In this document: piece after piece, positions 1-64,000 of the stretch
Position numbering within the stretch: position 1 is the stretch's first letter
How the letters are laid out: every line of letters starts with the position of its first letter
The notes under the pieces: generated by a model
What the model was told of the DNA's origin: nothing
Databases searched by the model: none
The model's input: only the letters and a program-made list of their open reading frames with translations
Made by a program: the position numbers and the translations under genes
NCBI RefSeq assembly: GCF_016860525.1
Contig: NZ_BNEA01000015.1
Coordinates: forward strand, 5,744,968-5,808,967
Source: Streptomyces rubradiris
GTDB lineage: Bacteria > Actinomycetota > Actinomycetes > Streptomycetales > Streptomycetaceae
DNA length: 64,000 nucleotides
Direction of reading: 5' to 3'

Positions 1-185
1 TCCTGCGAGCCGAACTCCAGGGCGCAGCCGAAGCCCATGGCGATGGCGACGGCGACCCCGATGCCGGTCCAGAGAGGCTTGAGGGCGTCCCGGCGGCCGG
101 TCTTGACCAGGTAGGCGATCAGGATGCAGACGACGAGCGACGCCTCCAGTCCCTCGCGCAGGCCGATCAGGTAGTTGGAGAACAC
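1..185 (-). CDS. efeU: Iron permease EfeU (FTR1 family), partial: N-terminal 61 codons
   Basis: The gene begins with GTG at 185 and runs off the left edge, so only about 61 residues are visible. It starts VFSNYLIGLREGLEASLVV; the REGLE motif in the first membrane segment is the iron-ligating signature of FTR1/EfeU permeases, which carry oxidised iron across the cytoplasmic membrane. A second hydrophobic stretch (GIGVAVAIAMGFG) follows. The start lies 3 bases beyond the efeB stop (TAG at 189-191), so translation is probably coupled. It is the third gene of the efeO-efeB-efeU operon and should share the iron control inferred upstream of efeO. Family assignment is firm; length and later motifs cannot be checked here. 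Confidence 0.88.
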   Translation of the reverse strand, partial: MFSNYLIGLREGLEASLVVCILIAYLVKTGRRDALKPLWTGIGVAVAIAMGFGCALEFGSQ

Positions 186-188
186 GGG

Positions 189-1439
189 CTACGCCTCCTT
201 CGAGAACAGCGTCCGGCCCCACCAGTCGCCGGAGTCCCGGACGCCGGGCGGGATCGCGAAGACCGCCGAACCCACGTGCTGGATGTACTCGTTGAGCGCG
301 TCGTGCGCGGCCAGCTTGCGCTGGAGCGGGATGAAGCCCTTGCGCACGTCCCGCTGGTAGGCCAGGAAGAACAGGCCGGCGTCGAGCCGGCCGAGGCCGT
401 CGGTGCCGTCGGTGAAGGAGTAGCCCCGGCGCAGGATGGTGATCCCGCCGTTGGAGTCCGGGTGCGAGAGCCGGACGTGCGCGTCCGGCTTCATCGCCTT
501 CAGGAACGGCTCGTCGTGCTCCTTGGCCTTGCCGACCGGGGCGCCCTCGCGCTTGTCCCGGCCGAAGACGTCCTCCTGCTCCTGGAGCGAGGTGCGGTCC
601 CAGGTCTCGATGTTCATCCGGATCCGCCGGGCGACCAGGTACGAGCCTCCGGTCATCCATGCCGGGCCGTCCCCGGCGCCGACCCACACGTGCTCGTCCA
701 GCCGGCCGGTCTCGGTGCCCGCGATGTTGCGGGTGCCGTCCTTGAAGCCGAAGAGGTTGCGCGGGGTCTGCGCGCCCGGGGTGGTCGAGGAGGTCTTGCC
801 GAAGCCGAGCTGAGACCAGCGCACGGCCACCTTGCCGAAGCCGATGCGGGCGAGGTTGCGGATGGCGTGCACGGCCACCTGCGGGTCGTCGGCGCACGCC
901 TGGACGCACAGGTCGCCGCCGGTGCGGGAGCGTTCCAGGTTGTCGCCGGGGAACTTGGGCAGGTCGACCAGGGCCTCGGGCCGCCGGTCCTTCAGCCCGA
1001 ACCTGTCGAACAGCGACGGACCGAAGCCGATGGTCAGCGTCAGCCGGGACGGATCGAGGCCGAGCGCCTCCCCGGTGTCGTCCGGCGGGGCCTCGGGGAG
1101 CCCGCCGTAGGCGCCCTCGCCGACCGGCTGGCCGGCGGTCATCCGGCGGGCCGCCTCGGTCCAGTCCTTCAGCAACTGGACGAACGCCTCGCGGTCGTCG
1201 GTCTTGACGTCGAACGCGGCGAAGTGCAGCCGGTCCTGCACCGGGGTGGCGATGCCGGCCTGGTGGGCGCCGTGGAAGTCCACCGCGCCGCCCGCCTCGC
1301 CGGCCGCCGGGTCCCTGTCGTCGCCCGACTGGGCCACGGCCACGGCCCCGCCGGCCACGGCGGCCCCGAGCGCGAGCCCGGCACCGCCCCAGCCGATCAG
1401 CGCCCGGCGCGACGGATTGCTCCCCTGGGTGTCGGTCAT
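189..1439 (-). CDS. efeB: Deferrochelatase/peroxidase EfeB (Dyp-type, Tat-exported)
   Basis: 416 residues. The ATG at 1439 is preceded by a purine-rich AAGGGAAGGG ribosome site; a longer upstream reading frame is only overlap with efeO. The N-terminus has a Tat signal (NPSRRALIGWGGAGLALG). The body is a dye-decolourising peroxidase: the distal GFKDGTRN motif gives the catalytic Asp (GxxDG), and AHVRLSHP followed by ILRRGYSF carries the proximal haem-ligand region. EfeB family proteins act outside the membrane, oxidising ferrous iron or releasing iron from haem for EfeU. It sits between efeO (14 bases upstream) and efeU, an order usual in actinomycetes. No defects seen. Confidence 0.93.
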   Translation of the reverse strand: MTDTQGSNPSRRALIGWGGAGLALGAAVAGGAVAVAQSGDDRDPAAGEAGGAVDFHGAHQAGIATPVQDRLHFAAFDVKTDDREAFVQLLKDWTEAARRMTAGQPVGEGAYGGLPEAPPDDTGEALGLDPSRLTLTIGFGPSLFDRFGLKDRRPEALVDLPKFPGDNLERSRTGGDLCVQACADDPQVAVHAIRNLARIGFGKVAVRWSQLGFGKTSSTTPGAQTPRNLFGFKDGTRNIAGTETGRLDEHVWVGAGDGPAWMTGGSYLVARRIRMNIETWDRTSLQEQEDVFGRDKREGAPVGKAKEHDEPFLKAMKPDAHVRLSHPDSNGGITILRRGYSFTDGTDGLGRLDAGLFFLAYQRDVRKGFIPLQRKLAAHDALNEYIQHVGSAVFAIPPGVRDSGDWWGRTLFSKEA

Positions 1440-1453
1440 CGCCCTTCCCTTGC

Positions 1454-2590
1454 CTACTTCACGACCGCGGCGGCGAGCTTGGACAGCGGCTCGGCGAGCG
1501 CGTTCACCGCGTCCGACAGCTCCTTGCGCTGGTCCTTGCCGACCTTGTCGTAGGAGACGAAGTCGTACGAGGTCTTGTCCGAGCGGTACTTGTCGAGCAG
1601 GGCGTCCAGCGCGGCGAACTGCTTGTCCAGTTCCTTCGTCAGCGCCGGGTCGTTCTTCGCGGCGACCGGCTTCAGCAGCTCGTAGGCCTTCCGCGCGCCC
1701 TCGACGTTGCCCTTGAAGTCGACGAGGTCGGTGTGGGCGTAGCGGTCCTCCTCGCCGGTGACCTTGCCGGTGGCGACCTCGTCCAGCAGCTCCTTGGCGC
1801 CGTTGGCCATGGAGGTCGGGGTGATCTCGGCCTTGCCGACGCGCTTCTGCCAGTCCTTGAGGTCCGTCACCAGCTGCCCGGCGAGGGCCTTCTCCTCGGC
1901 GCCGATCTTCTTGTCGTGCCAGAGGGCCTTCTCCAGGCGGTGCCAGCCGGTCCACTTCTGGCCGGGCTCCAGGCCGTCCTCGCGGACGTCCACCTTCGGG
2001 TCGATGTCACCGAAGGACTCGGCGACCGGCTCGGTGCGCTCCCAGCCGAGGCGGGAGAGGCCGTAGGCCTTCTTCGCCGCGTCCAGGTCGCCGTCCTGGA
2101 CGGCCTTCGCGAACGCCTCGGCCTTCGGCAGCGTCTCGTCGGCCTGCTCCTGGGCGTAGGTGCGGTACCGGGCGACTGCCGCGTCCAGCTTCGGGTCGCG
2201 CTCGGCGGTGGCGCCACCGCCGGTCACGGTCAGCTTCTGCCGCACGCCGTGGCCCTTCATGCCGGGCCGGCAGGCGATCTCGTAGGAGCCGGCCTTCACC
2301 TCGGCGGTGAGGGTGTACTTGGTGCCCGGCCCGATGTTCTCCTTCTCGGAGACGATCCGGTCGTCCGGGAAGAGGATCTCGACCTCGGTCGCCCGCGAGC
2401 CCTTGTTCTCGATCTTCAGCGTGACCTGGCCGGCCGGCACGGACTTGCTGGAGGTGTCGCACGTGGAGTCGGCGGCGGTGACCCGGATGGCGTCACCGTC
2501 CTTGGCGTCGCTCTTCGAGGTGCAGGCCGAAAGGGCGGTCAGAGCGGCCGCGGTCACGGCGGCGGTGACGGTCAGTCGGACGGCTCGCAT
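1454..2590 (-). CDS. efeO: Iron uptake lipoprotein EfeO (cupredoxin plus M75 peptidase-like domain)
   Basis: 378 residues starting MRAVRLTVTAAVTAAALTAL with a lipobox ending LSAC, so an exported lipoprotein anchored to the membrane. Residues about 35-125 form the cupredoxin-like domain typical of full-length EfeO; residues about 130-375 are the imelysin/M75-like domain with the HxxE metal motif seen as WHRLEKALWH. EfeO is thought to bind iron extracellularly and deliver it to EfeB and EfeU. It is the first gene of the operon and an iron-box-like 19-mer lies 22 bases before its start codon, so iron-dependent repression by a DmdR/IdeR-type regulator is expected. Confidence 0.92.
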   Translation of the reverse strand: MRAVRLTVTAAVTAAALTALSACTSKSDAKDGDAIRVTAADSTCDTSSKSVPAGQVTLKIENKGSRATEVEILFPDDRIVSEKENIGPGTKYTLTAEVKAGSYEIACRPGMKGHGVRQKLTVTGGGATAERDPKLDAAVARYRTYAQEQADETLPKAEAFAKAVQDGDLDAAKKAYGLSRLGWERTEPVAESFGDIDPKVDVREDGLEPGQKWTGWHRLEKALWHDKKIGAEEKALAGQLVTDLKDWQKRVGKAEITPTSMANGAKELLDEVATGKVTGEEDRYAHTDLVDFKGNVEGARKAYELLKPVAAKNDPALTKELDKQFAALDALLDKYRSDKTSYDFVSYDKVGKDQRKELSDAVNALAEPLSKLAAAVVK

Positions 2591-2611
2591 GCAGGCTCCA
2601 AGGGCGATTCG

Positions 2612-2630
2612 TATGGTGAGGCTGCCCTAA
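2612..2630 (-). promoter_or_regulatory. Candidate DmdR/IdeR iron box upstream of efeOBU
   Basis: On the minus strand this 19-mer reads TTAGGGCAGCCTCACCATA. It matches the published-style Streptomyces iron box TTAGGTTAGGCTCACCTAA at 14 of 19 positions (from memory of the consensus). It lies directly upstream of efeO, where a repressor would block the promoter. The position and the iron-uptake operon support the call; binding is inferred. Confidence 0.6.
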
Positions 2631-2803
2631 CTTACCCGAGGCTTATCCGGCCCGTACCCGTACTGTTGTGATTCGGCTCTCACAGCGGGCTCACAGACAC
2701 GACTTGGTTGCGGTGCCGCAAAGCGGACATCACGCCACGGCAAAGGGAGGGTCAAAACGCCCGGTGTGGCCCCCGGCGGGCGCCGCGGTGCTTCAATGCC
2801 CGG

Positions 2804-3448
2804 GTGACCGACTACGACGTACTCCGCGTCTTCTGCGGGCCGGACGGCGGCTACGGCAACGAGCTGGGCGTCGTCCGCGACGGCTCGCTGCTGCCCGGAC
2901 GCGACGACCGGCAGGCACTGGCCGGCAAACTCGGCTTCAGCGAGACCGTGTTCGTGGACGACCCCGAGCGCGGAGTGATCGACATCTATACGCCCACCCT
3001 GCGCCTGCCCTTCGCCGGGCACCCCTGCGTGGGCACCGCCTGGCTGCTCGACGTGCCCGAGCTCGTGACCCCCGCCGGTGTGGTCGGGGCCCGGCAGGAC
3101 GGCGAGTTCAGCTGGATCGAGGCCCGCGCACAGTGGGCGCCGCCGCGCACCCTGCGCCAGTACCCGAGCGCGGCCGAGGTGGACGCGCTCGACGTGCCGC
3201 CACCGGGGGAGTGGGTCTACGCCTGGGCCTGGGAGGACGAGGCCGCCGGGCGGATCCGTGCCCGCGCCTTTCCCGGCCGCGGCGACGGGATCGACGAGGA
3301 CGAGGCCACCGGCGCCGCGGCGCTGCTGCTCACCGACCGGCTCGGCCGGGCCCTGAACATCACCCAGGGCCGCGGCTCGCAGATCCTGACCGCGCCCCAG
3401 CCGCACGGCTGGACCGAGATCGGCGGCCGGGTCCGCCTGGAGCGCTGA
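2804..3448 (+). CDS. PhzF family epimerase/isomerase-like protein (short)
   Basis: 214 residues from the GTG at 2804 (VTDYDVLRVFCGPDGGYGNE); earlier in-frame starts would add an arginine-rich, non-family leader. Two PhzF hallmarks are visible: GHPCVGTAWLL near residue 65, and DEDEATGAAALLLTDRLG near residue 165, matching the second half of the pseudo-symmetric fold. PhzF proteins catalyse isomerisation in phenazine synthesis, but most members are uncharacterised and the substrate cannot be told from sequence. At 214 residues it is shorter than the usual 260-300, the middle of the fold being reduced. No phenazine genes are nearby. It faces away from efeO and appears to be a single gene. Confidence 0.75.
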   Translation: MTDYDVLRVFCGPDGGYGNELGVVRDGSLLPGRDDRQALAGKLGFSETVFVDDPERGVIDIYTPTLRLPFAGHPCVGTAWLLDVPELVTPAGVVGARQDGEFSWIEARAQWAPPRTLRQYPSAAEVDALDVPPPGEWVYAWAWEDEAAGRIRARAFPGRGDGIDEDEATGAAALLLTDRLGRALNITQGRGSQILTAPQPHGWTEIGGRVRLER

Positions 3449-3562
3449 CGGCCACGCGCGTCCGGGTGACCGGCAGCGCGCCGTCCGGGTGGAACCGCGT
3501 GTGCGTGCGAGGGCGAACGGGGACCTCTGGGCGTGACCACTCCACCCCCCGAGAGGAGCACC

Positions 3563-3760
3563 ATGCGCATCAGATCCGTCCTGGCCGCGACCGTCCTCGC
3601 CGTCGCCCTGGCCGGCGCCGGCGCGTCGACGGCGGCCGCCGGCACCCAGGCGACCGAGAACGACGACAAGCCCGTCTGCAGCCCGTACGCGGGCTCGCTG
3701 TCCTCGTTCTACAACCACATCACCTGGGCCGGCGCCCACTGCACCGACACCCTGTTCTGA
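3563..3760 (+). CDS. Small secreted protein, 65 residues
   Basis: The start ATG at 3563 follows GAGAGGAGCACC, a strong ribosome site. The first about 30 residues (MRIRSVLAATVLAVALAGAG then ASTAAAG) are a clean Sec signal peptide ending at a likely AAA-G cut. The mature part is only about 35 residues and holds two cysteines (VCSPYAGSL and AHCTDTLF) about 26 residues apart, which could form one disulphide. No function is recognised; such tiny exported two-cysteine proteins are common in Streptomyces. A long inverted repeat follows immediately, ending both this gene and map. Confidence 0.72.
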   Translation: MRIRSVLAATVLAVALAGAGASTAAAGTQATENDDKPVCSPYAGSLSSFYNHITWAGAHCTDTLF

Positions 3761-3810
3761 GGCGGCCCGGGTCCCCCTCCCGCACCCGGCCAGGGGGGCC
3801 CGGCCTCAGG
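3757..3810. terminator. Bidirectional hairpin between the secreted peptide gene and map
   Basis: Arms CTGAGGC-CCCGGGTCCCCCT and AGGGGGGCCCGG-CCTCAG face each other across about 14 bases, with small bulges. The structure overlaps both stop codons of the convergent genes, as expected of a shared terminator. There is no long T run, which is normal for Streptomyces. Confidence 0.6.
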
Positions 3811-4663
3811 GGAGGGTCAGGATGTCCGCGCCGGTGTCCGTGACCACCAGGGTGTGCTCGAACTGGGCGGTGCGCTTGCGGTCCTTCGTCACGACCGTCC
3901 AGCCGTCGTCCCACATGTCGTACTCGTGGGTGCCCAGCGTCAGCATCGGCTCGATCGTGAACGTCATCCCCGGCCGCATCACCGTCGTCGCGTGCGGGCT
4001 GTCGTAGTGCGGGATGATCAGCCCGGAGTGGAACGACGAGTTGATGCCGTGCCCGGTGAAGTCCCGCACGACGCCGTAGCCGAAGCGCTTGGCGTACGAC
4101 TCGATGACCCGGCCGATGACATTGATCTGCCGGCCCGGCTTCACCGCCTTGATCGCCCGGTTGAGCGCCTCCCGGGTGCGCTCCACCAGCAGCCGCGACT
4201 CCTCGTCCACGTCACCGACCAGATACGTGGCGTTGTTGTCGCCGTGCACCCCGCCGATGTACGCCGTCACGTCCAGGTTGACGATGTCGCCGTCCCTGAG
4301 GACCGTCGAGTCGGGGATGCCGTGGCAGATGACCTCGTTGACGGACGTGCACAGCGACTTCGGGAAACCGCGGTAGCCCAGCGTGGACGGGTAGGCCCCG
4401 TGGTCGCACATGTACTCGTGGGCGACCTTGTCCAGCTGGTCCGTGGTCACCCCCGGCGCGATGATCTTCGCGGCCTCCTCCATCGCCCGCGCGGCGATAC
4501 GGCCGGCGGTCCGCATCGCCTCGATGGTCTCGGGGGTCTGCACCTCCGGCCCGGTGTACGGCGCCGGCGCGGGCTTGCCGACGTACTCGGGGCGGCGGAT
4601 GTTTCCGGGAACCGAACGGGTGGGAGACAGCTCCCCTGGTACGAGCAGCGACTGGCCAGACAT
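3806..4663 (-). CDS. map: Methionine aminopeptidase, type I
   Basis: 285 residues from ATG at 4663 ([20 protein letters not shown]); a longer frame upstream lacks family similarity. It removes the initiator methionine from nascent proteins and needs two metal ions. Metal ligands are visible in order: the [18 protein letters not shown] block with two Asp, the GHGINSSFH block with His, MTFTIEPML with Glu, and the final Glu in [10 protein letters not shown]. The N-terminal extension of about 35 residues ([15 protein letters not shown]) is the SH3-ligand-like linker seen in actinobacterial MAPs. Streptomyces carry several map genes, and this one stands alone, divergent from a small unknown gene. 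Confidence 0.95.
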
Positions 4664-4721
4664 GCCAGCGAGTCTAACCAGCGGACATGGGGGAACATGT
4701 CGGTGGCGAGAGGAGCTGTCC

Positions 4722-4955
4722 ATGGCCCTGTTCAAGAAGCGCACGGCCGGAAAACCGGGCGAGTGGTACTACTGCCTGGAGCACGGGACGGTCGAGGAGG
4801 GCCCCGACTGCCCGGGCAAGGACCGGTTCGGACCGTACGCCTCCCCCGAGGCCGCCCGGGACGCGATGCGGACCGCCGCCGAGCGCAACCTCCGATGGGA
4901 GAACGACCCGCGCTGGCACGACGCGCCGTCCGGCGAGCGGGCCGACGAGGACTGA
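4722..4955 (+). CDS. Small conserved actinomycete protein of unknown function (77 aa)
   Basis: The ATG at 4722 follows GAGAGGAGCTGTCC, a strong ribosome site; the long frame before it overlaps map and is not coding. The protein starts [20 protein letters not shown] and has two cysteines with a histidine between ([17 protein letters not shown]), then [13 protein letters not shown], which resembles the end of a SPOR-like repeat, and a charged tryptophan-rich tail. It could bind a metal, but no function is known to me. It starts 58 bases from map in the opposite direction, so the two share a promoter region. Its stop is 10 bases from the convergent MFS gene. Confidence 0.75.
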
Positions 4956-4965
4956 GCGGGCCGGA

Positions 4966-6270
4966 TCAGGCGACGGCGGCGCGCCGCTCCCGCATCCGCA
5001 CCGCGTGCTCGTTCGTCCGCGCGTCGTACGTCATCAGCCCCGGCAGGCACAGCGCCAGCAGCCCCACCGCGCCCGCGCACGCCAGACCGCCGGACCACAC
5101 CGAGGCCCGCACCCCCGCCCAGGCGGCCGTCCCACCGGCCCGGACCTGGCCGAGCTGCGGGCCGACCGAGTACGACAGCAGCTCGATCCCGGCGAGCCGG
5201 CCGCGCAGCTCGTCCGGGATCGTCTGGTTCCACATGGCCGACCGGAACACCCCGCTGACCATGTCGAAGCCGCCGCCGACGGTCAGGAACAGCAGCACCA
5301 GCCACACGTTCCCGCACACCCCGGCCGCCGCGATCGCCAGGCCCCAGCCGGCCGCCGCCAGCACCACCATCACCCCGTGCCGGTGCACCCGCGAGGTCCA
5401 GCCGCTGGTGAGGCTCACCACCAGCGCCCCCGCCGGCACGGCCGCGTACATCAGTCCCAGCGCCCACTCGGCATCGAGATCGTCGGCGAGGAACGGCAGC
5501 ACCGCCAGCGGCATGGCCAGGAACATCGCGGCGAGGTCGACGGCGTAGGTGCCGAGCAGTTCCTTGCGGCTCCACGCGTACCGGGCGCCCTGCGCGACGG
5601 CCCGCAGATCCGGCTTCGCGGCCTCCTCGGCGGCGGGGGAGGGGGCGATGCGCAGGACGTACAGCAGCGAGACGGCGAAGGTCAGCAGGTCGGCGGCGTA
5701 GGCCCAGCCGAGGCCCGCGTAGGCGACGACCACGCCCGCGACCGCCGGGCCGGCCACCCCGCCGACGGTCCAGCGCAGCGAGTTCAGCGAGGCCGCGGCC
5801 GGCATGTCGTCGTGGGCGACGATCCGGGGCCACAGGGAGTCGAGCGCCGGGCGCTGCACGGACACCAGGGCGGAGGAGAGGGCGGCGACGGCGTACAGCG
5901 GCCAGACCGCGGGGTGCGGCAGCAGGGCGTTCAGCAACAGGACGGCACTGAGCAGGCCCTGCCCGGCCTCCGTCCACACGATCAGCTTGCGCTTGTCCAG
6001 GGCGTCGGCGAGGGCACCGCCGTACAGGCCGCACACGATGAGCGGCAGCAGCTCCACGGCACCGATCGCGCCCACGGCCGCGGTGGACTCCGTCAGGTCC
6101 TTCAGTTGCACGGGCAGCGCGACGAACGTCAGGAAGCTGCCGAAGTTGCTGATCAGCCCGGACATCCACAGCCGCCGGAAGTCGGCGGAGGCTTTCCAGG
6201 GAGCGAGGTCGGGGAGGAGGGCGCGGGTCACCCAGGCATGCTGAGCCGCGGGCCGCCGCACGGCAACCAC
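4966..6270 (-). CDS. MFS transporter, enterobactin-exporter/MFS_3-like
   Basis: 434 residues with about twelve membrane segments. The N-terminal cytoplasmic lead LAPWKASADFRRLWMSGLIS and the loop GGALADALDKRKLI (cytoplasmic loop 2-3, MFS motif A) mark it as a major facilitator of the MFS_3 type that exports siderophores or drugs. The substrate cannot be assigned. The start is uncertain: GTG at 6270 has no clear ribosome site, and an internal GTG giving VTRALLPDLAPWK also fits the family. The upstream neighbour on the same strand, 22 bases away, is a SIS-like protein, so they may be cotranscribed. Confidence 0.85.
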   Translation of the reverse strand: MVAVRRPAAQHAWVTRALLPDLAPWKASADFRRLWMSGLISNFGSFLTFVALPVQLKDLTESTAAVGAIGAVELLPLIVCGLYGGALADALDKRKLIVWTEAGQGLLSAVLLLNALLPHPAVWPLYAVAALSSALVSVQRPALDSLWPRIVAHDDMPAAASLNSLRWTVGGVAGPAVAGVVVAYAGLGWAYAADLLTFAVSLLYVLRIAPSPAAEEAAKPDLRAVAQGARYAWSRKELLGTYAVDLAAMFLAMPLAVLPFLADDLDAEWALGLMYAAVPAGALVVSLTSGWTSRVHRHGVMVVLAAAGWGLAIAAAGVCGNVWLVLLFLTVGGGFDMVSGVFRSAMWNQTIPDELRGRLAGIELLSYSVGPQLGQVRAGGTAAWAGVRASVWSGGLACAGAVGLLALCLPGLMTYDARTNEHAVRMRERRAAVA

Positions 6271-6292
6271 TTTTGCGGGGGTGGCGGGCGCG

Positions 6293-6892
6293 TCACCAGG
6301 GGGCCGGCGGCGGTGCCGTCAGGGCTTCCGTCAGGCGGGACAGGCGGTCGCGGAAGCCCCGCCGGCATCCCGTGGACCCCGCGTTCTCGCCGGCCGCCGC
6401 GCTCACCAGGTGCTGCACGCTGTCCAGGTCCAGCTCCGCGCCCTCCGGCACGGCCAGCGTGTCATGGGCCATCGCGGCCAGCTCGCCCCCGCCCGTGCCG
6501 CCCAGCGCCAGCACCGTCACCCCGGCCCGCCGGGCGTCGTGCACCCGCTCCAGCAGCGACGCCGGTTCCTCGGGCGCCACCACCAGCAGGGTCTCCCCGC
6601 GCCGCGCCGCCGAGATCCGGCCCGGCCCGACCGCCAGGTGCGCGGGGTCGGACGGGCGCGCGTGCTGTCGTACCAGGGTCGGCGCCAGCTCGGGCGTGCC
6701 CGACCAGGCGGCCTCGTCCACCAGGTGCGCGGCCAGGTGCCAGGGCTCGTACTCCGGCGTGCCCACCAGCAGCAGCCCGCCCCCGTGCGCCACCACCGAC
6801 CCGCGCAGCACGCCCGCGAATCTCCGGGTGGCCCCCAGCCACTCCGTCCCGGCGAGCACTTCCCGCAGCAACGCGACCCGTACGGCGTCCAT
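6293..6892 (-). CDS. SIS-like (sugar isomerase fold) protein of unknown function
   Basis: 199 residues starting MDAVRVALLREVLAGTEWLG. The core reads GETLLVVAPEEPASLLERV then GVTVLALGGTGGGELAAMAH and DTLAVPEGAEL, the alternating strand-helix pattern of a SIS domain with the usual phosphosugar-binding loop only weakly kept. The last about 25 residues are basic and disordered. It may be an inactive SIS relative; no reaction is proposed. It lies just upstream of the MFS gene on the same strand. Confidence 0.65.
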   Translation of the reverse strand: MDAVRVALLREVLAGTEWLGATRRFAGVLRGSVVAHGGGLLLVGTPEYEPWHLAAHLVDEAAWSGTPELAPTLVRQHARPSDPAHLAVGPGRISAARRGETLLVVAPEEPASLLERVHDARRAGVTVLALGGTGGGELAAMAHDTLAVPEGAELDLDSVQHLVSAAAGENAGSTGCRRGFRDRLSRLTEALTAPPPAPW

Positions 6893-7022
6893 GTGGCCGA
6901 ATCCTGCCGCAACGGGCCACTCGTGACCGGGAGTTCACCGGGAATTCGCCCGACCCGGGGAAAAGGCGCCCCATACGGGAACCGCGGGAGACGCGTACAC
7001 GGCTCCCGAGAGACCCGTACGC

Positions 7023-7047
7023 GGCGCGTGCCGGCCCGGCACGCGCC
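7023..7047. repeat. Perfect 25-bp palindrome upstream of the sialidase gene
   Basis: Arms GGCGCGTGCCGG and CCGGCACGCGCC are exact reverse complements around a single C. It lies about 95 bases before the sialidase start. It could be an operator or a hairpin ending transcription from the left; no T run follows. Confidence 0.5.
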
Positions 7048-7142
7048 CCCCGTCAGCTCCACAAGGCCCCACCCGCGCCCCTGCACTCCCTGCACGCCCA
7101 TCCGCGACCGTATGCGACCGTCCGTGACCGAGGAGCCGCCCC

Positions 7143-8240
7143 GTGACCGACCCGACCGTTTCCCCGACCGACGTGACCGTCCCCTTCCGCGCGGGCCGCG
7201 AGGGGTACGCGAGCTTCCGCATACCCGCCGTCGTCGCCACCCGGGCCGGCACCCTGCTCGCCTTCTGCGAGGGCCGGGCCGGCTCCGCCGCCGACCACGG
7301 GCACATCGACATCGTGCTGAAGCGGTCCACGGACGGCGGCCGGACCTGGGGCCCGCTCCAGGTCGCCGCGAGCAACGGCACCGACCTCGCCGGCAACCCC
7401 GCCCCCGTCGTCCTCGACACCGGCCGCGTCCTGCTGGTCCACGTCCGCGCCGCAGGCTGGGCCACCGAGGCCGCCATCGTGCGCGGGCAGGTCCCGGACG
7501 CCGACGGCCGGCGGGTGTGGGTGCAGCACAGCGACGACGACGGGGTGACGTGGTCAGCGCCCAGGGAGATCACGCAGCAGGTGAAGACACCGGGCTGGCG
7601 CTGGTACGCCACCACCCCCGGCCACGCCCTCCAGCTGACCTCCGGCCGGGTCCTGGTCCCGGCCAACCACACCGCGCCGCCCACCGGCACCGACACCGGC
7701 GCCGAGGCGAAGTACAACGGCGGGCACTGCCTGCTCAGCGACGACCGCGGCGAGAACTGGTACCTCGGCTACCTGGACGACAACACCGACGGCTACGTCA
7801 ACGTCAACGAGACCACCGCCGCCGAACTCCCCGACGGCCGCGTCTACCTCAACGCCCGCAACGACTCGCCCTCACCCGGCAACCGCGCCGACGCCCACTC
7901 CCCGGACGGCGGCAGGACGCTCCTCAAGCCCTTCCGCCCGCAGGCCGGCCTGACCGCACCCGTCTGCCAGGCCGCCGTCCTCCAGCTCCGCGACCCCGAC
8001 CTGCTGCTGTTCTCCGCCCCCGCCGACCCCGGCAACGCCCGCGCCCTGATGACGATCCGCGTCTCCCGCGACGGCGGCACCACCTGGCGCCCGGCCTACA
8101 CCGCCGACGGACTGCCCGCCGCCTACTCCGACCTGGTCCGCGTCGACCCGCGCACGGTGGGGCTGCTGTACGAGACGGGCGACTTCGGTCCCTACGAGAC
8201 GATCACCTTCCGCCGGGTGCCGGTACGGCGGCTGACCTGA
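7143..8240 (+). CDS. Exo-alpha-sialidase-like BNR repeat protein (GH33-type)
   Basis: 365 residues from GTG at 7143, with GAGG nine bases upstream. The six-bladed propeller signature of sialidases is clear: FRIPAVV near residue 23 carries the arginine of the triad, and Asp-boxes recur as STDGGRTWG, SDDDGVTWS, SDDRGENWY and SRDGGTTWR. A further arginine (SDLVRVDP) and LLYETGDFG, with the nucleophile-supporting Glu, lie near the end. No signal peptide is seen, so unlike many Streptomyces sialidases it is probably cytoplasmic or exported otherwise. Substrate could be sialic acid or another acidic sugar. It stands alone, followed 37 bases later by the F420 gene on the same strand. Confidence 0.85.
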   Translation: MTDPTVSPTDVTVPFRAGREGYASFRIPAVVATRAGTLLAFCEGRAGSAADHGHIDIVLKRSTDGGRTWGPLQVAASNGTDLAGNPAPVVLDTGRVLLVHVRAAGWATEAAIVRGQVPDADGRRVWVQHSDDDGVTWSAPREITQQVKTPGWRWYATTPGHALQLTSGRVLVPANHTAPPTGTDTGAEAKYNGGHCLLSDDRGENWYLGYLDDNTDGYVNVNETTAAELPDGRVYLNARNDSPSPGNRADAHSPDGGRTLLKPFRPQAGLTAPVCQAAVLQLRDPDLLLFSAPADPGNARALMTIRVSRDGGTTWRPAYTADGLPAAYSDLVRVDPRTVGLLYETGDFGPYETITFRRVPVRRLT

Positions 8241-8277
8241 GCCGGTGCCCCGGCAGGACCGGACGTAGAGTCGGGCC

Positions 8278-8982
8278 ATGACCTCTACCGACAGTGCACA
8301 GAAGGCCCCCGCCAAGGACCCCTGGGACCTGCCCGACGTCTCCGGGTACACCGTAGGCGTGCTCGGCGGCACCGGACCGCAGGGCAAGGGCCTCGCCTAC
8401 CGGCTGGCCCGGGCCGGGCAGAAGGTGATCATCGGTTCCCGCGTCGCCGACCGCGCCGAGGCGGCCGCCGCCGAACTCGGCCACGGCATCGAGGGCGCCG
8501 ACAACGCCGAGGCCGCCCGCCGCAGCGATATCGTGATCGTCGCCGTACCGTGGGACGGCCACAGCGACACCCTGAAGGCGCTGCGCGCGGAACTGGCCGG
8601 CAAGCTCGTCGTGGACTGCGTCAACCCGCTCGGCTTCGACAAGAAGGGCGCCTACGCCCTCAAGCCCGAGGAGGGCAGCGCCGCCGAGCAGGCCGCCGCG
8701 CTGCTGCCGGAGTCCCGGGTCACCGCCGCCTTCCACCACCTGTCGGCCGTCCTGCTCCAGGACCCGGAGATCGAGAGCATCGACACCGACGTCATGGTCC
8801 TCGGCGAGCAGCGCGCGGACGTGGAGATCGTGCAGGCCCTGGCCGGCCGCATCCCCGGCATGCGCGGCATCTTCGCCGGCCGGCTGCGCAACGCCCACCA
8901 GGTGGAGTCGCTGGTCGCCAACCTGATCTCCGTCAACCGCCGGTACAAGGCGCACGGCGGGCTGCGCGTGACCGACGTGTGA
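8278..8982 (+). CDS. npdG: F420H2:NADP oxidoreductase (NADPH-dependent F420 reductase)
   Basis: 234 residues. A Rossmann motif (GVLGGTGPQGKGLAYRLA) begins near residue 25, followed by KVIIGSRVADRAE, where the serine-arginine pair favours NADP(H) over NAD. VDCVNPLGFDKKGAYAL and AFHHLSAVLL match the F420-binding surface of the family. The enzyme moves hydride between NADPH and the deazaflavin F420, supplying F420H2 to reductases. The first 25 residues are a polar extension common in actinobacteria. It is not next to F420 biosynthesis genes. The start ATG is preceded by the stop of the sialidase gene 37 bases upstream. Confidence 0.9.
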   Translation: MTSTDSAQKAPAKDPWDLPDVSGYTVGVLGGTGPQGKGLAYRLARAGQKVIIGSRVADRAEAAAAELGHGIEGADNAEAARRSDIVIVAVPWDGHSDTLKALRAELAGKLVVDCVNPLGFDKKGAYALKPEEGSAAEQAAALLPESRVTAAFHHLSAVLLQDPEIESIDTDVMVLGEQRADVEIVQALAGRIPGMRGIFAGRLRNAHQVESLVANLISVNRRYKAHGGLRVTDV

Positions 8983-9055
8983 GCCGCCGGAGCCCATGGG
9001 GGACACTGGTCCGCGAAGCAGTTCCGAGCAGTGTCCCCGACAGGAGCCCCCCGTC

Positions 9056-9247
9056 ATGCCCCGCATCGCCCTCTACACCCTCGTCGTCTGCGTCCTCGCC
9101 GTGGCCGCGGCGGTCGTCTCCTTCGTCCAGGGCAGCTGGCTGGGGATCGTCTGGGTGCTGCTGGCCGGGCTGTCGTCCAACATGACCTGGTACTACGTCA
9201 AGCGCGGCCGGACCGAGGCCGCCCGCGACACGTCCGTCACGAGCTGA
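9056..9247 (+). CDS. Small two-helix membrane protein (63 aa)
   Basis: ATG at 9056 follows CAGGAG at a spacing of nine bases. Two hydrophobic helices (ALYTLVVCVLAVAAAVVSF and LGIVWVLLAGLSSNMTWYY) are joined by a short turn, with a basic then acidic tail. It is a recognisable kind of small Streptomyces membrane protein without a known role. It ends 9 bases from the convergent protease gene. Confidence 0.7.
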   Translation: MPRIALYTLVVCVLAVAAAVVSFVQGSWLGIVWVLLAGLSSNMTWYYVKRGRTEAARDTSVTS

Positions 9248-9256
9248 ACGAGCCGG

Positions 9257-10057
9257 TCACGAACCGAGCGAGCAGATCGCCGGGCTCTCCTCCCAGAAGC
9301 GGTACCGGGCGTCGCCGCAGTACTGGGAGAACATGTCCACGTTCAGCGCCCGCATGACCGCGTCGACGACGTCGAAGAACGCCTCGTTGACCGACGGCAG
9401 CCACAGCACCGCGAACACGAAGAGCAGCCCGAACGGGGCGAACGGCTCCACCTGCCGCTTCACCTTGTACGACAGCCACGGTTCGAGCACGCCGTAGCCG
9501 TCCAGGCCCGGCACCGGCAGGAAGTTCAGGATCGCCGCCGTCACCTGGAGCAGCGCCAGGAACGCCAGCGCGAACCGGAAGTCCGCGGGCACGCCGTCCA
9601 GCGCGTCCAGCCAGAACGGGGCCGTGCACACCGCGGCGAACAGCACGTTCGTCAGCGGGCCCGCCGCCGAGACCAGGCTGTGCCGCCAGCGGCCCCGGAT
9701 GCGGTTCCGCTCGATGAACACCGCGCCGCCGGGCAGACCGATCCCGCCCATGATCACGAACAGCACCGGGAGCACGATGCTCAGCAGCGCGTGCGTGTAC
9801 TTCAGCGGGTTCAGCGTGAGGTAGCCCTTCGCGCCGACCGAGATGTCCCCGCTGTGCAGGGCGGTGCGCGCGTGCGCGTACTCGTGCAGACACAGGGAGA
9901 CGATCCAGGCCGCGGTCACGAACAGGAACACCGCGACGCCCGGCTGCTCGGCGTACCCGGTCCAGGTGGCCCAGCCGGTCACCGCCGTCACGGCCAGGAT
10001 GCCGACGAACACGGGACTGACCTGCCGGTCGCCGGGGCGGGTGGTGGCGGTGGTCAT
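9257..10057 (-). CDS. Site-2 protease family (M50-like) membrane metalloprotease
   Basis: 266 residues from ATG at 10057, preceded by AGGAG; the alternative ATG four bases further up is out of frame, and a longer in-frame start adds an unlikely leader. The zinc motif HEYAH near residue 69 is the HExxH of M50 proteases, and the second metal site is NFLPVPGLDGYG (NxxPxPxLDG) near residue 177. About six membrane segments are seen. Such rhomboid-like intramembrane proteases cut signalling proteins within the membrane; its substrate is unknown. The C-terminal 70 residues (LNVDMFSQYCGDARYRFWEE) are specific to actinomycete members. Confidence 0.86.
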   Translation of the reverse strand: MTTATTRPGDRQVSPVFVGILAVTAVTGWATWTGYAEQPGVAVFLFVTAAWIVSLCLHEYAHARTALHSGDISVGAKGYLTLNPLKYTHALLSIVLPVLFVIMGGIGLPGGAVFIERNRIRGRWRHSLVSAAGPLTNVLFAAVCTAPFWLDALDGVPADFRFALAFLALLQVTAAILNFLPVPGLDGYGVLEPWLSYKVKRQVEPFAPFGLLFVFAVLWLPSVNEAFFDVVDAVMRALNVDMFSQYCGDARYRFWEESPAICSLGS

Positions 10058-10167
10058 GCATCGGCTCCTGTGGTGACGAGGGACGTGGCGAGGGACTCCG
10101 GGAAGATCCGAGAGCATACGGGGAAAACGTCTCGCCGTCGCCGCCGGGTTCCTGGAAGGTTGGGGGG

Positions 10168-10641
10168 ATGACAGGGATGCGGGTGTTCTACGAGGGCTGG
10201 CAGATGGAGTGCTGCGGGCGGCCGTTCGCGGTGGGCGACGAGGTGGCCTGGCCGCTGGTCGCCGTGACCACGGAGGAACACCGGGAGCGGTGCTACGGGG
10301 CCGAGGCGTGGGTGGAGAACCACGGCGACCGCACCCGCCCGGCCACCGGCAGGGTCCGCGCCGTCGAGCTGGTCCGCCAGGAATACCTGGTCCACACGGA
10401 CCGGCGCGCCCGCGAACGCCTCGACCGCGCGCCCGACCCGGCCGCGGGTTCCGAGGGGCTGGTCGTCCTCCCCTCCCCGTACCGCTGGGAGGCGGTGCCC
10501 GGCGCGTACACCCTCCAGAGCGCCGACAGCTGTCCGAAGTGGTTCGAGCCCGACGAACCCGGCCCGGACCCGGGCCCCCAGCGGCTGCACCGCACGGTCG
10601 GCGCTCTGGTCACCCTGGAGCCGACGGGCGACCGCCCCTGA
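10168..10641 (+). CDS. Uncharacterised actinomycete protein (DUF6578-like)
   Basis: 157 residues starting MTGMRVFYEGWQMECCGRPF. It has an N-terminal strand-rich segment with a double cysteine (WQMECCG), a central conserved VENHGDRTRPATGRVRAVE, and a low-complexity proline-rich tail. I believe this is the DUF6578 family, but could not check. No catalytic motif is visible. It diverges from the protease gene and is followed by a 460-base gap filled with repeats. Confidence 0.68.
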   Translation: MTGMRVFYEGWQMECCGRPFAVGDEVAWPLVAVTTEEHRERCYGAEAWVENHGDRTRPATGRVRAVELVRQEYLVHTDRRARERLDRAPDPAAGSEGLVVLPSPYRWEAVPGAYTLQSADSCPKWFEPDEPGPDPGPQRLHRTVGALVTLEPTGDRP

Positions 10642-10750
10642 CGGCGGGGGCCGGGGGCATGGCCGTCGGGCACTGGCCCGCGCCACCGCCCCGACCACCA
10701 CGCGCGCCTGCCCCGCCACCGGCCCGCCGGGTGCCACGCCGTCAGCCTGG

Positions 10751-11045
10751 CCGGTCGTGTCCGGTGGGTGGGGCTTCCGCCCATCGGGCGGTCGTTCCGG
10801 GAGGTCGGCCGGTTGGTTCGGTGGGTGGGTTCGCCATCCTGTGGGAGGCCGTTTCCGGCAGTCTCACCGGTTGCGTCCGGTGGGTGCGGCTCCGGTCCGG
10901 TGGGTGGTCGTCCCCGGCGGCTTCACCGGTCGTGTTCGCCGGACGCGGCTCCCCGTCCAGTCGGCGATCGTCCCCGGCGGTCGCGCCGGTCGTGACCGGC
11001 GAGCGCCGCTCTCGCCGAGCCGGTGGCCGTCCCGGCACCCTCCCG
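10751..11045. repeat. Five degenerate tandem units of 58-60 bp
   Basis: Units start at 10751, 10809, 10867, 10926 and 10986, each beginning CCGGT(C/T)G and usually containing GGTGGGTG and a C-rich GTCCCCGGCGG end. Spacing is 58, 58, 59, 60. The array fills most of the 465-base gap (10642-11106) between the DUF6578-like gene and the SARP gene; no credible ORF is in it. Drift between units suggests an old duplication. Confidence 0.75.
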
Positions 11046-11106
11046 CCCCCTTTCCGACACCGGCCGCCCCCACCACCGATCACCGTTCGCGCCCCCTCCG
11101 GAGACA

Positions 11107-14100
11107 ATGGACCCCGTGTATTACCGGCTGCTCGGCACCACCCAGGCGTTCCGCCCCGACGGCACGGCCGTCCCGGTCGGCGGGGCGCGGCTGCGTACCC
11201 TGCTCAGCGTGCTCGCGTTGCGGGCCGGCCGGACCGTGCCCACGGCCGTGCTCGTGGACGAGGTGTGGGGCGCCGACCCGCCCGCCGACGCCACCGGCGC
11301 CCTCCAGGCGCTCGTCGGCCGGCTCCGCCGCGCCCTCGGCGCCGAGGCCGTCGCCTCCGCCGACGGCGGCTACCGGCTCACCGCCGCCCCCGACGACGTC
11401 GACCTCACCCGCTTCGACCGGCTCACCGGCGACGGCCTGACCGCCCTCGCCGACGGCGACCCGGCCAAGGCCGCCGCCGTCCTCGACGAGGCCCTCGCCC
11501 TGTGGCACGGGCCCGCCCTGCCGGACCTGCCCGACCGCACCGCCGAGGCGGCCCGCTGGGAGACCCGCCGGCTCGACGCCCGGCGCGCCCGGCACGCCGC
11601 CGCACTCGCCCTCGGCCGGGCCGAGCAGGCGCTGCCCGAGCTGACCGCGCTGTGCGACGACCACCCGCTGGACGAGCCGCTCCAGGCGCTGCGGCTGCGC
11701 GCCCTGCGCGACACCGGCCGCCCCGCCCAGGCCCTGGCCGCCTACGAGGACGTACGCCGGCTGCTCGCCGACCGGCTCGGCTCCGACCCCGGGCCGGAGC
11801 TGCGCGCCCTGCACGCCGAACTGCTGCGCGCGGAACCGGCGCCCGCCGCGCCCGCCGCCCCGGGCAACCTGCCCGCCCGGCTCACCTCCTTCGTCGGCCG
11901 CGAAGCCGACCTGGAGGCCATCGCCGCCGACCTCGCCGGGACCCGCCTGGTCACCCTGCTCGGGCCCGGCGGCGCCGGGAAGACCCGGCTGTCCCAGGAG
12001 GCCGCCGAGGCGGTACGGCACCGCGTCCGGGACGGGGTGTGGCTCGCCGAACTGGCCCCCGTGGACGACCCGGACGCCGTGCCCCAGGCCGTGCTCACCG
12101 CCATCGGCGCCCGGGACACCGTGCTGCACGGCGCCGGCGTGGACGGCATGCGCGCGGTCGCCGACCGGCACGACGACCCCCTCGAACGGCTCGTGGAGCA
12201 CTGCGCCCGGCGCCGGATGCTGCTCGTGCTGGACAACTGCGAGCACGTCGTGGACGCCGCCGCCCGGCTCGCGGAGTCCCTGCTGGCCCGCTGCCCGGAG
12301 CTGACCGTCCTCGCCACCAGCCGGGAACCCCTCGGCGTACCGGGGGAGTTGGTGCGGCCCGTGGAACCGCTGCCCGAGCCGGTCGCGCTGCGGCTGCTCG
12401 CCGAGCGCGGCGCGGCGGCCCGCCCCGGCTTCCGGGTGGCCGACGACCCGGAGGCGTGCGCCGAGATCTGCCGCCGCCTGGACGGACTCCCGCTCGCCAT
12501 CGAACTGGCCGCCGCCCGGCTGCGCATGCTGACCCCCCGGCAGATAGCCGACCGGCTGGACGACCGGTTCCGGCTGCTCACCTCCGGCAGCCGCACCGTG
12601 CTGCCCCGCCAGCAGACCCTCAGAGCCGTCGTGGACTGGTCCTGGGACCTGCTGGACGCCGCCGAACGGGACGTGCTGGCCCGGCTGTCGGTCTTCGCCG
12701 GCGGCTGCGACCTGGCCGCCGCCGAGGCCGTGTGCGGGCCGGCCGCGCTGGACGCCCTCGGCTCCCTGGTCGACAAGTCCCTGGTGGTGGCCGCGCCCGC
12801 GGCCGGCGGCATGCGCTACCGGCTGCTGGAGACCGTCGCCGAGTACGCCGCCGAACGGCTCGCCGAGACCGGGCGGCGCACCGAGACCGAACGCGCCCAC
12901 CTGACGTACTACCGCGAACTCGCCCGCACCACCGATCCGTTGCTGCGCGGCCCCGAACAGCTCGCCGCCATCGGCCGGTTCCAGCTGGAGTACGAGAACC
13001 TGCGCACCGCCTTCCGGCACGCCCTCGCCCTCGGCAACGAGCAGGAGGGGCTGTGCCTGGTCCACTCCCTGCTGTGGTTCTGGCAGATGCGCGACCAGCG
13101 CGTGGAGACCCGCAACTGGTGCCGGGAGGTCATGGCGCTCGGCCCCGACCCGTTCGCCGAACCGGCGAGCCCCGCCGCACCCGTCTGGCAGCGCTGCACC
13201 GACACCCCGCCCCCGTACACCGGCGAGGCCCTGGCGGAGGCCCGGCGCGGCGTCCATCTGGCCCATCTGGCCTGCATGGACACCGAGATGGACGCCTGGC
13301 AGACGCCCGCCGCGCAGGCCAAGCTGCGCACCATCGCCCAGGTCTACGAACCCGGCCTGCCGCAGACCTGCCGGACACCTGGCCTGCTGTGGTTCTTCGC
13401 CGTGCTGCTGACCGGCGGCGCCGACCGGCTGCACACCATCGTGGACGCCTGCGTGCGGACCTGCCGGGAGACCCCGGGCTTCGAGTGGGAGCTGGCCGGA
13501 GTGCTGTACCTGCGCGCCAACTTCCTGTCCAACCGGGCCGCTTGGACGGGCGACGCCACCCGGGACGCCGACGAGTCGCTGGAGATCTTCCGCCGCCTCG
13601 GCGACGCCTGGGGCGCCACCGAGGCCCTGGCCGCCCGTGGCGAGGCCAACGAACGCAGGGCCGCCTACGACAGGGCGGCGGCCGACTACCGGGCCGCCAT
13701 CGAGCACGCCGAACGCCTCGGCGCCCGCACCCAGACGGCCGTGCTGCGCGCCCGGCTCGGCGGCGTCCTGCTGGAGTCCGGCGAGAGCGAGCGCGGTGAG
13801 CGGATGCTCCGGGACGTCATCGCCGACCAGGACGGCGCGCCGAACGAGGCGACCACGATGGCCCGGCTGCACCTGGCCTCCTGGCTCGGCCTGACCGACC
13901 GCACCGCCGAGGCGCGCGAGCAGCTACGGGTGATGCGCGCCGAACTCCCCGTCGCCCGGTTCGTCATCTTCGACTCCCTGCTGACGTGCCAGGAGGCCCT
14001 GCTGGACGCCCTGGACCGGCGGACCGGGACGGCCCTCACCCTGGCCCGCAAGGCACTGCGGCTCAGCGCCGAACCACTGTCCCAGGCCCTCACCCCGCAT

Positions 14101-14358
14101 CTGCACTCCGTCTGCCTCACCGCCGCCGCGATGGCCCTCGCCGACACCGACGGCGGCGAGCGGGCCGCCGACGCCGCCCGCTGCCTGGGTGCCGCCCAGG
14201 CGCTGCTGCCGGCCGGTCATGTGGTGGCCGGCGTGGAGCTGCGGATCCGCGACCTGGCCGAGGCCCGGCTCCGGGCCCGGCTGGACGAGCGGTCGTACGA
14301 GGCCGCGTACGCCGAGGGCGGTGGCCTCTCCCTCGCGGAGGCCACCGCCCTGGTCTGA
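11107..14358 (+). CDS. AfsR/SARP-type regulator with BTAD, NB-ARC and TPR-like regions
   Basis: 1083 residues from ATG at 11107 (GGAG three bases before; GTG at 11116 is an alternative). Residues about 1-95 form an OmpR-type winged helix (LGTTQAFRPDG, LVDEVWG, LVGRLRRALG), 95-245 the BTAD domain, and from 260 an NB-ARC-like ATPase with P-loop LGPGGAGKTRLS near 286, LVLDNCEHVVDAAA as Walker B, and TSREPLGVPGE as the sensor motif. The last 400 residues are helical TPR-like repeats. Such proteins activate secondary-metabolite genes on binding ATP. No biosynthetic cluster adjoins; the target may be the convergent ABC exporter or a distant locus. Kinase phosphorylation, known for AfsR, is possible. 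Confidence 0.9.
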   Translation: MDPVYYRLLGTTQAFRPDGTAVPVGGARLRTLLSVLALRAGRTVPTAVLVDEVWGADPPADATGALQALVGRLRRALGAEAVASADGGYRLTAAPDDVDLTRFDRLTGDGLTALADGDPAKAAAVLDEALALWHGPALPDLPDRTAEAARWETRRLDARRARHAAALALGRAEQALPELTALCDDHPLDEPLQALRLRALRDTGRPAQALAAYEDVRRLLADRLGSDPGPELRALHAELLRAEPAPAAPAAPGNLPARLTSFVGREADLEAIAADLAGTRLVTLLGPGGAGKTRLSQEAAEAVRHRVRDGVWLAELAPVDDPDAVPQAVLTAIGARDTVLHGAGVDGMRAVADRHDDPLERLVEHCARRRMLLVLDNCEHVVDAAARLAESLLARCPELTVLATSREPLGVPGELVRPVEPLPEPVALRLLAERGAAARPGFRVADDPEACAEICRRLDGLPLAIELAAARLRMLTPRQIADRLDDRFRLLTSGSRTVLPRQQTLRAVVDWSWDLLDAAERDVLARLSVFAGGCDLAAAEAVCGPAALDALGSLVDKSLVVAAPAAGGMRYRLLETVAEYAAERLAETGRRTETERAHLTYYRELARTTDPLLRGPEQLAAIGRFQLEYENLRTAFRHALALGNEQEGLCLVHSLLWFWQMRDQRVETRNWCREVMALGPDPFAEPASPAAPVWQRCTDTPPPYTGEALAEARRGVHLAHLACMDTEMDAWQTPAAQAKLRTIAQVYEPGLPQTCRTPGLLWFFAVLLTGGADRLHTIVDACVRTCRETPGFEWELAGVLYLRANFLSNRAAWTGDATRDADESLEIFRRLGDAWGATEALAARGEANERRAAYDRAAADYRAAIEHAERLGARTQTAVLRARLGGVLLESGESERGERMLRDVIADQDGAPNEATTMARLHLASWLGLTDRTAEAREQLRVMRAELPVARFVIFDSLLTCQEALLDALDRRTGTALTLARKALRLSAEPLSQALTPHLHSVCLTAAAMALADTDGGERAADAARCLGAAQALLPAGHVVAGVELRIRDLAEARLRARLDERSYEAAYAEGGGLSLAEATALV

Positions 14359-14371
14359 CGGTCGCGCGGCG

Positions 14372-15193
14372 TCAGCTCTTCGTACGGAACTTGTGGATCG
14401 CGACCGGGGCCATCACCACGGTCAGCCCGACCGACCAGAGGACCGTCACCCACAGGGCGTGCGCCACCGGGCCGCCCTCCATCAGCCCGCGCGCGCAGTC
14501 GGCCAGCGCGGAGAGCGGGTTGTAGTCGGTGAACGCCTGGAGCCAGCCCGGCATGGACTGGGTCGGCGCGAAGATCGAGGAGCCGAACTGGAGCGGCATC
14601 AGCACCAGGAAGCCCATCGCCTGCACCGACTGCGCGTTCTTCATCACCACGCCGAGGGTCAGGAACACCCACATCAGCGCCGACCCGAACAGCGCGGACA
14701 GCGCCACGGAACCGAGCAGACCGCTCCAGCTGCCCACGTCGTAGCCCACGAGCAGGGCGACCACCAGCAGTACCGCCGTCGCGAACAGCATCCGCATCAG
14801 CTCCACCGCGATCTTCGCGAAGAGCACCGAGCCGCGCCCGATGGGCAGCGAGCGGAAGCGGTCCATGACACCGGAGTTGAAGTCCTGGTTGAAGCCGGTG
14901 CCCACACCCTGGGCCATGTTCATGCCCATCATGGCGAGCAGTCCGGGCACCACGTACTGCACGTACTGCTCCTGGCCGCCGCCCAGCGACTTGCCGATGG
15001 AGCCGCCGAAGACGTACACGAACAGCAGGGTGAAGACGACCGGGAACAGGATGGCGTCGAACATCGACTCCGGGTCCTGGCGGATCCACAGCAGATTGCG
15101 GCGGATCAGCGCGCCGGTGTGCCGCAGGTGGGCCCGCAGCGGGATCGGCGTATCGGCCTGCGCGGCGGCCGGGGAGAGGGTGGCGGTGCTCAT
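14372..15193 (-). CDS. ABC-2 type drug export permease (DrrB-like)
   Basis: 273 residues with six membrane segments. ATG at 15193 overlaps the upstream ATPase stop by four bases (ATGA), so translation is coupled. RNLLWIRQDPESMFDAILFP and the MDRFRSLPI block match the DrrB/NodJ exporter family, and GFLVLMPLQFGSSIFAPTQSMP the later segments. With its ATPase it should export an antibiotic or lipid. It ends 14 bases from the convergent SARP gene. Confidence 0.9.
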   Translation of the reverse strand: MSTATLSPAAAQADTPIPLRAHLRHTGALIRRNLLWIRQDPESMFDAILFPVVFTLLFVYVFGGSIGKSLGGGQEQYVQYVVPGLLAMMGMNMAQGVGTGFNQDFNSGVMDRFRSLPIGRGSVLFAKIAVELMRMLFATAVLLVVALLVGYDVGSWSGLLGSVALSALFGSALMWVFLTLGVVMKNAQSVQAMGFLVLMPLQFGSSIFAPTQSMPGWLQAFTDYNPLSALADCARGLMEGGPVAHALWVTVLWSVGLTVVMAPVAIHKFRTKS

Positions 15194-16209
15194 GCGGCGA
15201 CCTCCTGGCGGGCGGGCGGGGCGTCCTGCGGGGCACTGGCGCGGTGGCCGGTGAGGGACAGGAACACCTCGTCCAGGCTGGGTAGTTCGGTGGTGATGGA
15301 GGACAGGGTGATGCCGCGCGCGGTGACCGCGCCGACCACGGCGGTCAGCTGCTCGTCGCTGAGGATCGGCACCAGCAGGGTCCCGGTCTCGGTGTCCACG
15401 GTGGTGGACGCCAGCCCGGTGATGCCCAGTTCGTCCAGCATGCCGGCGAGCGGGCGCAGCTGGAGCGGGTCGACCGGCCGCACCCGCAGGGTGCGCCCGC
15501 CGACGCGGGCCTTGAGCTCCTCGATGCCGCCCTTGGCGATGACCCGGCCGCGGTCCACCACGGTCAGCTCGGAGGCGAGCTGTTCGGCCTCCTCCATGTA
15601 CTGGGTGGTGAGCAGCACGGTGACGCCGTCGCCGACCATCGCCTTGACCTCGTCCCACACCTCGTTGCGGGTGCGCGGGTCGAGGCCGGTGGTCGGCTCG
15701 TCCAGGTACAGCACGGCCGGCCGGCCGATCATCGAGGCGGCCAGGTCCAGCCGGCGCCGCATGCCGCCGGAGTAGGTGCCGGCCGGGCGCCGGGCGGCCT
15801 CGGTCAGCGAGAACCGCTCCAGCAGCTCGTCGGCGCGGGCCCGGGCCTCCTTGCGGGACAGGTCCAGCAGCCGGCCGATCAGGTACAGGTTCTCCCAGCC
15901 CGGGAGCTTCTCGTCCACCGACGCGTACTGGCCGGTGAGACCGATGACCCGGCGCAGCTGCCGGGGCTGGCGTACGACGTCGTAGCCGGCCACGGTGGCC
16001 TGCCCGGAGTCCGGGGTGATCAGGGTGGACAGGATGCGTACGAGGGTGGTCTTGCCGGCGCCGTTCGGCCCGAGCACACCCATCACGGTGCCCTCGCGCA
16101 CGTCCAGATCGACACCGTCCAGCGCCTTGGTCTCGCCGTAGTGCTTGACCAGCCCCCGTACGGTCACGGCGGAGCGTCCGCCGGCGGGGTTGTCGTCGAT
16201 GCGTGTCAT
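15190..16209 (-). CDS. ABC transporter ATP-binding protein (DrrA-like)
   Basis: 339 residues from ATG at 16209 (MTRIDDNPAGGRS). Walker A is GPNGAGKTTL near residue 54, the signature is TYSGGMRRRLDLA near 147, and Walker B AVLYLDEPTTGLDPRTR follows. The C-terminal about 100 residues are the DrrA-type extension (LRVRPVDPLQLRPL). It pairs with the permease downstream for export of drugs or similar hydrophobic compounds. An in-frame ATG 30 bases upstream is less likely. Confidence 0.93.
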   Translation of the reverse strand: MTRIDDNPAGGRSAVTVRGLVKHYGETKALDGVDLDVREGTVMGVLGPNGAGKTTLVRILSTLITPDSGQATVAGYDVVRQPRQLRRVIGLTGQYASVDEKLPGWENLYLIGRLLDLSRKEARARADELLERFSLTEAARRPAGTYSGGMRRRLDLAASMIGRPAVLYLDEPTTGLDPRTRNEVWDEVKAMVGDGVTVLLTTQYMEEAEQLASELTVVDRGRVIAKGGIEELKARVGGRTLRVRPVDPLQLRPLAGMLDELGITGLASTTVDTETGTLLVPILSDEQLTAVVGAVTARGITLSSITTELPSLDEVFLSLTGHRASAPQDAPPARQEVAA

Positions 16210-16307
16210 GGGGAAGACAGTGCCAGGCCCCACTGACAAACCGCCGACAGAGCGCCGACACCGGGTACCGGCGCCGCGTCGGCGGCCTGTCGGCGCGGGC
16301 GGGGGCG

Positions 16308-16991
16308 CTACGACACCTGCCGGATGTCGGCGCCGACGAGCTGCCCGCCGGACACGGTGTAGGTGCCCCGGAACACCTGCACACTGCCGTCGGTCTGGGT
16401 CGCCCGGATCTCCGCGGCGACCTCACCGCCGCCGTTGTCGGAGGCGGTGACGTCGATGTGCCGGGTGGAGGAGAAGCCCGCCACCCAGTCCGAGTAGGAG
16501 CCGCCGAAGAGCCGGCCGCCGCCCATGGACCAGGCGGCCTGGAAGTCCCCGGCGTTGAGGTGGTCGTAGTACGTGGTGACGACCGCGCTCGCGTCCTGTT
16601 CCTCCGCCGAGGGCTCGGGCGTCGGGGTGTCGTCGTATCCGCCGCTGTCGTCGTAGTCGGGTGTGACCGCCGGTGTGGTGTACCCGCCGTCGGTGGGGGA
16701 CGGCAGGGAGGTCCAGCCGTCGTAGGACCCGCCGGGCGACACGGTGACGCCGGACCAGCCGCCCGCCGACGGGGTGTCGGGGCCGTCCGCGACGGCCACC
16801 CCGAGCGTCACCCCGCCGGCCACCAGCACCGCCAGCAGCGCCCAGGGCAGCCAGACCGGCAGCCGGGTGGCGCCGACGCGCACATACCCGCCCCCGGCCG
16901 GCTCGGGCGCGGCGCGCGGCGCCCCGCAGTCCGGGCAGTCCGGCCGCGCGGCGTCCTCGACGCGCGCGCCGCAGTGAACACAGAAATGCAT
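16308..16991 (-). CDS. Zinc-ribbon, single-pass membrane protein of unknown function
   Basis: 227 residues starting MHFCVHCGARVEDAARPDCP. CxxC...CxxC in the first 22 residues is a zinc ribbon; a single membrane helix (WLPWALLAVLVAGGVTLGVAV) follows near residue 48, and a serine/glycine/tyrosine-rich linker leads to an extracellular domain of about 100 residues (VVTTYYDHLNAGDFQAAWSM ... GTYTVSGGQLVGADIRQV) that looks like an NTF2-like fold. Zinc-ribbon-plus-helix proteins of this kind are membrane-located adaptors. It is the last gene of the three-gene cassette 16308-19032. Confidence 0.75.
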   Translation of the reverse strand: MHFCVHCGARVEDAARPDCPDCGAPRAAPEPAGGGYVRVGATRLPVWLPWALLAVLVAGGVTLGVAVADGPDTPSAGGWSGVTVSPGGSYDGWTSLPSPTDGGYTTPAVTPDYDDSGGYDDTPTPEPSAEEQDASAVVTTYYDHLNAGDFQAAWSMGGGRLFGGSYSDWVAGFSSTRHIDVTASDNGGGEVAAEIRATQTDGSVQVFRGTYTVSGGQLVGADIRQVS

Positions 16992-16998
16992 GGCCCCC

Positions 16999-17085
16999 GC
17001 TCTCCGTCTCCGGCCCGCTCTCCGCTACAGGCCGCTCTCCGTCTCCGGCCCGTTTTCCGTCTCCGTGCCGCTCTCCGGCTACAGG
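16999..17085. repeat. Short 35-bp direct repeat between two cassette genes
   Basis: GCTCTCCGTCTCCGGCCCG occurs at 16999 and again at 17034, a 35-bp period, with further decayed CTCTCCG copies to about 17076 and CTACAGGCCGC appearing twice, once overlapping the stop of the 17079-17459 gene. It fills the gap between the two genes. Confidence 0.6.
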
Positions 17086-17459
17086 CCGCGGACGGCTTCC
17101 TCGATGGTCACCGCGAGCGAGGCCAGCCCGGCGAACCCGGGCACGGCCTCCACCAGCGCCTTCGCGACCCGGCGCAGCTTGCCCGTACGGGGCTCGGGCG
17201 CGGCCAGCTCCTCGCGCGCGTCCTCGGCGAACTCCGCCAGGTCCTCCCGCTCCGGGTGGTCCGAGCGGCGCAGCTCCTCGACGAACCGGGCCAGCAGGTC
17301 GCTGATCTCCTGCGGGGTCAGCGGCCGGCCCCCGGTCCGCTCCGCCTCTTCCTCCGTGACCCGGAAGTCGACGCGGGCGTTGCTGCCGCTCGCCACCACC
17401 GTGTTCCTGACCTGCGCGTTCCCCGTCGCGATGACGCCGTCGTTGCTGCGCTGGTGCAT
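17079..17459 (-). CDS. Small protein with N-terminal amyloid-like motif and C-terminal hydrophobic helix
   Basis: 126 residues. Residues 8-30 (GVIATGNAQV ... VASGSNARV) form a glycine/alanine/valine motif that aligns without gaps to the C-terminus of the upstream gene's protein, with 11 identities in 23. Residues about 44-90 are a charged helical region (LTPQEISDLLARFVEELRRS) and 97-126 an amphipathic/hydrophobic helix pair (KALVEAVPGFAGLASLAVTI). This is the layout of a small effector brought to a partner by a shared motif. No enzyme motif is present. It starts 38 bases after the upstream stop. The functional reading is an inference; the shared motif is observed. Confidence 0.72.
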   Translation of the reverse strand: MHQRSNDGVIATGNAQVRNTVVASGSNARVDFRVTEEEAERTGGRPLTPQEISDLLARFVEELRRSDHPEREDLAEFAEDAREELAAPEPRTGKLRRVAKALVEAVPGFAGLASLAVTIEEAVRGL

Positions 17460-17496
17460 GCCGGTCCCCGTTCGTCCGTTGCGTATGCGGTGGTTG

Positions 17497-19032
17497 TCAG
17501 TCGGTGTTGGGCCGCGGGATCTTCTTCAGGATGGCCGAGATGCGGGACTTGTCGCCCGAGGCGACCGCGCTCGACTCGACCTTCGCCCCCGCGGTGGCGA
17601 TGATGCCGTTGTTGATGATGGTTTCCTGACGCTTGATCAGATCGCCCGCGTCGATGTCGTGTTCCACGGCGAACTCCACCAGGGCGTCCAGAATCCGCCG
17701 TTCGACGGTCTTGAGGACCATCCCGGAGTCGACCTTCTGGAAGTAGCGGTGGTGGTCCGTGGCGGAGGCGAGCTGCCGCACGCTCTTGCGCGCCCCGTAG
17801 TCGAACACCCCGAGCCGGGTGATCTGCCGGTGCTGCTTCTTCAGCCGCTTGCGCATCCCGAAGTCGGGGAAGAAGCCGGTGACCGCGCGCCCCGGCGAGG
17901 CGATCATCACGAACGGGGTGCTGGCGAGGCTCTGCAGCGCCATCGACAGGAACTCGCGCGGCGAGGGGGCCGGCATCAGGGAGTCGATGGTCCGGTAGCG
18001 GTCCAGCAGCGGGCACAGCACGGTGGGCAGGGCCTCCACGAACAGGTTGGAGTCCGAGCGCACCAGCCGCAGGAACACCGAGGTCACCAGCTCCCCGCCC
18101 CAGCCCGAGGAGTGGGTGACCAGATAGGCGCGGGCGGTCTCCTCCGGGTCCCGCTTCAGCGCGTCCAGCCGGTCGGCGCCGATCCGGGCCACCGGGCGGC
18201 CGAGCGGGTCCGGCAGGAAACGGGTGTCGCCCAGCAGCGCCGAGCCCTCCACGAACACCCGCTCCTCCAGCTCCAGGCAGGGCAGCGACAACTCGCCGAC
18301 CCGCCGGGCGATATGGGCGTACAGGTCCGCGACGTCGAAGTCCCGCGGCCGCACGCCCTCCCGCCCGGAGGCGGTCACGTCGAAGACCAGCGACCAGGAG
18401 TCCAGTTCCTGGCCGTATCCGGTGAACGGCGAGAAGCCGCTGTAGACGGTGAGGTTGCCGCGCGCGTACTCGTCGATCTGGCGCAGCCGCCGGGCGGCGG
18501 ACTCGTTGGGCGGCGGCGGTGCCTGCGCCGGGTCGAACCGGTCGGGCCGCAGCCGCTGGAGGCGCTCGCCGTACTGGGTGGAGAGGGCGAAGACCAGCGT
18601 GGTCAGCCAGCCGAACAGCAGCATGAGGAACACGGCGAGGCCGCTGTGGATCACCAGCAGGCCGAGGACCAGCACCAGGAACTCCACGGCCAGCAGCAGG
18701 TCCCTGGCGTGCCGGCGCGCGTTGGCCTCGTAGGCGTAGCGCAGCACCACGGGTACGTCGCAGCCCGGGGCCGGTGCCACGCCGAGGTGCGGTTCGGCGG
18801 CGACGTCCCTGATCAGGGAGTCGGCGTACTGCCGGTCCAGGTAGACGGCCGCGCACATGTACCGGGTCAGGTCCCGGCCGCCGGTCCAGCGGGGCACGGC
18901 GAGGTGGGGCACCGACCGGTCCGCGTCCGCGCTCCCGGCGACGGCCAGCGTGGCCCCGCACGCGCCGCAGAACGCCGCCCCGGGCACGGTGGCGGTGGAA
19001 CAGTCGGCGCAGACGGCCGGTGGCTGGCTCAT
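17497..19032 (-). CDS. Zinc-ribbon membrane protein with C-terminal amyloid-like motif
   Basis: 511 residues from ATG at 19032, with GGGAGAGAC as ribosome site; a longer in-frame extension is not family-like. An N-terminal zinc ribbon (CADCSTATVP..CGACGA) leads to two adjacent membrane helices near residues 105-150 (LLLAVEFLVLVLGLLVI, VFLMLLFGWLTTLVFA). The middle has YSGFSPFTGYGQELDSWSL, a motif of an uncharacterised actinobacterial membrane family. After QETIINN near residue 469, residues 476-498 (GIIATAGAKV ... VASGDKSRI) repeat the motif found at the start of the next gene's protein. It likely acts as a membrane sensor or scaffold; the cue is unknown. Confidence 0.75.
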   Translation of the reverse strand: MSQPPAVCADCSTATVPGAAFCGACGATLAVAGSADADRSVPHLAVPRWTGGRDLTRYMCAAVYLDRQYADSLIRDVAAEPHLGVAPAPGCDVPVVLRYAYEANARRHARDLLLAVEFLVLVLGLLVIHSGLAVFLMLLFGWLTTLVFALSTQYGERLQRLRPDRFDPAQAPPPPNESAARRLRQIDEYARGNLTVYSGFSPFTGYGQELDSWSLVFDVTASGREGVRPRDFDVADLYAHIARRVGELSLPCLELEERVFVEGSALLGDTRFLPDPLGRPVARIGADRLDALKRDPEETARAYLVTHSSGWGGELVTSVFLRLVRSDSNLFVEALPTVLCPLLDRYRTIDSLMPAPSPREFLSMALQSLASTPFVMIASPGRAVTGFFPDFGMRKRLKKQHRQITRLGVFDYGARKSVRQLASATDHHRYFQKVDSGMVLKTVERRILDALVEFAVEHDIDAGDLIKRQETIINNGIIATAGAKVESSAVASGDKSRISAILKKIPRPNTD

Positions 19033-19219
19033 TGTCTCTCCCCCGAGTGTGAGACGGCCCACACTGTCAAGTGCACCACTGAGCCAGGAGCGGGGAAGCC
19101 CCCGCGCGCGTTTCGACGCAACTCTGTTACAACTTCCGCTCCGGAGAGGGAAGTTGAGGCCAAAGCTTGAGTGCCGGAGTGGTCTCCCGGCCGGAAGAGC
19201 GGGAGCGGCCTCTTGGCCG

Positions 19220-19272
19220 GAAAACCGGAAAAAGGGACAGCCCGCCGACGGGGGAAGATCGACGGGCCGTCC
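19220..19272 (-). terminator. Rho-independent-like terminator after panB
   Basis: On the minus strand GGACGGCCCGTC (19272-19261) pairs with GGCGGGCTGTCC (19246-19235), with two wobble pairs, and is followed by TTTTTCCGGTTTTCC. A hairpin and T-rich tail 18 bases beyond the panB stop make this a good terminator. Confidence 0.65.
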
Positions 19273-19289
19273 GGTGGTGCCGCGGTGGA

Positions 19290-20156
19290 CTAGTGGACGG
19301 AGTGCTCCTCCGCCGGGAAGGCGCCGCCGACCACGTCCTCGGCGAACGCCTTGGCCGCGCCGGTCATCACCTCGCGCAGGTCCGCGTACCGCTTGACGAA
19401 CTTCGGCACCCGGCCGGAGGTCAGGCCGAGCATGTCGGTCCACACCAGCACCTGCGCGTCCGTCTCCGGACCGGCGCCGATGCCGACCGTCGGGATGTGC
19501 AGCACCCGGGTGACCTCGGCCGCCAGTTCGGCCGGCACCAGCTCCAGCACCACCGCGAACGCGCCCGCGTCCTGCACGGACTTCGCGTCCCGCAGCAACT
19601 GCTGGGCCGCCTCCTCGCCGCGGCCCTGCACCCGGTAGCCCATCGCGTTCACGGACTGCGGGGTCAGGCCGATGTGCGCCATGACAGGGATGCCGGACTC
19701 CACCAGCAGGCGGATCTGCTCGTGCGAGCGCTCGCCGCCCTCCAGCTTGACCGCGCCGACCCCGGCCTCCTTCACCAGCCGGGTCGCCGAGCGCAGCGCC
19801 TGCACCGGGCCCTCCTGGTACGAGCCGAAGGGGAGGTCGCCGACGATGAGGGAGCGCCGTGTGCCGCGTACCACGGCGGCCGACAGCATGGTCATCTCGT
19901 CGAGGGTGACGGGCACGGTGGTGTCGTACCCGAGGTGGCAGTTGCCCGCCGAGTCACCGACCAGGATCACCGGTATCCCGGCCTCGTCGAAGACGGACGC
20001 GGTCATCGCGTCGTAGGCGGTGAGCATGGGCCACTTCTCGCCCCGCTCCTTGGCGAGGGCGATGTCGCGGACGGTGATGCGGCGGGTGCCCTTCCCTCCG
20101 TACAGCGCCTTGCTGCCGTCGGAAGGCTTCGTCTGGGCAGCCGAAAGCTGCGTCAT
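19290..20156 (-). CDS. panB: 3-methyl-2-oxobutanoate hydroxymethyltransferase
   Basis: 288 residues. Catalyses addition of a hydroxymethyl group from methylene-tetrahydrofolate to ketoisovalerate, the first step to pantothenate and CoA. Family signatures are [20 protein letters not shown] near residue 44, [19 protein letters not shown] (metal Asp), [18 protein letters not shown], and [20 protein letters not shown]. Length is normal. It is a single gene; panC and panD are not in the window. It shares an intergenic space with the divergent MFS gene. Confidence 0.96.
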
Positions 20157-20326
20157 TGCAACGGCTCCTTACGTCATCTCGAGGCGCCCTGACGGCGTCC
20201 CCGGACCGTCTCCATGGTGGCACCTCGTGCCGGACAGGGCCAGAGGGGGTCCCGCTGATCCCCCGGGCCGCCCGCCGCGCCCCCTTGAACCCCGTTTCCG
20301 CGTAAGAGCTTGGTAAAGAAATTTAT

Positions 20327-20345
20327 ATACGAGACGGTTCCGTAT
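20327..20345. promoter_or_regulatory. TetR-type operator upstream of the DHA2 exporter
   Basis: The 19-mer ATACGAGACGGTTCCGTAT has seven of nine symmetrical pairs and ATACG/CGTAT ends, the usual form of operators bound by TetR-family regulators of drug exporters. It lies 25 bases before the exporter start, overlapping an AT-rich TTTATATAC stretch that may be the -10 region. The TetR gene at 22234 is the likely regulator. Confidence 0.65.
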
Positions 20346-20369
20346 CGAAATGAACATAGGCTCGGGCGC

Positions 20370-21956
20370 ATGACAAGTCCCGTCCCTGCCTCCCGAATAC
20401 CGGAAGCCGTACACCGGCGTCGCTGGGCCATCCTCGGCGTGCTGATGCTCGCCCTGCTGATCGTCGTCCTCGACAACTCGATCCTGAACGTCGCCATCAA
20501 GACCATCGCGACCCCGGCGCCGACCGGTCTCGGCGCCACCCAGAGCGAGATCGAGTGGGCGATCAACTCCTACACCCTCGTCTTCGCCGGCCTGCTGTTC
20601 ACCGCCGGACTCATCGGCGACCGGCTCGGCCGCAAGAAGGTGCTGCTCGCCGGCACCCTGGTCTTCGGCATCGGCTCCGCGCTCGCCGCCGAGTCCGGCA
20701 CCCCGAACCAGCTGATCGCCTACCGCGCGGTGATGGCCCTCGGCGCCGCCTTCGTGATGCCCGCCACCCTGGCCGTCCTGATGAACGTCTTCGAGCGGCA
20801 CGAGCAGCCCAAGGCCATCGGCATCTGGGCCGGCGGCGTCGGCCTCGCCATCGCCATCGGCCCGATCACCGGCGGCGCGCTGCTCGACCACTTCTGGTGG
20901 GGCTCGGTCTTCCTGATCAACGTGCCCATCGTGATCATCGCGCTGATCCTGATGGCCTGGCTGGTGCCCGACTCCCGCGACCCCAGGCCCGGCCGCCTCG
21001 ACCCCATCGGCGTCGTCCTGTCCGTCGTCGGCCTCATCCTGCTGGTCTACGGCATCATCAAGGGCGGCGAGCTGGCCGACTTCACCGACCCCCAGGTGCT
21101 CGCGACCACCCTCGGCGGCATCGTCGTCCTGGCCGCCTTCGTCGTCTTCGAGAAGCGCACCGACCACCCCTCGCTGGACGTCACCTACTTCAGGAACAAG
21201 GTCTTCTCGGCCGCCATGAGCGCCATCGCGCTGGTCTTCTTCGCGCTGATGGGCGTCACGTTCTTCGGCGTCTTCTACACCCAGAGCGTGCGCGGCTACT
21301 CGGCGCTGGAGTCCGGCCTGCTGATGCTGCCGCTCGCCGTCGCCCAGCTGCTCTTCGCGCCGCGCGCGCGGCTGGTCGTCGACCGCTTCGGCAACCGGGC
21401 CACCACCACCGGCGGCCTGCTGCTGATCGCCGCGACGCTGGCCGCGTTCACCGCCTTCGACGCCGACACCCCGATCTGGGTGCTGGAGGTCGTCTTCTTC
21501 CTCATGGGCACCGGCATGGCGCACATCATGACCCCGACCTCGGTCGTGATCATGCAGGCGCTGCCCCGGGAGAAGGCCGGCTCCGCCTCCGCGCTCAGCA
21601 ACACCTTCCGCCAGGTCGGCGGCGCCCTCGGCATCGCCGTCCTCGGCTCGGTCCTCGCCACCTCCTACCGCAACGGCATCGAGGGCAAGCTCGGCCCGCT
21701 GCCGCCGGACCTGCGCGACACCGCCGCGGAGTCCATCGAGGCCACCCTGGGCATCGCCGAGAAGCTCGGCCCGCGGGGCGAGGCCCTGGTCACCCCGGCC
21801 AACGACGCGTTCCTGCACGCCATGCACGTCACCGCGCTGTGCGGCACGGGCGTGGCGCTGGTCGGCGCCGTGGTGACGGCCCTGTTCCTGCCGGGCCGGA
21901 CGCCCGCCGCGCCGCAGGGCGAGAAGGAGCCGGAGAGGGCCGCCGCGCTGGACTGA
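20370..21956 (+). CDS. MFS drug exporter, DHA2 (14-helix, EmrB/QacA) family
   Basis: 528 residues from ATG at 20370 ([20 protein letters not shown]); the start further up adds a leader overlapping the operator. Fourteen membrane segments are predicted. [12 protein letters not shown] is the DHA2 motif D1, [13 protein letters not shown] motif A, and [21 protein letters not shown] motif C, which marks antiporters. Such pumps export drugs or the producer's own metabolites with proton exchange. The gene is followed by a repeat array and a TetR regulator on the same strand, which likely controls it. Confidence 0.9.
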
Positions 21957-21967
21957 GGCCCGGACCC

Positions 21968-22200
21968 GGCGCCACGGGAGAACCGGACTACGGGACCACG
22001 GGGAACCCGGACCGGGCGCGGCGCCACGGGACCACGGGGGGAACCGGACCGGGCGCGGCGCCACGGGACCACGGGGGAACCGGACCGGGCGCGGCGCCAC
22101 GGGACCGCGCGGGACACTGGATTCGGCCGCGGCGCAACAGGACCGCGCGGGACACTGGATCCGGGCGCGGTCCAACGGGGGAGGGAGGCCGCTGCGGGAC
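21968..22200. repeat. Tandem array of 36-38 bp units between the exporter and tetR genes
   Basis: Units begin GGCGCCACGGGA at 21968 (irregular first unit), 22020, 22057 and 22093, with related GGCGCAACAGG at 22131 and CGGTCCAACGG near 22169. Spacing is 37, 36, 38, 38. Each carries GGACCACGGGGGAACCGGACCG or a variant. The array fills the 277-base gap and ends just before the tetR ribosome site. Confidence 0.82.
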
Positions 22201-22233
22201 AATCACCGCAGCACACCGAGAGGACGGAACGAC

Positions 22234-22863
22234 GTGAGCCTTGCCGGCAGCCGGCCGCGACCGGACGCACCAGCGCGGGGCCGCCCGCGCAGCGAAGCCG
22301 CGGAGCGCGCCATCCTGGACGGGGTGATGAGGCTCCTGGAGGAGGGCGTGCCCCTCGCGGAGCTGTCCATCGAGCGGATCGCCCGCACCGCCGGGGTCGG
22401 CAAGGCCACCATCTACCGCCGCTGGAGCGGCAAGGAGGAACTGTTCATCGAGGTGGTCCGCGCGGCCGAGCCACCCGAGCCGGAACTCCCCGGCACCTCC
22501 ATGCGCGACGATCTCCTCGTCCTGCTGGAGAACCTGCGCCAGCGCGGACTGGCCAGCCGCTCCTCGGTCCTGCTGCACAACGTGCACGTCCAGATGAAGA
22601 GCAACCCGAGGATCTGGGCCGCGTACCACGAGAACGTCATAGAGCCCCGGCGCCGGCTCGTCCTGGACGTGCTGCGCCGCGGGCAGCTCAACGGCGAACT
22701 GCGCGCGGACGTCGACGTGGACCTGGCGAACGACCTGTTCGTCGGACCGATCCTGGTCCGCTCCGTCCTGCGCCCCGAGGTCGACCTGCCGGAAGACCTG
22801 GCGCAGGAGATCGTCGACTCGGTCCTGGCCGGCCTACGGCCCGTCAGCTCCACAGCCTCGTAG
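22234..22863 (+). CDS. TetR family transcriptional regulator
   Basis: 209 residues from GTG at 22234 with GAGAGGAC upstream. The N-terminal helix-turn-helix is clear (AILDGVMRLLEEGVPLAELS ... IARTAGVGKATIYRRWSGKEE, residues about 28-70). The C-terminal half is a TetR_C-type ligand domain (HVQMKSNPRIWAAYHENVIE). It probably represses the DHA2 exporter upstream, through the 20327 operator, and possibly itself; no second copy of that operator was seen before its own start, where the repeat array lies instead. Confidence 0.88.
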   Translation: MSLAGSRPRPDAPARGRPRSEAAERAILDGVMRLLEEGVPLAELSIERIARTAGVGKATIYRRWSGKEELFIEVVRAAEPPEPELPGTSMRDDLLVLLENLRQRGLASRSSVLLHNVHVQMKSNPRIWAAYHENVIEPRRRLVLDVLRRGQLNGELRADVDVDLANDLFVGPILVRSVLRPEVDLPEDLAQEIVDSVLAGLRPVSSTAS

Positions 22864-23048
22864 CACTCGTGTGCGCGTTTCGTCACAGACCCCGCCCGCC
22901 CGGGGCCCGGCCGGAACTCCCGCCGCCGCATCACACGTCATCGTCTTCCGTACGGCCGTCACGGGACGGCGGAACAGAGCCGGTCATCCCCTAGGGTCGG
23001 GACCACGGGGGACGAACGGTGTGCACGGCAGGCAGTGAGGCAGACGGT

Positions 23049-24098
23049 ATGGCGCAGCAGGCGTACATGACGGAGACGGCGGACGGCGGCTCGGGGCCCG
23101 AGCGACCGGGGACCCGGCTCCGACGCCTGGCGCACCGGCTGTCCACCGGCTGGCGGGGCGATCCGCGCATCTGGCACCGCGGCGCCGTGCTCACCGCGCT
23201 GGCCCTGCTGCTCGCCCTGGTGATGCTGGTGCACGCCCACATCCCGAACGCGGTGGGCAACCTCGGCAGCCTCACCGAGACCTTCCTGCCCTGGCTGGGC
23301 CTGGCCATCCCGGTGCTGCTGGTGCTCGGCGTGGTGCGCAGGTCGGCGATCGCGCTGATCGCCGTACTGCTGCCGGCGATCGTCTGGCTGAACCTCTTCG
23401 GCGGGCTGCTGACCGACAAGGCGGGCAGCGGCGGCGATCTCACGGTGGCCACCCACAACGTCAACGCCGACAACCCCGATCCGGCCGCCACCGCCACCGA
23501 CGTGGCCGCGTCCGGCGCCGACGTGCTGGCCCTGGAGGAGCTGCCCGCCTCCGCCGTCCCCGTCTACGAGAAGGCGCTGGCGCCGGCGTACCGGCACCAC
23601 GCGGTGGTGGGCACGGTCGGGCTGTGGAGCAAGTACCCGATGACCGACGTACGCGCCGTCGACATCAAGCTCGGCTGGAAGCGGGCGATGCGCGCCACCG
23701 TGGCGACCCCCGAGGGTCCGGTCGCGGTCTACGTCGCCCACCTGCCGTCCGTCCGGGTGAAGATCGAGGCCGGGTTCACCGCCCGGCAGCGGGACAAGAG
23801 CGCCGACGCGCTCGGCGAGGCCATCGCCGACGAGCCCCTGCGCCGGGTGGTGCTGCTGGGCGACCTCAACGGCACCATGAACGACCGCTCGCTGAACGCC
23901 GTCACCTCCCAGCTGCGCTCCACGCAGGGCGCGGCGGGCAGCGGCTTCGGGTTCAGCTGGCCGGCGTCGTTCCCGATGGCCCGCATCGACCAGATCATGG
24001 TCCGGGGCGCGGAGCCGGAGAGCAGTTGGACGCTGCCGCGCACCGACAGCGACCACTTGCCGGTGGCGGCCCGTGTGAAGCTGGACACAGGCTCGTAA
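23049..24098 (+). CDS. Membrane-anchored endonuclease/exonuclease/phosphatase family protein
   Basis: 349 residues from ATG at 23049, with GAGG eight bases before. Three N-terminal membrane helices (residues about 45-130) are followed by an EEP fold: ATHNVNADNPDP with the Asn near residue 138, LALEELP with the metal Glu, VYVAHLPSV with His, LLGDLNGTMNDRS near 280, and the terminal RTDSDHLPVAA. These residues match the DNase I/sphingomyelinase catalytic set. The active domain should face outside the cell. Substrate is not evident: lipid headgroups and nucleic acid are both possible. Confidence 0.88.
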   Translation: MAQQAYMTETADGGSGPERPGTRLRRLAHRLSTGWRGDPRIWHRGAVLTALALLLALVMLVHAHIPNAVGNLGSLTETFLPWLGLAIPVLLVLGVVRRSAIALIAVLLPAIVWLNLFGGLLTDKAGSGGDLTVATHNVNADNPDPAATATDVAASGADVLALEELPASAVPVYEKALAPAYRHHAVVGTVGLWSKYPMTDVRAVDIKLGWKRAMRATVATPEGPVAVYVAHLPSVRVKIEAGFTARQRDKSADALGEAIADEPLRRVVLLGDLNGTMNDRSLNAVTSQLRSTQGAAGSGFGFSWPASFPMARIDQIMVRGAEPESSWTLPRTDSDHLPVAARVKLDTGS

Positions 24099-24189
24099 CC
24101 TGCCGGAATACCGACCCTGAGAGCGTTTGTTCGGCACGGGAACATACTGCGAGACTTTCCGTCCCCTCCTCCGCTCTGAAAGGTCCCTC

Positions 24190-25413
24190 ATGCCCCTGGC
24201 CCTGCTCGCCCTAGCCGTGGGCGCCTTCGGCATCGGTACGACCGAGTTCGTGATGATGGGCCTGCTGCCCGACGTCGCGGACGACCTGCACATCTCGATC
24301 CCCTCCGCCGGGCACCTGGTCTCGGCGTACGCGCTGGGCGTCGTCATCGGCGCCCCGCTGCTGGCCGCGCTCACGGCCCGCATGTCCCGCCGTACGGTGC
24401 TGATCGCGCTGATGGCCCTGTTCGTGGCGGGCAACGCCCTGTCGGCGTTCGCCCCCGGCAACGCCTCGCTGCTGGCGGCCCGCTTCCTGAGCGGCCTGCC
24501 GCACGGCGCCTTCTTCGGGGTGGGCGCGGTGGTCGCCACGGCGATGGTCCCGCCGGAGCGCAAGGCCCGCTCGGTGTCCCTGATGTTCCTCGGCCTGACC
24601 GTCGCCAACATCGCGGGCGTCCCCGCCGCGACGCTCATGGGCCAGCACCTGGGCTGGCGGGCGACGTTCCTCGCGGTGAGCGCGATCGGTGTGGCCGCGA
24701 TAGCGTCCCTGGCGCTGCTGATCCCCCGCGACCACGCCCCCGCCCCTGCGACGGGCCTGCGCGGCGAACTGGCGGCACTGCGCTCGCTGCCGGTCTGGCT
24801 GGCCCTCGGTACGACGGTGGCGGGCTTCGGCGCGCTGTTCGCGGCGTACAGCTACGTCACCCCGATGCTGACGGACACGGCGGGCTACGCGGAGACCAGC
24901 GTGACCCTGCTGCTGGCCCTGTTCGGCGTCGGCGCGACGGCGGGCAACCTGCTGGGCGGACGCCTGGCGGACCACTCCCTGCGGGCCACCCTGTTCGGCG
25001 GGCTTGCTTCCCTGATGCTGGTCCTGCTCCTGTTCCCCCTGATGATGCGGGCGGAGTGGAGCGCGGCGCTGGCGGTCGCCCTGCTGGGCATGGCGGCGTT
25101 CGTCACGGGCTCCCCGCTCCAGCTGATGGTGATGGAGAAGGCGTCGGCGGCCCCCTCCCTCGCCTCCTCGGCCAACCAGGCGGCGTTCAACCTGGCCAAC
25201 GCGGGCGGCGCGTGGCTCGGCGGCCTGGCCCTCTCGGCGGGCTTCGGTACGACGTCCCCCGCGCTGGCGGGCGCGCTGCTGGCGGTGCTGGGGCTGGGCG
25301 TGGCGGGTGTGTCGTACGGAGTGGACCGTCGGCGTGCGGTGGCGCACGCGGGGCGGGTGGTGGCGGCGCACGTGCCGTCGGCCGCGGAGACGACCGGGGC
25401 GCGCAACGGGTAG
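24190..25413 (+). CDS. MFS transporter, DHA1 (AraJ/Cml-like)
   Basis: 407 residues from ATG at 24190 (GAAAGG upstream); an in-frame ATG 63 bases earlier lacks family similarity. The opening LALLALAVGAFGIGTTEFVM is a hallmark of AraJ/CmlA-like exporters, with twelve segments, and GRLADHSLRATLFGG as a second motif A. Members export sugars, chloramphenicol-like drugs or purine analogues. It seems to be transcribed alone, 92 bases after the EEP gene. Confidence 0.9.
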   Translation: MPLALLALAVGAFGIGTTEFVMMGLLPDVADDLHISIPSAGHLVSAYALGVVIGAPLLAALTARMSRRTVLIALMALFVAGNALSAFAPGNASLLAARFLSGLPHGAFFGVGAVVATAMVPPERKARSVSLMFLGLTVANIAGVPAATLMGQHLGWRATFLAVSAIGVAAIASLALLIPRDHAPAPATGLRGELAALRSLPVWLALGTTVAGFGALFAAYSYVTPMLTDTAGYAETSVTLLLALFGVGATAGNLLGGRLADHSLRATLFGGLASLMLVLLLFPLMMRAEWSAALAVALLGMAAFVTGSPLQLMVMEKASAAPSLASSANQAAFNLANAGGAWLGGLALSAGFGTTSPALAGALLAVLGLGVAGVSYGVDRRRAVAHAGRVVAAHVPSAAETTGARNG

Positions 25414-25468
25414 TGATCCGCGGGATTCGCCCTTCCTCTGGCTATTCAAGTTTGATTAGGTTGCGGGC

Positions 25469-26170
25469 ATGGGTGAAAAGACCGTTCCGATCCTGCCGTG
25501 CCGCACCATCCAGCCCGTCCTCGACTTCTACGGCGCCCTCGGGTTCGAGGTCACCTTCCAGCAGAAGAGCCCCAACCCGTACGCGGTCGTGGCGCGCGGC
25601 GGCATCCAGCTCCACTTCTTCGGGATGAAGGGGTACGAACCGGCCGAGTCGTACAGCACGTGCTACATCGAGACCGATGACGTGGACGGCCTGCACGAGA
25701 CCTTCCGGGCCGGCCTCAAGGCGGCGTACGGCAGAGTCCCGATCCGCGGGCTGCCGCGCTTAGGGGCGTTGAAGGACACGTCGCACGGTGTACGGCAGTT
25801 CCTCATGACCGATCCGGGCGGCAACTGCCTGCGGATCGGCCAGCGGACGAGCCAGGACCCCCACCACCGGCCCGCGCCCAAGGAGACCTTCCTCCGCGCT
25901 CTGCATCATGCCGCCCTCCTCGCGGACTCCAGGGACGACCCGGAGGGCGCGGCGAAGATCATCGACCGGGTGCTGCGCATGGAGGACGAGCGGCCCACTC
26001 CCGTGCAGTTGCTCCGCCTTCTCGTGCTGCGCGCGGATGTCGCCGGGCGCCTCGGTGACGAGGAGACGGCGGCGTCCGCGCGCGCGAAGGCGGCCGCGGT
26101 CCGCCTGACGGCGGGGGAGCGTGAGTCGGTACGCGATGACCTGGAGCGTCTTGAGGAGCTACGGGGCTGA
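25469..26170 (+). CDS. VOC family (bleomycin-resistance-like) protein with helical extension
   Basis: 233 residues. Residues 1-130 form a glyoxalase/bleomycin-resistance fold: PVLDFYGALGFEVTFQ, ARGGIQLHFFGMKG, CYIETDDVDGLHETF and FLMTDPGGNCLRIG. Such proteins bind drugs or act as metal-dependent enzymes; the usual His/Glu metal pair is only partly clear. Residues 140-233 add a helical domain (LHHAALLADSRDDPEGAAKI then DEETAASARAKAAAVRLT) resembling TPR helices, not part of the common short form. Sequestration of a glycopeptide drug is possible but not proven. Confidence 0.82.
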   Translation: MGEKTVPILPCRTIQPVLDFYGALGFEVTFQQKSPNPYAVVARGGIQLHFFGMKGYEPAESYSTCYIETDDVDGLHETFRAGLKAAYGRVPIRGLPRLGALKDTSHGVRQFLMTDPGGNCLRIGQRTSQDPHHRPAPKETFLRALHHAALLADSRDDPEGAAKIIDRVLRMEDERPTPVQLLRLLVLRADVAGRLGDEETAASARAKAAAVRLTAGERESVRDDLERLEELRG

Positions 26171-26219
26171 CCTGGGCCGGTGGGCTTGGTCTGTGTCCTC
26201 TGGGGACGAAGTGGCCGTT

Positions 26220-26358
26220 GGGCCGCTCGCTTCTTGGTCAGTGTCGGGCTTCCACGAGGCGAGTCAAGGGCGCGTTCCGCGTCGGCTGCGCCGATGGGCC
26301 TGCGGCCCACCCTTGACACACCTCGCTCCAGCCCGGGTGAGAAGCGAGCGAGCGGCCC
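26220..26358. repeat. Large imperfect inverted repeat after the VOC gene
   Basis: GGGCCGCTCGCTTCT (26220-26234) is matched by AGAAGCGAGC..GAGCGGCCC (26340-26358, four extra bases). Inside, GTCAAGGG (26263-26270) pairs with CCCTTGAC (26310-26317), and a smaller GGGCC/GGCCC stem lies within. The RNA could fold into a long cruciform-like hairpin. It lies in the 617-base gap 26171-26787, which has no credible ORF. Confidence 0.6.
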
Positions 26359-26434
26359 GAAGGAACAGTGGCCCAGCCCGGTACCGGACCCATGGGCGAC
26401 CTACGAGGCCCCGTCGGCAGGGTCACGCGCTCGC

Positions 26435-26590
26435 GCCTCGCCTGCACGCCGGGGCGGCAAAGCGGCTACCGGCCCGGTGGCGGGTGCGCGTCCTCGCCTC
26501 GCCTGCACGCCGGGCGGGCTCAGCGGCTTGCGGCCCGGTGGCGGGTGCGCGTCCTCGCCTCGCCTGCACGCCGGCTCGGCTTGGCGGCTG
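26435..26590 (+). repeat. Three tandem copies of a 61-bp unit (REP-like)
   Basis: GCCTCGCCTGCACGCCGG occurs at 26435, 26496 and 26557, exactly 61 bases apart, followed by GCGGCTTGCGGCCCGGTGG-like sequence. A related inverted copy lies at 28115-28172 on the other side of the next gene. Confidence 0.75.
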
Positions 26591-26679
26591 TCCGTGAGGG
26601 GGGAGGGAAGGGGCTGAAAGGGGCTGATTCGTGGGATCGGCGGGTGGTGGCGGGCAGGGACCCTGTCTCTGGACCAGTC

Positions 26680-26695
26680 ATTCCAAAACAACCCA
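26680..26695. repeat. Direct repeat, left copy (ATTCCAAAACAACCCA)
   Basis: An exact 16-bp copy is at 27978-27993. The two flank the gene at 26788-27888 and are strikingly AT-rich for this genome. They could be target duplications, recombination sites or regulatory elements. Confidence 0.7.
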
Positions 26696-26787
26696 TCGGC
26701 CGGGCTCGCTGTCAGTGCTCTGTGCCATGATGCGGTCGCGTCCCAGGGGAGTGGGCGCGGGTCTGCTGATTGCCAGGGGGTTGGGGG

Positions 26788-27888
26788 ATGGGCGTGGGTA
26801 CGGGGCCGGACGGCTCGTCCAGGTCCGACGAGGAGTGGGAACGGTTTCTGCGCGAGTCGGTGGCGGGCGCCGCCGACGCGCCCAAGGAGCCGTCGGCGCG
26901 GGCCCGCGAGGTGGCAAAGCGGTTGCGCACGGCCCCCGCCCGGGGCCCGGAGGGCTGGCGCGGCTACACGCCCGCGCGACCCAAGCGGCGCACGGGCTGG
27001 TACGTGGTCGGATTGCTGGCCTTGCTGACACTGCTTGTGGTGGCGCTCGCGCCGGGGCGGACGGTGGACCTGTTCGCCGGCGACGACCGTGACTCCGCGC
27101 CGTTGGCGGCCGAGACCGTCCGCCCGACCCAGGCTCCCCCGGCGGAGGCGGACCAACGCCCCACCGCGCAGGAGCCGTTCCGCGGTTCGCCGGCGGCGCG
27201 CTGGGCGAGTGGGGCGGCCGGGATCACCGTGCCGAAGGCCAGGGCGGTCGGCTGGATGAGCGCGGCACAGGTCGAGCGGGCCCTCGCCCGCAGCCGGGAC
27301 TTCCTCGTTGCGTCGAGCCTGGACCGCGGGGTGCTGCGGGGCGAGCGCCCGGAGAAGGCGATCGCGCTGATCAATCCGCACCAGCGGGACGTCCAAGACT
27401 TCCTGAAGACCGCTTTCCGGACCCCGGGCGAGGAGAGCGACCCGCTGCTCCTCTTCAGCCGCTTCAGGCCCTCCCAGGCCCGTCTGGTCGGCAGCGTCGT
27501 GAAGACCCGGGGCCGGCTCACGTTCCAGGAGGGCGAGCGCGGCGCGCTCCAGGTGACCGCCGACGTGACCTTCGTCTACCCGGTCACCCGCGCGGACGCG
27601 GGCGGCGACGACGAGATCGTGCGCACGATCATCCGGCGCGAGCTGGTCATGAGTTGGGACGACCCGGACAAGGTGATCACCGAGCCGGGCACGTTCTCGA
27701 TCGTCTCGTACAAATACACCATGACCAACGGCGGCTGCGGCGCCCCCACGGGCTACTTCACCCCGCCCTTCGGCGCGGACCGCCGGGCGGACGAGGCCGA
27801 CAGGGAGATCGACCCGTACGACCGCAGCGGCCCGGTCGGACGGGGCGGGTCGGCCGGCGACGAGTGCGCGAGGGCGACACGATCGTAG
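26788..27888 (+). CDS. Single-pass membrane protein of unknown function in a repeat-flanked island
   Basis: 366 residues from ATG at 26788 (TTG at 26770 is an alternative). Residues 1-75 are charged and helical (SSRSDEEWERFLRESVAGAA), one membrane helix follows (GWYVVGLLALLTLLVVALAP, near 78-97), then a long extracellular part with a conserved core (GWMSAAQVERALARSRDFLV, PEKAIALINPHQRDVQDFL, VTADVTFVYPVT, IIRRELVMSW). This core may be a secreted domain of Streptomyces-specific type. Late GGCGAPTGYFTPPFGADRR has the only cysteine in that region. Role unknown. It is enclosed by 16-bp direct repeats and by inverted REP copies. Confidence 0.75.
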   Translation: MGVGTGPDGSSRSDEEWERFLRESVAGAADAPKEPSARAREVAKRLRTAPARGPEGWRGYTPARPKRRTGWYVVGLLALLTLLVVALAPGRTVDLFAGDDRDSAPLAAETVRPTQAPPAEADQRPTAQEPFRGSPAARWASGAAGITVPKARAVGWMSAAQVERALARSRDFLVASSLDRGVLRGERPEKAIALINPHQRDVQDFLKTAFRTPGEESDPLLLFSRFRPSQARLVGSVVKTRGRLTFQEGERGALQVTADVTFVYPVTRADAGGDDEIVRTIIRRELVMSWDDPDKVITEPGTFSIVSYKYTMTNGGCGAPTGYFTPPFGADRRADEADREIDPYDRSGPVGRGGSAGDECARATRS

Positions 27889-27977
27889 AGCGGTCGCGGC
27901 CTGGTGACCCGCATGGTGAGGCGTCCCCGCTGCTGCCGTGGCGGCGAGAGGGGTGGGCGGGTTGGTTATGGACAGGT

Positions 27978-27993
27978 ATTCCAAAACAACCCA
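27978..27993. repeat. Direct repeat, right copy (ATTCCAAAACAACCCA)
   Basis: Identical to 26680-26695, in the same direction, 1298 bases away. It begins 90 bases after the stop of the membrane protein gene. Confidence 0.7.
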
Positions 27994-28114
27994 CCTGGTG
28001 TAGTGGGCGGCACCCCGGTTGCCTCGGCCGCCAACGGAGTCCGAAGGCGCCCCTGCGGCCCGTGCGCCCGGCCGTCAGACGCCCAACCGCCCCGCAGTGC
28101 ATGCGGGCGCGACC

Positions 28115-28172
28115 GCGTACCACCCACCGGGCCGCAAGCCGCTGAGCCCGCCCGGCGTGCCGGCGAGGCGCG
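28115..28172 (-). repeat. Inverted copy of the 61-bp REP-like unit
   Basis: The reverse complement contains GCGCCTCGCCGGCACGCCGG and GCGGGCTCAGCGGCTTGCGG, matching the units at 26435-26590. It lies in the 380-base gap 27889-28268 that otherwise holds only the right direct repeat and no gene. Confidence 0.65.
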
Positions 28173-28268
28173 GGCGCGCATCCCCGACCCAGGATGCGAA
28201 CGCAGCCGACGGCAGGGGCCAAAGGAGCTGAGCCGGCCACTTTCCCGGGCTGCCCCACGGCAACCTCT

Positions 28269-28628
28269 TCAACTCCTCAGCTCACACCACACCGTCTTGC
28301 AGTCGGGCCCCTGCACCACGCCCCAGCACTCGGCCAAGGCAACTACGAGCGCCAGACCCCGCCCCGACTCCTCCGACTCCGTGGCTGCGAGAAGCACGGG
28401 CAACGCACGCGGATCAGGATCGGTCACCTCGATCCGGGTACGGCCGCAATGGGGCGCCGTACCGATGACACGTACGGTCACCGGCGTACCGTCGCCCAAG
28501 TGGTCGATGACGTTGGTCAGCAACTCGGTCGCGCACAGATGCACGTCGTAACCGTGCTCCCGCAACTGGTGCCGCAGGTCCGGCGCGGCCTTAGGTGTCG
28601 CCAGCGTGTGGAACTCCATCGGCGTCAT
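28269..28628 (-). CDS. RsbW-like ATP-binding protein (HATPase_c)
   Basis: 119 residues starting MTPMEFHTLATPKAAPDLRH. The GHKL fold appears as TELLTNVIDHLGDGTPVTVR (N-box), RTRIEVTDPDPRALP (G1) and SGRGLALVVALAECWGV (G2). These short stand-alone ATPases are relatives of anti-sigma kinases and are numerous in Streptomyces, typically next to HTH/DUF397 genes. The neighbour is a short HTH-like protein in divergent orientation. Its partner is unknown. Confidence 0.85.
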   Translation of the reverse strand: MTPMEFHTLATPKAAPDLRHQLREHGYDVHLCATELLTNVIDHLGDGTPVTVRVIGTAPHCGRTRIEVTDPDPRALPVLLAATESEESGRGLALVVALAECWGVVQGPDCKTVWCELRS

Positions 28629-28660
28629 CGCTCGGCCGCCGCCTTCCGCAATATGTCACG

Positions 28661-28963
28661 GTGTCGCCGTGCCGCACACTGGCGGAGGCGGCCCAGCGCT
28701 GTGGGCGGGAGTTGTTCGAACTGGCCCGGCGCCACGGGTTCCCCGAACCGGAAGCCTCCTCCGGCGGTACGGAGTCCTACTCCTGGCGCGAGATCGCCGC
28801 ATGGCTGACCCGCGCTGGACACGTCGTACCCGAAGAACCCCGAGACCTGCTCGTCGCCGACCGTGCTCTGCGCCTCGCCGACGTGCTTGAAGGGGCTGAC
28901 GAGCCGCCGGGTGTGCTGCGTGCCCTCGGGCTGCCGGTCGACCAGGGCCTGCGGGCGTACTGA
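28661..28963 (+). CDS. Short HTH-like DNA-binding protein
   Basis: 100 residues from GTG at 28661 (VSPCRTLAEAAQRCGRELFE). RTLAEAAQRCG then ELFELARRHGFPEPEAS and SYSWREIAAWLTRAG fit the winged HTH found in AlpA-like or MerR-like modules, in which the glycine/threonine-rich loop precedes a final helix ending AWL. It is divergent from the RsbW-like gene with 32 bases between starts, suggesting a paired regulatory unit. The leftward extended frame to 28595 would overlap that gene. The assignment to HTH is moderate. Confidence 0.62.
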   Translation: MSPCRTLAEAAQRCGRELFELARRHGFPEPEASSGGTESYSWREIAAWLTRAGHVVPEEPRDLLVADRALRLADVLEGADEPPGVLRALGLPVDQGLRAY

Positions 28964-28971
28964 GGAACGCG

Positions 28972-29003
28972 AACCGGCCCCCGTCGGTGCCGGAGGCCGG
29001 TTT
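28972..29003. terminator. Bidirectional hairpin between the HTH and SGNH genes
   Basis: AACCGGCC (28972-28979) pairs with GGCCGGTT (28995-29002), followed by TT. It is just downstream of the HTH gene stop and lies at the end of the convergent SGNH gene. Confidence 0.65.
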
Positions 29004-29024
29004 GTCGGCTGGGAGCCGGGCGGC

Positions 29025-29993
29025 TCAGCTGATGGCGTTCAGCATCGCCTGTTCCACGTGGTCGGCGGCGTTGCGGTGGCCGAGGGCGTTGGGGTGTACG
29101 AAGGACATCTGGTAGGGGAGGGTGACGAAGCCTTCCACCCACTTGCTGTCGTCGCAGACGCTGTGGCCCTGGGAGGAGGCGTAGAGGTCGATGTAGCGGG
29201 CCGCTTCCTGTGTGCCGGTCGAGTTCGCGATGGCCTTGTTGAGGGGTTCCAGGACGTCATGGCGCAGCCAGGCCAGGTCGCCCGGGGTGATCGTGCCGAA
29301 CTGCGTCAGCTCGCCGAAGCGGCAGGCGGAGGTGTCCTTGGGGACGACCGTGGGATAGCCGACGGTCAGGATCTTCGCGTGCGGGGCGCGCCGGTGGAGG
29401 TCGGCGAGCATCCGGTCGTAGTCCTGGCGCACCTTCTTCAGCCGGGCCGGGACGCCGGCGGCCATGGCCTCCTTGCACGGGGTGCCCTTGCCGCCGCTTT
29501 CGCTGCCCAGCTCCGAGCACTTGACGAGGAATTCGGCGAAGCCGAGGGTGTTTCCGCCCGCGCCGACGGTGATGACGTCGGTACCGGAGTTCACCGCCTC
29601 GGACTGAGCGCGCACCCGGGGGAAGGGATAGTCCGGGTCCTCCGAAAAGGGCGGCAGGTGACGGCCGATCGGGGGCTGGGCCGTGTCGGTGACGTCCTCG
29701 ATGGTGGCGGCGCCGCAGCTGACGTTGGTCAGATCGAAGAGACCGCCGAGGTCCCGGTCGATGACCTGGGGGTAGGACCGGTCGGTGCGCTCGCAGCCGT
29801 CGCGCGGGACTTCGAAGGTGTCGCCCGCGGCCCGGATCACCCCGGCGGTGTAGGAGTCACCCAGGGCAACCCACTGGTAGTTGTCGGCCGCGGCGGCGGG
29901 TCGGGCCCCGGCGAACTGTGCGGGGACGAGAGCGCCGGCGGCGAGGGCGGCGGCCGAGCCGAGCAGGGCCAGACGAGTGCGCAAGCGTGCCAC
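29025..29993 (-). CDS. Secreted SGNH/GDSL esterase-lipase
   Basis: 322 residues from GTG at 29993, with GGAGGATTCG directly before; the longer frame lacks a signal. The signal peptide is VARLRTRLALLGSAAALAAG then ALVPAQFAGARPAAAA. Catalytic blocks: GDSYTAG (Ser, block I), NVSCGAAT (Gly, block II), GAGGNTLGF (Asn, block III), and SFVHPNALGH (His, block V). Four cysteines in conserved spots (DGCERTD, VSCGAAT, KCSELG, TPCKE) match Streptomyces rimosus-type extracellular lipases that cut esters. It stands alone. Confidence 0.92.
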   Translation of the reverse strand: MARLRTRLALLGSAAALAAGALVPAQFAGARPAAAADNYQWVALGDSYTAGVIRAAGDTFEVPRDGCERTDRSYPQVIDRDLGGLFDLTNVSCGAATIEDVTDTAQPPIGRHLPPFSEDPDYPFPRVRAQSEAVNSGTDVITVGAGGNTLGFAEFLVKCSELGSESGGKGTPCKEAMAAGVPARLKKVRQDYDRMLADLHRRAPHAKILTVGYPTVVPKDTSACRFGELTQFGTITPGDLAWLRHDVLEPLNKAIANSTGTQEAARYIDLYASSQGHSVCDDSKWVEGFVTLPYQMSFVHPNALGHRNAADHVEQAMLNAIS

Positions 29994-30198
29994 GAATCCT
30001 CCATGGATACGGTGTCGGCGGTGCTTCGACCCTAAAGTGACGCTTGCGGAGCGCAAGAGATCCACTGCGGTCAGTAACCAAATGTTGGTGGAATACGTCT
30101 GTGTGGGGGACCTGGCTTCGCACTGGATGATCCCGGCCCGAAAGCACGTACGTGATGGCTGTCTTGTTCTCGGCCATCACATCGGCGCGCAACACGAA

Positions 30199-30227
30199 GG
30201 GGGCGTGAGGCCGAACCCCACGCCCCC
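30199..30227 (-). terminator. Hairpin after the S53 protease gene
   Basis: GGGGGCGTG (30199-30207) and CACGCCCCC (30219-30227) form a nine-pair stem with an 11-base loop. It lies 16 bases beyond the S53 stop codon. Confidence 0.6.
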
Positions 30228-30242
30228 GACCGGTCTACACGC

Positions 30243-32186
30243 CTATCGCTTGCGGAACGACTGCACGTACCCGTTCGCCGGTGACCCGACGCCCGTCACG
30301 TCGTCGTAGCCCTTGACCGCCGACAGGGAGCTGTCGTGGCCGAGGGTGCGAGCCGAGTACAGCAGGCCGCCCGTCGCGTCGAGGCCGTTGGCGAAGTCGA
30401 CGCGGGCCACCGCGAGGCCGGAGCCCGTGGGGTTGTCCGTGACGTCGTGGTAGACGCCCTTCTTGCCGTACTTGGCGTAGATCGCGGGGTTGGCGAAGCC
30501 GAGGGGCTTGCCGCCGCCGGCCTCCTGGGCCAGGGCCTGGACCGCCGCGATGACCGGCGCCGCCAGAGACGTGCCGCCGATGCGGTACTCGTCGTACCGC
30601 TCCGTGCCGTCAGGGAAGGTCTGCGTCTGGCCGACCAGGAACCCGGTGTTGGGGTCGGCGATCGCCGCGATGTCCGGGACCACCCGGTTGCCGGCGGCGT
30701 TGTGCGCCTTGGCCAGGGAGTCGGGGACCACGCCCTTCTGGTAGTACGGCTGCGGCACCGTCCTGCTCGTTCCCCCGCCCGCACCGGAGGTGAACGTGCC
30801 GGGGAAGCCCTCCCAGCTCTTGCCGTCGGCCGACAGCGAGGACTTCTCGGTGCCCCAGCCGGTCTCCCACAGGTACGTGTCGCCCTTGCCGACCGCCAGC
30901 GACGTACCGCCGACCGCCGTCACCCACGCCGAGTTCGCCGGGGTGTCGACCTGCTTCGTACCGGTGTTGGCCACCTCGTCGCCGTTGTCGCCGGAGGAGA
31001 AGTAGAAGCCGATGCCCTGCACCGCGCCCAGCTGGAAGACCTGGTCGTACGCGGCGGCCAGGTCCGGCGTCTGGTTGGCCTCGATGTCGCCCCAGGAGTT
31101 GGAGACGATGTCGGCCAGGTGGTTGTCGACGATCTTGCCGAGGGAGTCCAGCAGGTCGTCGTCGTAGCAGGAGGCCGCGCCGACATACGTCACCTCGGCG
31201 TTCGGTGCCACCGCGTGTGCCGCCTCGATGTCGAGGGTCTCCTCGCCGTACCAGCCGGCCGCGCCGCACTCCTCGGTCCTGGTGTAGTTCTTCGGGAGGA
31301 CCTGGTGCAACTGGCCGGTCTTCCAGGGCGCGTCGCCGTTCTTCACGGCGTACCGCGCGGCGTCGTAGGCGATCGTCGGCGAGGCGTACGCGTCCGTGAT
31401 CGCGATGCGCACCCCGCGCCCGGTGTACGTGCCCGCCCCGTACGCGGCCCGCAGCTGCCTGCCGGTGTAGCCCTTGACCGCGTACGGGATCTTCCCGCCG
31501 TACGCGTCCGGGAGGGTCGTCGCGAGCTTCGAGCCGTAGTAGGAGGAGAACGGGCCCGAGTTCTTGAACACCGCGTCCGGCGGCGGGAGTTGGTCGGCGT
31601 GGCGTGCCTTGTGCGGGGCGTTGTCCAGGCCGGTGACCGTGAGGACGGCGCCCTTGAGGGAGGCGGGCGCGGAGGGCGTCGCGGCCGGGGCGCGGTAGGT
31701 CTTCGCGCCCTTGGCGTAGTCGTGCAGCTGGGTGCCGAAGGCCCGCTCGGCGGCGGCCACGTCACCGGAGACGGCGACGTAGCGCGGGGTGACCTCGGTG
31801 ACGGTCAGCCCGGCCGACGTCAGCCAGGACTTCACGGCGGCCACCTGGGCCTTGGTGGCGCCGAAGCGGGCCTGGGTCTGCTTCGCGCTCAGGTACTTGC
31901 CGTGGAGCGGGGAGGCGGGGTCGGACACCGCCTTCGCGTAGGCGGCGAGGCCGGACGCGTCCCGGCCGGCCAGGTAGACGCGGGCCTTCACCCGGGCGCC
32001 GTCCGGGGTCGCGCCCTTGTCCGCCTCGGCCGTGGCCCACAGCGGCTTGGTGCCCTTCAGTACGGCGCGTGCGGGGCCGTCGGCGGCGTGGGCCGCGGGT
32101 ATGCCCAGCGCCAGCGCGCCGGCGATCAGCGGCAGCGTCGCCGCCATGCTCACACCGGCGCGCACGGTGGCGCGGTCGGATCTCAT
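30243..32186 (-). CDS. Secreted sedolisin-type protease (S53 family)
   Basis: 647 residues from ATG at 32186 with GCAGGGGG before. A Sec signal (AATLPLIAGALALGIPAAHA) is followed by a pro-domain up to about residue 190 (KARVYLAGRDASGLAAYA, FGATKAQVAAVKSWL), which is removed on activation. Catalytic residues: the Glu and Asp of GEETLDIEAAHAVAP, the oxyanion Asp in SSGDNGDE, and Ser in IGGTSLAAPVIAAV near 552. A calcium site is DVTDNPTGSG. Such enzymes are acid-acting serine-carboxyl peptidases secreted for nutrition. Normal in length; no neighbours suggest specialised use. Confidence 0.94.
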   Translation of the reverse strand: MRSDRATVRAGVSMAATLPLIAGALALGIPAAHAADGPARAVLKGTKPLWATAEADKGATPDGARVKARVYLAGRDASGLAAYAKAVSDPASPLHGKYLSAKQTQARFGATKAQVAAVKSWLTSAGLTVTEVTPRYVAVSGDVAAAERAFGTQLHDYAKGAKTYRAPAATPSAPASLKGAVLTVTGLDNAPHKARHADQLPPPDAVFKNSGPFSSYYGSKLATTLPDAYGGKIPYAVKGYTGRQLRAAYGAGTYTGRGVRIAITDAYASPTIAYDAARYAVKNGDAPWKTGQLHQVLPKNYTRTEECGAAGWYGEETLDIEAAHAVAPNAEVTYVGAASCYDDDLLDSLGKIVDNHLADIVSNSWGDIEANQTPDLAAAYDQVFQLGAVQGIGFYFSSGDNGDEVANTGTKQVDTPANSAWVTAVGGTSLAVGKGDTYLWETGWGTEKSSLSADGKSWEGFPGTFTSGAGGGTSRTVPQPYYQKGVVPDSLAKAHNAAGNRVVPDIAAIADPNTGFLVGQTQTFPDGTERYDEYRIGGTSLAAPVIAAVQALAQEAGGGKPLGFANPAIYAKYGKKGVYHDVTDNPTGSGLAVARVDFANGLDATGGLLYSARTLGHDSSLSAVKGYDDVTGVGSPANGYVQSFRKR

Positions 32187-32311
32187 AGAACCCCCTGCGA
32201 TGCGGTTCACCTGCGTGTAGTGGCTGGTGGGGCCACTCTCGCGATGAACCGTTCATGCCAGGGGAACGGGCGGGTCAAAAGACGATCAAGTGGGGGGCTT
32301 CGTGCCTCGCG

Positions 32312-32944
32312 TCACGAACGCGGGTGTGCGCCACGCTCCTTGAGCATCCCCGCCATCAGCTCGATCTCCGACTGCTGCGCGTCCACCATGCCCTGCGCGA
32401 GCCGCTTCTCCGCCCCGACCGCGCACTTGTCCGCGCAGCCCTCGGCCATGTGCATGCCGCCCTTGTGATGGTCCGTCATCAACTGGAGGTAGAAGACCTC
32501 CGCCTGCTTGCCGTCGAGCGACTGAAGCTTCTTCAGCTCGGTGTTGGTGGCCATCCCCGGCATCAGCGCGCCGTCCTCGCCGGGAGGCATGCCGCGCATG
32601 CCCATCCACGTCATCGGCGGGTCGGCCGACACCTTCGGCAGCCCCCACAGGTCCAGCCAGCCCAGCAGCATCCCGCGCTGGTTGGCCTGCGTCTGCGCGA
32701 TGTCGTACGCGAGCCGCCGCACCTCCTCGTCCTCGGTGCGGTCCCGCACGATGTACGACATCTCCACCGCCTGCTGGTGGTGGACGGCCATGTCCCGCGC
32801 GAAGCCCGCGTCGGCCGACTTCGCGTCCGGCGTCCGCGTCGCAGGGTCGCCGCCGTCCTGGGCGACCGCGTAGGTGATCGCGCCGGCCGCGACGAGCACC
32901 GCCGCCGCCGTCCCGGCGACCCACCCGAGGGAACGCCCGCTCAC
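32312..32944 (-). CDS. DUF305 domain membrane-anchored protein
   Basis: 210 residues from GTG at 32944, which overlaps the DUF3105 stop by four bases (GTGA), so translation is coupled. One N-terminal helix (SLGWVAGTAAAVLVAAGAITY) precedes the DUF305 domain with its histidine-rich motifs ARDMAVHHQQAVEMSY and LMTDHHKGGMHMAEGC, and a final MVDAQQSEIELM. DUF305 is a ferritin-like helical fold linked to copper or other metals; two cysteines (GCADKC) are extra. Acts outside the membrane. Confidence 0.9.
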   Translation of the reverse strand: MSGRSLGWVAGTAAAVLVAAGAITYAVAQDGGDPATRTPDAKSADAGFARDMAVHHQQAVEMSYIVRDRTEDEEVRRLAYDIAQTQANQRGMLLGWLDLWGLPKVSADPPMTWMGMRGMPPGEDGALMPGMATNTELKKLQSLDGKQAEVFYLQLMTDHHKGGMHMAEGCADKCAVGAEKRLAQGMVDAQQSEIELMAGMLKERGAHPRS

Positions 32945-33618
32945 TTCATGACCCCGCCGGTGCACGAGGCGCCCGGCTCGGGCGTCTGGTCACCCTGCAC
33001 GTACTTCTCGAAGAACTTGCCCACTTCCGGGTCCTTCGCGCTCTTGACCGCCACCTGATGGCCCCACGCCGACAGCAGCAGCGGGGCGTCCTGGTTCTCG
33101 TACGGGCTGATCATCGAGTACGGCGTGCTCTTCACCTTCGCCGCGAGCGCGTCCACGTCCGCCTTGGGCGCCTTGGCGGTGTACGTCACCCAGACCGCGC
33201 CGTGCTCCAGCGAGTGCACGGCGTTCTCCTCCGGCACCGGCGCGGTGTACACGTCACCGTTGCAGTTCAGCCAGACCGGGTTGTGGTCGCCGCCGACCGG
33301 CGGGTGCATCGGGTAGGACACCTTGGTCGTCACATGGTTGCGGCCCAGCTTGCCCGACCAGGTCCGCACCCCGTCCTTGCCGGTGGTGAAGCTTCCGGAG
33401 TCGCCGGAGCCCTTGGCGTCACCGCTCGCGGTGGAGTCCTTGTCGTCCGACTGCGCGTTCACGAGCACCACGCCGCCGACGGCGAGACCGGCGACGACCA
33501 CCACGCTCGCGGCGATGGCGAGGACGCGGTTGCGGCGGTCCCGGGCACGCTCGGCGCGCCGCATCTCGTCTATGCGCGCCTTGCGCGCGGCGGTGCTGCT
33601 GTTGTTGCCGGAGCCCAT
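32941..33618 (-). CDS. DUF3105 membrane protein
   Basis: 225 residues. Charged N-terminus (ARKARIDEMRRAERARDRRN), one helix (VLAIAASVVVVAGLAVGGVV), then an extracellular DUF3105 domain with its typical histidine set HPPVGGDHNPVWLNC, HSLEHGAVWVTY and CTGG. DUF3105 often sits beside DUF305, and both have metal-like histidine patterns. The two form one operon. Function unknown. Confidence 0.88.
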   Translation of the reverse strand: MGSGNNSSTAARKARIDEMRRAERARDRRNRVLAIAASVVVVAGLAVGGVVLVNAQSDDKDSTASGDAKGSGDSGSFTTGKDGVRTWSGKLGRNHVTTKVSYPMHPPVGGDHNPVWLNCNGDVYTAPVPEENAVHSLEHGAVWVTYTAKAPKADVDALAAKVKSTPYSMISPYENQDAPLLLSAWGHQVAVKSAKDPEVGKFFEKYVQGDQTPEPGASCTGGVMK

Positions 33619-33757
33619 GAGACGTGTCCTTCGCGAGAGGAATGGGTGGGGACGGTGGGGCTCGCTGATCGTAATGCGGGAAGGGCCGACATCCGTAGGG
33701 ATCGCACGGCGGCACGGATGATTTGGCGCCAGGATGCGCGTTACCTACGCTCGCCGT

Positions 33758-34204
33758 ATGCGGCTGCTGCGCTCCACCGATCTGGCCCTGCGCGTCCTGA
33801 TGCGACTCGCGGTCGCCGCCGACGCCACCCCCACGACCCGCCAGGTCGCCGCCGACATGGAGGTGCCGTACACACATGCCACGAAGGTGGTCGCCGAGCT
33901 GCAGCACCTCGGCCTGGTCGACGCCCGCCGGGGCCGGGGCGGCGGGCTGGCGCTGACGGAGCGGGGCCGCACGGCGTCCGTGGGCGTGGTGGTGCGCACC
34001 TTCGAGGGCGAGGGCGACGTGGTGGACTGCGAGGGCACCCCGGGCTGCCCGCTGCGCTCCGGCTGCCGGCTGCGGGGCGCGTTGCGACGGGCCCAGGAGG
34101 CGTTCTTCGCCGCCCTGGACCCGGTCACCGTCGCCGACATCGTCACCGACCCCACCGGCCCCCTGCTGCTCGGTATCTCGCGGGGGCCGGCGGAGCGGGA
34201 CTGA
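33758..34204 (+). CDS. nsrR: NsrR, Rrf2-family nitric-oxide-sensing repressor
   Basis: 148 residues from ATG at 33758. The N-terminal winged HTH (STDLALRVLMRLAVAAD ... HATKVVAELQHLGLV) and the beta wing ARRGRGGGLAL are Rrf2-type. The three cysteines DCEGTPGCPLRSGC, near residues 93-106, are the Fe-S ligands of NsrR. In S. coelicolor, NsrR with [4Fe-4S] represses hmp until NO destroys the cluster. Here the gene converges on hmp, with 7 bases between the stops, so it does not share the hmp operator. I saw no equivalent palindrome in front of nsrR itself. Confidence 0.88.
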   Translation: MRLLRSTDLALRVLMRLAVAADATPTTRQVAADMEVPYTHATKVVAELQHLGLVDARRGRGGGLALTERGRTASVGVVVRTFEGEGDVVDCEGTPGCPLRSGCRLRGALRRAQEAFFAALDPVTVADIVTDPTGPLLLGISRGPAERD

Positions 34205-34211
34205 GGCGCCG

Positions 34212-35396
34212 CTAGCCCTGCGCCAGCCACAGGTCGGGGCCGAACACCTCGTAGTGGATGGCGGCCGGGGCCACGCCCTTGTCGATCAGCTGGGCGCGGA
34301 CCGCGCGCATGAACGGCAGCGGGCCGCACAGGTACGCGCGCGTGCCGGGCCGTACGGCGATGTCCGCCAGGTCGACCAGGCCGGTGCGGCTGCCCGGTCC
34401 GGCGTCCCGCTCGTAGAAGAAGTGCACCTCGGCGTCGGACAGCTTGCCGGCGTAGGAGCTGTGGTCGGCGCGCAGGGCGTGGTCGGCGGGGGAGCGGTCG
34501 CCGTGGACCACGGTGACCGGGCCGCGGTGGCCGCCGGCGGCGAGGCCGGCCAGCATCGCGATCATCGGGGTCACGCCGATGCCCGCCGAGGCGAGCAGCA
34601 CCGGGGTGTCGTCACCGGCGTCCAGGAACAGGTCGCCGTAGGGCTCGGACAGCTGAAGGACGTCACCGGGCTTGACGTGTGCGTGCAGGTGGGTGGAGAC
34701 CTCGCCGTCGGGCGTGGTGCCGCCGTGCACCCGCTTGACGCTGAACTGGCGCACCGAGTCGGCCGGCGCCCCGGTCAGGCTGTACTGCCGTATCTGCCGG
34801 GCGCCGTCGGGCAGGGTGACGCCGACGGAGACGTACTGACCGGCGCGGAAGGCCCTGACCGGGCCGCCGTCGGCCGGGCGCAGCCGGAAGGTGACGACGT
34901 CCGCGGTCTCCTCGACCCGCTCGACCACCTCCCAGCGGCGCGGGCCCGGGCCGCCGCTCTCCTCGTACAGCCGCTTCTCGGTCGCGATGAGCGCGTTGGC
35001 CATCAGCCAGTAGACCTCGTCCCAGGCGGCGGCCACCTCGGGCGTGACGGCCTCGCCCAGGATCTCGGCGATGGCGGCGAAGAGGTGCTCGTGGACGACC
35101 TGGTACTGCTCCGGCGCCACGCCCAGGGAGGCGTGCTTGTGGGCGATGCGGGCGAGCATCGCGTCCGGCCGCCGGCCGGGATGGTCCAGCAGGTGCGTGG
35201 CGAAGGCGGCGATGGAGCCGGCGAGGGCCTGCCGCTGGGTGCCGGCGGCCTGGTTGCCGCGGTTGAACAGGTCCCGCAGCAGTTCGGGGTGGGCGGCGAA
35301 GAGACGGTCGTAGAACCGCTCGGTGATCTCGCCGATGGCCGCGCCGACGGCGGGCAGGGTGGCGCGGACGGTGGCTGCGGACTGCTCGGTCAGCAT
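34212..35396 (-). CDS. hmp: Flavohaemoglobin, nitric oxide dioxygenase
   Basis: 394 residues from ATG at 35396, preceded by GAGGAGTCGTG. Residues 1-140 are globin (proximal His in IAHKHASLGVAPEQYQVV), 150-255 the FAD domain with RQYSLTGAP, and 260-394 the NAD(P)H domain with SAGIGVTPMIAML and YLCGPLPFMRAV. It turns NO and oxygen into nitrate using NADH. The next elements upstream are a perfect 23-bp palindrome and a decayed racemase. Confidence 0.95.
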   Translation of the reverse strand: MLTEQSAATVRATLPAVGAAIGEITERFYDRLFAAHPELLRDLFNRGNQAAGTQRQALAGSIAAFATHLLDHPGRRPDAMLARIAHKHASLGVAPEQYQVVHEHLFAAIAEILGEAVTPEVAAAWDEVYWLMANALIATEKRLYEESGGPGPRRWEVVERVEETADVVTFRLRPADGGPVRAFRAGQYVSVGVTLPDGARQIRQYSLTGAPADSVRQFSVKRVHGGTTPDGEVSTHLHAHVKPGDVLQLSEPYGDLFLDAGDDTPVLLASAGIGVTPMIAMLAGLAAGGHRGPVTVVHGDRSPADHALRADHSSYAGKLSDAEVHFFYERDAGPGSRTGLVDLADIAVRPGTRAYLCGPLPFMRAVRAQLIDKGVAPAAIHYEVFGPDLWLAQG

Positions 35397-35438
35397 CACG
35401 ACTCCTCGTGAGATGTCGGGGCACCGCCACGCTATGAA

Positions 35439-35461
35439 AACTTGCATCTGAGATGCAAGTT
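35439..35461. promoter_or_regulatory. Perfect 11-1-11 NsrR operator upstream of hmp
   Basis: AACTTGCATCT (35439-35449) and AGATGCAAGTT (35451-35461) are exact reverse complements around one G. It starts 43 bases before the hmp start, where it would cover the promoter. The 11-1-11 form is that reported for S. coelicolor NsrR. Confidence 0.88.
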
Positions 35462-35702
35462 AAGTGGGGAGTCGCTCACCCCTGCGTCGTGCTCCAGGGG
35501 ACCGGCACGGCGACGGAAGCCGGGCGGCCGCCTCGTGCGCCCCGGCCAGGTGCGGGGCGTGCCGGAACAGCACCTGGTTGGCGGTCGGGAGCGGGAAGTC
35601 CGGTTCCCGCTCCAGGGCGTCGATGCCACCCACCGCCCGGATGCCGTTGCCGGCCACCGGGACGGCCTCGGGCCGGTACCGGGCGACCGTGGCGCGGATT
35701 CA
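35460..35702 (-). pseudogene. C-terminal remnant of an Asp/Glu racemase or maleate isomerase-like gene
   Basis: After an in-frame TGA, the minus strand reads IRATVARYRPEAVPVAGNGI then RAVGGIDALEREPDFPLPTA and NQVLFRHAPHLAGA before drifting into an arginine-rich end at a TAA. The NG(I/L)R.VG.IDALE and P...TANQVLF patterns are the C-terminal end of the Asp/Glu racemase/arylmalonate decarboxylase family. The rest of the gene, including both catalytic cysteines, is missing, and no start is present. The part from 35703 to 35941 holds nothing recognised. Confidence 0.55.
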
Positions 35703-35941
35703 CCGAGTCGCGCCGAAGAAACGGCGGAGCCGAGGCGGGATCACCCGTAACGGAGCTATATGCAGAATCAAGCATGTTATTGGCCTGCATGCAGTGATGC
35801 ACCTCACTCCCTTCGGGTGGATGGTCGCGCTCCATATTTGCTCAGGCAGTCAAGGGTTTCGGCGGCAACGCCCGCTGTCACGGTGCCGGCGGCGGCCGGG
35901 ACGGGGGGCGGCCGGGACGGGGGCGCTGGGGGCGGGTGCGC

Positions 35942-36388
35942 TCAGCGGGCGCTGCGCAGCGCCTGGACCGTGCCGGCCAGTTCAGGGGTGGCGCCGGCGG
36001 TGTTCAGCGCCGCGCTCAGGACCTCGGAGTAGGTGCCGCGGGCCTCGGCGTAGCGTTCCTTGCCCTCGTCGGTGATGACGGCGTAGACACCGCGCTTGTC
36101 CCCCGGACAGAGGTCCCGGAAGGCGTAACCGGCCGAGAAGAGCCTGCCGACCAGCCGGGTCACCGAGCTCTGCCCGAGCCCGACCTTGTCGGCGAGTTCC
36201 TGCATCCGCAGCTCACCGGCCTTCGACTGGACCAGGCACTCCAGGGCGCGGAACTCGGAGAGCCCGATGCCGTGTTTGCGTTGCAGGGCCTGGGTGAGCC
36301 GGCGCTCGACGTGCGCGTGCAGGGTGAGGACCTTCCCCCACATGGCCTGGTCGGACGCGGCGGCCGGCGTACAGGAGATCGTGGTCAT
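35942..36388 (-). CDS. MarR family transcriptional regulator
   Basis: 148 residues from ATG at 36388 with AAGGAG before it; an upstream in-frame ATG adds 16 unlikely residues. The winged HTH is HGIGLSEFRALECLVQSKAG then LRMQELADKVGLGQSSVTRL and wing RDLCPGDKRGVYAVITDEG. The single cysteine in the wing might allow redox sensing. The gene diverges from the deaminase/SMR operon and probably represses it. Confidence 0.88.
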   Translation of the reverse strand: MTTISCTPAAASDQAMWGKVLTLHAHVERRLTQALQRKHGIGLSEFRALECLVQSKAGELRMQELADKVGLGQSSVTRLVGRLFSAGYAFRDLCPGDKRGVYAVITDEGKERYAEARGTYSEVLSAALNTAGATPELAGTVQALRSAR

Positions 36389-36425
36389 GGTGCGGCTCCT
36401 TCTCAGCTGCGCATTGACAACAAGA

Positions 36426-36503
36426 TACATGTTCATGCAAGCTTCGAGCTGTTCCCAGACCCCGGCCGCCGGACGTCATGGGGCCCAATAAGATGTACGT
36501 ACA
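36426..36503. promoter_or_regulatory. Divergent promoter region with candidate MarR sites
   Basis: TACATGTTCATG (36426-36437) is an imperfect inverted repeat and TGTACGTACA (36494-36503) an exact ten-base palindrome. They lie in the 274-base space between MarR and the deaminase. MarR proteins bind such AT-rich dyads; assignment is a guess. Confidence 0.4.
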
Positions 36504-36662
36504 AGCAAATATGGAGGTTCCCGTGTTGGTTCTGTCGCATCCCAAGACATCCGCGAGCACGCCGAAGGGGAAGTGCGCGCCCTTGCGGACACTCCCCTCC
36601 GTCCCGGTTCCCGGCGGCGGCCTTCCGCGCCGCCCGGCCACGGTCTGAGGCGGGGAGTACAG

Positions 36663-37037
36663 GTGTCGGCTTCCGGACTCTCGGAGAGCGAGCTGACCGA
36701 GTACGCCCGTGAGGCGGTACGGATCAGCCGCAAACACGTCGCCAAGGGCGGCATCCCGTTCTCCGGTGTGGTGGTCAACGGCGGCCGCGTCCTCGGCACC
36801 GGCGTCAACCGGGTCCGCGAGGACGCCGACTCCACCGCGCACGCCGAGGTCGTCGCTTTGCGCGAGGCCGCCGCCACGTACGGGCCGCACGCCACCGCCG
36901 GGGCCACCCTGTTCGCCTCCGGCGAGCCCTGCGCCCTGTGTTACATGGCTTCGCTGCACTTCAACGTCGGCCACATCGTCCACGTGGCCGAACAGGCGGT
37001 GGCCCGGGGTGCCGCCTGCGGGATCGACGGCTGCTGA
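36663..37037 (+). CDS. Nucleoside/guanine deaminase-like protein, shortened at C-terminus
   Basis: 124 residues from GTG at 36663 (GGGGAG before it). Zinc motifs are intact: TAHAEVVAL near residue 58 (His and catalytic Glu) and SGEPCALCYMASL near residue 87 (two Cys). Family members such as guanine deaminase are about 150-160 residues and continue past a GFDD-like segment; here the reading stops at AACGIDGC, where that segment should begin. The missing part forms the substrate lid, so activity is doubtful. A tandem repeat begins 29 bases after the stop. It is probably the first gene of an operon with the SMR pair. Confidence 0.75.
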   Translation: MSASGLSESELTEYAREAVRISRKHVAKGGIPFSGVVVNGGRVLGTGVNRVREDADSTAHAEVVALREAAATYGPHATAGATLFASGEPCALCYMASLHFNVGHIVHVAEQAVARGAACGIDGC

Positions 37038-37065
37038 CCCGGAGCGGAACGTCCGGACGGCCCCG

Positions 37066-37238
37066 GTGCTGTGAACCCTCGCCGGTGTCCGGTCGCTCCG
37101 GTGCTGTGAACCCTCGTCTGCGCCCGGTCGCTCCGGCGCTGAACCCCCGCCTGCGCCCGGCCGTCCCGGCGCTGTGAACTCCCGCCGGCATCCGGCCGTC
37201 CCGGCGTTCGCGGCGCGGTGCGGACCTCCGCCGGCGTC
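37066..37238. repeat. Tandem array of 33-35 bp units after the deaminase
   Basis: Units begin GTGCTGTGAACCCTCG at 37066 and 37101, then GCGCTGAACCCCCG at 37136 and GCGCTGTGAACTCCCG at 37169, with a drifted one at 37204. Spacing 35, 35, 33, 35. It fills the 318-base gap before the first SMR gene, which otherwise holds only the SMR ribosome site region. Confidence 0.8.
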
Positions 37239-37355
37239 CCGGCGTCCCGGCGGACCACCTCCCCGCCGTGGCCGCCACCCGTTCGCCCGGTACGGCCTCC
37301 CGCCACGGCCGGCTGCCCCCGCAAGCCCGGCCTCCACCGAACACAAGGACTCCTC

Positions 37356-37676
37356 ATGCACTGGCTCTACCTCGCCATCGCGGACATCTTCGAGATCGCC
37401 GTCGCCATCGCGGCCGGCAAGGCCGAGGGCTTCAAGAACCGCAAGTGGACCATCGTGACCCTGGTCAGCGGTGCCCTCGGGACCTTCTTCCTCAGCAAGG
37501 CGCTGCTGACCTTCAACGTCGGCGTCGGTTACGCCATCTGGACGTCCGTCGCCGGTGTCGGCATCACCCTGCTCGGCGCGCTGCTCTTCGCCCAGCGCCT
37601 GAACTGGCGCAAGGCGCTCGGCATCCTCGCCATCATCGTCGGCGTCGTCGGCCTCCAGCTCAGCGGCGCCGCCTGA
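37356..37676 (+). CDS. SMR family efflux subunit, first of a pair
   Basis: 106 residues with four membrane helices: MHWLYLAIADIFEIAVAIAA carries the essential Glu of helix 1, FKNRKWTIVTLVSG begins helix 2, GYAIWTSVAGVGITLLGAL helix 3, and ALGILAIIVGVVGLQL helix 4. AAGGACTCCTC precedes ATG. SMR proteins exchange protons for cationic drugs or guanidinium. A second, sequence-distinct SMR gene follows 46 bases later, the arrangement of hetero-dimeric pairs such as EbrAB or YkkCD. Controlled with the deaminase, probably by MarR. Confidence 0.9.
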   Translation: MHWLYLAIADIFEIAVAIAAGKAEGFKNRKWTIVTLVSGALGTFFLSKALLTFNVGVGYAIWTSVAGVGITLLGALLFAQRLNWRKALGILAIIVGVVGLQLSGAA

Positions 37677-37722
37677 GCGGCCCGTCCGCAGTCCGCCCCC
37701 CTTCACGAGAGGACCCACCCAC

Positions 37723-38154
37723 ATGTCCGACACCGGCCGCTCCTCCGCCGACTCCTGGCTCACGCTCCTGCTCGCCGGAGTCTTCGAAATCGGCTACGCG
37801 CTCTCCGTCGGCGGCAGCCACGGCTTCACCCGGCTGACCTGGTCGCTGGTCGCCGTCGTGTTCTTCCTGCTGACCCTGTGGGCGCTGAGCGTCGCGCTGC
37901 GCACCATCGACGTCAGCATCGGCTACGCCGTCTGGGCGGGGATCGGGGCGGCCGGCGCGGCGCTGCTCGGCCCCGTCTTCTTCGACGAGACCCTCACCGC
38001 GGGCCAGGCCGTGTGGCTCGTCGTGATCATCGTCGGTGTGGTCTGGCTCAAGCTCGCCGACCGGCCGGGGAAGACCCAGGAACCCGTCGAGAGCCCGCAG
38101 GCCGCCCAGGGGATCGCCGCCAGGGCGCAGGAAGCCCAGGTCGTGGAGCACTGA
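37723..38154 (+). CDS. SMR family efflux subunit, second of a pair
   Basis: 143 residues. SWLTLLLAGVFEIGYALSVG has the helix-1 Glu, GYAVWAGIGAAGAALLGPVF the helix-3 motif, and QAVWLVVIIVGVVWLKLA helix 4. The C-terminal 35 residues (GKTQEPVESPQAAQGIAARA) are a polar tail not usual in short SMRs. Opposite membrane orientation relative to its partner is expected for pairs but not tested here. Confidence 0.9.
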   Translation: MSDTGRSSADSWLTLLLAGVFEIGYALSVGGSHGFTRLTWSLVAVVFFLLTLWALSVALRTIDVSIGYAVWAGIGAAGAALLGPVFFDETLTAGQAVWLVVIIVGVVWLKLADRPGKTQEPVESPQAAQGIAARAQEAQVVEH

Positions 38155-38879
38155 CCAGGTGCCGTACTCCCCGCCGGCCGGATCGCTGTCCATGACAACG
38201 GTCCGGCTCGGGCCGTTGCCGGGGCGGCGATGGCGGCGGTGAAGCGCCGGCAGACAGGGCCGCCGGGGCCCGCCCGCACCAGGTGGCGGCGCGCGGGAGC
38301 CCGCCGGGGTTCACCCGTGCCGTGTTCCGGCACCCAGGACCCCGCCGGCCCGCTCCGAACGCCGAGGCCCCGGGCGGCGACCCGCCCCGCCTCGGTCCCG
38401 TCTCCAGTCCTGTCTCAGCTGTCCTGTCGCAGGTCCTGTCTCGCGTCCTGCTCGCCGACGGCCCATTCCTCCATCCCGTCCGGCACCTCCCGCAACAGCG
38501 CCCCGCGGCGGGACCGGGCCGTCGCCCGGCTCGTGAGGTGGGACCACCGAGCTGATGGAACGGCTGAACGGAGTCCGGCGGGTTGAGGTACGCGAGTTCG
38601 CCGCCCAGAAGGGCACGCACGGTGCCCTGGCGAGGGCGGTCCTGGCGGAACCTTCCGCGGGGCCGGGCCGGGCGCCCGTTACGGATGCCGGGGTGAGAAG
38701 GCAAGATGGGCGAGAGCGCGGTACACGTGCCGTACAGCAGGCCTTCGGCGCGGGGACGCTCGGGCGATCACGCTCCGCAACGCGCGTGAAATGCTGTTGT
38801 GGTGGGATGCTCAGGTGCCCGACCGCCTCCCGCAGTACCAGGGCAGGCGGCCTGACCAGCAAGGATGGGGAAGCGGAAG
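38155..38879. other. 725-base gap without a recognised gene; hairpin at 38196-38218
   Basis: CAACGGTCC (38196-38204) and GGGCCGTTG (38210-38218) form an eight-of-nine stem with a five-base loop, a likely end for the SMR operon. From about 38401 to 38450 the sequence GTCCTGTC/GTCCTG recurs five times at irregular spacing. Frames through the gap are arginine-rich and unlike proteins. The glnA2 promoter must lie at its right end; no clear element was picked. Confidence 0.5.
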
Positions 38880-40241
38880 ATGGACAAGCAGCAGGAGTTC
38901 GTGCTCCGGACCTTGGAGGAGCGCGACATCCGGTTCGTACGCCTGTGGTTCACGGACGTGCTGGGCTTCCTCAAGTCCGTCGCCGTGGCCCCCGCCGAAC
39001 TGGAACAGGCCTTCGACGAGGGCATCGGCTTCGACGGCTCCGCGATCGAGGGCTTCGCCCGGGTCTACGAGTCCGACATGATCGCCAAGCCGGACCCGGC
39101 CACCTTCCAGGTCCTGCCGTGGCGCGCGGAGACCCCCGGCACGGCCCGCATGTTCTGCGACATCCTCATGCCGGACGGCTCCCCGTCCTTCGCCGACCCG
39201 CGCTACGTCCTCAAGCGGGCCCTCGCCCGCACCTCCGACCTGGGCTTCACCTTCTACACCCATCCCGAGATCGAGTTCTTCCTGCTGAAGGACCGCCCGC
39301 TGGACGGCTCCCGCCCCACCCCGGCCGACAACTCGGGCTACTTCGACCACACCCCGACCAGCGTCGGCATGGACTTCCGCCGCCAGGCGATCACCATGCT
39401 GGAGTCGATGGGCATCTCGGTGGAGTTCTCCCACCACGAGGGCGCGCCCGGCCAGCAGGAGATCGACCTGCGCTACGCCGACGCGCTGTCCACGGCCGAC
39501 AACATCATGACCTTCCGCCTGGTCATGAAGCAGGTGGCGCTGGAGCAGGGGGTCCACGCCACGTTCATGCCGAAGCCGTTCTCCGAGCACCCCGGCTCCG
39601 GCATGCACACCCACCTGTCGCTCTTCGAGGGCGACCGCAACGCGTTCTACGAGTCCGGCGCCGAGTACCAGCTCTCCAAGGTCGGCCGCTCCTTCATCGC
39701 CGGCCTGCTCAGGCACGCCGCCGAGATCTCCGCGGTCACCAACCAGTGGGTGAACTCCTACAAGCGCATCTGGGGCGGCTCCGAGCGCACGGCGGGCGCC
39801 GGCGGCGAGGCCCCGTCGTACATCTGCTGGGGCCACAACAACCGCAGCGCCCTGGTCCGCGTCCCGATGTACAAGCCCGGCAAGACCGGCTCGGCGCGCG
39901 TGGAGGTCCGCTCCCTGGACTCCGGCGCGAACCCCTACCTGGCCTACGCCGTCCTCCTCGCCGCCGGCCTGAAGGGCATCGAGGAGGGCTACGAGCTCCC
40001 GCCGGGCGCCGAGGACGACGTCTGGGCCCTGTCCAACGCCGAGCGCCGCGCGATGGGCATCGAGCCCCTCCCGCAGAACCTCGGCGAGGCCCTGACCCTC
40101 ATGGAGGGCAGCGACCTGGTCGCCGAGACCCTCGGCGAGCACGTCTTCGACTTCTTCCTGCGCAACAAGCGCCAGGAGTGGGAGGAGTACCGCTCGGAGG
40201 TCACCGCGTTCGAGCTGCGGAAGAACCTGCCGGTGCTGTAG
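38880..40241 (+). CDS. glnA2: GlnA2-type glutamine synthetase-like enzyme (gamma-glutamylpolyamine synthetase)
   Basis: 453 residues from ATG at 38880 (MDKQQEFVLRTLEERDIRFV); the ATG at 38865 has a poorly spaced site. Glutamine synthetase signatures are present: GFDGSAIEGF, the ATP region PSGMHTHLSL-like GSGMHTHLSL, and the metal Glu of THPEIEFFLL. The tyrosine adenylylated in true GlnA (NLYDLP) is replaced by a region reading ELPPGAEDDVWAL, so GlnE should not act on it. The S. coelicolor counterpart joins glutamate to polyamines such as spermidine. The convergent neighbour is an Orn/Lys/Arg decarboxylase, which fits polyamine use. Confidence 0.93.
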   Translation: MDKQQEFVLRTLEERDIRFVRLWFTDVLGFLKSVAVAPAELEQAFDEGIGFDGSAIEGFARVYESDMIAKPDPATFQVLPWRAETPGTARMFCDILMPDGSPSFADPRYVLKRALARTSDLGFTFYTHPEIEFFLLKDRPLDGSRPTPADNSGYFDHTPTSVGMDFRRQAITMLESMGISVEFSHHEGAPGQQEIDLRYADALSTADNIMTFRLVMKQVALEQGVHATFMPKPFSEHPGSGMHTHLSLFEGDRNAFYESGAEYQLSKVGRSFIAGLLRHAAEISAVTNQWVNSYKRIWGGSERTAGAGGEAPSYICWGHNNRSALVRVPMYKPGKTGSARVEVRSLDSGANPYLAYAVLLAAGLKGIEEGYELPPGAEDDVWALSNAERRAMGIEPLPQNLGEALTLMEGSDLVAETLGEHVFDFFLRNKRQEWEEYRSEVTAFELRKNLPVL

Positions 40242-40248
40242 CCTCCGG

Positions 40249-40291
40249 ACGCGCGGGGGCCGGCGTTCGCAAACCGCCGGCCCCCGCGCGT
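40249..40291. terminator. Strong bidirectional terminator between glnA2 and the decarboxylase
   Basis: Arms 40249-40265 (ACGCGCGGGGGCCGGCG) and 40275-40291 are exact reverse complements over 17 pairs with a nine-base loop. It sits between the two convergent stop codons. Confidence 0.9.
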
Positions 40292-40292
40292 G

Positions 40293-42650
40293 TCACTCCT
40301 GCCGCAGGCACTCGATCTCGTAGTCCCCCGTGTCCTCGTCGATCGTCACGCCGTGGGTCTCGCTGCGGAAGCCGGGGAAGCGGCGGTCGAAGGTCTCCAG
40401 GGCGGTGAGGTAGCGCAGCAGGGGGCCGTCGGGGGCGCCGGTGGACTCGCCGGGCATGAGGACCGGGATGCCCGGCGGGGTCACCGTGACCATCGCCGCC
40501 GCCACCCGGTGCGCCGCGTCGGCGATACGGACCCGTTCCGTGCCGCCGCGCACCAGCCGCTGGTAGCAGTACTGCGGCGGGTGGACCGGCTCCGGGAGCT
40601 CCTGGAACGCGGTGTCCAGCAGCTCCACCAGGCGGGCCGAGCGCAGCTGGTCGTGCATCTCCTGGCACAGCTGCCGCAGGGTCATCGCCGCGTACCGGCG
40701 CGGGTGCGCGGCCACCGCCTCGGGCAGCACGCGGTCCAGCGGGGCGTCGCCGTCGTAGAGGGCCTTGAAGTCCATCAGGGCGTCCAGCAGCGTGCCCCAC
40801 TTGCCCTTCGTGATGCCCATCGAGAACAGGATCAGCGTGGTGTAGCTGTCGGTCTTCTCGACCACGATGCTCCGGGTCGCCAGGTACGCCGTCAGCACCC
40901 GCGCCGGGATGCCCTCCTCGGCCATCTCACCGGTCGCCGTGATCCCCGGGCAGGTCAGCGTGACCTTGACCGGGTCCAGCATGCAGTGGCCCTCGGTCAG
41001 CCCCGGGAAGCCGTGCCAGGCCGCGCCCGGCTCCAGCAGCCAGCAGGACTGCTCCCGGCCCAGCAGCTCCGGCGGCGCCTCGTCGAAGGCCAGCCGCTTG
41101 CCCGTCGCCGGGTCGGTGACCTCCGCCGGCTGCCAGACGCCGAAGAACCACGGCGGCCGGTCCCCGGCGCTCGCCACCCGCCGCCCCAGCCGCACCATCT
41201 CCTGCCGGAACCGGACGGCCTCGGTGACCGCCTCGTCCACCAGCCACTCGCCCTGCGGCCCGTCCATCATCGCCGTCGCCACGTCCAGCGAGGCGATCAT
41301 CGGGTACAGCGGGGAGGTGGTGCCGTGCATCATCAGGGCCTCGTTGAACCGGTCGTGCTCCACCGGGGCCCGGGGCGCCGGCCGTACGTGCACCATCGCC
41401 GACTGCGACAGCGCGGCCAGCAGCTTGTGCGTGGACTGGGTCGCGAACACCGTCGGCCGCTCGGGCCCGGGGAAGGCCGCCTCGTCCACGGACATGCCGT
41501 ACCGGCCCGCGTACAGCGGGTGGAAGCGGGCGTAGGCGAACCACGCCTCGTCGAAGTGCACCCGCGGAGTGCTGGCCGCGAGCGCCTTCGCGGCCGGTAC
41601 GGCGTCGTAACTCAGTCCGTCGTAGGTGGAGTTGGTGAACACCGCGTACTGGGGGTCGCGCGTGGCGGCGCCCTCGGCGAGCGGGTGCGCGGCGATCCGG
41701 GCCGCGATCGACTCCGCCGCCAGCTCGGCCGGGGGCAGCGGGCCGGCCAGGCCGTAGCCGTTGCGGGTCGGGATGAGGTAGACCGGCCGGGCGCCGGAGA
41801 CCACCAGGCCGTGCAGCACCGACTTGTGGCAGTTGCGGTCCACCAGCGCCAGCTCGTCCCGGGTGACGCTGAAGTGGCCCACCAGGCGGTTGCAGGTGGA
41901 GTCGCCGTGCAGCACGAAGTAGGTCAGGTCGGCGCCGAAGACCCGGGCCGCGTTGCGCTCGGCCTCGCCGATGGGCCCGGTGTGCTCGAACAGCGAGCCC
42001 AGTTCCTCCACCGAGATCGACAGGTCCGAGCGGAGCAGCCGCTCGCCGAAGTACTCGTGGAAGGCGCGCCCGGCGGGCGACTTCAGGAAGGCGACGCCGC
42101 CGGAGTGGGCCGGGGTGTGCCAGGAGTACTCGTGCGCGTCGTGGAAGTGGCGCAGCGCCCGGAAGAACGGCGGCAGCACGTCCTCCCGGTAGGTGCGGGC
42201 GGCGCTGGTGATCCGGCCCGCGATGAACCCGGGGGTGTCCTCCAGCGGCCAGACGTACCCGATGACCGTCTCCGACACCCACAGCGGCAGTTCCCGCACG
42301 CCCTCCTCGGCCATGACCAGGAACACCGGCAGATTCCGGTAGCGCCGCCCGATCCGGCGCAGTACGGCGGCCCCGCCCGCGCCCTCCTCCAGGGCGCCGG
42401 CCGGCCCGGCGAGCGCCGCCCCCGGACCGTCACCGGCCCGGGCGCCGCCGGGCAGGTCCCACGCCACCAGGGCCGCCGCCAGGCCCGCCTCGGTGCGCAG
42501 TACCGCGTCGGCGTCCTCGGCGGTGACGGCCCAGCGCACCCCGAAGCCGTCCGCCTCCACCGCCTCCCGGATCTTCCGCAACTGCTCGGCGCCGGCACCC
42601 TCCGCACGCGGGTGCTCCGGCACCGCCACCAGGATCCTGCTCTCGCTCAT
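40293..42650 (-). CDS. Orn/Lys/Arg decarboxylase (PLP, prokaryotic fold type I)
   Basis: 785 residues from ATG at 42650. Residues about 1-140 are the response-regulator-like wing domain (ILVAVPEHPRAEGAGAEQLR, WVSETVIGYVWPLEDTPG). The core follows: HSGGVAFLKSPAGRAF, the substrate region HGDSTCNRLVG, VDRNCHKSVLHGLV, HFDEAWFAYARFHPLY with the PLP-contacting Asp, and the PLP Lys in ATQSTHKLLAAL near residue 405. The C-terminal part has GTERVRIADAAHRVAA and TPPGIPVLMPGE. It makes putrescine, cadaverine or agmatine; the substrate cannot be chosen. It converges on glnA2. Confidence 0.93.
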   Translation of the reverse strand: MSESRILVAVPEHPRAEGAGAEQLRKIREAVEADGFGVRWAVTAEDADAVLRTEAGLAAALVAWDLPGGARAGDGPGAALAGPAGALEEGAGGAAVLRRIGRRYRNLPVFLVMAEEGVRELPLWVSETVIGYVWPLEDTPGFIAGRITSAARTYREDVLPPFFRALRHFHDAHEYSWHTPAHSGGVAFLKSPAGRAFHEYFGERLLRSDLSISVEELGSLFEHTGPIGEAERNAARVFGADLTYFVLHGDSTCNRLVGHFSVTRDELALVDRNCHKSVLHGLVVSGARPVYLIPTRNGYGLAGPLPPAELAAESIAARIAAHPLAEGAATRDPQYAVFTNSTYDGLSYDAVPAAKALAASTPRVHFDEAWFAYARFHPLYAGRYGMSVDEAAFPGPERPTVFATQSTHKLLAALSQSAMVHVRPAPRAPVEHDRFNEALMMHGTTSPLYPMIASLDVATAMMDGPQGEWLVDEAVTEAVRFRQEMVRLGRRVASAGDRPPWFFGVWQPAEVTDPATGKRLAFDEAPPELLGREQSCWLLEPGAAWHGFPGLTEGHCMLDPVKVTLTCPGITATGEMAEEGIPARVLTAYLATRSIVVEKTDSYTTLILFSMGITKGKWGTLLDALMDFKALYDGDAPLDRVLPEAVAAHPRRYAAMTLRQLCQEMHDQLRSARLVELLDTAFQELPEPVHPPQYCYQRLVRGGTERVRIADAAHRVAAAMVTVTPPGIPVLMPGESTGAPDGPLLRYLTALETFDRRFPGFRSETHGVTIDEDTGDYEIECLRQE

Positions 42651-42792
42651 CCGGTGCCCTGCCCTCTCCCGGCGGCCGCCCGGCCGCCGCCGCGGAAAGT
42701 CTCCGGCGCGGCCCGCCGGGCGAGGGGGCGGCGGCGACGGCAGAACACCCGGATAGCGCATCATCCGACCACCGCATTGACGCAAAGGGCGG

Positions 42793-43812
42793 CTAACCGA
42801 GGTACGCGGGCGACACCGCGGCCCGGCTGATCTCCCGCGCCCGGCCCGACCCGTCCGCCGGGACCTCGTACAGGTCGGCGCCGTAGTCCCCGGGGAGCGT
42901 GTACACGAGCGTGCGCGCGTCCCGCCACACCGCCTGGTCGTCCACGCTGCGCGGTTCGGCGAGCGCGGTCTCCCGCATCGTCCGCAGGTCGAGGACGTAC
43001 AGCCGCCAGGGCGCGTCCTCCGGCAGCCCCGCGACCCGCTTCTTGTACGCGACCCGGGTGCCGTCCGGCGACAACGACGGGCACTCCACGTTGGCGTGCA
43101 GGGTGGTGACCGTACGCGCGCGCAGGTCGCCGCGGACCAGGTACGTGCGGCCCTTCGTGGCGAGCGTGGCGTAGAACGTACGGTCGTCGTCCGTGAACGT
43201 CACGCCCCAGAAGTTGACGTCCGCCGACCGGTAGGGACGCCCGTCCTTGACGATCCGGAACGCCTCCAGGGAGGGGATCAGCTCCCCGCCGCGGGTGTCC
43301 ACGACCGCCGTCCGCGTGGAGAAGTCCGTCCCCGCGTACGAGTCGCCGCCCACGAACGCCGTCCAGGCGGCGAAGTGCCCGGTGGGGGAGACCCGGGCGC
43401 GGGAGGGGATGCCCGGCACGTCGTAGCGGTTCCGGATGTGCAGAGAGGCGTCCAGGACCAGTGCGCGGTAGGTGTCCGACACGGGTCCGCGCACCGCCTG
43501 TAGACACACTCCGGTGCCCGCGGCGGCGTAGAACCTGAGGCACTTCAGCCCGGCGGCGGTGCGCGGCCCGTCCGGGTCGTTGGCCGGGACGCTCGTCAGC
43601 TCGTCCCGGTGCGGCCCCCACGCCAGGTTCCGGAACACCAGCCGCCCGGACCCGCGCAGCGACACCGTGCCGGACGTGACGCGCGGCCCGCCCGCCTGCG
43701 TGTGGTCACGGCGCTCGGCCCGCGCGGAGGCGTGCAGGACGGCGGCCAGCCCGACCGCCGCGAGCACGGTGAGGGCCGAGACGAGGACCAGCACCCGATT
43801 GCGTACGCTCAC
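42793..43812 (-). CDS. Membrane-anchored PD40/TolB-like beta-propeller protein
   Basis: 339 residues from GTG at 43812, overlapping the MFS stop by four bases (GTGA). One N-terminal helix (RVLVLVSALTVLAAVGLAAV) anchors an extracellular propeller with WD40-like blades such as ECPSLSPDGTRVAYKKRV and RVSPTGHFAAWTAF, and FRNLAWGPHRDELT. Two cysteines (LKCLRFY, GVCLQ) may pair. It is cotranscribed with the MFS and phosphoesterase genes. Role unknown. Confidence 0.8.
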   Translation of the reverse strand: MSVRNRVLVLVSALTVLAAVGLAAVLHASARAERRDHTQAGGPRVTSGTVSLRGSGRLVFRNLAWGPHRDELTSVPANDPDGPRTAAGLKCLRFYAAAGTGVCLQAVRGPVSDTYRALVLDASLHIRNRYDVPGIPSRARVSPTGHFAAWTAFVGGDSYAGTDFSTRTAVVDTRGGELIPSLEAFRIVKDGRPYRSADVNFWGVTFTDDDRTFYATLATKGRTYLVRGDLRARTVTTLHANVECPSLSPDGTRVAYKKRVAGLPEDAPWRLYVLDLRTMRETALAEPRSVDDQAVWRDARTLVYTLPGDYGADLYEVPADGSGRAREISRAAVSPAYLG

Positions 43813-45062
43813 GCGCCCACCACTCCCTTCGGACGCAGCGTCAGGGCGAACGCCACGCAGCCCACGAGCGCCACCGCCGCCCCGGCCAGCGCCGCCCGGT
43901 CGCCCCACACCGTCCAGGCCGCGCCGAACAGCAGCGAGCAGGCGAACCGGGTCAGCGCCTGCCCGGTCTGCACGACGGCCAGCCCGGAGGAGCGCAGCCC
44001 CTCCGGCACGCTGTCGGAGGCGGCGGCCATCAGCACCCCGTCGGTGGCCGCGTAGAAGCAGCCGTGCAGGGCGAGCACCAGCCAGGGCAGCGCGGTGCCG
44101 CGCCAGGAGCCGAGCAGCAGCCCGTACCCGGCGAGCAGGGCGCCGTGACCGGCGAGGAAGACCGTCCAGCGGCCCACCCGGTCCGCGAGCCGGCCGAGCG
44201 GCACCGCCAGCAGCAGGAACGCGGCGGCCGTGCCGAGCGGCAGCAGCGCGAACCAGCGGTCCGGGACCCCGAGCCTGCGCTGGAGCAGCAGGTACACGAA
44301 GGAGTCGCTGACCGTGGCCAGGCCCAGCAGCAGCGCGCACCCGGTGATCCGGCGCAGGTCGCGGCGGCGCAGCAGGGCGAACGCGGCCCGCAGCGTGGGC
44401 CGTTGTACCGCCGTCGGCGCGCCCCGCCCGCCCGGCACGAACAGCACCAGCACCAGCACGCCGGCCGCGGCGACGCAGAAGCTGACGGTGAACACCGCGT
44501 CGTAGCCGTCCACGGTGGCCCGCAGGATCCAGAAGGCCACCAGCGGTCCGAGCAGCGCCCCGGCGGTGTCCATCGCCCGGTGCACGCCGAAGGCCCGGCC
44601 GCGCGTCTCCGGCGTGCTGGACAGCGAGATCAGCGCGTCCCTGGGCGCGGTCCGCAGCCCCTTGCCGGTCCGGTCGGCGGCGAGCACCACCCCGATCGGC
44701 GTCAGCGAGTGCGCCACCAGCAGCAGCGGCTTGCACACGGCCGAGATGCCGTAGCCCAGCCCGGCGATCCACTTGTGCCGCCCGCCGCCCCGGTCGGCGA
44801 AGTGCCCGCCGACCAGCCGGACCAGCGCGGAGAACCCGTTGTAGACGCCGTCCAGGAGCCCGAACCCCAGCGGCGACAGACCCAGACCGCTCACCAGGTA
44901 CAACGGCAGCACCGCCGTCACCATCTCCGAGGAGACGTCGGTGACCAGGCTCACCGTCCCCAGCGCGAGCACGGTCGGCGTGACCGCCGCACGGCGCCGC
45001 CCGGCCGGGGGCCGGACGGCGTCATGAGCGGACGTACTGGCACGACTGTCCGCTACGTACAC
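43809..45062 (-). CDS. MFS transporter, drug-resistance type
   Basis: 417 residues from GTG at 45062, which begins 1 base after the phosphoesterase stop at 45064-45066. Twelve helices. Motifs: GTVSLVTDVSSEMVTAVLPL near the start, GGHFADRGGGRHKWIAGLGY (motif A region), APRDALISLSSTPETRGRAF. This set is typical of the YajR/drug-resistance MFS subgroup with S-S-E-M in helix 1. Coupled to the PD40 gene downstream. Confidence 0.88.
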   Translation of the reverse strand: MYVADSRASTSAHDAVRPPAGRRRAAVTPTVLALGTVSLVTDVSSEMVTAVLPLYLVSGLGLSPLGFGLLDGVYNGFSALVRLVGGHFADRGGGRHKWIAGLGYGISAVCKPLLLVAHSLTPIGVVLAADRTGKGLRTAPRDALISLSSTPETRGRAFGVHRAMDTAGALLGPLVAFWILRATVDGYDAVFTVSFCVAAAGVLVLVLFVPGGRGAPTAVQRPTLRAAFALLRRRDLRRITGCALLLGLATVSDSFVYLLLQRRLGVPDRWFALLPLGTAAAFLLLAVPLGRLADRVGRWTVFLAGHGALLAGYGLLLGSWRGTALPWLVLALHGCFYAATDGVLMAAASDSVPEGLRSSGLAVVQTGQALTRFACSLLFGAAWTVWGDRAALAGAAVALVGCVAFALTLRPKGVVGA

Positions 45063-45063
45063 G

Positions 45064-45951
45064 TCAGGACGCCCAGATCCCGGTGATGTCCTCGGCGGAG
45101 GCCGCGTTGCCCGCGTGCGTGGTCAGCCCCTGGGTGTCCTCCAGGGTGCGCAGCAGGTCGTAGTGGTTGTAGGTGGTGCTCGAAGAGGACCCGGCGGCGA
45201 CGGGCTGCCCGTAGAACACGGTCGGAATCCGGTTCCCGCTCAGCCGGTTGTCCTCGTCGAAGGTGACGACGAGCAGGCTGTTGTGGGTCTTGGCCCAGGT
45301 GGCGTAGGCGCCCAGGTTGTTCTTCAGCCAGGTGTCACCGGTGGACACCGAGCAGTCGTGCATGTCGCTGCACAGGTTCGGCACCACGAACGACAGCTGG
45401 GGCAGCGTCGAGTAGTCGGTGGGGAACTGCGCGAACGTCTTGGCGGTGGACGTGGGCACATTGCTGAACCCGAACCAGGGGTTGTGCTTGCGCGCGTACT
45501 TGCCGCTGCTGCACGTCGTGGACCCCTGGCTCGGCAGGGTCTCGTTGTAGCTGGCCCAGCTGCGCCCGGCGGCGATCATCTCGGACGCCAGGTTGGGCGC
45601 CGAGGAGAAGCCCGGGGTGTAGCAGCTGTCGTCGGTGATGCCCTGCGTGGAGCCGGAGAACATCGCGAAGTAGTTGGGCTGGCTCGGATGGGTCTCGGCG
45701 TACGACTGGGTCAGGTTGGCACCTCCCGCCTTCAGCGAGTTGAGGTACGGCGCGCTGGACGACCCGATGACCTGGCTGTACGCGTGGTTCTCGAAGACCA
45801 CGACGACGACGTGGTCCGGGCGGGGCACGGTGCCCGCGGCGTGCGCGGACTCCTGGCCGAGCCCGGTCCACAGCCCGGCCGCGGCCGCGGCGAGGGCCGC
45901 CGTACCGGCCACGAGGGCCCGGGCGCGGCGGTACACGGAACTGCCGGACAC
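45064..45951 (-). CDS. Secreted phosphoesterase (PF04185-type acid phosphatase)
   Basis: 295 residues from GTG at 45951 (GGAGG five bases before). Signal sequence near residues 8-40 (VAGTAALAAAAAGLWTGLGQ). The phosphoesterase family pattern is RPDHVVVVVFENHAYSQVIG with the metal Glu-Asn, THPSQPNYFAMFSGS (nucleophile Ser/Thr region), and LLVVTFDEDNRLSGNRIPTV. Four cysteines are likely in disulphides. Cleaves phosphate esters outside the cell. First gene of the three-gene operon running to 42793, divergent from DUF72. Confidence 0.88.
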   Translation of the reverse strand: MSGSSVYRRARALVAGTAALAAAAAGLWTGLGQESAHAAGTVPRPDHVVVVVFENHAYSQVIGSSSAPYLNSLKAGGANLTQSYAETHPSQPNYFAMFSGSTQGITDDSCYTPGFSSAPNLASEMIAAGRSWASYNETLPSQGSTTCSSGKYARKHNPWFGFSNVPTSTAKTFAQFPTDYSTLPQLSFVVPNLCSDMHDCSVSTGDTWLKNNLGAYATWAKTHNSLLVVTFDEDNRLSGNRIPTVFYGQPVAAGSSSSTTYNHYDLLRTLEDTQGLTTHAGNAASAEDITGIWAS

Positions 45952-46078
45952 TTCAACCTCCGGAAATGGGTGGACGGCTGGCGGTGCGGACAGAGCATGC
46001 ACACGCCAAAATGCCCGCGCCGCACGCGAGCCAACCCCACGGGTGAAGACCGGATGAACGCCGGGTACCCCCGCCCCC

Positions 46079-46960
46079 ATGGCGGACATCCTCATCGGCA
46101 CCTGCGGCTGGACCGACCCGAACCTGCTCCGGAGCGACTGGTACCCCCCGGGCACCGGCACTCCCGAGAAACGCCTGCGCCACTACGCCACCCGCTTCCC
46201 CCTGGTGGAGGCGGACTCGCCGTACTACGCCCTGCCGTCCTCCCGCACCACCACCCACTGGGCGGAACGCACACCCCCCGGTTTCCGCTTCGACGTCAAG
46301 GCGTTCTCCCTCCTCACCGGCCACCCCACCCGCCCCGCGGCCCTCCCCCCGGACCTGCGCGCCCACCCCCGGAACGAGGCCCTGCGTACGGAGGTCTGGA
46401 CCCGCTACGCCGAAGCCCTGACCCCCCTGCTCCACTCCGGCCGCCTCGGCACCCTCCTCTTCCAGTACCCGGCCTCCCTCCACCCCGGCCCCGAGGCCGA
46501 GACCTTCATCCGCACCGCCCGCGAACGCGCCGAAGGCTGGCCCTTCGCCGTGGAGTTCCGCGACCCCGCCTGGTGGCACCCGGCGAACGCCCCCCGCACG
46601 ACCTCCTTCCTCAAGGACCTGAACGCCACGGCGGTGGCCACGGACACCCCCGACCCCCGGCACCCCGTCCCCGTCACCACCCCCCACCTCACCATCGTCC
46701 GCTTCCACGGCCGCAGCCCCCACTGGCGCACCGGCACCAAGGAAGACCGCTTCCGCCACACCTACACCGAGCGTGAACTGGAGGAATGGCTCCCCCACAT
46801 CCACACCTCAGCGGCAGCCGCCGCCGAAACCCACCTCCTCTTCAACAACTGCTGCGGCGACGCGGCTCCAAGGGCGGCCGAGATGATGCGAGACCTACTG
46901 AGCAGGAGGGGAATCCCACACCAGAGGACAGCGCCGGAGGGGAGGCCGACGGGCCCATAG
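46079..46960 (+). CDS. DUF72 (YecE-like) TIM-barrel protein
   Basis: 293 residues starting MADILIGTCGWTDPNLLRSD at 46079. GTCGWTD, VEADSPYYALPS, FRFDVKAFSLLTGH, LLFQYPASLHPG, FAVEFRDPAWW and VRFHGRSPHW are the blocks of DUF72. The fold is a TIM barrel with no confirmed activity. No clear ribosome site precedes the ATG, so it may be leaderless. The 705-base gap after it is mostly the 32-bp repeat. Confidence 0.9.
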   Translation: MADILIGTCGWTDPNLLRSDWYPPGTGTPEKRLRHYATRFPLVEADSPYYALPSSRTTTHWAERTPPGFRFDVKAFSLLTGHPTRPAALPPDLRAHPRNEALRTEVWTRYAEALTPLLHSGRLGTLLFQYPASLHPGPEAETFIRTARERAEGWPFAVEFRDPAWWHPANAPRTTSFLKDLNATAVATDTPDPRHPVPVTTPHLTIVRFHGRSPHWRTGTKEDRFRHTYTERELEEWLPHIHTSAAAAAETHLLFNNCCGDAAPRAAEMMRDLLSRRGIPHQRTAPEGRPTGP

Positions 46961-47189
46961 AAAAGCGGACCCGCGCCCGCCCACGGCGGCCCGGGAACGG
47001 GGAGGCGAAGCGAACCCGAGGCCGCGCACGGCGGGAAGGGGACGTTGGCGGGTTGTGTCCGCCCGCAGCGGCCGGCGAGAAGTCCGGCGACGCACGAGAG
47101 ACAGGGCGCCGGACCGAGGACGGACACTGCCCACCGCGGCCCCGACTCCCACACGACAGTGGGCGCGACCGCAACCACGACGAGCCCGC

Positions 47190-47585
47190 ACGGGCCGTCG
47201 CAGGCACAAGGCCCGCGCGCCCGCACCCGTCGCAGGCACAAGGCCCGCGCGCCCGCACCCGTCGCAGGCACAAGGCCCGCGCGCCCGCACCCGTCGCAGG
47301 CACAAGGCCCGCGCGCCCGCACCCGTCGCAGGCACAAGGCCCGCGCGCCCGCACCCGTCGCAGGCACAAGGCCCGCGCGCCCGCACCCGTCGCAGGCACA
47401 AGGCCCGCGCGCCCGCACCCGTCGCAGGTACAAGGCCCGCGCGCCCGCACCCGCCGCAGGTACAAGGCCCGCACCCGCACCCGCCGCAGGTACAAGGCCC
47501 GCACCCGCACCCGCCGCAGGCACAAGGCCCGCACCCGCACCCGTCGCAGGTACAAGGCCCACGCACCCGCACCCGCCGCAGCACC
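47190..47585. repeat. About 12 tandem 30-32 bp units before glnE
   Basis: CAGG(C/T)ACAAGGCCCG recurs at 47201, 47233, 47265, 47297, 47329, 47361, 47393, 47425 and 47457 (32 bp), then 47487, 47517 and 47547 (30 bp) with a partial at 47579. Early units are identical; the 30-bp form has lost a CG pair in the CGCGCG run. There are no unique spacers. It occupies the right half of the 46961-47665 gap, just upstream of the glnE ribosome site; 46961-47189 holds nothing recognised. Confidence 0.93.
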
Positions 47586-47665
47586 GCCCCACCACCCAAG
47601 CCCCCCGCCCCCCGCCGGTTACGCTCGGGCCAGGACGCCGCACCACACCAGAGGAGACCACGGAC

Positions 47666-50662
47666 ATGACGCCGGGGCGCAGAAGCAGCACCTTCACCCG
47701 TCTGCTCCGACACGGCTTCACCGACCCCTCCGCAGCCGAACGCCTCCTGGACGGCCCCGAACTGGCCCCCGTCCGCAACGATCCCGTCCTCCTCGAAGCC
47801 CTCGGCGCCACCGCCGACCCCGACCTCGCCCTGCACGGCCTGGTCCGCCTCCTGGAGGCCCAGCCCACCCCCACCGCCCACCGCGAACTGCTGGACACCC
47901 TCATCGCGGCCAAACCCCTCCGCGACCGCCTCCTCGGCGTCCTCGGCGCCTCCACCGCCCTCGCCGACCACCTCACCCGCCATCCCACCGACTGGCACGC
48001 CCTGGTCACCTACGAACCGCACGACCTCCACCCGGGCGTCACGGAGTTCGAACGCGGCCTGGCCGAGGCCACCGACCCGGTCACCCTCCGCGTCGCCTAC
48101 CGCCGCTGCCTGCTCTCCCTCGCCGCCCGCGACGTCTGCGGCACCACGGACGTCGCCGAGACCGCCGGCGAACTCGCCGACCTGGCCACCGCCACCCTCC
48201 GTACCGCCCTGTCCCTCGCGACCGCCGCCGCCCCCGAGGACGCCGCCGCCTGCCGCCTCGCGGTGATCGCGATGGGCAAGTGCGGCGGCCACGAACTGAA
48301 CTACGTCTCCGACGTCGACGTGATCTTCGTGGCGGAACCGACGGAGGGCACCCCGGAGCAACAGGCCCTCCGGTCCGCCACGAAACTCGCCTCCCACCTG
48401 ATGCGGATCTGCTCCGAGACGACCGTGGAGGGCTCCATCTGGCCGGTGGACGCCAACCTCCGCCCCGAGGGCCGCAACGGCCCCCTCGTGCGCACCCTCA
48501 GCAGCCACGTCGCCTACTACCAGCGCTGGGCCAAGACCTGGGAGTTCCAGGCCCTCCTCAAGGCCCGCCCGGTGGCCGGCGACCCGGCGCTCGGCCAGGC
48601 GTACCTGGACGCGCTGCACCCCCTCGTCTGGCAGGCGGCCGAGCGGGAGAACTTCGTGCCGGACGTGCAGAAGATGCGCCGCCGCGTGGTGGAGAACATC
48701 CCCGCGGCCGAGATCGACCGGGAACTCAAACTCGGCCCGGGCGGCCTGCGCGACGTGGAGTTCGCCGTCCAGCTCCTCCAGCTGGTGCACGGCCGCACCG
48801 ACCCCGCCCTGCGCAGCGGCACCACCCTGGACGCCCTGGGGGCCCTGGCCGCCGGCGGCTACGTGGGCCGCGAGGACGCGGCCCGGCTGGACGAGGCGTA
48901 CCGCTTCCTGCGCTCCATGGAGCACCGCATCCAGCTGTACCGGCTGCGCCGCACCCACCTCGTCCCCGAGGCGGAGACCGACCTGCGCCGCCTCGGCCGC
49001 TCGCTGGGCCTGCGCACCGACCCGGTGACCGAGCTGACCCGCGAGTGGAAGCGGCACACCACGGTCGTACGCCGCCTGCACGAGAAGCTGTTCTACCGTC
49101 CGCTGCTCGACGCTGTCGCCCAACTCGCGCCCGGCGAGGCACGGTTGAGCGCGGAGGCGGCCCGCGAACGCCTCATCGCCCTCGGCTACGCCGACCCGGC
49201 CGCCGCCCTGCGCCACCTGGAGGCCCTGGCCTCCGGCGTGACCCGCAAGGCGGCCATCCAGCGCACCCTGCTGCCCGTGCTGCTCGGCTGGTTCGCCGAC
49301 TCCGCCGACCCGGACGCCGGCCTGCTGAACTTCCGCAAGGTCTCCGACGCGCTCGGCAAGACCCCCTGGTACCTGCGGCTGCTGCGCGACGAGGGCGCCG
49401 CGGCGGAGAACCTGGCCCGCGTGCTGTCGGCGGGCCGCCTCGCCCCCGACCTGCTGATGCGCGCACCGGAGGCGGTGGCCCTGCTCGGCGACGGCGACGG
49501 CGACGGCGGCCTCGCGCCCCGGCAGCGCGCCGCGCTGGAGCAGGAGATCCTGGCGGCCGTGGGCCGCGCCGAGAACGCCGTGCAGGGCGTCACGGCCGCC
49601 CGCGGCGTGCGCCGCCGCGAGCTGTTCCGCACCGCCGCCGCCGACATCGTCGGCTCCTACGGCACCGAGACCAGCCCCGCCGAGGCGGACCAGGGCGCCC
49701 TGGTGGACCGGGTCGGCGCGGCCGTCTCCGACCTCACCAAGGCCACCCTGGCCGGCACCCTGCGCGCGGTCGTCCGGGAGGGCTGGGGCGACACCCTGCC
49801 CACCCGGTTCGCGGTCATCGGCATGGGCCGCTTCGGCGGGCACGAGCTGGGCTACGGCTCCGACGCCGACGTGTTGTTCGTGCACGAGCCGAGGGAGGGC
49901 GTGGCCGAGCAGGAGGCGGCTGCCGCCGCCAACCGGGTCGTCGCCGAGATGCGCCGGCTGCTCCAGCTGCCCAGCGCCGACCCGCCGCTGCTCATCGACG
50001 CCGACCTGCGCCCGGAGGGCAAGTCGGGGCCGCTGGTGCGCACCCTGAAGTCGTACGAGGCGTACTACCGCCGCTGGTCCCTGGTCTGGGAGTCGCAGGC
50101 GCTGCTGCGGGCCGAGCCGGTGGCCGGCGACACCGACCTGGGCCGGCGCTTCGTCGAGCTGATCGACCCGCTGCGCTACCCGGCCAAGGGCCTCACCGAG
50201 GACGCGGTGCGCGAGATCCGCCGGCTGAAGGCGCGGATGGAGTCCGAGCGGCTGCCGCGCGGCGCCGACCCCAAGCTGCACACCAAGCTGGGCCCCGGCG
50301 GCCTGTCCGACGTGGAGTGGACGGTCCAGCTGCTCCAGCTCCGCCACGCCCACCACGAGCCGGGCCTGCGCACCACCCGCACCCGCGAGGCGCTGGCCGC
50401 CGCCCGCGCGGCCGGGCTGCTGTCCGCCGAGGACGCGGAGATCCTGGACGAGGCGTGGGTGCTGGCGAGCCGGGTGCGCAACGCGGTGATGCTGGTGCGC
50501 GGCCGGGCCGGGGACACCTTCCCCACCGAGCCGCGCGAGCTGGCCGCGGTGGGCCGCTACCTCGGCTACGGCGCCGGTCACGCCGGGGACATGCTGGACG
50601 CCTACCGCCGCACCACCCGCCGGGCCCGCACGGTGGTGGAGGACCTGTTCTACGGCGACTGA
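47666..50662 (+). CDS. glnE: Glutamine synthetase adenylyltransferase (bifunctional AT/AR)
   Basis: 998 residues from ATG at 47666 with AGAGGAG before; earlier in-frame codons are only the repeat array. Two nucleotidyltransferase domains are present: adenylyl-removing GKCGGHELNYVSDVDVIFV near residue 205, and adenylyl-transferring GMGRFGGHELGYGSDADVLF near residue 718, each followed by a helical bundle (EIDRELKLGPGGLRDVEFAV; KLHTKLGPGGLSDVEWTVQL). It controls GlnA activity in nitrogen excess. GlnA2 nearby lacks the tyrosine site. The operon context is single gene, flanked by repeats on both sides. Confidence 0.96.
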   Translation: MTPGRRSSTFTRLLRHGFTDPSAAERLLDGPELAPVRNDPVLLEALGATADPDLALHGLVRLLEAQPTPTAHRELLDTLIAAKPLRDRLLGVLGASTALADHLTRHPTDWHALVTYEPHDLHPGVTEFERGLAEATDPVTLRVAYRRCLLSLAARDVCGTTDVAETAGELADLATATLRTALSLATAAAPEDAAACRLAVIAMGKCGGHELNYVSDVDVIFVAEPTEGTPEQQALRSATKLASHLMRICSETTVEGSIWPVDANLRPEGRNGPLVRTLSSHVAYYQRWAKTWEFQALLKARPVAGDPALGQAYLDALHPLVWQAAERENFVPDVQKMRRRVVENIPAAEIDRELKLGPGGLRDVEFAVQLLQLVHGRTDPALRSGTTLDALGALAAGGYVGREDAARLDEAYRFLRSMEHRIQLYRLRRTHLVPEAETDLRRLGRSLGLRTDPVTELTREWKRHTTVVRRLHEKLFYRPLLDAVAQLAPGEARLSAEAARERLIALGYADPAAALRHLEALASGVTRKAAIQRTLLPVLLGWFADSADPDAGLLNFRKVSDALGKTPWYLRLLRDEGAAAENLARVLSAGRLAPDLLMRAPEAVALLGDGDGDGGLAPRQRAALEQEILAAVGRAENAVQGVTAARGVRRRELFRTAAADIVGSYGTETSPAEADQGALVDRVGAAVSDLTKATLAGTLRAVVREGWGDTLPTRFAVIGMGRFGGHELGYGSDADVLFVHEPREGVAEQEAAAAANRVVAEMRRLLQLPSADPPLLIDADLRPEGKSGPLVRTLKSYEAYYRRWSLVWESQALLRAEPVAGDTDLGRRFVELIDPLRYPAKGLTEDAVREIRRLKARMESERLPRGADPKLHTKLGPGGLSDVEWTVQLLQLRHAHHEPGLRTTRTREALAAARAAGLLSAEDAEILDEAWVLASRVRNAVMLVRGRAGDTFPTEPRELAAVGRYLGYGAGHAGDMLDAYRRTTRRARTVVEDLFYGD

Positions 50663-50734
50663 CACCGGCCCGGACCCCCGAACCGCCCCACAACCGAACA
50701 CCGCAACCCGCCCGCCCGAAGCCCGGACTCCGCG

Positions 50735-51060
50735 GCCGGAAGCCGGGACCCCGGGCGCGCCGGTAACCGGAACCTCGCGCCCGCCGGAAGCCGGGACCCC
50801 GCGCGCGCCGGTAACCGGGACCCCGCGCGCGCCGGTAACCGGAACCTCGCGCCCGCCGGAAGCCGGGACCCCGCGCGCGCCGGTAACCGGAACCTCGCGC
50901 CCGCCGGAAGCCGGGACCCCGCGCGCGCCGGTAACCGGAACCTCGCGCCCGCCGGAAGCCGGGACCCCGCGTGCGCCGGGAGCCGGGACCCCGCGCGCCG
51001 GGAGCCGGGACCCGCGCGCGCCGGAGGCCCGGAACCCGCCCGCCGGAACCCGGCCCCGGA
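50735..51060. repeat. 24-bp tandem array after glnE (two alternating forms)
   Basis: Units such as GCCGGAAGCCGGGACCCCGC and GCCGGTAACCGGAACCTCGC start at 50735, 50759, 50783, 50807 and 50831 and continue every 24 bp to about 50975, then loosen to about 51060. About a dozen are visible. It fills most of the gap 50663-51202. Confidence 0.93.
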
Positions 51061-51202
51061 CCCCGTCTCCGACGAGCTGCACGCGCCGCGGCCGAAGGAC
51101 TCCGTGGCAGCCCGTGACCGCCGCGCCCGGGACGCCCGCGAGGCAGGTGCCCAGGTCCGACCCGCACCGGCCGGCGGCCCAAACCGTCGCCGCCCCCGCG
51201 GC

Positions 51203-52063
51203 CTACCCGGTCGGCGCCGACCCCCACGCCCGCCCAGCGGGCCGGGGGACCAGCCGCGGCAGCGCGTAGGGCGGGCTGCCGTACCAGAGGCGGGCCGCCG
51301 CGAAGCCGAAGGCGAGGCAGACGACCCCGCCCACCGCGTCCAGCCAGAAGTGGTTGGCCGTGGCGACGATCACCACGAGGGTGAGCGCCGGGTACAGCAG
51401 CCCCAGCACCCGCGCCCACGGCACCGAAGCCAGCGCGCACACCGTCAGCCCGCACCACAGCGACCAGCCGATGTGCATCGACGGCATCGCCGCGTACTGG
51501 TTGGACATGTGCTTGAGGTCGCCGGAGGCCATCGAACCCCAGGTGTGGTGCACCATCACGGTGTCCACGAAGTGCCCGCCGCGCATCAACCGAGGGGGTG
51601 CGAGCGGGAACAGGTAGTAACCGAGCAGGGCCGCACCGGTGGTCGCGAACAGCACCAGCCGGGTCGCCGCGTACCGGCCGGGATGCCACCGGTACAGCCA
51701 CACCAGCACCCCGAGCGTGATGATGAAGTGCAGTGTCGCGTAGTAGTAGTTCATCCCGATGATGAGCCAAGACACCGAGTTGGCGGCGTGGTTGACCGTC
51801 TGCTCCACGCCGACGCCGATCGCGTGCTCGAACCGCCAGATCCAGTCGGCGTTGCGCAGCGCCGCGTCCCGCTGCTCCGGGACGGCGTTGCGCACCAGCG
51901 AGTACGTCCAGTAACTCACCGCTACCAGAAGGATCTCGAACCACAGCCGGGGCCGGCGCGGGCGCGGCCGGCGCGGCCGTCCCGGTCCGTCCTCGCCCGT
52001 GACGGCCCGCGGAGCGGCCACCTCCTCGCGACCGTCCGGCTCTGTCACGGTCGAGTCACTCAT
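51203..52063 (-). CDS. PAP2/AUR1-like phosphatase or inositol-phosphotransferase membrane protein
   Basis: 286 residues from ATG at 52063 (GTG at 52069 is an alternative). Six helices with the PAP2 active-site set: FPLAPPRLMRGG, AAMPSMHIGWSLW (His acid) and TANHFWLDAVGG (nucleophile His). The N-terminal about 40 residues are acidic then arginine-rich. Members remove phosphate from lipids or transfer inositol phosphate; which is not clear. Single gene, next to malR. Confidence 0.9.
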   Translation of the reverse strand: MSDSTVTEPDGREEVAAPRAVTGEDGPGRPRRPRPRRPRLWFEILLVAVSYWTYSLVRNAVPEQRDAALRNADWIWRFEHAIGVGVEQTVNHAANSVSWLIIGMNYYYATLHFIITLGVLVWLYRWHPGRYAATRLVLFATTGAALLGYYLFPLAPPRLMRGGHFVDTVMVHHTWGSMASGDLKHMSNQYAAMPSMHIGWSLWCGLTVCALASVPWARVLGLLYPALTLVVIVATANHFWLDAVGGVVCLAFGFAAARLWYGSPPYALPRLVPRPAGRAWGSAPTG

Positions 52064-52183
52064 GGTCACAGAGTCTGCCAGAAAAGGTTGTTTCCCCGGC
52101 CGATCATCCCAAGACCGGCTCCGCCGCGCACCTTCTGGGCCGGGCGCGGGCCCCGCGGCCGGGGCGAGCCCGGGTCCCGCGGC

Positions 52184-53218
52184 CTACGACGCGCGTGAAC
52201 CGTGCGGAGCCGAGGCGGTCGAGCCGCGCACCACCAGCTCCGGCATGAACACGAACTCGCTGTGCGGCGCCGGGGTCCCGCCGATCTCCTCCAGCAGCGT
52301 GCGCACCGCCGCCTGCCCCATCGCCGGGACCGGCTTGCGCACCGTGGTCAGGGGCGGGTCGGTGAAGGCGATCAGCGGGGAGTCGTCGAAGCCGACCACC
52401 GACACGTCCCGGGGTACCTCCAGGCCCCGCTGCCGGGCCGTGCGTATCGCGCCCAGCGCCATCATGTCGCTGGCGCAGACCACCGCCGTACAGCCCCGCT
52501 CGATCAGCGCCGCCGCCGCGGCCTGTCCGCCTTCCAGCGTGTACAGCGAGTGCTGGATCAGCTCGCCCTCCACGGTCTGCGCGGCGAGCCCCAGCTGGTC
52601 CCGCACGGCCCGTACGAAGCCCTCGATCTTGCGCTGCACCGGCACGAACCGCTTGGGCCCGAGGGCGAGCCCGATCCGGGTGTGCCCGAGGGACACCAGG
52701 TGCGTCACCGCGAGCGTCATCGCCGCGCGGTCGTCGGGGGAGATGAACGGCGCCTGCACCCGCGGCGAGAACCCGTCCACCAGCACGAACGGCACGCCCC
52801 GCGCCCGCAGCCGCTCGTAGCGCTGCATGTCGGCGGTGGTGTCGGCGTGCAGCCCGGAGACGTAGATGATCCCGGCGACCCCGCGGTCCACCAGCATCTC
52901 GGTCAGCTCGTCCTCGGTCGACCCGCCCGGGGTCTGCGTGGCGAGCACCGGGGTGTAGCCCTGGCGGGTCAGCGCCTGGCCGATGACCTGCGCCAGGGCC
53001 GGGAATATCGGGTTCTCCAGCTCGGGCGTGATCAGCCCGACCAGACCCTCGCTGCGCTGCCGCAGCCGTACCGGGCGCTCGTAGCCCAGGACGTCCAGGG
53101 CGGCGAGCACGGACTGGCGGGTGGTGGCGGCGACGCCCGGCTTTCCGTTGAGGACCCGGCTGACGGTCGCTTCGCTCACCCCCGCCTGCGCAGCGATGTC
53201 GGCAAGCCGTGTGGTCAC
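52184..53218 (-). CDS. malR: MalR, LacI-type maltose repressor
   Basis: 344 residues from GTG at 53218 (VTTRLADIAAQAGVSEATVS); an in-frame ATG further up adds a proline-rich leader. HTH near residues 4-25, hinge RVLNGKPGVAATTRQSVL, then a periplasmic-binding-like ligand domain (GLVGLITPELENPIFPALAQ, VVGFDDSPLIAFTDPPLTTV). Divergent from malEFG-aglA, as in S. coelicolor, where MalR represses maltose use and is released by maltodextrin. Half-sites for it lie in the 344-base intergenic space. Confidence 0.93.
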   Translation of the reverse strand: MTTRLADIAAQAGVSEATVSRVLNGKPGVAATTRQSVLAALDVLGYERPVRLRQRSEGLVGLITPELENPIFPALAQVIGQALTRQGYTPVLATQTPGGSTEDELTEMLVDRGVAGIIYVSGLHADTTADMQRYERLRARGVPFVLVDGFSPRVQAPFISPDDRAAMTLAVTHLVSLGHTRIGLALGPKRFVPVQRKIEGFVRAVRDQLGLAAQTVEGELIQHSLYTLEGGQAAAAALIERGCTAVVCASDMMALGAIRTARQRGLEVPRDVSVVGFDDSPLIAFTDPPLTTVRKPVPAMGQAAVRTLLEEIGGTPAPHSEFVFMPELVVRGSTASAPHGSRAS

Positions 53219-53341
53219 GCCACTGGACTGTACCGGTCGGCTCCGCCCTTGCACACCGGCCGGACGCCGGGCGCGGACGGCCGGACGCCCCGCAGTGGGT
53301 TGCTGCCTCATCGCGGCTCCCTCGAATCATGGTGGCAAGAG

Positions 53342-53440
53342 CTTGCAGAGTCTTGCACAAGTGTCCAGCGGCCGCCGAACGGTTACGGCCGGGTAACCAT
53401 CGTGTTCCCTTGCACTTTTTTTCTGCAAGGTCTTTCGCAG
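53342..53440. promoter_or_regulatory. Cluster of MalR half-sites in the malR-malE space
   Basis: CTTGCAG (53342-53348) and CTTGCAC (53352-53358) are ten bases apart; CTTGCAC (53409-53415) and CTGCAAG (53423-53429) face each other; CTTTCGCAG is at 53432-53440. The heptamer CTTGCAG is known in Streptomyces maltose and amylase promoters. The last pair are close to the likely malE promoter, and the first closer to malR. Confidence 0.7.
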
Positions 53441-53562
53441 CGCTTACATCGCTGTTACGTTCCCTGTCGCCCGGCCGCGGCAACGGCGCAGTCGGCAAGT
53501 CGCAAGGGGCGGACCTGCACCGCCCCCTGTACCACTCGGGCTTTAACCCTCAAGGAGAACTC

Positions 53563-54837
53563 ATGCGGCGTGGCATAGCGGCCTCCGCGCTGGCGGCGTC
53601 CCTCGCCCTGACGGCGACGGCGTGCGGCGGCGGTGACGGCGACAGCGGGAAGTCGGACGGCCCGGTCACCATCACCTGGTGGGACACCTCCAACGCCACC
53701 AACGAGGCCCCGGCCTACCGGGCCCTGGTCGAGCAGTTCGAGGCCGCGCACAAGGACATCAAGGTCAAGTACGTCAACGTGCCCTTCGACCAGGCGCAGA
53801 ACAAGTTCGACACCGCGGCCGGCGCCACCGGCGCCCCGGACGTGCTGCGCTCCGAGGTCGGCTGGACCCCGGCCTTCGCCAAGAAGGGCTTCTTCCTGCC
53901 GCTGGACGGCACCGAGGCCCTCGCCGACCAGGCGAAGTTCCAGCCGAGCCTGATCAAGCAGGCCCAGTACGAGGGCAAGACCTACGGCGTCCCGCTGGTC
54001 ACCGACACCCTCGCGCTGGTCTACAACAAGGCCCTGTTCCAGAAGGCCGGCCTCACCGAGGCCCCGGGGACCTGGGACGAGCTGAAGGCCGCCGCCGCGA
54101 AGATCAAGGACAAGACCGGGGCCGACGGCTACTGGGGCTCCGTCCAGGCCTACTACGCCCAGCCCTTCCTCTACGGCGAGGGCACCGACACCGTCGACGC
54201 CGCCGCCAAGAAGATCACCGTGACCTCGGCCGCCGCCAAGAAGGGCTACGGCACCTGGCAGAGCCTGTTCTCCGGCAAGGGCCTGCACAAGGCCGACACC
54301 ACCGCCGACGCCTACGCCCACATCCAGGACGCGTTCGTCAACGGCAAGGTCGCCGCGATCATCCAGGGCCCCTGGGAGATCACGAACTTCTACAAGGGCA
54401 GCGCCTTCAAGGACAAGAAGAACCTGGGCATCGCCACCGTCCCGGCCGGCTCCACCGGCAAGGCGGGCGCCCCGACCGGCGGCCACAACCTGTCGGTGTA
54501 CGCCGGCTCGGACAAGGCCCACCAGGCGGCGGCCCTGAAGTTCGTGAACTTCATGACCTCCGCCCAGGCGCAGGAGACCATCGCCCTGAAGAACTCCACC
54601 CTGCCCACCCGCTCCGACGCCTACACCGCGCAGGTCAAGGCCGACCCGGGCATCGCCGGCTACCAGGGCGTCCTGGCCGCCGCCCAGCCCCGCCCGGCAC
54701 TGCCCGAGTACAGCTCCCTGTGGGTCCCGCTCGACACCGAGCTGGCCAAGGTCGCCGGCGGCAAGGAGTCGCTGGACAAGGGCCTGGGCAACGCCGAACT
54801 GGCCATCTCCGAGCTGCTGGACGGCTTCGGCAAGTGA
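53563..54837 (+). CDS. malE: Maltose/maltodextrin-binding lipoprotein
   Basis: 424 residues from ATG at 53563 with AAGGAG. A lipoprotein signal ends TATAC at the lipobox cysteine. Family 1 solute-binding blocks: ITWWDTSNATNEAPAYRALV, VDTLALVYNKALF-like VTDTLALVYNKALFQKAG, and AAIIQGPWEITNFYK. It hands maltose and longer dextrins to MalFG. The ATPase is not in the operon; the shared MsiK protein elsewhere does this in Streptomyces. Confidence 0.95.
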   Translation: MRRGIAASALAASLALTATACGGGDGDSGKSDGPVTITWWDTSNATNEAPAYRALVEQFEAAHKDIKVKYVNVPFDQAQNKFDTAAGATGAPDVLRSEVGWTPAFAKKGFFLPLDGTEALADQAKFQPSLIKQAQYEGKTYGVPLVTDTLALVYNKALFQKAGLTEAPGTWDELKAAAAKIKDKTGADGYWGSVQAYYAQPFLYGEGTDTVDAAAKKITVTSAAAKKGYGTWQSLFSGKGLHKADTTADAYAHIQDAFVNGKVAAIIQGPWEITNFYKGSAFKDKKNLGIATVPAGSTGKAGAPTGGHNLSVYAGSDKAHQAAALKFVNFMTSAQAQETIALKNSTLPTRSDAYTAQVKADPGIAGYQGVLAAAQPRPALPEYSSLWVPLDTELAKVAGGKESLDKGLGNAELAISELLDGFGK

Positions 54838-54940
54838 GCCCGGGTGGCCGTCGGCCGCTCCCGCCGCGCGCGGGGGAGGAGACCGGCGGCCACCGCCCTG
54901 TGCCCGGCCCGCCCCCCTGATCCAATGAAGGTGTCGAACC

Positions 54941-55945
54941 ATGACAGTCGCCATCGACCGCGCCACCGGCAAGCGCCGCGGTGACCGCGCGCCTCGTCCC
55001 GGGCTGGGGCAGCGCGTCAAGAACGGCCTCCAGAAGTACTGGTACGCCTACGCGATGATCGCCCCGGTGGTCATCGTGCTCGGCGTCCTCGTCGGCTACC
55101 CGCTGGCCCGCGGCTTCTACCTCACCCTCACCGACGCCAACAGCCTCAACTCGGCGCGGACGATCGGCGTCAACCACATCGACGCCACCTACGAGTTCAT
55201 CGGCCTGGACAACTACCAGGACATCCTGTTCGGCCCGACGGCCTACGACCGGTTCTGGTCGCACTTCCTGTGGACCGTCTTCTGGACGGCCGCCTGCGTC
55301 GCCCTGCACTACGCCCTCGGGCTCGGCCTCGCGCTCATGCTGCACCAGAAGCTGCGCGGCCGCACCGTCTACCGGCTGCTGCTCGTCCTGCCCTGGGCCG
55401 TGCCGACCTTCGTCACCGTCTTCTCCTGGCGGATCATGCTCGCCGACTCCGGCGCGCTCAACCAGCTCCTCGGCGCCCTCCACCTGCCCCAGCCGGCCTG
55501 GCTGGAGGACACCTTCTGGCAGCGGTTCGCCGCGATCATGGTGAACACCTGGTGCGGTGTGCCGTTCATGATGCTCTCGCTGCTCGGCGGGCTGCAGTCC
55601 ATCGACTCCACGCTCTACGAGGCCGCCGAGATGGACGGCGCGAGCGCCTGGCAGCGCTTCCGCCACGTCACCTTGCCCGGACTGCGCGCGGTCAGCTCCA
55701 CCGTGGTCCTGCTCGGCGTCATCTGGACCTTCAACCAGTTCGTCATCATCTTCCTGCTGTTCGGCAAGAACTCCGCCCCGGACGCCCAGATCCTCGTCAC
55801 CTGGGCCTACCAGCTGGGCTTCGGCCAGCAGCCGCGCGACTTCGCCCAGTCCGCCGCCTACGGCGTGCTGCTGCTGTCGATCCTCACCGTCTTCACCTCC
55901 TTCTACTTCCGCTGGCTGAAGCGCAATGACCAACTCGCCGTCTGA
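54941..55945 (+). CDS. malF: Maltose ABC permease MalF
   Basis: 334 residues, six helices, with the EAA loop EAAEMDGASAWQRFRHVTLP near residue 226 that contacts the ATPase. It starts 103 bases after malE. Residues 1-30 are a charged cytoplasmic tail. Its extracellular insert at about 65-95 (NSLNSARTIGVNHIDATYEF) is shorter than in E. coli MalF. Confidence 0.94.
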   Translation: MTVAIDRATGKRRGDRAPRPGLGQRVKNGLQKYWYAYAMIAPVVIVLGVLVGYPLARGFYLTLTDANSLNSARTIGVNHIDATYEFIGLDNYQDILFGPTAYDRFWSHFLWTVFWTAACVALHYALGLGLALMLHQKLRGRTVYRLLLVLPWAVPTFVTVFSWRIMLADSGALNQLLGALHLPQPAWLEDTFWQRFAAIMVNTWCGVPFMMLSLLGGLQSIDSTLYEAAEMDGASAWQRFRHVTLPGLRAVSSTVVLLGVIWTFNQFVIIFLLFGKNSAPDAQILVTWAYQLGFGQQPRDFAQSAAYGVLLLSILTVFTSFYFRWLKRNDQLAV

Positions 55946-55964
55946 CGCCGCAGGAGCCGCCGCC

Positions 55965-56870
55965 ATGAGCACCACGACCCTGGACACCACGAAGACCGCG
56001 CCGGCCCCCGCCGCCGTACCCGTCCGCCGCACCCGCCGGCGCGGCGAGCGCGGACCGCTCGGCACCGCCCTGCTGCACGGCGGCCTCGCCCTGGCCAGCC
56101 TGATCGCCCTCGCCCCGGTGGCCTGGCTGTGCTACCTGTCCCTCGGCCCGGACAAGGACGACTACCTCCACCCGGGCGGCATCGCGGGCAAGCTGACCTT
56201 CTCCAACTACAGCTTCGTGCTCCAGCACACCGGCTTCCTCGACTGGTTCAAGTCGACGCTGATCGTGGCCCTCGGCACCACCGTGATCGGTGTCCTCGTC
56301 GCCGCCACCACCGGCTACGCGGTCTCCCGGATGCGCTTTCCCGGCTACAAGCAGCTGATGTGGGTCCTGCTGCTCACCCAGGCCTTCCCGATCGCCATCC
56401 TGATCGTGCCGATGTACGAGATCTTCAGCGAGCTCGGCCTCATCGACACCTACTGGGCGCTGATCGCCATCAACTGCTCCACCGCCGTGCCGTACAGCGC
56501 CTGGCTGCTGAAGGGCTACTTCGACACCATCCCGTTCGAGATCGACGAGGCCGGGCGGGTGGACGGGCTCAGCCCCTTCGGCACCTTCTTCCGGCTGATC
56601 CTGCCGCTGGCCCGCCCGGGGCTGGCCGTCGCCGCGTTCTACACCTTCATCACCGCCGTCGGCGAGGTCGCCTTCGCGACGACCTTCCTGCTGGACGACT
56701 CCAAGTACACCTTCGCCGTCGGCCTGCAGACCTTCGTCAGCGAGCACGACGCCCAGTGGAACTACATGGCCGCCACCGCGGTGCTGATCGCGATACCGGT
56801 GACGGTGTTCTTCTACCTCGTGCAGAAGAACCTGGTCACCGGCCTCACCGCCGGCGGCACCAAGGGCTGA
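55965..56870 (+). CDS. malG: Maltose ABC permease MalG
   Basis: 301 residues from ATG at 55965 with CAGGAG; an in-frame ATG at 55926 overlaps malF and has no site. Six helices; EAA loop FEIDEAGRVDGLSPFGTFFR near residue 195. Forms the transmembrane dimer with MalF. Confidence 0.94.
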   Translation: MSTTTLDTTKTAPAPAAVPVRRTRRRGERGPLGTALLHGGLALASLIALAPVAWLCYLSLGPDKDDYLHPGGIAGKLTFSNYSFVLQHTGFLDWFKSTLIVALGTTVIGVLVAATTGYAVSRMRFPGYKQLMWVLLLTQAFPIAILIVPMYEIFSELGLIDTYWALIAINCSTAVPYSAWLLKGYFDTIPFEIDEAGRVDGLSPFGTFFRLILPLARPGLAVAAFYTFITAVGEVAFATTFLLDDSKYTFAVGLQTFVSEHDAQWNYMAATAVLIAIPVTVFFYLVQKNLVTGLTAGGTKG

Positions 56871-56989
56871 CGCCCGCACCGGCCGGGCGGGCCGCGGTGG
56901 CCCAACCGACCCCGCCGCCACCGCGGCCCGCCTCGTACTCCGGCCATCAACGACCGCCCACCATGCACCAGTTACGTATCAAGGACGCC

Positions 56990-58675
56990 ATGAGCCAGCA
57001 GCACTCCGCCGCACCGGCCCGCCACTCCAGCGCCGTCACCGTCGCCGACCGCCGCGACTGGTGGCGGGACGCGGTCATCTACCAGGTCTACCCGCGCAGC
57101 TTCGCCGACGGCAACGGCGACGGCATGGGCGACCTGGAGGGCGTACGCTCCCGCCTGCCGTACCTGCGCGACCTCGGCGTGGACGCGGTGTGGCTCAGCC
57201 CCTTCTACGCCTCCCCGCAGGCCGACGCCGGCTACGACGTCGCCGACTACCGCGCCGTCGACCCGATGTTCGGCTCCCTGCTGGACGCCGACGCGCTGAT
57301 CCGCGACGCCCACGCGCACGGCCTGCGCGTCATCGTGGACCTGGTCCCCAACCACTCCTCCGACCGGCACGAGTGGTTCAAGCGCGCCCTCGCCGAGGGT
57401 CCCGGCTCCCCGCTGCGCGAGCGCTACCACTTCCGCCCCGGCAAGGGAGACAACGGCGAACTGCCGCCCAACGACTGGGAGTCCATCTTCGGCGGACCGG
57501 CCTGGACCCGGGTGACCGAGCCGGACGGCACCCCCGGCGAGTGGTACCTGCACCTGTTCGCCCCCGAGCAGCCCGACTTCAACTGGGAACACCCGGCCGT
57601 CGGCGACGAGTTCCGCTCGATCCTGCGCTTCTGGCTGGACATGGGCGTGGACGGCTTCCGCATCGACGTCGCCCACGGCCTGGTCAAGGCGGCGGGCCTG
57701 CCCGACCTCGGCACTCACGACCAGGTCAAGCTGCTGGGCAATGACGTCATGCCGTTCTTCGACCAGGACGGCGTGCACGCCATCTACCGCCAGTGGCGCC
57801 GCATCCTCGACGAGTACTCGGGTGACCGCATCTTCGTGGCCGAGGCGTGGACCCCGACCGTCGAGCGCACCGCGAACTACGTGCGCCCCGACGAACTCCA
57901 CCAGGCGTTCAACTTCCAGTACCTGGGCACGGCCTGGGACGCCGAGGAGCTGCGCACGGTCATCGACCGCACCCTGGACGCGATGCGCCCCGTCGGCGCC
58001 CCCGCCACCTGGGTGCTGTCCAACCACGACGTCACCCGGCACGCCACCCGCTTCGCCAACCCGCCCGGCCTCGGCACCCAGATCCGCACGGCCGGCGACC
58101 GCGAGCTGGGCCTGCGCCGGGCCCGCGCCGCCACCCTGCTGATGCTCGCCCTGCCCGGCTCGGCCTACCTCTACCAGGGCGAGGAACTGGGCCTGCCGGA
58201 CGTCGTGGACCTGCCCGACGAGGTCCGCCAGGACCCGGCGTACTTCCGCGGCGCGGGCCAGGACGGCTTCCGCGACGGCTGCCGGGTGCCGATCCCGTGG
58301 ACCCGTACGGGCTCCTCCTACGGCTTCGGCGACGGCGGAAGCTGGCTGCCCCAGCCGCCGGCCTGGGCCGAGCTGAGCGTGGAGGCGCAGACCGGGACCC
58401 CCGGCTCCACGCTGGAGCTGTACCGGTCGGCGCTGCGGGTCCGCCGGGAGCGGCCGGACCTGGGCGCGGGCGAGTCGGTGGAGTGGCTGCGCGCGCCGGA
58501 GGGCGTCCTGGCCTTCCGGCGGGGCGACTTCGTGTGCGTGGCCAACACCACCGGCGAGTCCGTGACGATGCCGTCCCACGGCCGGGTGCTGCTCGCCAGC
58601 GGCGAGGTCACCGAGGCGGACGGCGAGACGAAGGTGCCCGCCGACACCACGGTCTGGTGGTCCGCGGAGCGCTGA
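56990..58675 (+). CDS. aglA: Intracellular alpha-glucosidase, GH13
   Basis: 561 residues from ATG at 56990 (AGGA before it). GH13 regions: [46 protein letters not shown] (nucleophile Asp226), IFVAEAW (acid Glu285) and LSNHDVTRH (Asp347). The GDG..D calcium-like N-terminal loop is typical of oligo-1,6/alpha-glucosidases. No signal peptide: it acts on imported maltodextrins. Ends with a strong terminator. Confidence 0.94.
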   Translation: MSQQHSAAPARHSSAVTVADRRDWWRDAVIYQVYPRSFADGNGDGMGDLEGVRSRLPYLRDLGVDAVWLSPFYASPQADAGYDVADYRAVDPMFGSLLDADALIRDAHAHGLRVIVDLVPNHSSDRHEWFKRALAEGPGSPLRERYHFRPGKGDNGELPPNDWESIFGGPAWTRVTEPDGTPGEWYLHLFAPEQPDFNWEHPAVGDEFRSILRFWLDMGVDGFRIDVAHGLVKAAGLPDLGTHDQVKLLGNDVMPFFDQDGVHAIYRQWRRILDEYSGDRIFVAEAWTPTVERTANYVRPDELHQAFNFQYLGTAWDAEELRTVIDRTLDAMRPVGAPATWVLSNHDVTRHATRFANPPGLGTQIRTAGDRELGLRRARAATLLMLALPGSAYLYQGEELGLPDVVDLPDEVRQDPAYFRGAGQDGFRDGCRVPIPWTRTGSSYGFGDGGSWLPQPPAWAELSVEAQTGTPGSTLELYRSALRVRRERPDLGAGESVEWLRAPEGVLAFRRGDFVCVANTTGESVTMPSHGRVLLASGEVTEADGETKVPADTTVWWSAER

Positions 58676-58738
58676 CGCCCGCACCGGAGCGGCCCCCTGA
58701 CGCTCCGTCGGAGAACTTTCCCGCATCACCTTCACTCC

Positions 58739-58765
58739 GGCCCGCTGCCTTCCGGGCAGCGGGCC
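58739..58765 (+). terminator. Terminator between aglA and aml
   Basis: GGCCCGCTGCC (58739-58749) and GGCAGCGGGCC (58755-58765) form an exact 11-pair stem with loop TTCCG, followed by TTTAC. It ends the malEFG-aglA transcript, so aml needs its own promoter. Confidence 0.9.
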
Positions 58766-58789
58766 TTTACCATCTGCGTCACCGCAAGC

Positions 58790-58809
58790 TTGCTGAAAAG
58801 TTTCAGCAA
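58790..58809. promoter_or_regulatory. Palindromic operator in the aml promoter
   Basis: TTGCTGAAA and TTTCAGCAA flank a central AG in a perfect 9-2-9 dyad, 46 bases before the aml start. TTGC resembles the MalR half-site, so MalR is the probable binder. Confidence 0.7.
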
Positions 58810-58855
58810 ACCGCTTCAGCGGCCCCCACCCCCTTCACCGTCGAAGGAACCCCAC

Positions 58856-60232
58856 ATGGCACGCAGCGCACTCCCCACGGCGGTCGCCCTCACCGCCGCC
58901 GCCCTGATGGGCATGACCCCGACTACCGCAGAGGCCGCCCCGCCCGGCACCAAGGACGTCACCGCCGTCCTCTTCGAGTGGAACTACGACTCCGTGGCCA
59001 GGGAGTGCACCACCGCCCTCGGCCCCGCCGGCTACGGATACGTCCAGGTCTCCCCGCCCGCCGAGCACATACAGGGCGCCCAGTGGTGGACGTCGTACCA
59101 GCCGGTGTCGTACAAGATCGCCGGCCGGCTCGGCGACCGCACGGCGTTCCGGAACATGGTGGACACCTGCCACGCGGCCGGGGTGAAGGTCGTCGCCGAC
59201 GCCGTCGTCAACCACATGTCGGCCGGCTCGGGCACCGGCACCGGCGGCTCGTCGTACACCAAGTACGCCTACCCGGGCCTGTACTCGTCCTACGACTTCG
59301 ACGACTGCACCGCCCAGATCTCGGACTACTCCGACCGCTGGAACGTCCAGCACTGCGAACTCCTCGGCCTGGCCGACCTGGACACCGGCGAGGAGTACGT
59401 CCGCAAGGCGATCGCCGGTTATCTGAACGACCTGCTGAGCCTGGGCGTGGACGGCTTCCGGATCGACGGGGCCAAGCACATACCGGCCGCGGACCTGGCG
59501 GACATCAAGAGCCGGCTGACCAACCCGTCGGTCCACTGGAAGCAGGAGGTCATCCACGGCGCGGGCGAGGCCGTCCAGCCCTCCGAGTACACCGGCAACG
59601 GAGACGTCCAGGAGTTCCGCTACGCCTACGACCTCAAGCGGGTCTTCACCGCCGAGAAGCTGGCGTACCTGAAGAACTACGGCGAGGGCTGGGGCTACCT
59701 GAGCGGCTCGGCCGCGGGCGTCTTCGTGGACAACCACGACACCGAGCGCAACGGCAGCACGCTCTCCTACAAGAGCGGCGCGAACTACACCCTGGCCAAC
59801 GTCTTCATGCTGGCCTGGCCGTACGGCGCCCCCGACGTCAACTCCGGCTACGAGTGGTCGGACGCCGACGCCGGCCCGCCGAACGGCGGCCGGGTGGACG
59901 CCTGTTGGCAAAGCGGCTGGAAGTGCCAGCATGCCTGGCCGGAGATCAAGTCCATGGTCGCCTTCCGCAACGCGACCCGGGGCCAGGCGGTCACGAACTG
60001 GTGGGACAACGGCAACGACTGGGTCGCCTTCGGCCGGGGCGCCAAGGGATACGTGGCCATCAACCACGAGCCGGGCAGCATGACCCGCACCTACCAGACC
60101 TCCCTGCCCGCCGGGACCTACTGCGACGTGCAGGGCAACAGGCCGGTGACGGTGAATGCCGGCGGTCAGTTCACCGCCACCCTGGCCCCCGACACCGCCC
60201 TGGCGCTGTACGCCGGCAAGCCGGACTGCTGA
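58856..60232 (+). CDS. aml: Secreted alpha-amylase, GH13
   Basis: 458 residues from ATG at 58856 with GAAGGAAC. Signal peptide [19 protein letters not shown] then TTAEAA. GH13 blocks: [23 protein letters not shown] (Asp204), IHGAGEAVQ (Glu238) and [10 protein letters not shown] (Asp295). It ends at the catalytic barrel and C-domain without the raw-starch-binding domain of many Streptomyces amylases. It cuts internal alpha-1,4 bonds of starch. pulA starts 11 bases later, so they are cotranscribed. Confidence 0.94.
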
Positions 60233-60243
60233 GGAGCCACCCA

Positions 60244-63200
60244 GTGACACCACGATGGCCGGCGCCGCCCAGGCGCCGTACCCGGCGGCGCGCCGGTGCC
60301 GCGGCCGTCAGCGCCGCGGCCCTCGCCGCCACGCTGCTGTCGCCCCTGGCCGCCCACGCGGCCGGCCCGCCCGCGCCTCCCTCGGACGCGAAGCTGGCCG
60401 CCGCACCCGCCCGGCACGACGCCACCCGCGAGCAGTTCTACTTCGTCCTGCCGGACCGCTTCGCCAACGGTGACCCGTCCAACGACCGCGGTGGTCTGAC
60501 CGGTTCGCGGCTGCGCACCGGCTACGACCCCACGGACAAGGGCTTCTACCAGGGCGGCGACCTCAAGGGCCTGACGCAGCGGCTGGACTACATCAAGGGG
60601 CTCGGCACCACGGCCATCTGGCTGGCGCCGATCTTCAAGAACCGCCCCGTGCAGGGCACCGGAAGCAACGCTTCGGCGGGCTACCACGGGTACTGGATCA
60701 CCGACTTCACCCAGGTCGACCCCCACTTCGGCACCGACCAGGACCTGAAGAACCTCATCTCCAAGGCCCACGCCAAGGGCATGAAGGTCTTCTTCGACGT
60801 CATCACAACCACACCGCCGACGTCGTCGACTACGACGAGAAGACCTACGACTACCTCTCCAAGGGCGCCTTCCCCTACCTCACCGAGGACGGCCGCCCCT
60901 TCGACGACGCCGACCACGCCGACGGCACGGGGAAGTTCCCGCCCGTCGGCACCGGCTCCTTTCCCCACACCCCGAGGGCGACCAGCCAGGCCAAGGTCCC
61001 GGCCTGGCTCAACGACCCGGCGATGTACCACAACCGGGGCGACTCCACGTACACCGGCGAGTCCACCACCTACGGCGACTTCTCCGGCCTGGACGACCTG
61101 TGGACCGAGCGCCCCGAGGTCGTCCGCGGGATGGAGCGGATCTACCAGCGCTGGGTGCGGGACTTCGCCGTCGACGGCTTCCGGATCGACACCGTCAAGC
61201 ACGTGAACATGGAGTTCTGGACCCAGTGGGCCACCGCGCTGGACCGCTACGCGGCCGAGCGCGGCCGGAAGGACTTCTTCATGTTCGGCGAGGTCTACTC
61301 CGCCGACCCCGCCGTCACCGCCCCGTACGTCACCCGGGGCCGGCTCGACGCCACCCTCGACTTCCCCTTCCAGGACGCGGCCCGCGCCTACGCCTCCCAG
61401 GGCGGCAGCGCCCGGAAGCTGGCGGCCGTCTTCGGCGCCGACCACAAGTACACGACTGACAAGGCCAACGCCTACGAACAGGTCACCTTCCTCGGCAACC
61501 ACGACATGGGCCGCATCGGAACCTTCCTGAAGCAGGACAACCCGAACGCGACCGACGCCGAGATCCTGGCCAAGGACCGGCTCGCCAACGAGCTGATGTT
61601 CCTCAGCCGGGGCAACCCGGTCGTCTACTACGGCGACGAGCAGGGCTTCACCGGCTCCGGCGGCGACAAGGACGCCCGCCAGACCATGTTCGCCTCCAAG
61701 GTCGCCGACTACCTGGACGACGACGAGATCGGCACCGACCGCACCCACGCGAGCGCCGCCTACGACACCGGCGCCCCGCTGTACCGGCGGATCGCGGACC
61801 TGGCCCGGCTCCGCAAGGCCGAGCCGGCCCTGACGGACGGGGTGCAGACCGAGCGGTACGCGGCCGACGGCCCCGGGATCTACGCCTTCACCCGCACCGA
61901 CGCCGCGTCCGGCCAGGAGTACGTCGTGGCCTTCAACAACGCCGGCTCGGAGCGGACGGCGACCTTCGCGACCGGGTCGCCGGACATGACGTACCGGGGG
62001 ATCCACGGCGCCACCGGCCCGGTGCGCTCCGACGGCGACCGGCGGCTCACCGTCACCGTCCCGGCCGGGTCCGCCGTCGTCTACAAGGCGGCCGGAAAGC
62101 TCGCCGAGCCCACCGCCGAGCCCACGATCACCCTGACCGCCCCGGCCGCCGGAGCCACCGGAACGGTCGACCTCAGGGCCGACGTCGATGGGGGACAGCT
62201 CAACCGGGTCGTCTTCGCCGCCCAGGTCGGCAACGGGAAGTGGCGGACGCTCGGCTCCGCCGACCACGCCCCCTACCAGGTCACCCAGACCCTCGGCACC
62301 GACGTGCCCGCCGGGACCGCCCTGCGCTACAAGGCCGTCGTCATCGACTCGGCCGGGCACACCGCGAGCGCCACGGCGAGCAGCACCACCGGCACCCCGC
62401 CCGCGCCCGAGGTCCCCAGGGCCTCCTCCCGGGACTACGCGATCGTGCACTACAAGCGCCCCGACGGCGACTACGACGGCTGGGGCCTGTACGCCTGGGG
62501 CGACCTGGCCGACGGCGAGGCCACCACCTGGCCGGCCGGCCACCCCTTCATCGGCCGGGACGCTACGGCGCCTTCGCCTACGTCAAGCTCCGGCCGGGCG
62601 CCTCGAACGTCGGGTTCCTGGTCGTCGACAAGGACGGGAACAAGGACATCTCCGCCGACCGGTTCATCGACGTCACCCGCACCGGCGAGGTGTGGATCGA
62701 ACAGGGCGAGGCCGACGTGCGCACCGAGCGGCCGGACCACCCCGCCCAGGACCCGGCCAAGGCCGTCCTGCACTACCACCGCGCCGACGGGGACTACGAC
62801 GGCTGGGGCCTGCACGTCTGGACGGGCGCCGCGCACCCCACCGACTGGTCGCGGCCGCTGGAGCCGGTGAAGACTGATGCCTATGGCGCGGTCTTCGAGG
62901 TGCCCCTCACCGCGGGTGCCACCAGTCTCGGCTACATCATCCACAAGGGCGACGAGAAGGACCTCCCGGCCGACCGGAGCCTTGACCTCACGGCCGACGG
63001 CCACGAGGTGTGGCTGGTGAGCGGCCAGGAGAAGCACCTGCTGCCGCAGCCGGCCGGCACCGCCGCCGCGCTCGACCTCACCACCGCCGAGGCGGTGTGG
63101 ATCGACCGGGACACCGTCGCCTGGAACGGCGTGGCGGGTGCCGCCTCCACCCAGTTGCTGTACTCCCTCGACGGCTCCCTGACCGTCCGGGACGGGACCC

Positions 63201-64000
63201 TGAGCAGCGACGACGAGCGCTGGATCAGGCTGGGGAAGACGGCCCTGACCGACGCGCAGAAGGCGAAGTTCCCCACCTGAAGGACTACGCCGCCTGGTCC
63301 GTGGACCCGCGCGACCGGGACCGGGTGCGTGAAGCGGTCAAGGGGCAGCTGGTCGTCTCGCAGCGGGCGGAGAACGGGGCCGTGCTGGCGGCGACCGGTG
63401 TGCAGACCGCCGGTGTGCTGGACGACCTCTACCCCGGTGCCACGAAGGCGCACCTCGGACGGTGTTCCGCGACGGAAGGCCCACGCTGTCCGTGTGGGCC
63501 CCGACGGCGCGGAGCGTGTCGCTGGAGCTGGACGGTTCGGTCAGGAGCATGCGGCGGGACGACTCCACGGGCGTGTGGTCCGTGACGGGGCCGGCGTCCT
63601 GGAAGGGCAAGCCGTACCGGTACGTGGTGAAGGTGTGGGCGCCCAGCGCGGGCAAGGTGGTCACCAACAAGGTCACCGACCCGTACTCGCTCGCGCTCAC
63701 CGCGGACTCCGAGCGCAGCCTGGTCGTGGACCTGGACGACAGGTCCCTGGCCCCGGCGGGCTGGTCGGACCTGCGCAAGCCGAAGGCCGTGCCGCTGCGG
63801 GACGCGCGGATCCAGGAGCTGCACATCAGGGACTTCTCCGTCGAGGACCGCACCTCCAGGCACCCGGGCACTACCTGGCGTTCACGACAAGGACAGCGAC
63901 GGTTCCCGGCACTGAGGAAGCTGGCCGAGTCGGTGGACGTCGTACGTGCACCTGCTGCCCGCCTTCGACATCGCCACGATCCCCGATCGCAAGGCGCACC
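60244..64000 (+). pseudogene. pulA: Bifunctional amylopullulanase (GH13) interrupted by several one-base deletions; runs off the window
   Basis: From GTG at 60244, the signal (ALAATLLSPLAAHAA) leads into an amylase-type GH13 domain ([26 protein letters not shown]), then two similar PUD/CBM41 modules ([22 protein letters not shown]), a CBM48-like segment (PTLSVWAPTARSVSLELDG) and the start of a second, pullulanase catalytic domain (IQELHIRDFSVED). Reading needs frame changes near 60806, 62563, 63274 and 63460, and at least four more after 63865; each is restored by adding one or two bases. Pieces: 60244-60806, 60807-62563, 62564-63274, 63275-63460, 63461-about 63868. Protein similarity stays intact between breaks, which suggests recent decay or sequencing error. 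Confidence 0.85.

Follow-up and report, generated by a model that had tools for sequence, protein, structure and literature searches.

Signalling through short amyloid motifs has been described for the BASS1-10 families, which are encountered in NLR-associated systems with Bell, CHAT or TIR effectors, and in which the motif measures 21-40 residues (available parts of PMC7889193, PMC8086366 and PMC12261475). Besides these, the consulted sections of Kaur et al. 2020 (PMC7159879) describe EAD-coupled NTPase conflict systems, in which variable effectors are joined to a constant core via homotypic adaptors, as well as EACC1, a single-helix protein that is mostly paired with a caspase.

The cassette described here comprises three genes, P0003, P0004 and P0005, all located on the minus strand of the window, i.e., the complete 64,000-nucleotide stretch of Streptomyces rubradiris DNA that was analysed. 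Its host is a soil bacterium, and panB as well as MFS and ABC transporter genes are seen around the cassette, the ABC-transporter ATPase gene that follows P0005 not being an NTPase core of the EAD type. We consider it probable that an NTPase-free membrane receptor signals here to suicide-type effectors via a matched amyloid-like motif, a reading that, taken as a whole, would make P0004 the dedicated effector of the membrane-anchored receptor P0003. No earlier description of this receptor-effector system was found in the literature searched. The features concerned are the following:

17497..19032, minus strand: P0003, receptor-like membrane protein of 511 aa (ORF, Pfam scan, structure model, hydropathy and family searches), consisting of a zinc ribbon (approximately residues 8-30), a membrane hairpin (approximately 108-153), a predicted cytoplasmic domain (approximately 160-476) and a C-terminal motif (parts from Pfam scan, structure model and hydropathy)
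17539..17607, minus strand: C-terminal motif of the receptor, residues 476-498 (sequence and motif-profile search)
17079..17459, minus strand: P0004, effector-like protein of 126 aa (ORF, relatives and structure model), consisting of an N-terminal motif, a variable linker and a four-helix domain at residues 49-124 (parts from relatives and structure model)
17370..17438, minus strand: N-terminal motif of the effector, residues 8-30 (sequence and motif-profile search)
16308..16991, minus strand: P0005, accessory membrane protein of 227 aa (ORF, Pfam scan, hydropathy and relatives), consisting of a zinc ribbon, one membrane segment, a low-complexity linker and a C-terminal domain

Realignment confirmed the gapless match between P0003 residues 476-498 (GIIATAGAKVESSAVASGDKSRI) and P0004 residues 8-30 (GVIATGNAQVRNTVVASGSNARV), 11 of 23 positions being identical, as reported in the first-pass annotation. 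The zinc-ribbon membrane character which that annotation assigned to P0003 and P0005 stood with respect to the membrane, hydropathy giving one hydrophobic block in P0003 (approximately residues 108-153) and one hydrophobic segment in P0005; the N-terminal zinc-ribbon matches of both proteins are weak and below the cut-off (for the CxxC...CxxC ribbon of P0003, DZR at E=0.0028). Similarly, the helices claimed for the end of P0004 were recovered in its structure model, and their claimed hydrophobicity proved marginal (best 19-residue window 1.73). Both motif regions are disordered in the monomer models, with a pLDDT under 50 for residues 477-511 of P0003 and 1-43 of P0004, the folded parts of the models being confident.

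The matching of receptor tails and partner starts was analysed in 149 loci, i.e., L007 and L009-L118 (111 loci) and 38 later loci, 22 of which derive from other genera of the class. This set leaves out L001 and L005, although the pair is present in both, as well as L002, L003, L004 and L006 (repeats of L011, L010, L013 and L014), L155-L157, L159, L160, L163 and L165 (repeats of earlier loci), L198 (a duplicate of L174), L172 (which ends 36 nt past the receptor) and L176 (which has no downstream ORF). L007 and L161 were kept among the 149 despite a broken receptor frame in those contigs, and composition, codon usage and tree were analysed for 145 loci after removal of L082, L170, L007 and L161. 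The downstream ORF was selected by codon-position GC, blind to the motif, and starts were taken at the first possible codon. The tail/start comparison covered one orientation, that of receptor C-terminus against partner N-terminus.

A matched adjacent partner was present in 138 of the 149 loci, where the comparison of receptor tail with downstream protein start scored above 99% of shuffles; among the 11 loci under this line, L082 and L170 are without a partner. The downstream partner started at most 50 nt from the receptor stop in 139/149 loci and overlapped it in 62, an adjacency that is partly built in, since the search for partners was confined to the interval between 45 nt ahead of the receptor stop and 300 nt beyond it. 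Mean tail/start scores over the 149 loci were 73.3 for cognate, 33.1 for non-cognate and 26.7 for shuffled pairs. When each receptor cluster was represented by a single locus (26 clusters, first 111 loci), the mean was 71.7, whereas 2000 permuted draws averaged 32.7 (sd 2.6) and did not exceed 43.4. Moreover, tail similarity tracked start similarity after removal of receptor-body and effector-body similarity (partial r 0.32, against at most 0.068 in 999 permutations). Because close relatives share motifs, the cognate partner ranked first for only 38 of 111 tails and within the top five for 76. The median motif length is 29 residues, motifs differ widely from one receptor clade to another, and at least two modules with unrelated motifs occur inside one genome. 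When 101 genomes of the genus were searched with a profile of the P0003/P0004 motif type, strong matches (E<=1e-13) turned up in three of them, at two places per genome (six in total) and always as a receptor tail and the start of its adjacent partner; three further hits were weak and partial (E 2.2e-4, 0.005 and 0.01). Neither of the two outcomes that the first-pass annotation had named as refuting was observed, i.e., a motif widespread in unpaired proteins, or homologues of the two genes that are rarely adjacent and have diverged motifs. The motif pair and its conservation across the genus and further genera of the class are shown by these sequence comparisons.

The composition of the motif segments (145 loci) differs from that of the receptor bodies, Asn amounting to 10.7% versus 1.2% and Gly to 18.2% versus 8.5%, and the segments are poor in Leu, Arg, Glu and Pro. 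Their hydrophobicity alternates every two residues (13.3 versus 7.8 in shuffles at 180 degrees; 6.4 versus 7.7 at 100 degrees).

P0003 belongs to an uncharacterised family with a common build, i.e., a variable N-terminus (FHA in some relatives), a predicted membrane hairpin, a domain of approximately 320 aa and a disordered C-terminal motif. Family matches were found in 247 of 392 genomes of the genus and, after removal of zinc-ribbon-only hits, in 16 of 114 genera of the class, identity to P0003 falling to 23-37% in most clades sampled. Scans of 19 diverse receptors against Pfam and NCBIfam (E<=0.01) gave no NTPase family, and a Walker-A-like pattern was seen in 2 of the 149 receptor ORFs, whose sequences also contain an untranslated upstream stretch.

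The partner proteins diverge fast, their identity to P0004 falling to 15-28% in most clades sampled, and P0004 alone as query retrieved no relatives in 99 other genomes. The motif is followed by a small helical protein (as in P0004), a CAP12-type TIR, a PNP/UDP phosphorylase-family domain or an EAD1 adaptor; of 147 partners scanned, 37 matched DUF5955, 9 CAP12-PCTIR_TIR, 7 PNP_UDP_1 and 4 EAD1 (E<=0.001). P0004 itself had no DUF5955 (PF19380) match at E<=1 and scored under the 24.2 cut-off for EAD1 (E=0.0053, 17.6 bits), and structure comparison yielded no confident fold match for its four-helix domain. Four changes of effector class are needed on a receptor tree made by a quick method from 103 of the 145 loci after thinning, with "helical" as default label, and one of these changes rests on L184, a long branch. 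TIR and PNP loci were assigned on this tree from C-terminal sequences, in numbers that agree with the domain scan. The comparisons demonstrate step-by-step diversification of the motifs along with exchange of the putative effectors. A related DUF5955 gene that lacks the motif, and in whose examined flanks no receptor gene lies, was found in 53 of 61 genomes from the genus, and the helical fold therefore need not be toxic.

Compared with BASS systems as far as covered by the available parts of the papers cited above, the cassette has in common the adjacent receptor and effector genes with a short matched motif, the several motif families, the exchangeable effectors (helical, TIR) and the filamentous actinobacterial hosts; with respect to Bell, CHAT and TIR effectors, P0004 is modelled as a four-helix bundle. 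It differs in that the receptor is a membrane protein without NB-ARC, NACHT or STAND domain among the 19 receptors scanned, and in that the motif lies towards the end of the receptor and the beginning of the effector, whereas the BASS motif is N-terminal on the NLR and C-terminal on the effector. RHIM was absent among the P0003 and P0004 Pfam matches at E<=1, although such short motifs are easily missed by profiles. The reading as receptor, effector and shared motif is strongly supported by the 138 matched loci, the in-step diversification and the exchange of TIR, PNP/UDP and EAD1 domains; its initial assignment to BASS/RHIM systems is not supported in that form, with reversed polarity and a cassette without NLR. 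Of the 149 effectors, 5 carry the motif twice, which resembles the two-repeat domain of fungal HET-S, but unlike HET-S/NWD2 there is neither an NLR nor a HeLo-type Pfam match among the partners scanned, and a prion state would be conjectural. To the extent covered by the consulted sections of Kaur et al. 2020, the EAD-coupled systems share EAD1 and variable effectors on a constant core, but are coupled by a folded EAD instead of a disordered motif and have an NTPase core, of which none was found in this cassette or receptor; the EACC1 pairing described there is with a caspase and not with a P0003-type receptor. TIR domains of partners match those of CAP12/Pycsar effectors (PF10137), but are fused here to an N-terminal matched motif and encoded beside a membrane receptor.

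A non-amyloid docking element, e.g., strand exchange or a small beta-solenoid formed in trans, might hold receptor and effector together permanently, the receptor restraining and then releasing the effector, or the pair signalling in a membrane or developmental context without killing. The pairing data are compatible with any homotypic interaction, one start region weakly resembles a YdcK beta-solenoid repeat (E 0.0018, below cut-off), and the frequency of receptor relatives in the genus would also suit a developmental role. TIR, PNP and EAD1 domains act once assembled or recruited, and their exchange, the second motif copy on some effectors and the Asn/Gly-rich, charge-poor, strand-alternating and disordered motif regions all favour templated assembly instead, making such docking rather unlikely, albeit a serious contender.

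Much less probable is that the cassette belongs to a standard NLR/BASS signalosome with its NLR elsewhere and P0003 merely as an extra partner. BASS motifs are known chiefly from actinobacteria and cyanobacteria (available part of PMC7889193), and the claim that a STAND ATPase is lacking is correct for the cassette but not for its surroundings, as a STAND-like SARP-type regulator with an AAA_16 match lies approximately 3 kb away (11023-14358). This regulator is encoded on the plus strand, opposite to the cassette, and carries BTAD and Trans_reg_C domains, and in the host genome the motif is confined, at E<=0.01, to the two copies of this pair, which disfavours a distant NLR. The faintest prospect is that the similarity is a functionless remnant of duplication or gene conversion between adjacent genes. 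Identical residues share the same codon in 1418 of 2199 cases versus 1254.9 expected from codon usage, but the excess of cognate (64.5% of 2199) over non-cognate pairs (59.6% of 6662) is small. Moreover, in the clades sampled the motif holds the same two positions although receptors and partners have diverged to the identities given above, and the P0003/P0004 motif type is strong nowhere else in 101 genomes, which likewise disfavours a remnant.

For signalling by templated assembly, we infer the amyloid state, the templating, the direction of the signal, the toxicity and the trigger as follows. At rest, both motifs would be disordered. Input from the membrane, the accessory membrane protein or the N-terminal module (zinc ribbon, or FHA in some relatives) may then cause receptors to cluster, upon which their C-terminal motifs would nucleate a short cross-beta (amyloid-like) stack that templates the matching effector motif, and the effector domains would thereby be gathered at the membrane and switched on. 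Growth arrest or cell suicide would be the most likely output, by analogy, given the TIR, PNP/UDP phosphorylase-family or EAD1 domains at the same position in sister modules. For the helical bundle of P0004, the preferred candidate activity would be membrane damage. Tags that change in step on both partners, while the suicide-type domains are exchanged, speak for a so far unrecognised alarm circuit that dispenses with the usual ATP-driven receptor. There is about an even chance that it represents an NLR-free, prion-like signalling class, in which a membrane receptor superfamily across filamentous actinobacteria uses a private, insulated amyloid-like motif per clade to template a dedicated, exchangeable suicide effector (helical bundle, TIR, nucleosidase or EAD1 adaptor), and in which a single cell houses two or more orthogonal modules.

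Several points count against this reading: in the consulted part of Kaur et al. 2020 (PMC7159879), it is proposed that PNPase domains of related systems may make a second messenger rather than kill, the P0004 helical domain is marginally hydrophobic and without a confident fold match, the motif-less DUF5955 gene is common in the genus, the neighbours seen are panB and the MFS and ABC transporter genes, and 11 of the 149 loci fall under the 99% line.

The receptor family constitutes a large candidate set that is open to direct testing, and its dozens of natural matched and mismatched motif pairs allow specificity tests of amyloid templating. CAP12-type TIR, PNP and EAD1 domains are now tied to one receptor family, and DUF5955-like proteins, on which no paper was found in the literature search, obtain a first functional hypothesis. 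Finally, P0005, initially proposed as a second adaptor, is a recurrent accessory and not an obligatory adaptor: its relatives adjoin receptors in three receptor clades, and the part that recurs is the membrane segment with the C-terminal domain rather than the zinc ribbon.

P0003 and P0004 encode a receptor-like membrane protein and an effector-like partner with matching motifs at the C-terminal tail of the former and the N-terminal start of the latter. The cassette and its flanking genes are located as follows.

19032 to 17497, minus strand: P0003, 511 aa
17459 to 17079, minus strand: P0004, 126 aa, 37 nt behind P0003
16991 to 16308, minus strand: P0005, accessory membrane protein, 227 aa, after P0004
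15190 to 16239, minus strand: DrrA-type ABC transporter ATPase, 68 nt behind P0005
11023 to 14358, plus strand: SARP-type regulator with Trans_reg_C, BTAD and AAA_16 matches, approximately 3 kb from the cassette

The chromosome is Streptomyces-like, with S. achromogenes (97%) and S. eurythermus (95%) as close relatives over the best segment, and panB lies upstream of the cassette. The motif alignment in the first-pass annotation proved exact (P0003 residues 476-498 against P0004 residues 8-30, 11 of 23 identical).

Searches of Pfam and NCBIfam with P0003 gave weak matches only, zinc ribbons included. Its predicted model (mean pLDDT 88, confident to approximately residue 476) comprises, in order, a zinc ribbon, two long membrane-spanning helices (hydrophobic residues 108-153), a mixed alpha/beta domain and a disordered tail from residue 477, and structure searches returned no convincing match to a known fold. 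Relatives are common in the genus, with a match at E≤0.001 in at least 247 of 392 genomes (the weakest matches uninspected), and class-wide matches occur in 43 of 296 genomes and 21 of 114 genera, or in 36 genomes and 16 genera after removal of 7 genomes whose matches are confined to the query's zinc-ribbon end (residues 3-68 at the widest). The N-terminal modules vary: P0003 carries a zinc ribbon and 2 of 19 diverse members carry an FHA domain, which suggests phospho-threonine input and presumably belongs to the long versions of approximately 760-780 aa at L036:370-2694 and L037:340-2622. No NTPase family was found by Pfam and NCBIfam among the 19 members, and 2 of 149 receptor ORFs contain a Walker-A-like pattern; the earlier remark that no STAND ATPase is present fails for the window itself, where the STAND-like SARP-type regulator had gone uncounted. 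The window's own genome also contains a distant receptor-profile match (L151, G000:C1:1098841-1099893, E 2.5e-31), which lies within an open frame of 987 aa with no evident motif at its end.

Pairing was assessed at 111 receptor loci (L007, L009-L118) by comparing the last 70 receptor residues with the start of the best coding-looking downstream ORF, selected from its GC content by codon position, without reference to the motif. Mean Smith-Waterman scores were 73.5 for cognate (same-locus), 33.7 for non-cognate and 25.8 for shuffled starts; the cognate score lay beyond 99% of shuffles at 107 of the 111 loci, and 38 tails had their cognate partner as the best of all 111, with 76 having it in the top five. 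With 38 further loci, 22 from other genera of the class, and tails of 90 residues, the 99% line was passed at 138 of 149 loci, which bears out the proposed pairing across relatives. Of the eleven loci below that line, L007 and L161 have a receptor frame interrupted in the contig, L082 and L170 are without a matching partner, and L032, L070, L079, L095, L154, L177 and L188 score 36-43 against a line of 44. In the Actinomadura harenae contig (L007:1984-3616) the receptor frame is split and the partner gene intact. A single-sequence search of 100 genomes with P0004 recovered nothing beyond the window's own copy; partners are therefore located much more readily from their position than from their sequence.

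Motifs vary among receptor clades yet agree within a locus, as in L035 (GDDKRVYVRDNHGALYAHSKH / GDDKRTYVKDNHGTLYAHSKH), L036 (NQGLIQQGGTSIIGNQAIG / NNGLVINGGTHYVGNQAIG) and L033 (NRIRFGNISGSGNRVGH / NSIRFRNISGNGNHVGH). With one locus per receptor cluster (26 clusters, 2000 draws) the observed value was 71.7 versus 32.7 when permuted (sd 2.6, maximum 43.4); tail-tail and start-start similarity were correlated (r 0.82), and the partial correlation after removal of receptor-body and effector-body similarity was 0.32 (highest value among 999 permutations, 0.068), although such permutation tests model phylogeny incompletely. Synonymous codons show only a slight excess of agreement in cognate pairs (64.5% versus 59.6% in non-cognate ones), which makes selection on the protein a better account of the matching than recent copying. 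A profile built on the window's motif type gave strong matches in only 3 of 101 genomes, at six places (E 1e-13 or better) that were always the end of a receptor and the beginning of the neighbouring partner, in agreement with a motif confined to the neighbouring pair; three weaker partial matches had E values of 2.2e-4, 0.005 and 0.01. A second module in the same genome (L150, G000:C15:2628512-2630221) has an unrelated motif (VVGGTFAIGAHAHA / VSGSTFAIGSHARA), and the two modules would therefore be insulated.

Across 145 loci, the matched segments have a median length of 29 residues and contain more Asn (10.7% vs 1.2%) and Gly (18.2% vs 8.5%) than receptor bodies; Ser, Thr, Ile and Gln are also enriched, and Leu, Arg, Glu and Pro depleted. 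Their hydrophobicity has a period of two (13.3 vs 7.8 for shuffles), and no helical-period alternation was found at these 145 loci. Beta-arch amyloid motifs have this Asn/Gly-type composition and two-residue alternation, and the matched motif looks like one, a resemblance that is not proof.

The P0004 model combines a disordered motif region (1-43) with a confident four-helix bundle (49-124). Among 147 partners scanned at E≤0.001, 37 matched DUF5955, 9 CAP12-PCTIR_TIR, 7 PNP_UDP_1 and 4 EAD1; the others matched none of these and, where aligned, appear to be small helical proteins of the same type. Effectors have been exchanged: on a receptor tree of 103 thinned rows built by a quick method, effector class requires 4 changes. 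TIR and EAD1 partners each belong to a single supported receptor group that branches next to or within the receptors with helical partners, and PNP accounts for two changes, one of them dependent on the long branch L184. PMC8195603 lists TIR and PNPase among the effector domains of bacterial conflict systems, and PMC7159879 also proposes PNPase as a second-messenger maker and EAD1 as a recruiter of other effectors. Five effectors (L109, L162, L164, L178, L186) carry a second motif copy, a likeness to the two copies of fungal HET-S. Within the genus, 53 of 61 genomes carry a common DUF5955 gene that lacks the motif (L119-L148), with a receptor in 0 of the 30 flanking regions examined.

In the best-supported account, receptors would cluster at the membrane upon a putative trigger, their clustered motifs would template the effector motif as an amyloid, and the templated effector would become active and cause arrest or death. 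The sequences establish the pairing, the joint divergence of the motifs, the confinement of the window's motif type to its pair and the exchange of effectors, with no NTPase family detected; the amyloid state, the direction of signalling, lethality and the trigger are inferred. Developmental suicide is as plausible a role as phage defence, for which nothing here gives evidence: panB, an MFS and an ABC transporter are the neighbouring genes identified. The family would work like the NLR/BASS amyloid signalosomes described in PMC7889193, PMC12261475 and PMC8086366. It nevertheless departs from BASS in two defining features: BASS receptors are NLRs, whereas the present family has no detected NTPase family, and BASS polarity is receptor-N / effector-C, whereas here the receptor tail matches the partner start. 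The pair is therefore not filed as BASS. No published description of the family was found in the literature searched, and the family offers a way to test whether amyloid signalling occurs outside NLR pathways, a question raised in a review.

The third gene, annotated at first as another zinc-ribbon membrane gene, does recur beside receptors in three clades, but its relatives share a membrane segment, a low-complexity linker and a C-terminal domain, and not the zinc ribbon. A P0005 relative lies downstream in 11 of 14 loci of the window's clade, L009-L022 (L009, L010, L012-L018, L021, L022; L011 ends early), upstream in 9 of 9 TIR loci, and downstream in L109; an outward-facing sensing role may be envisaged. 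The DrrA-type ATPase gene may form one transcription unit with P0005, and its counterpart occupies the equivalent position in the L006 relative.
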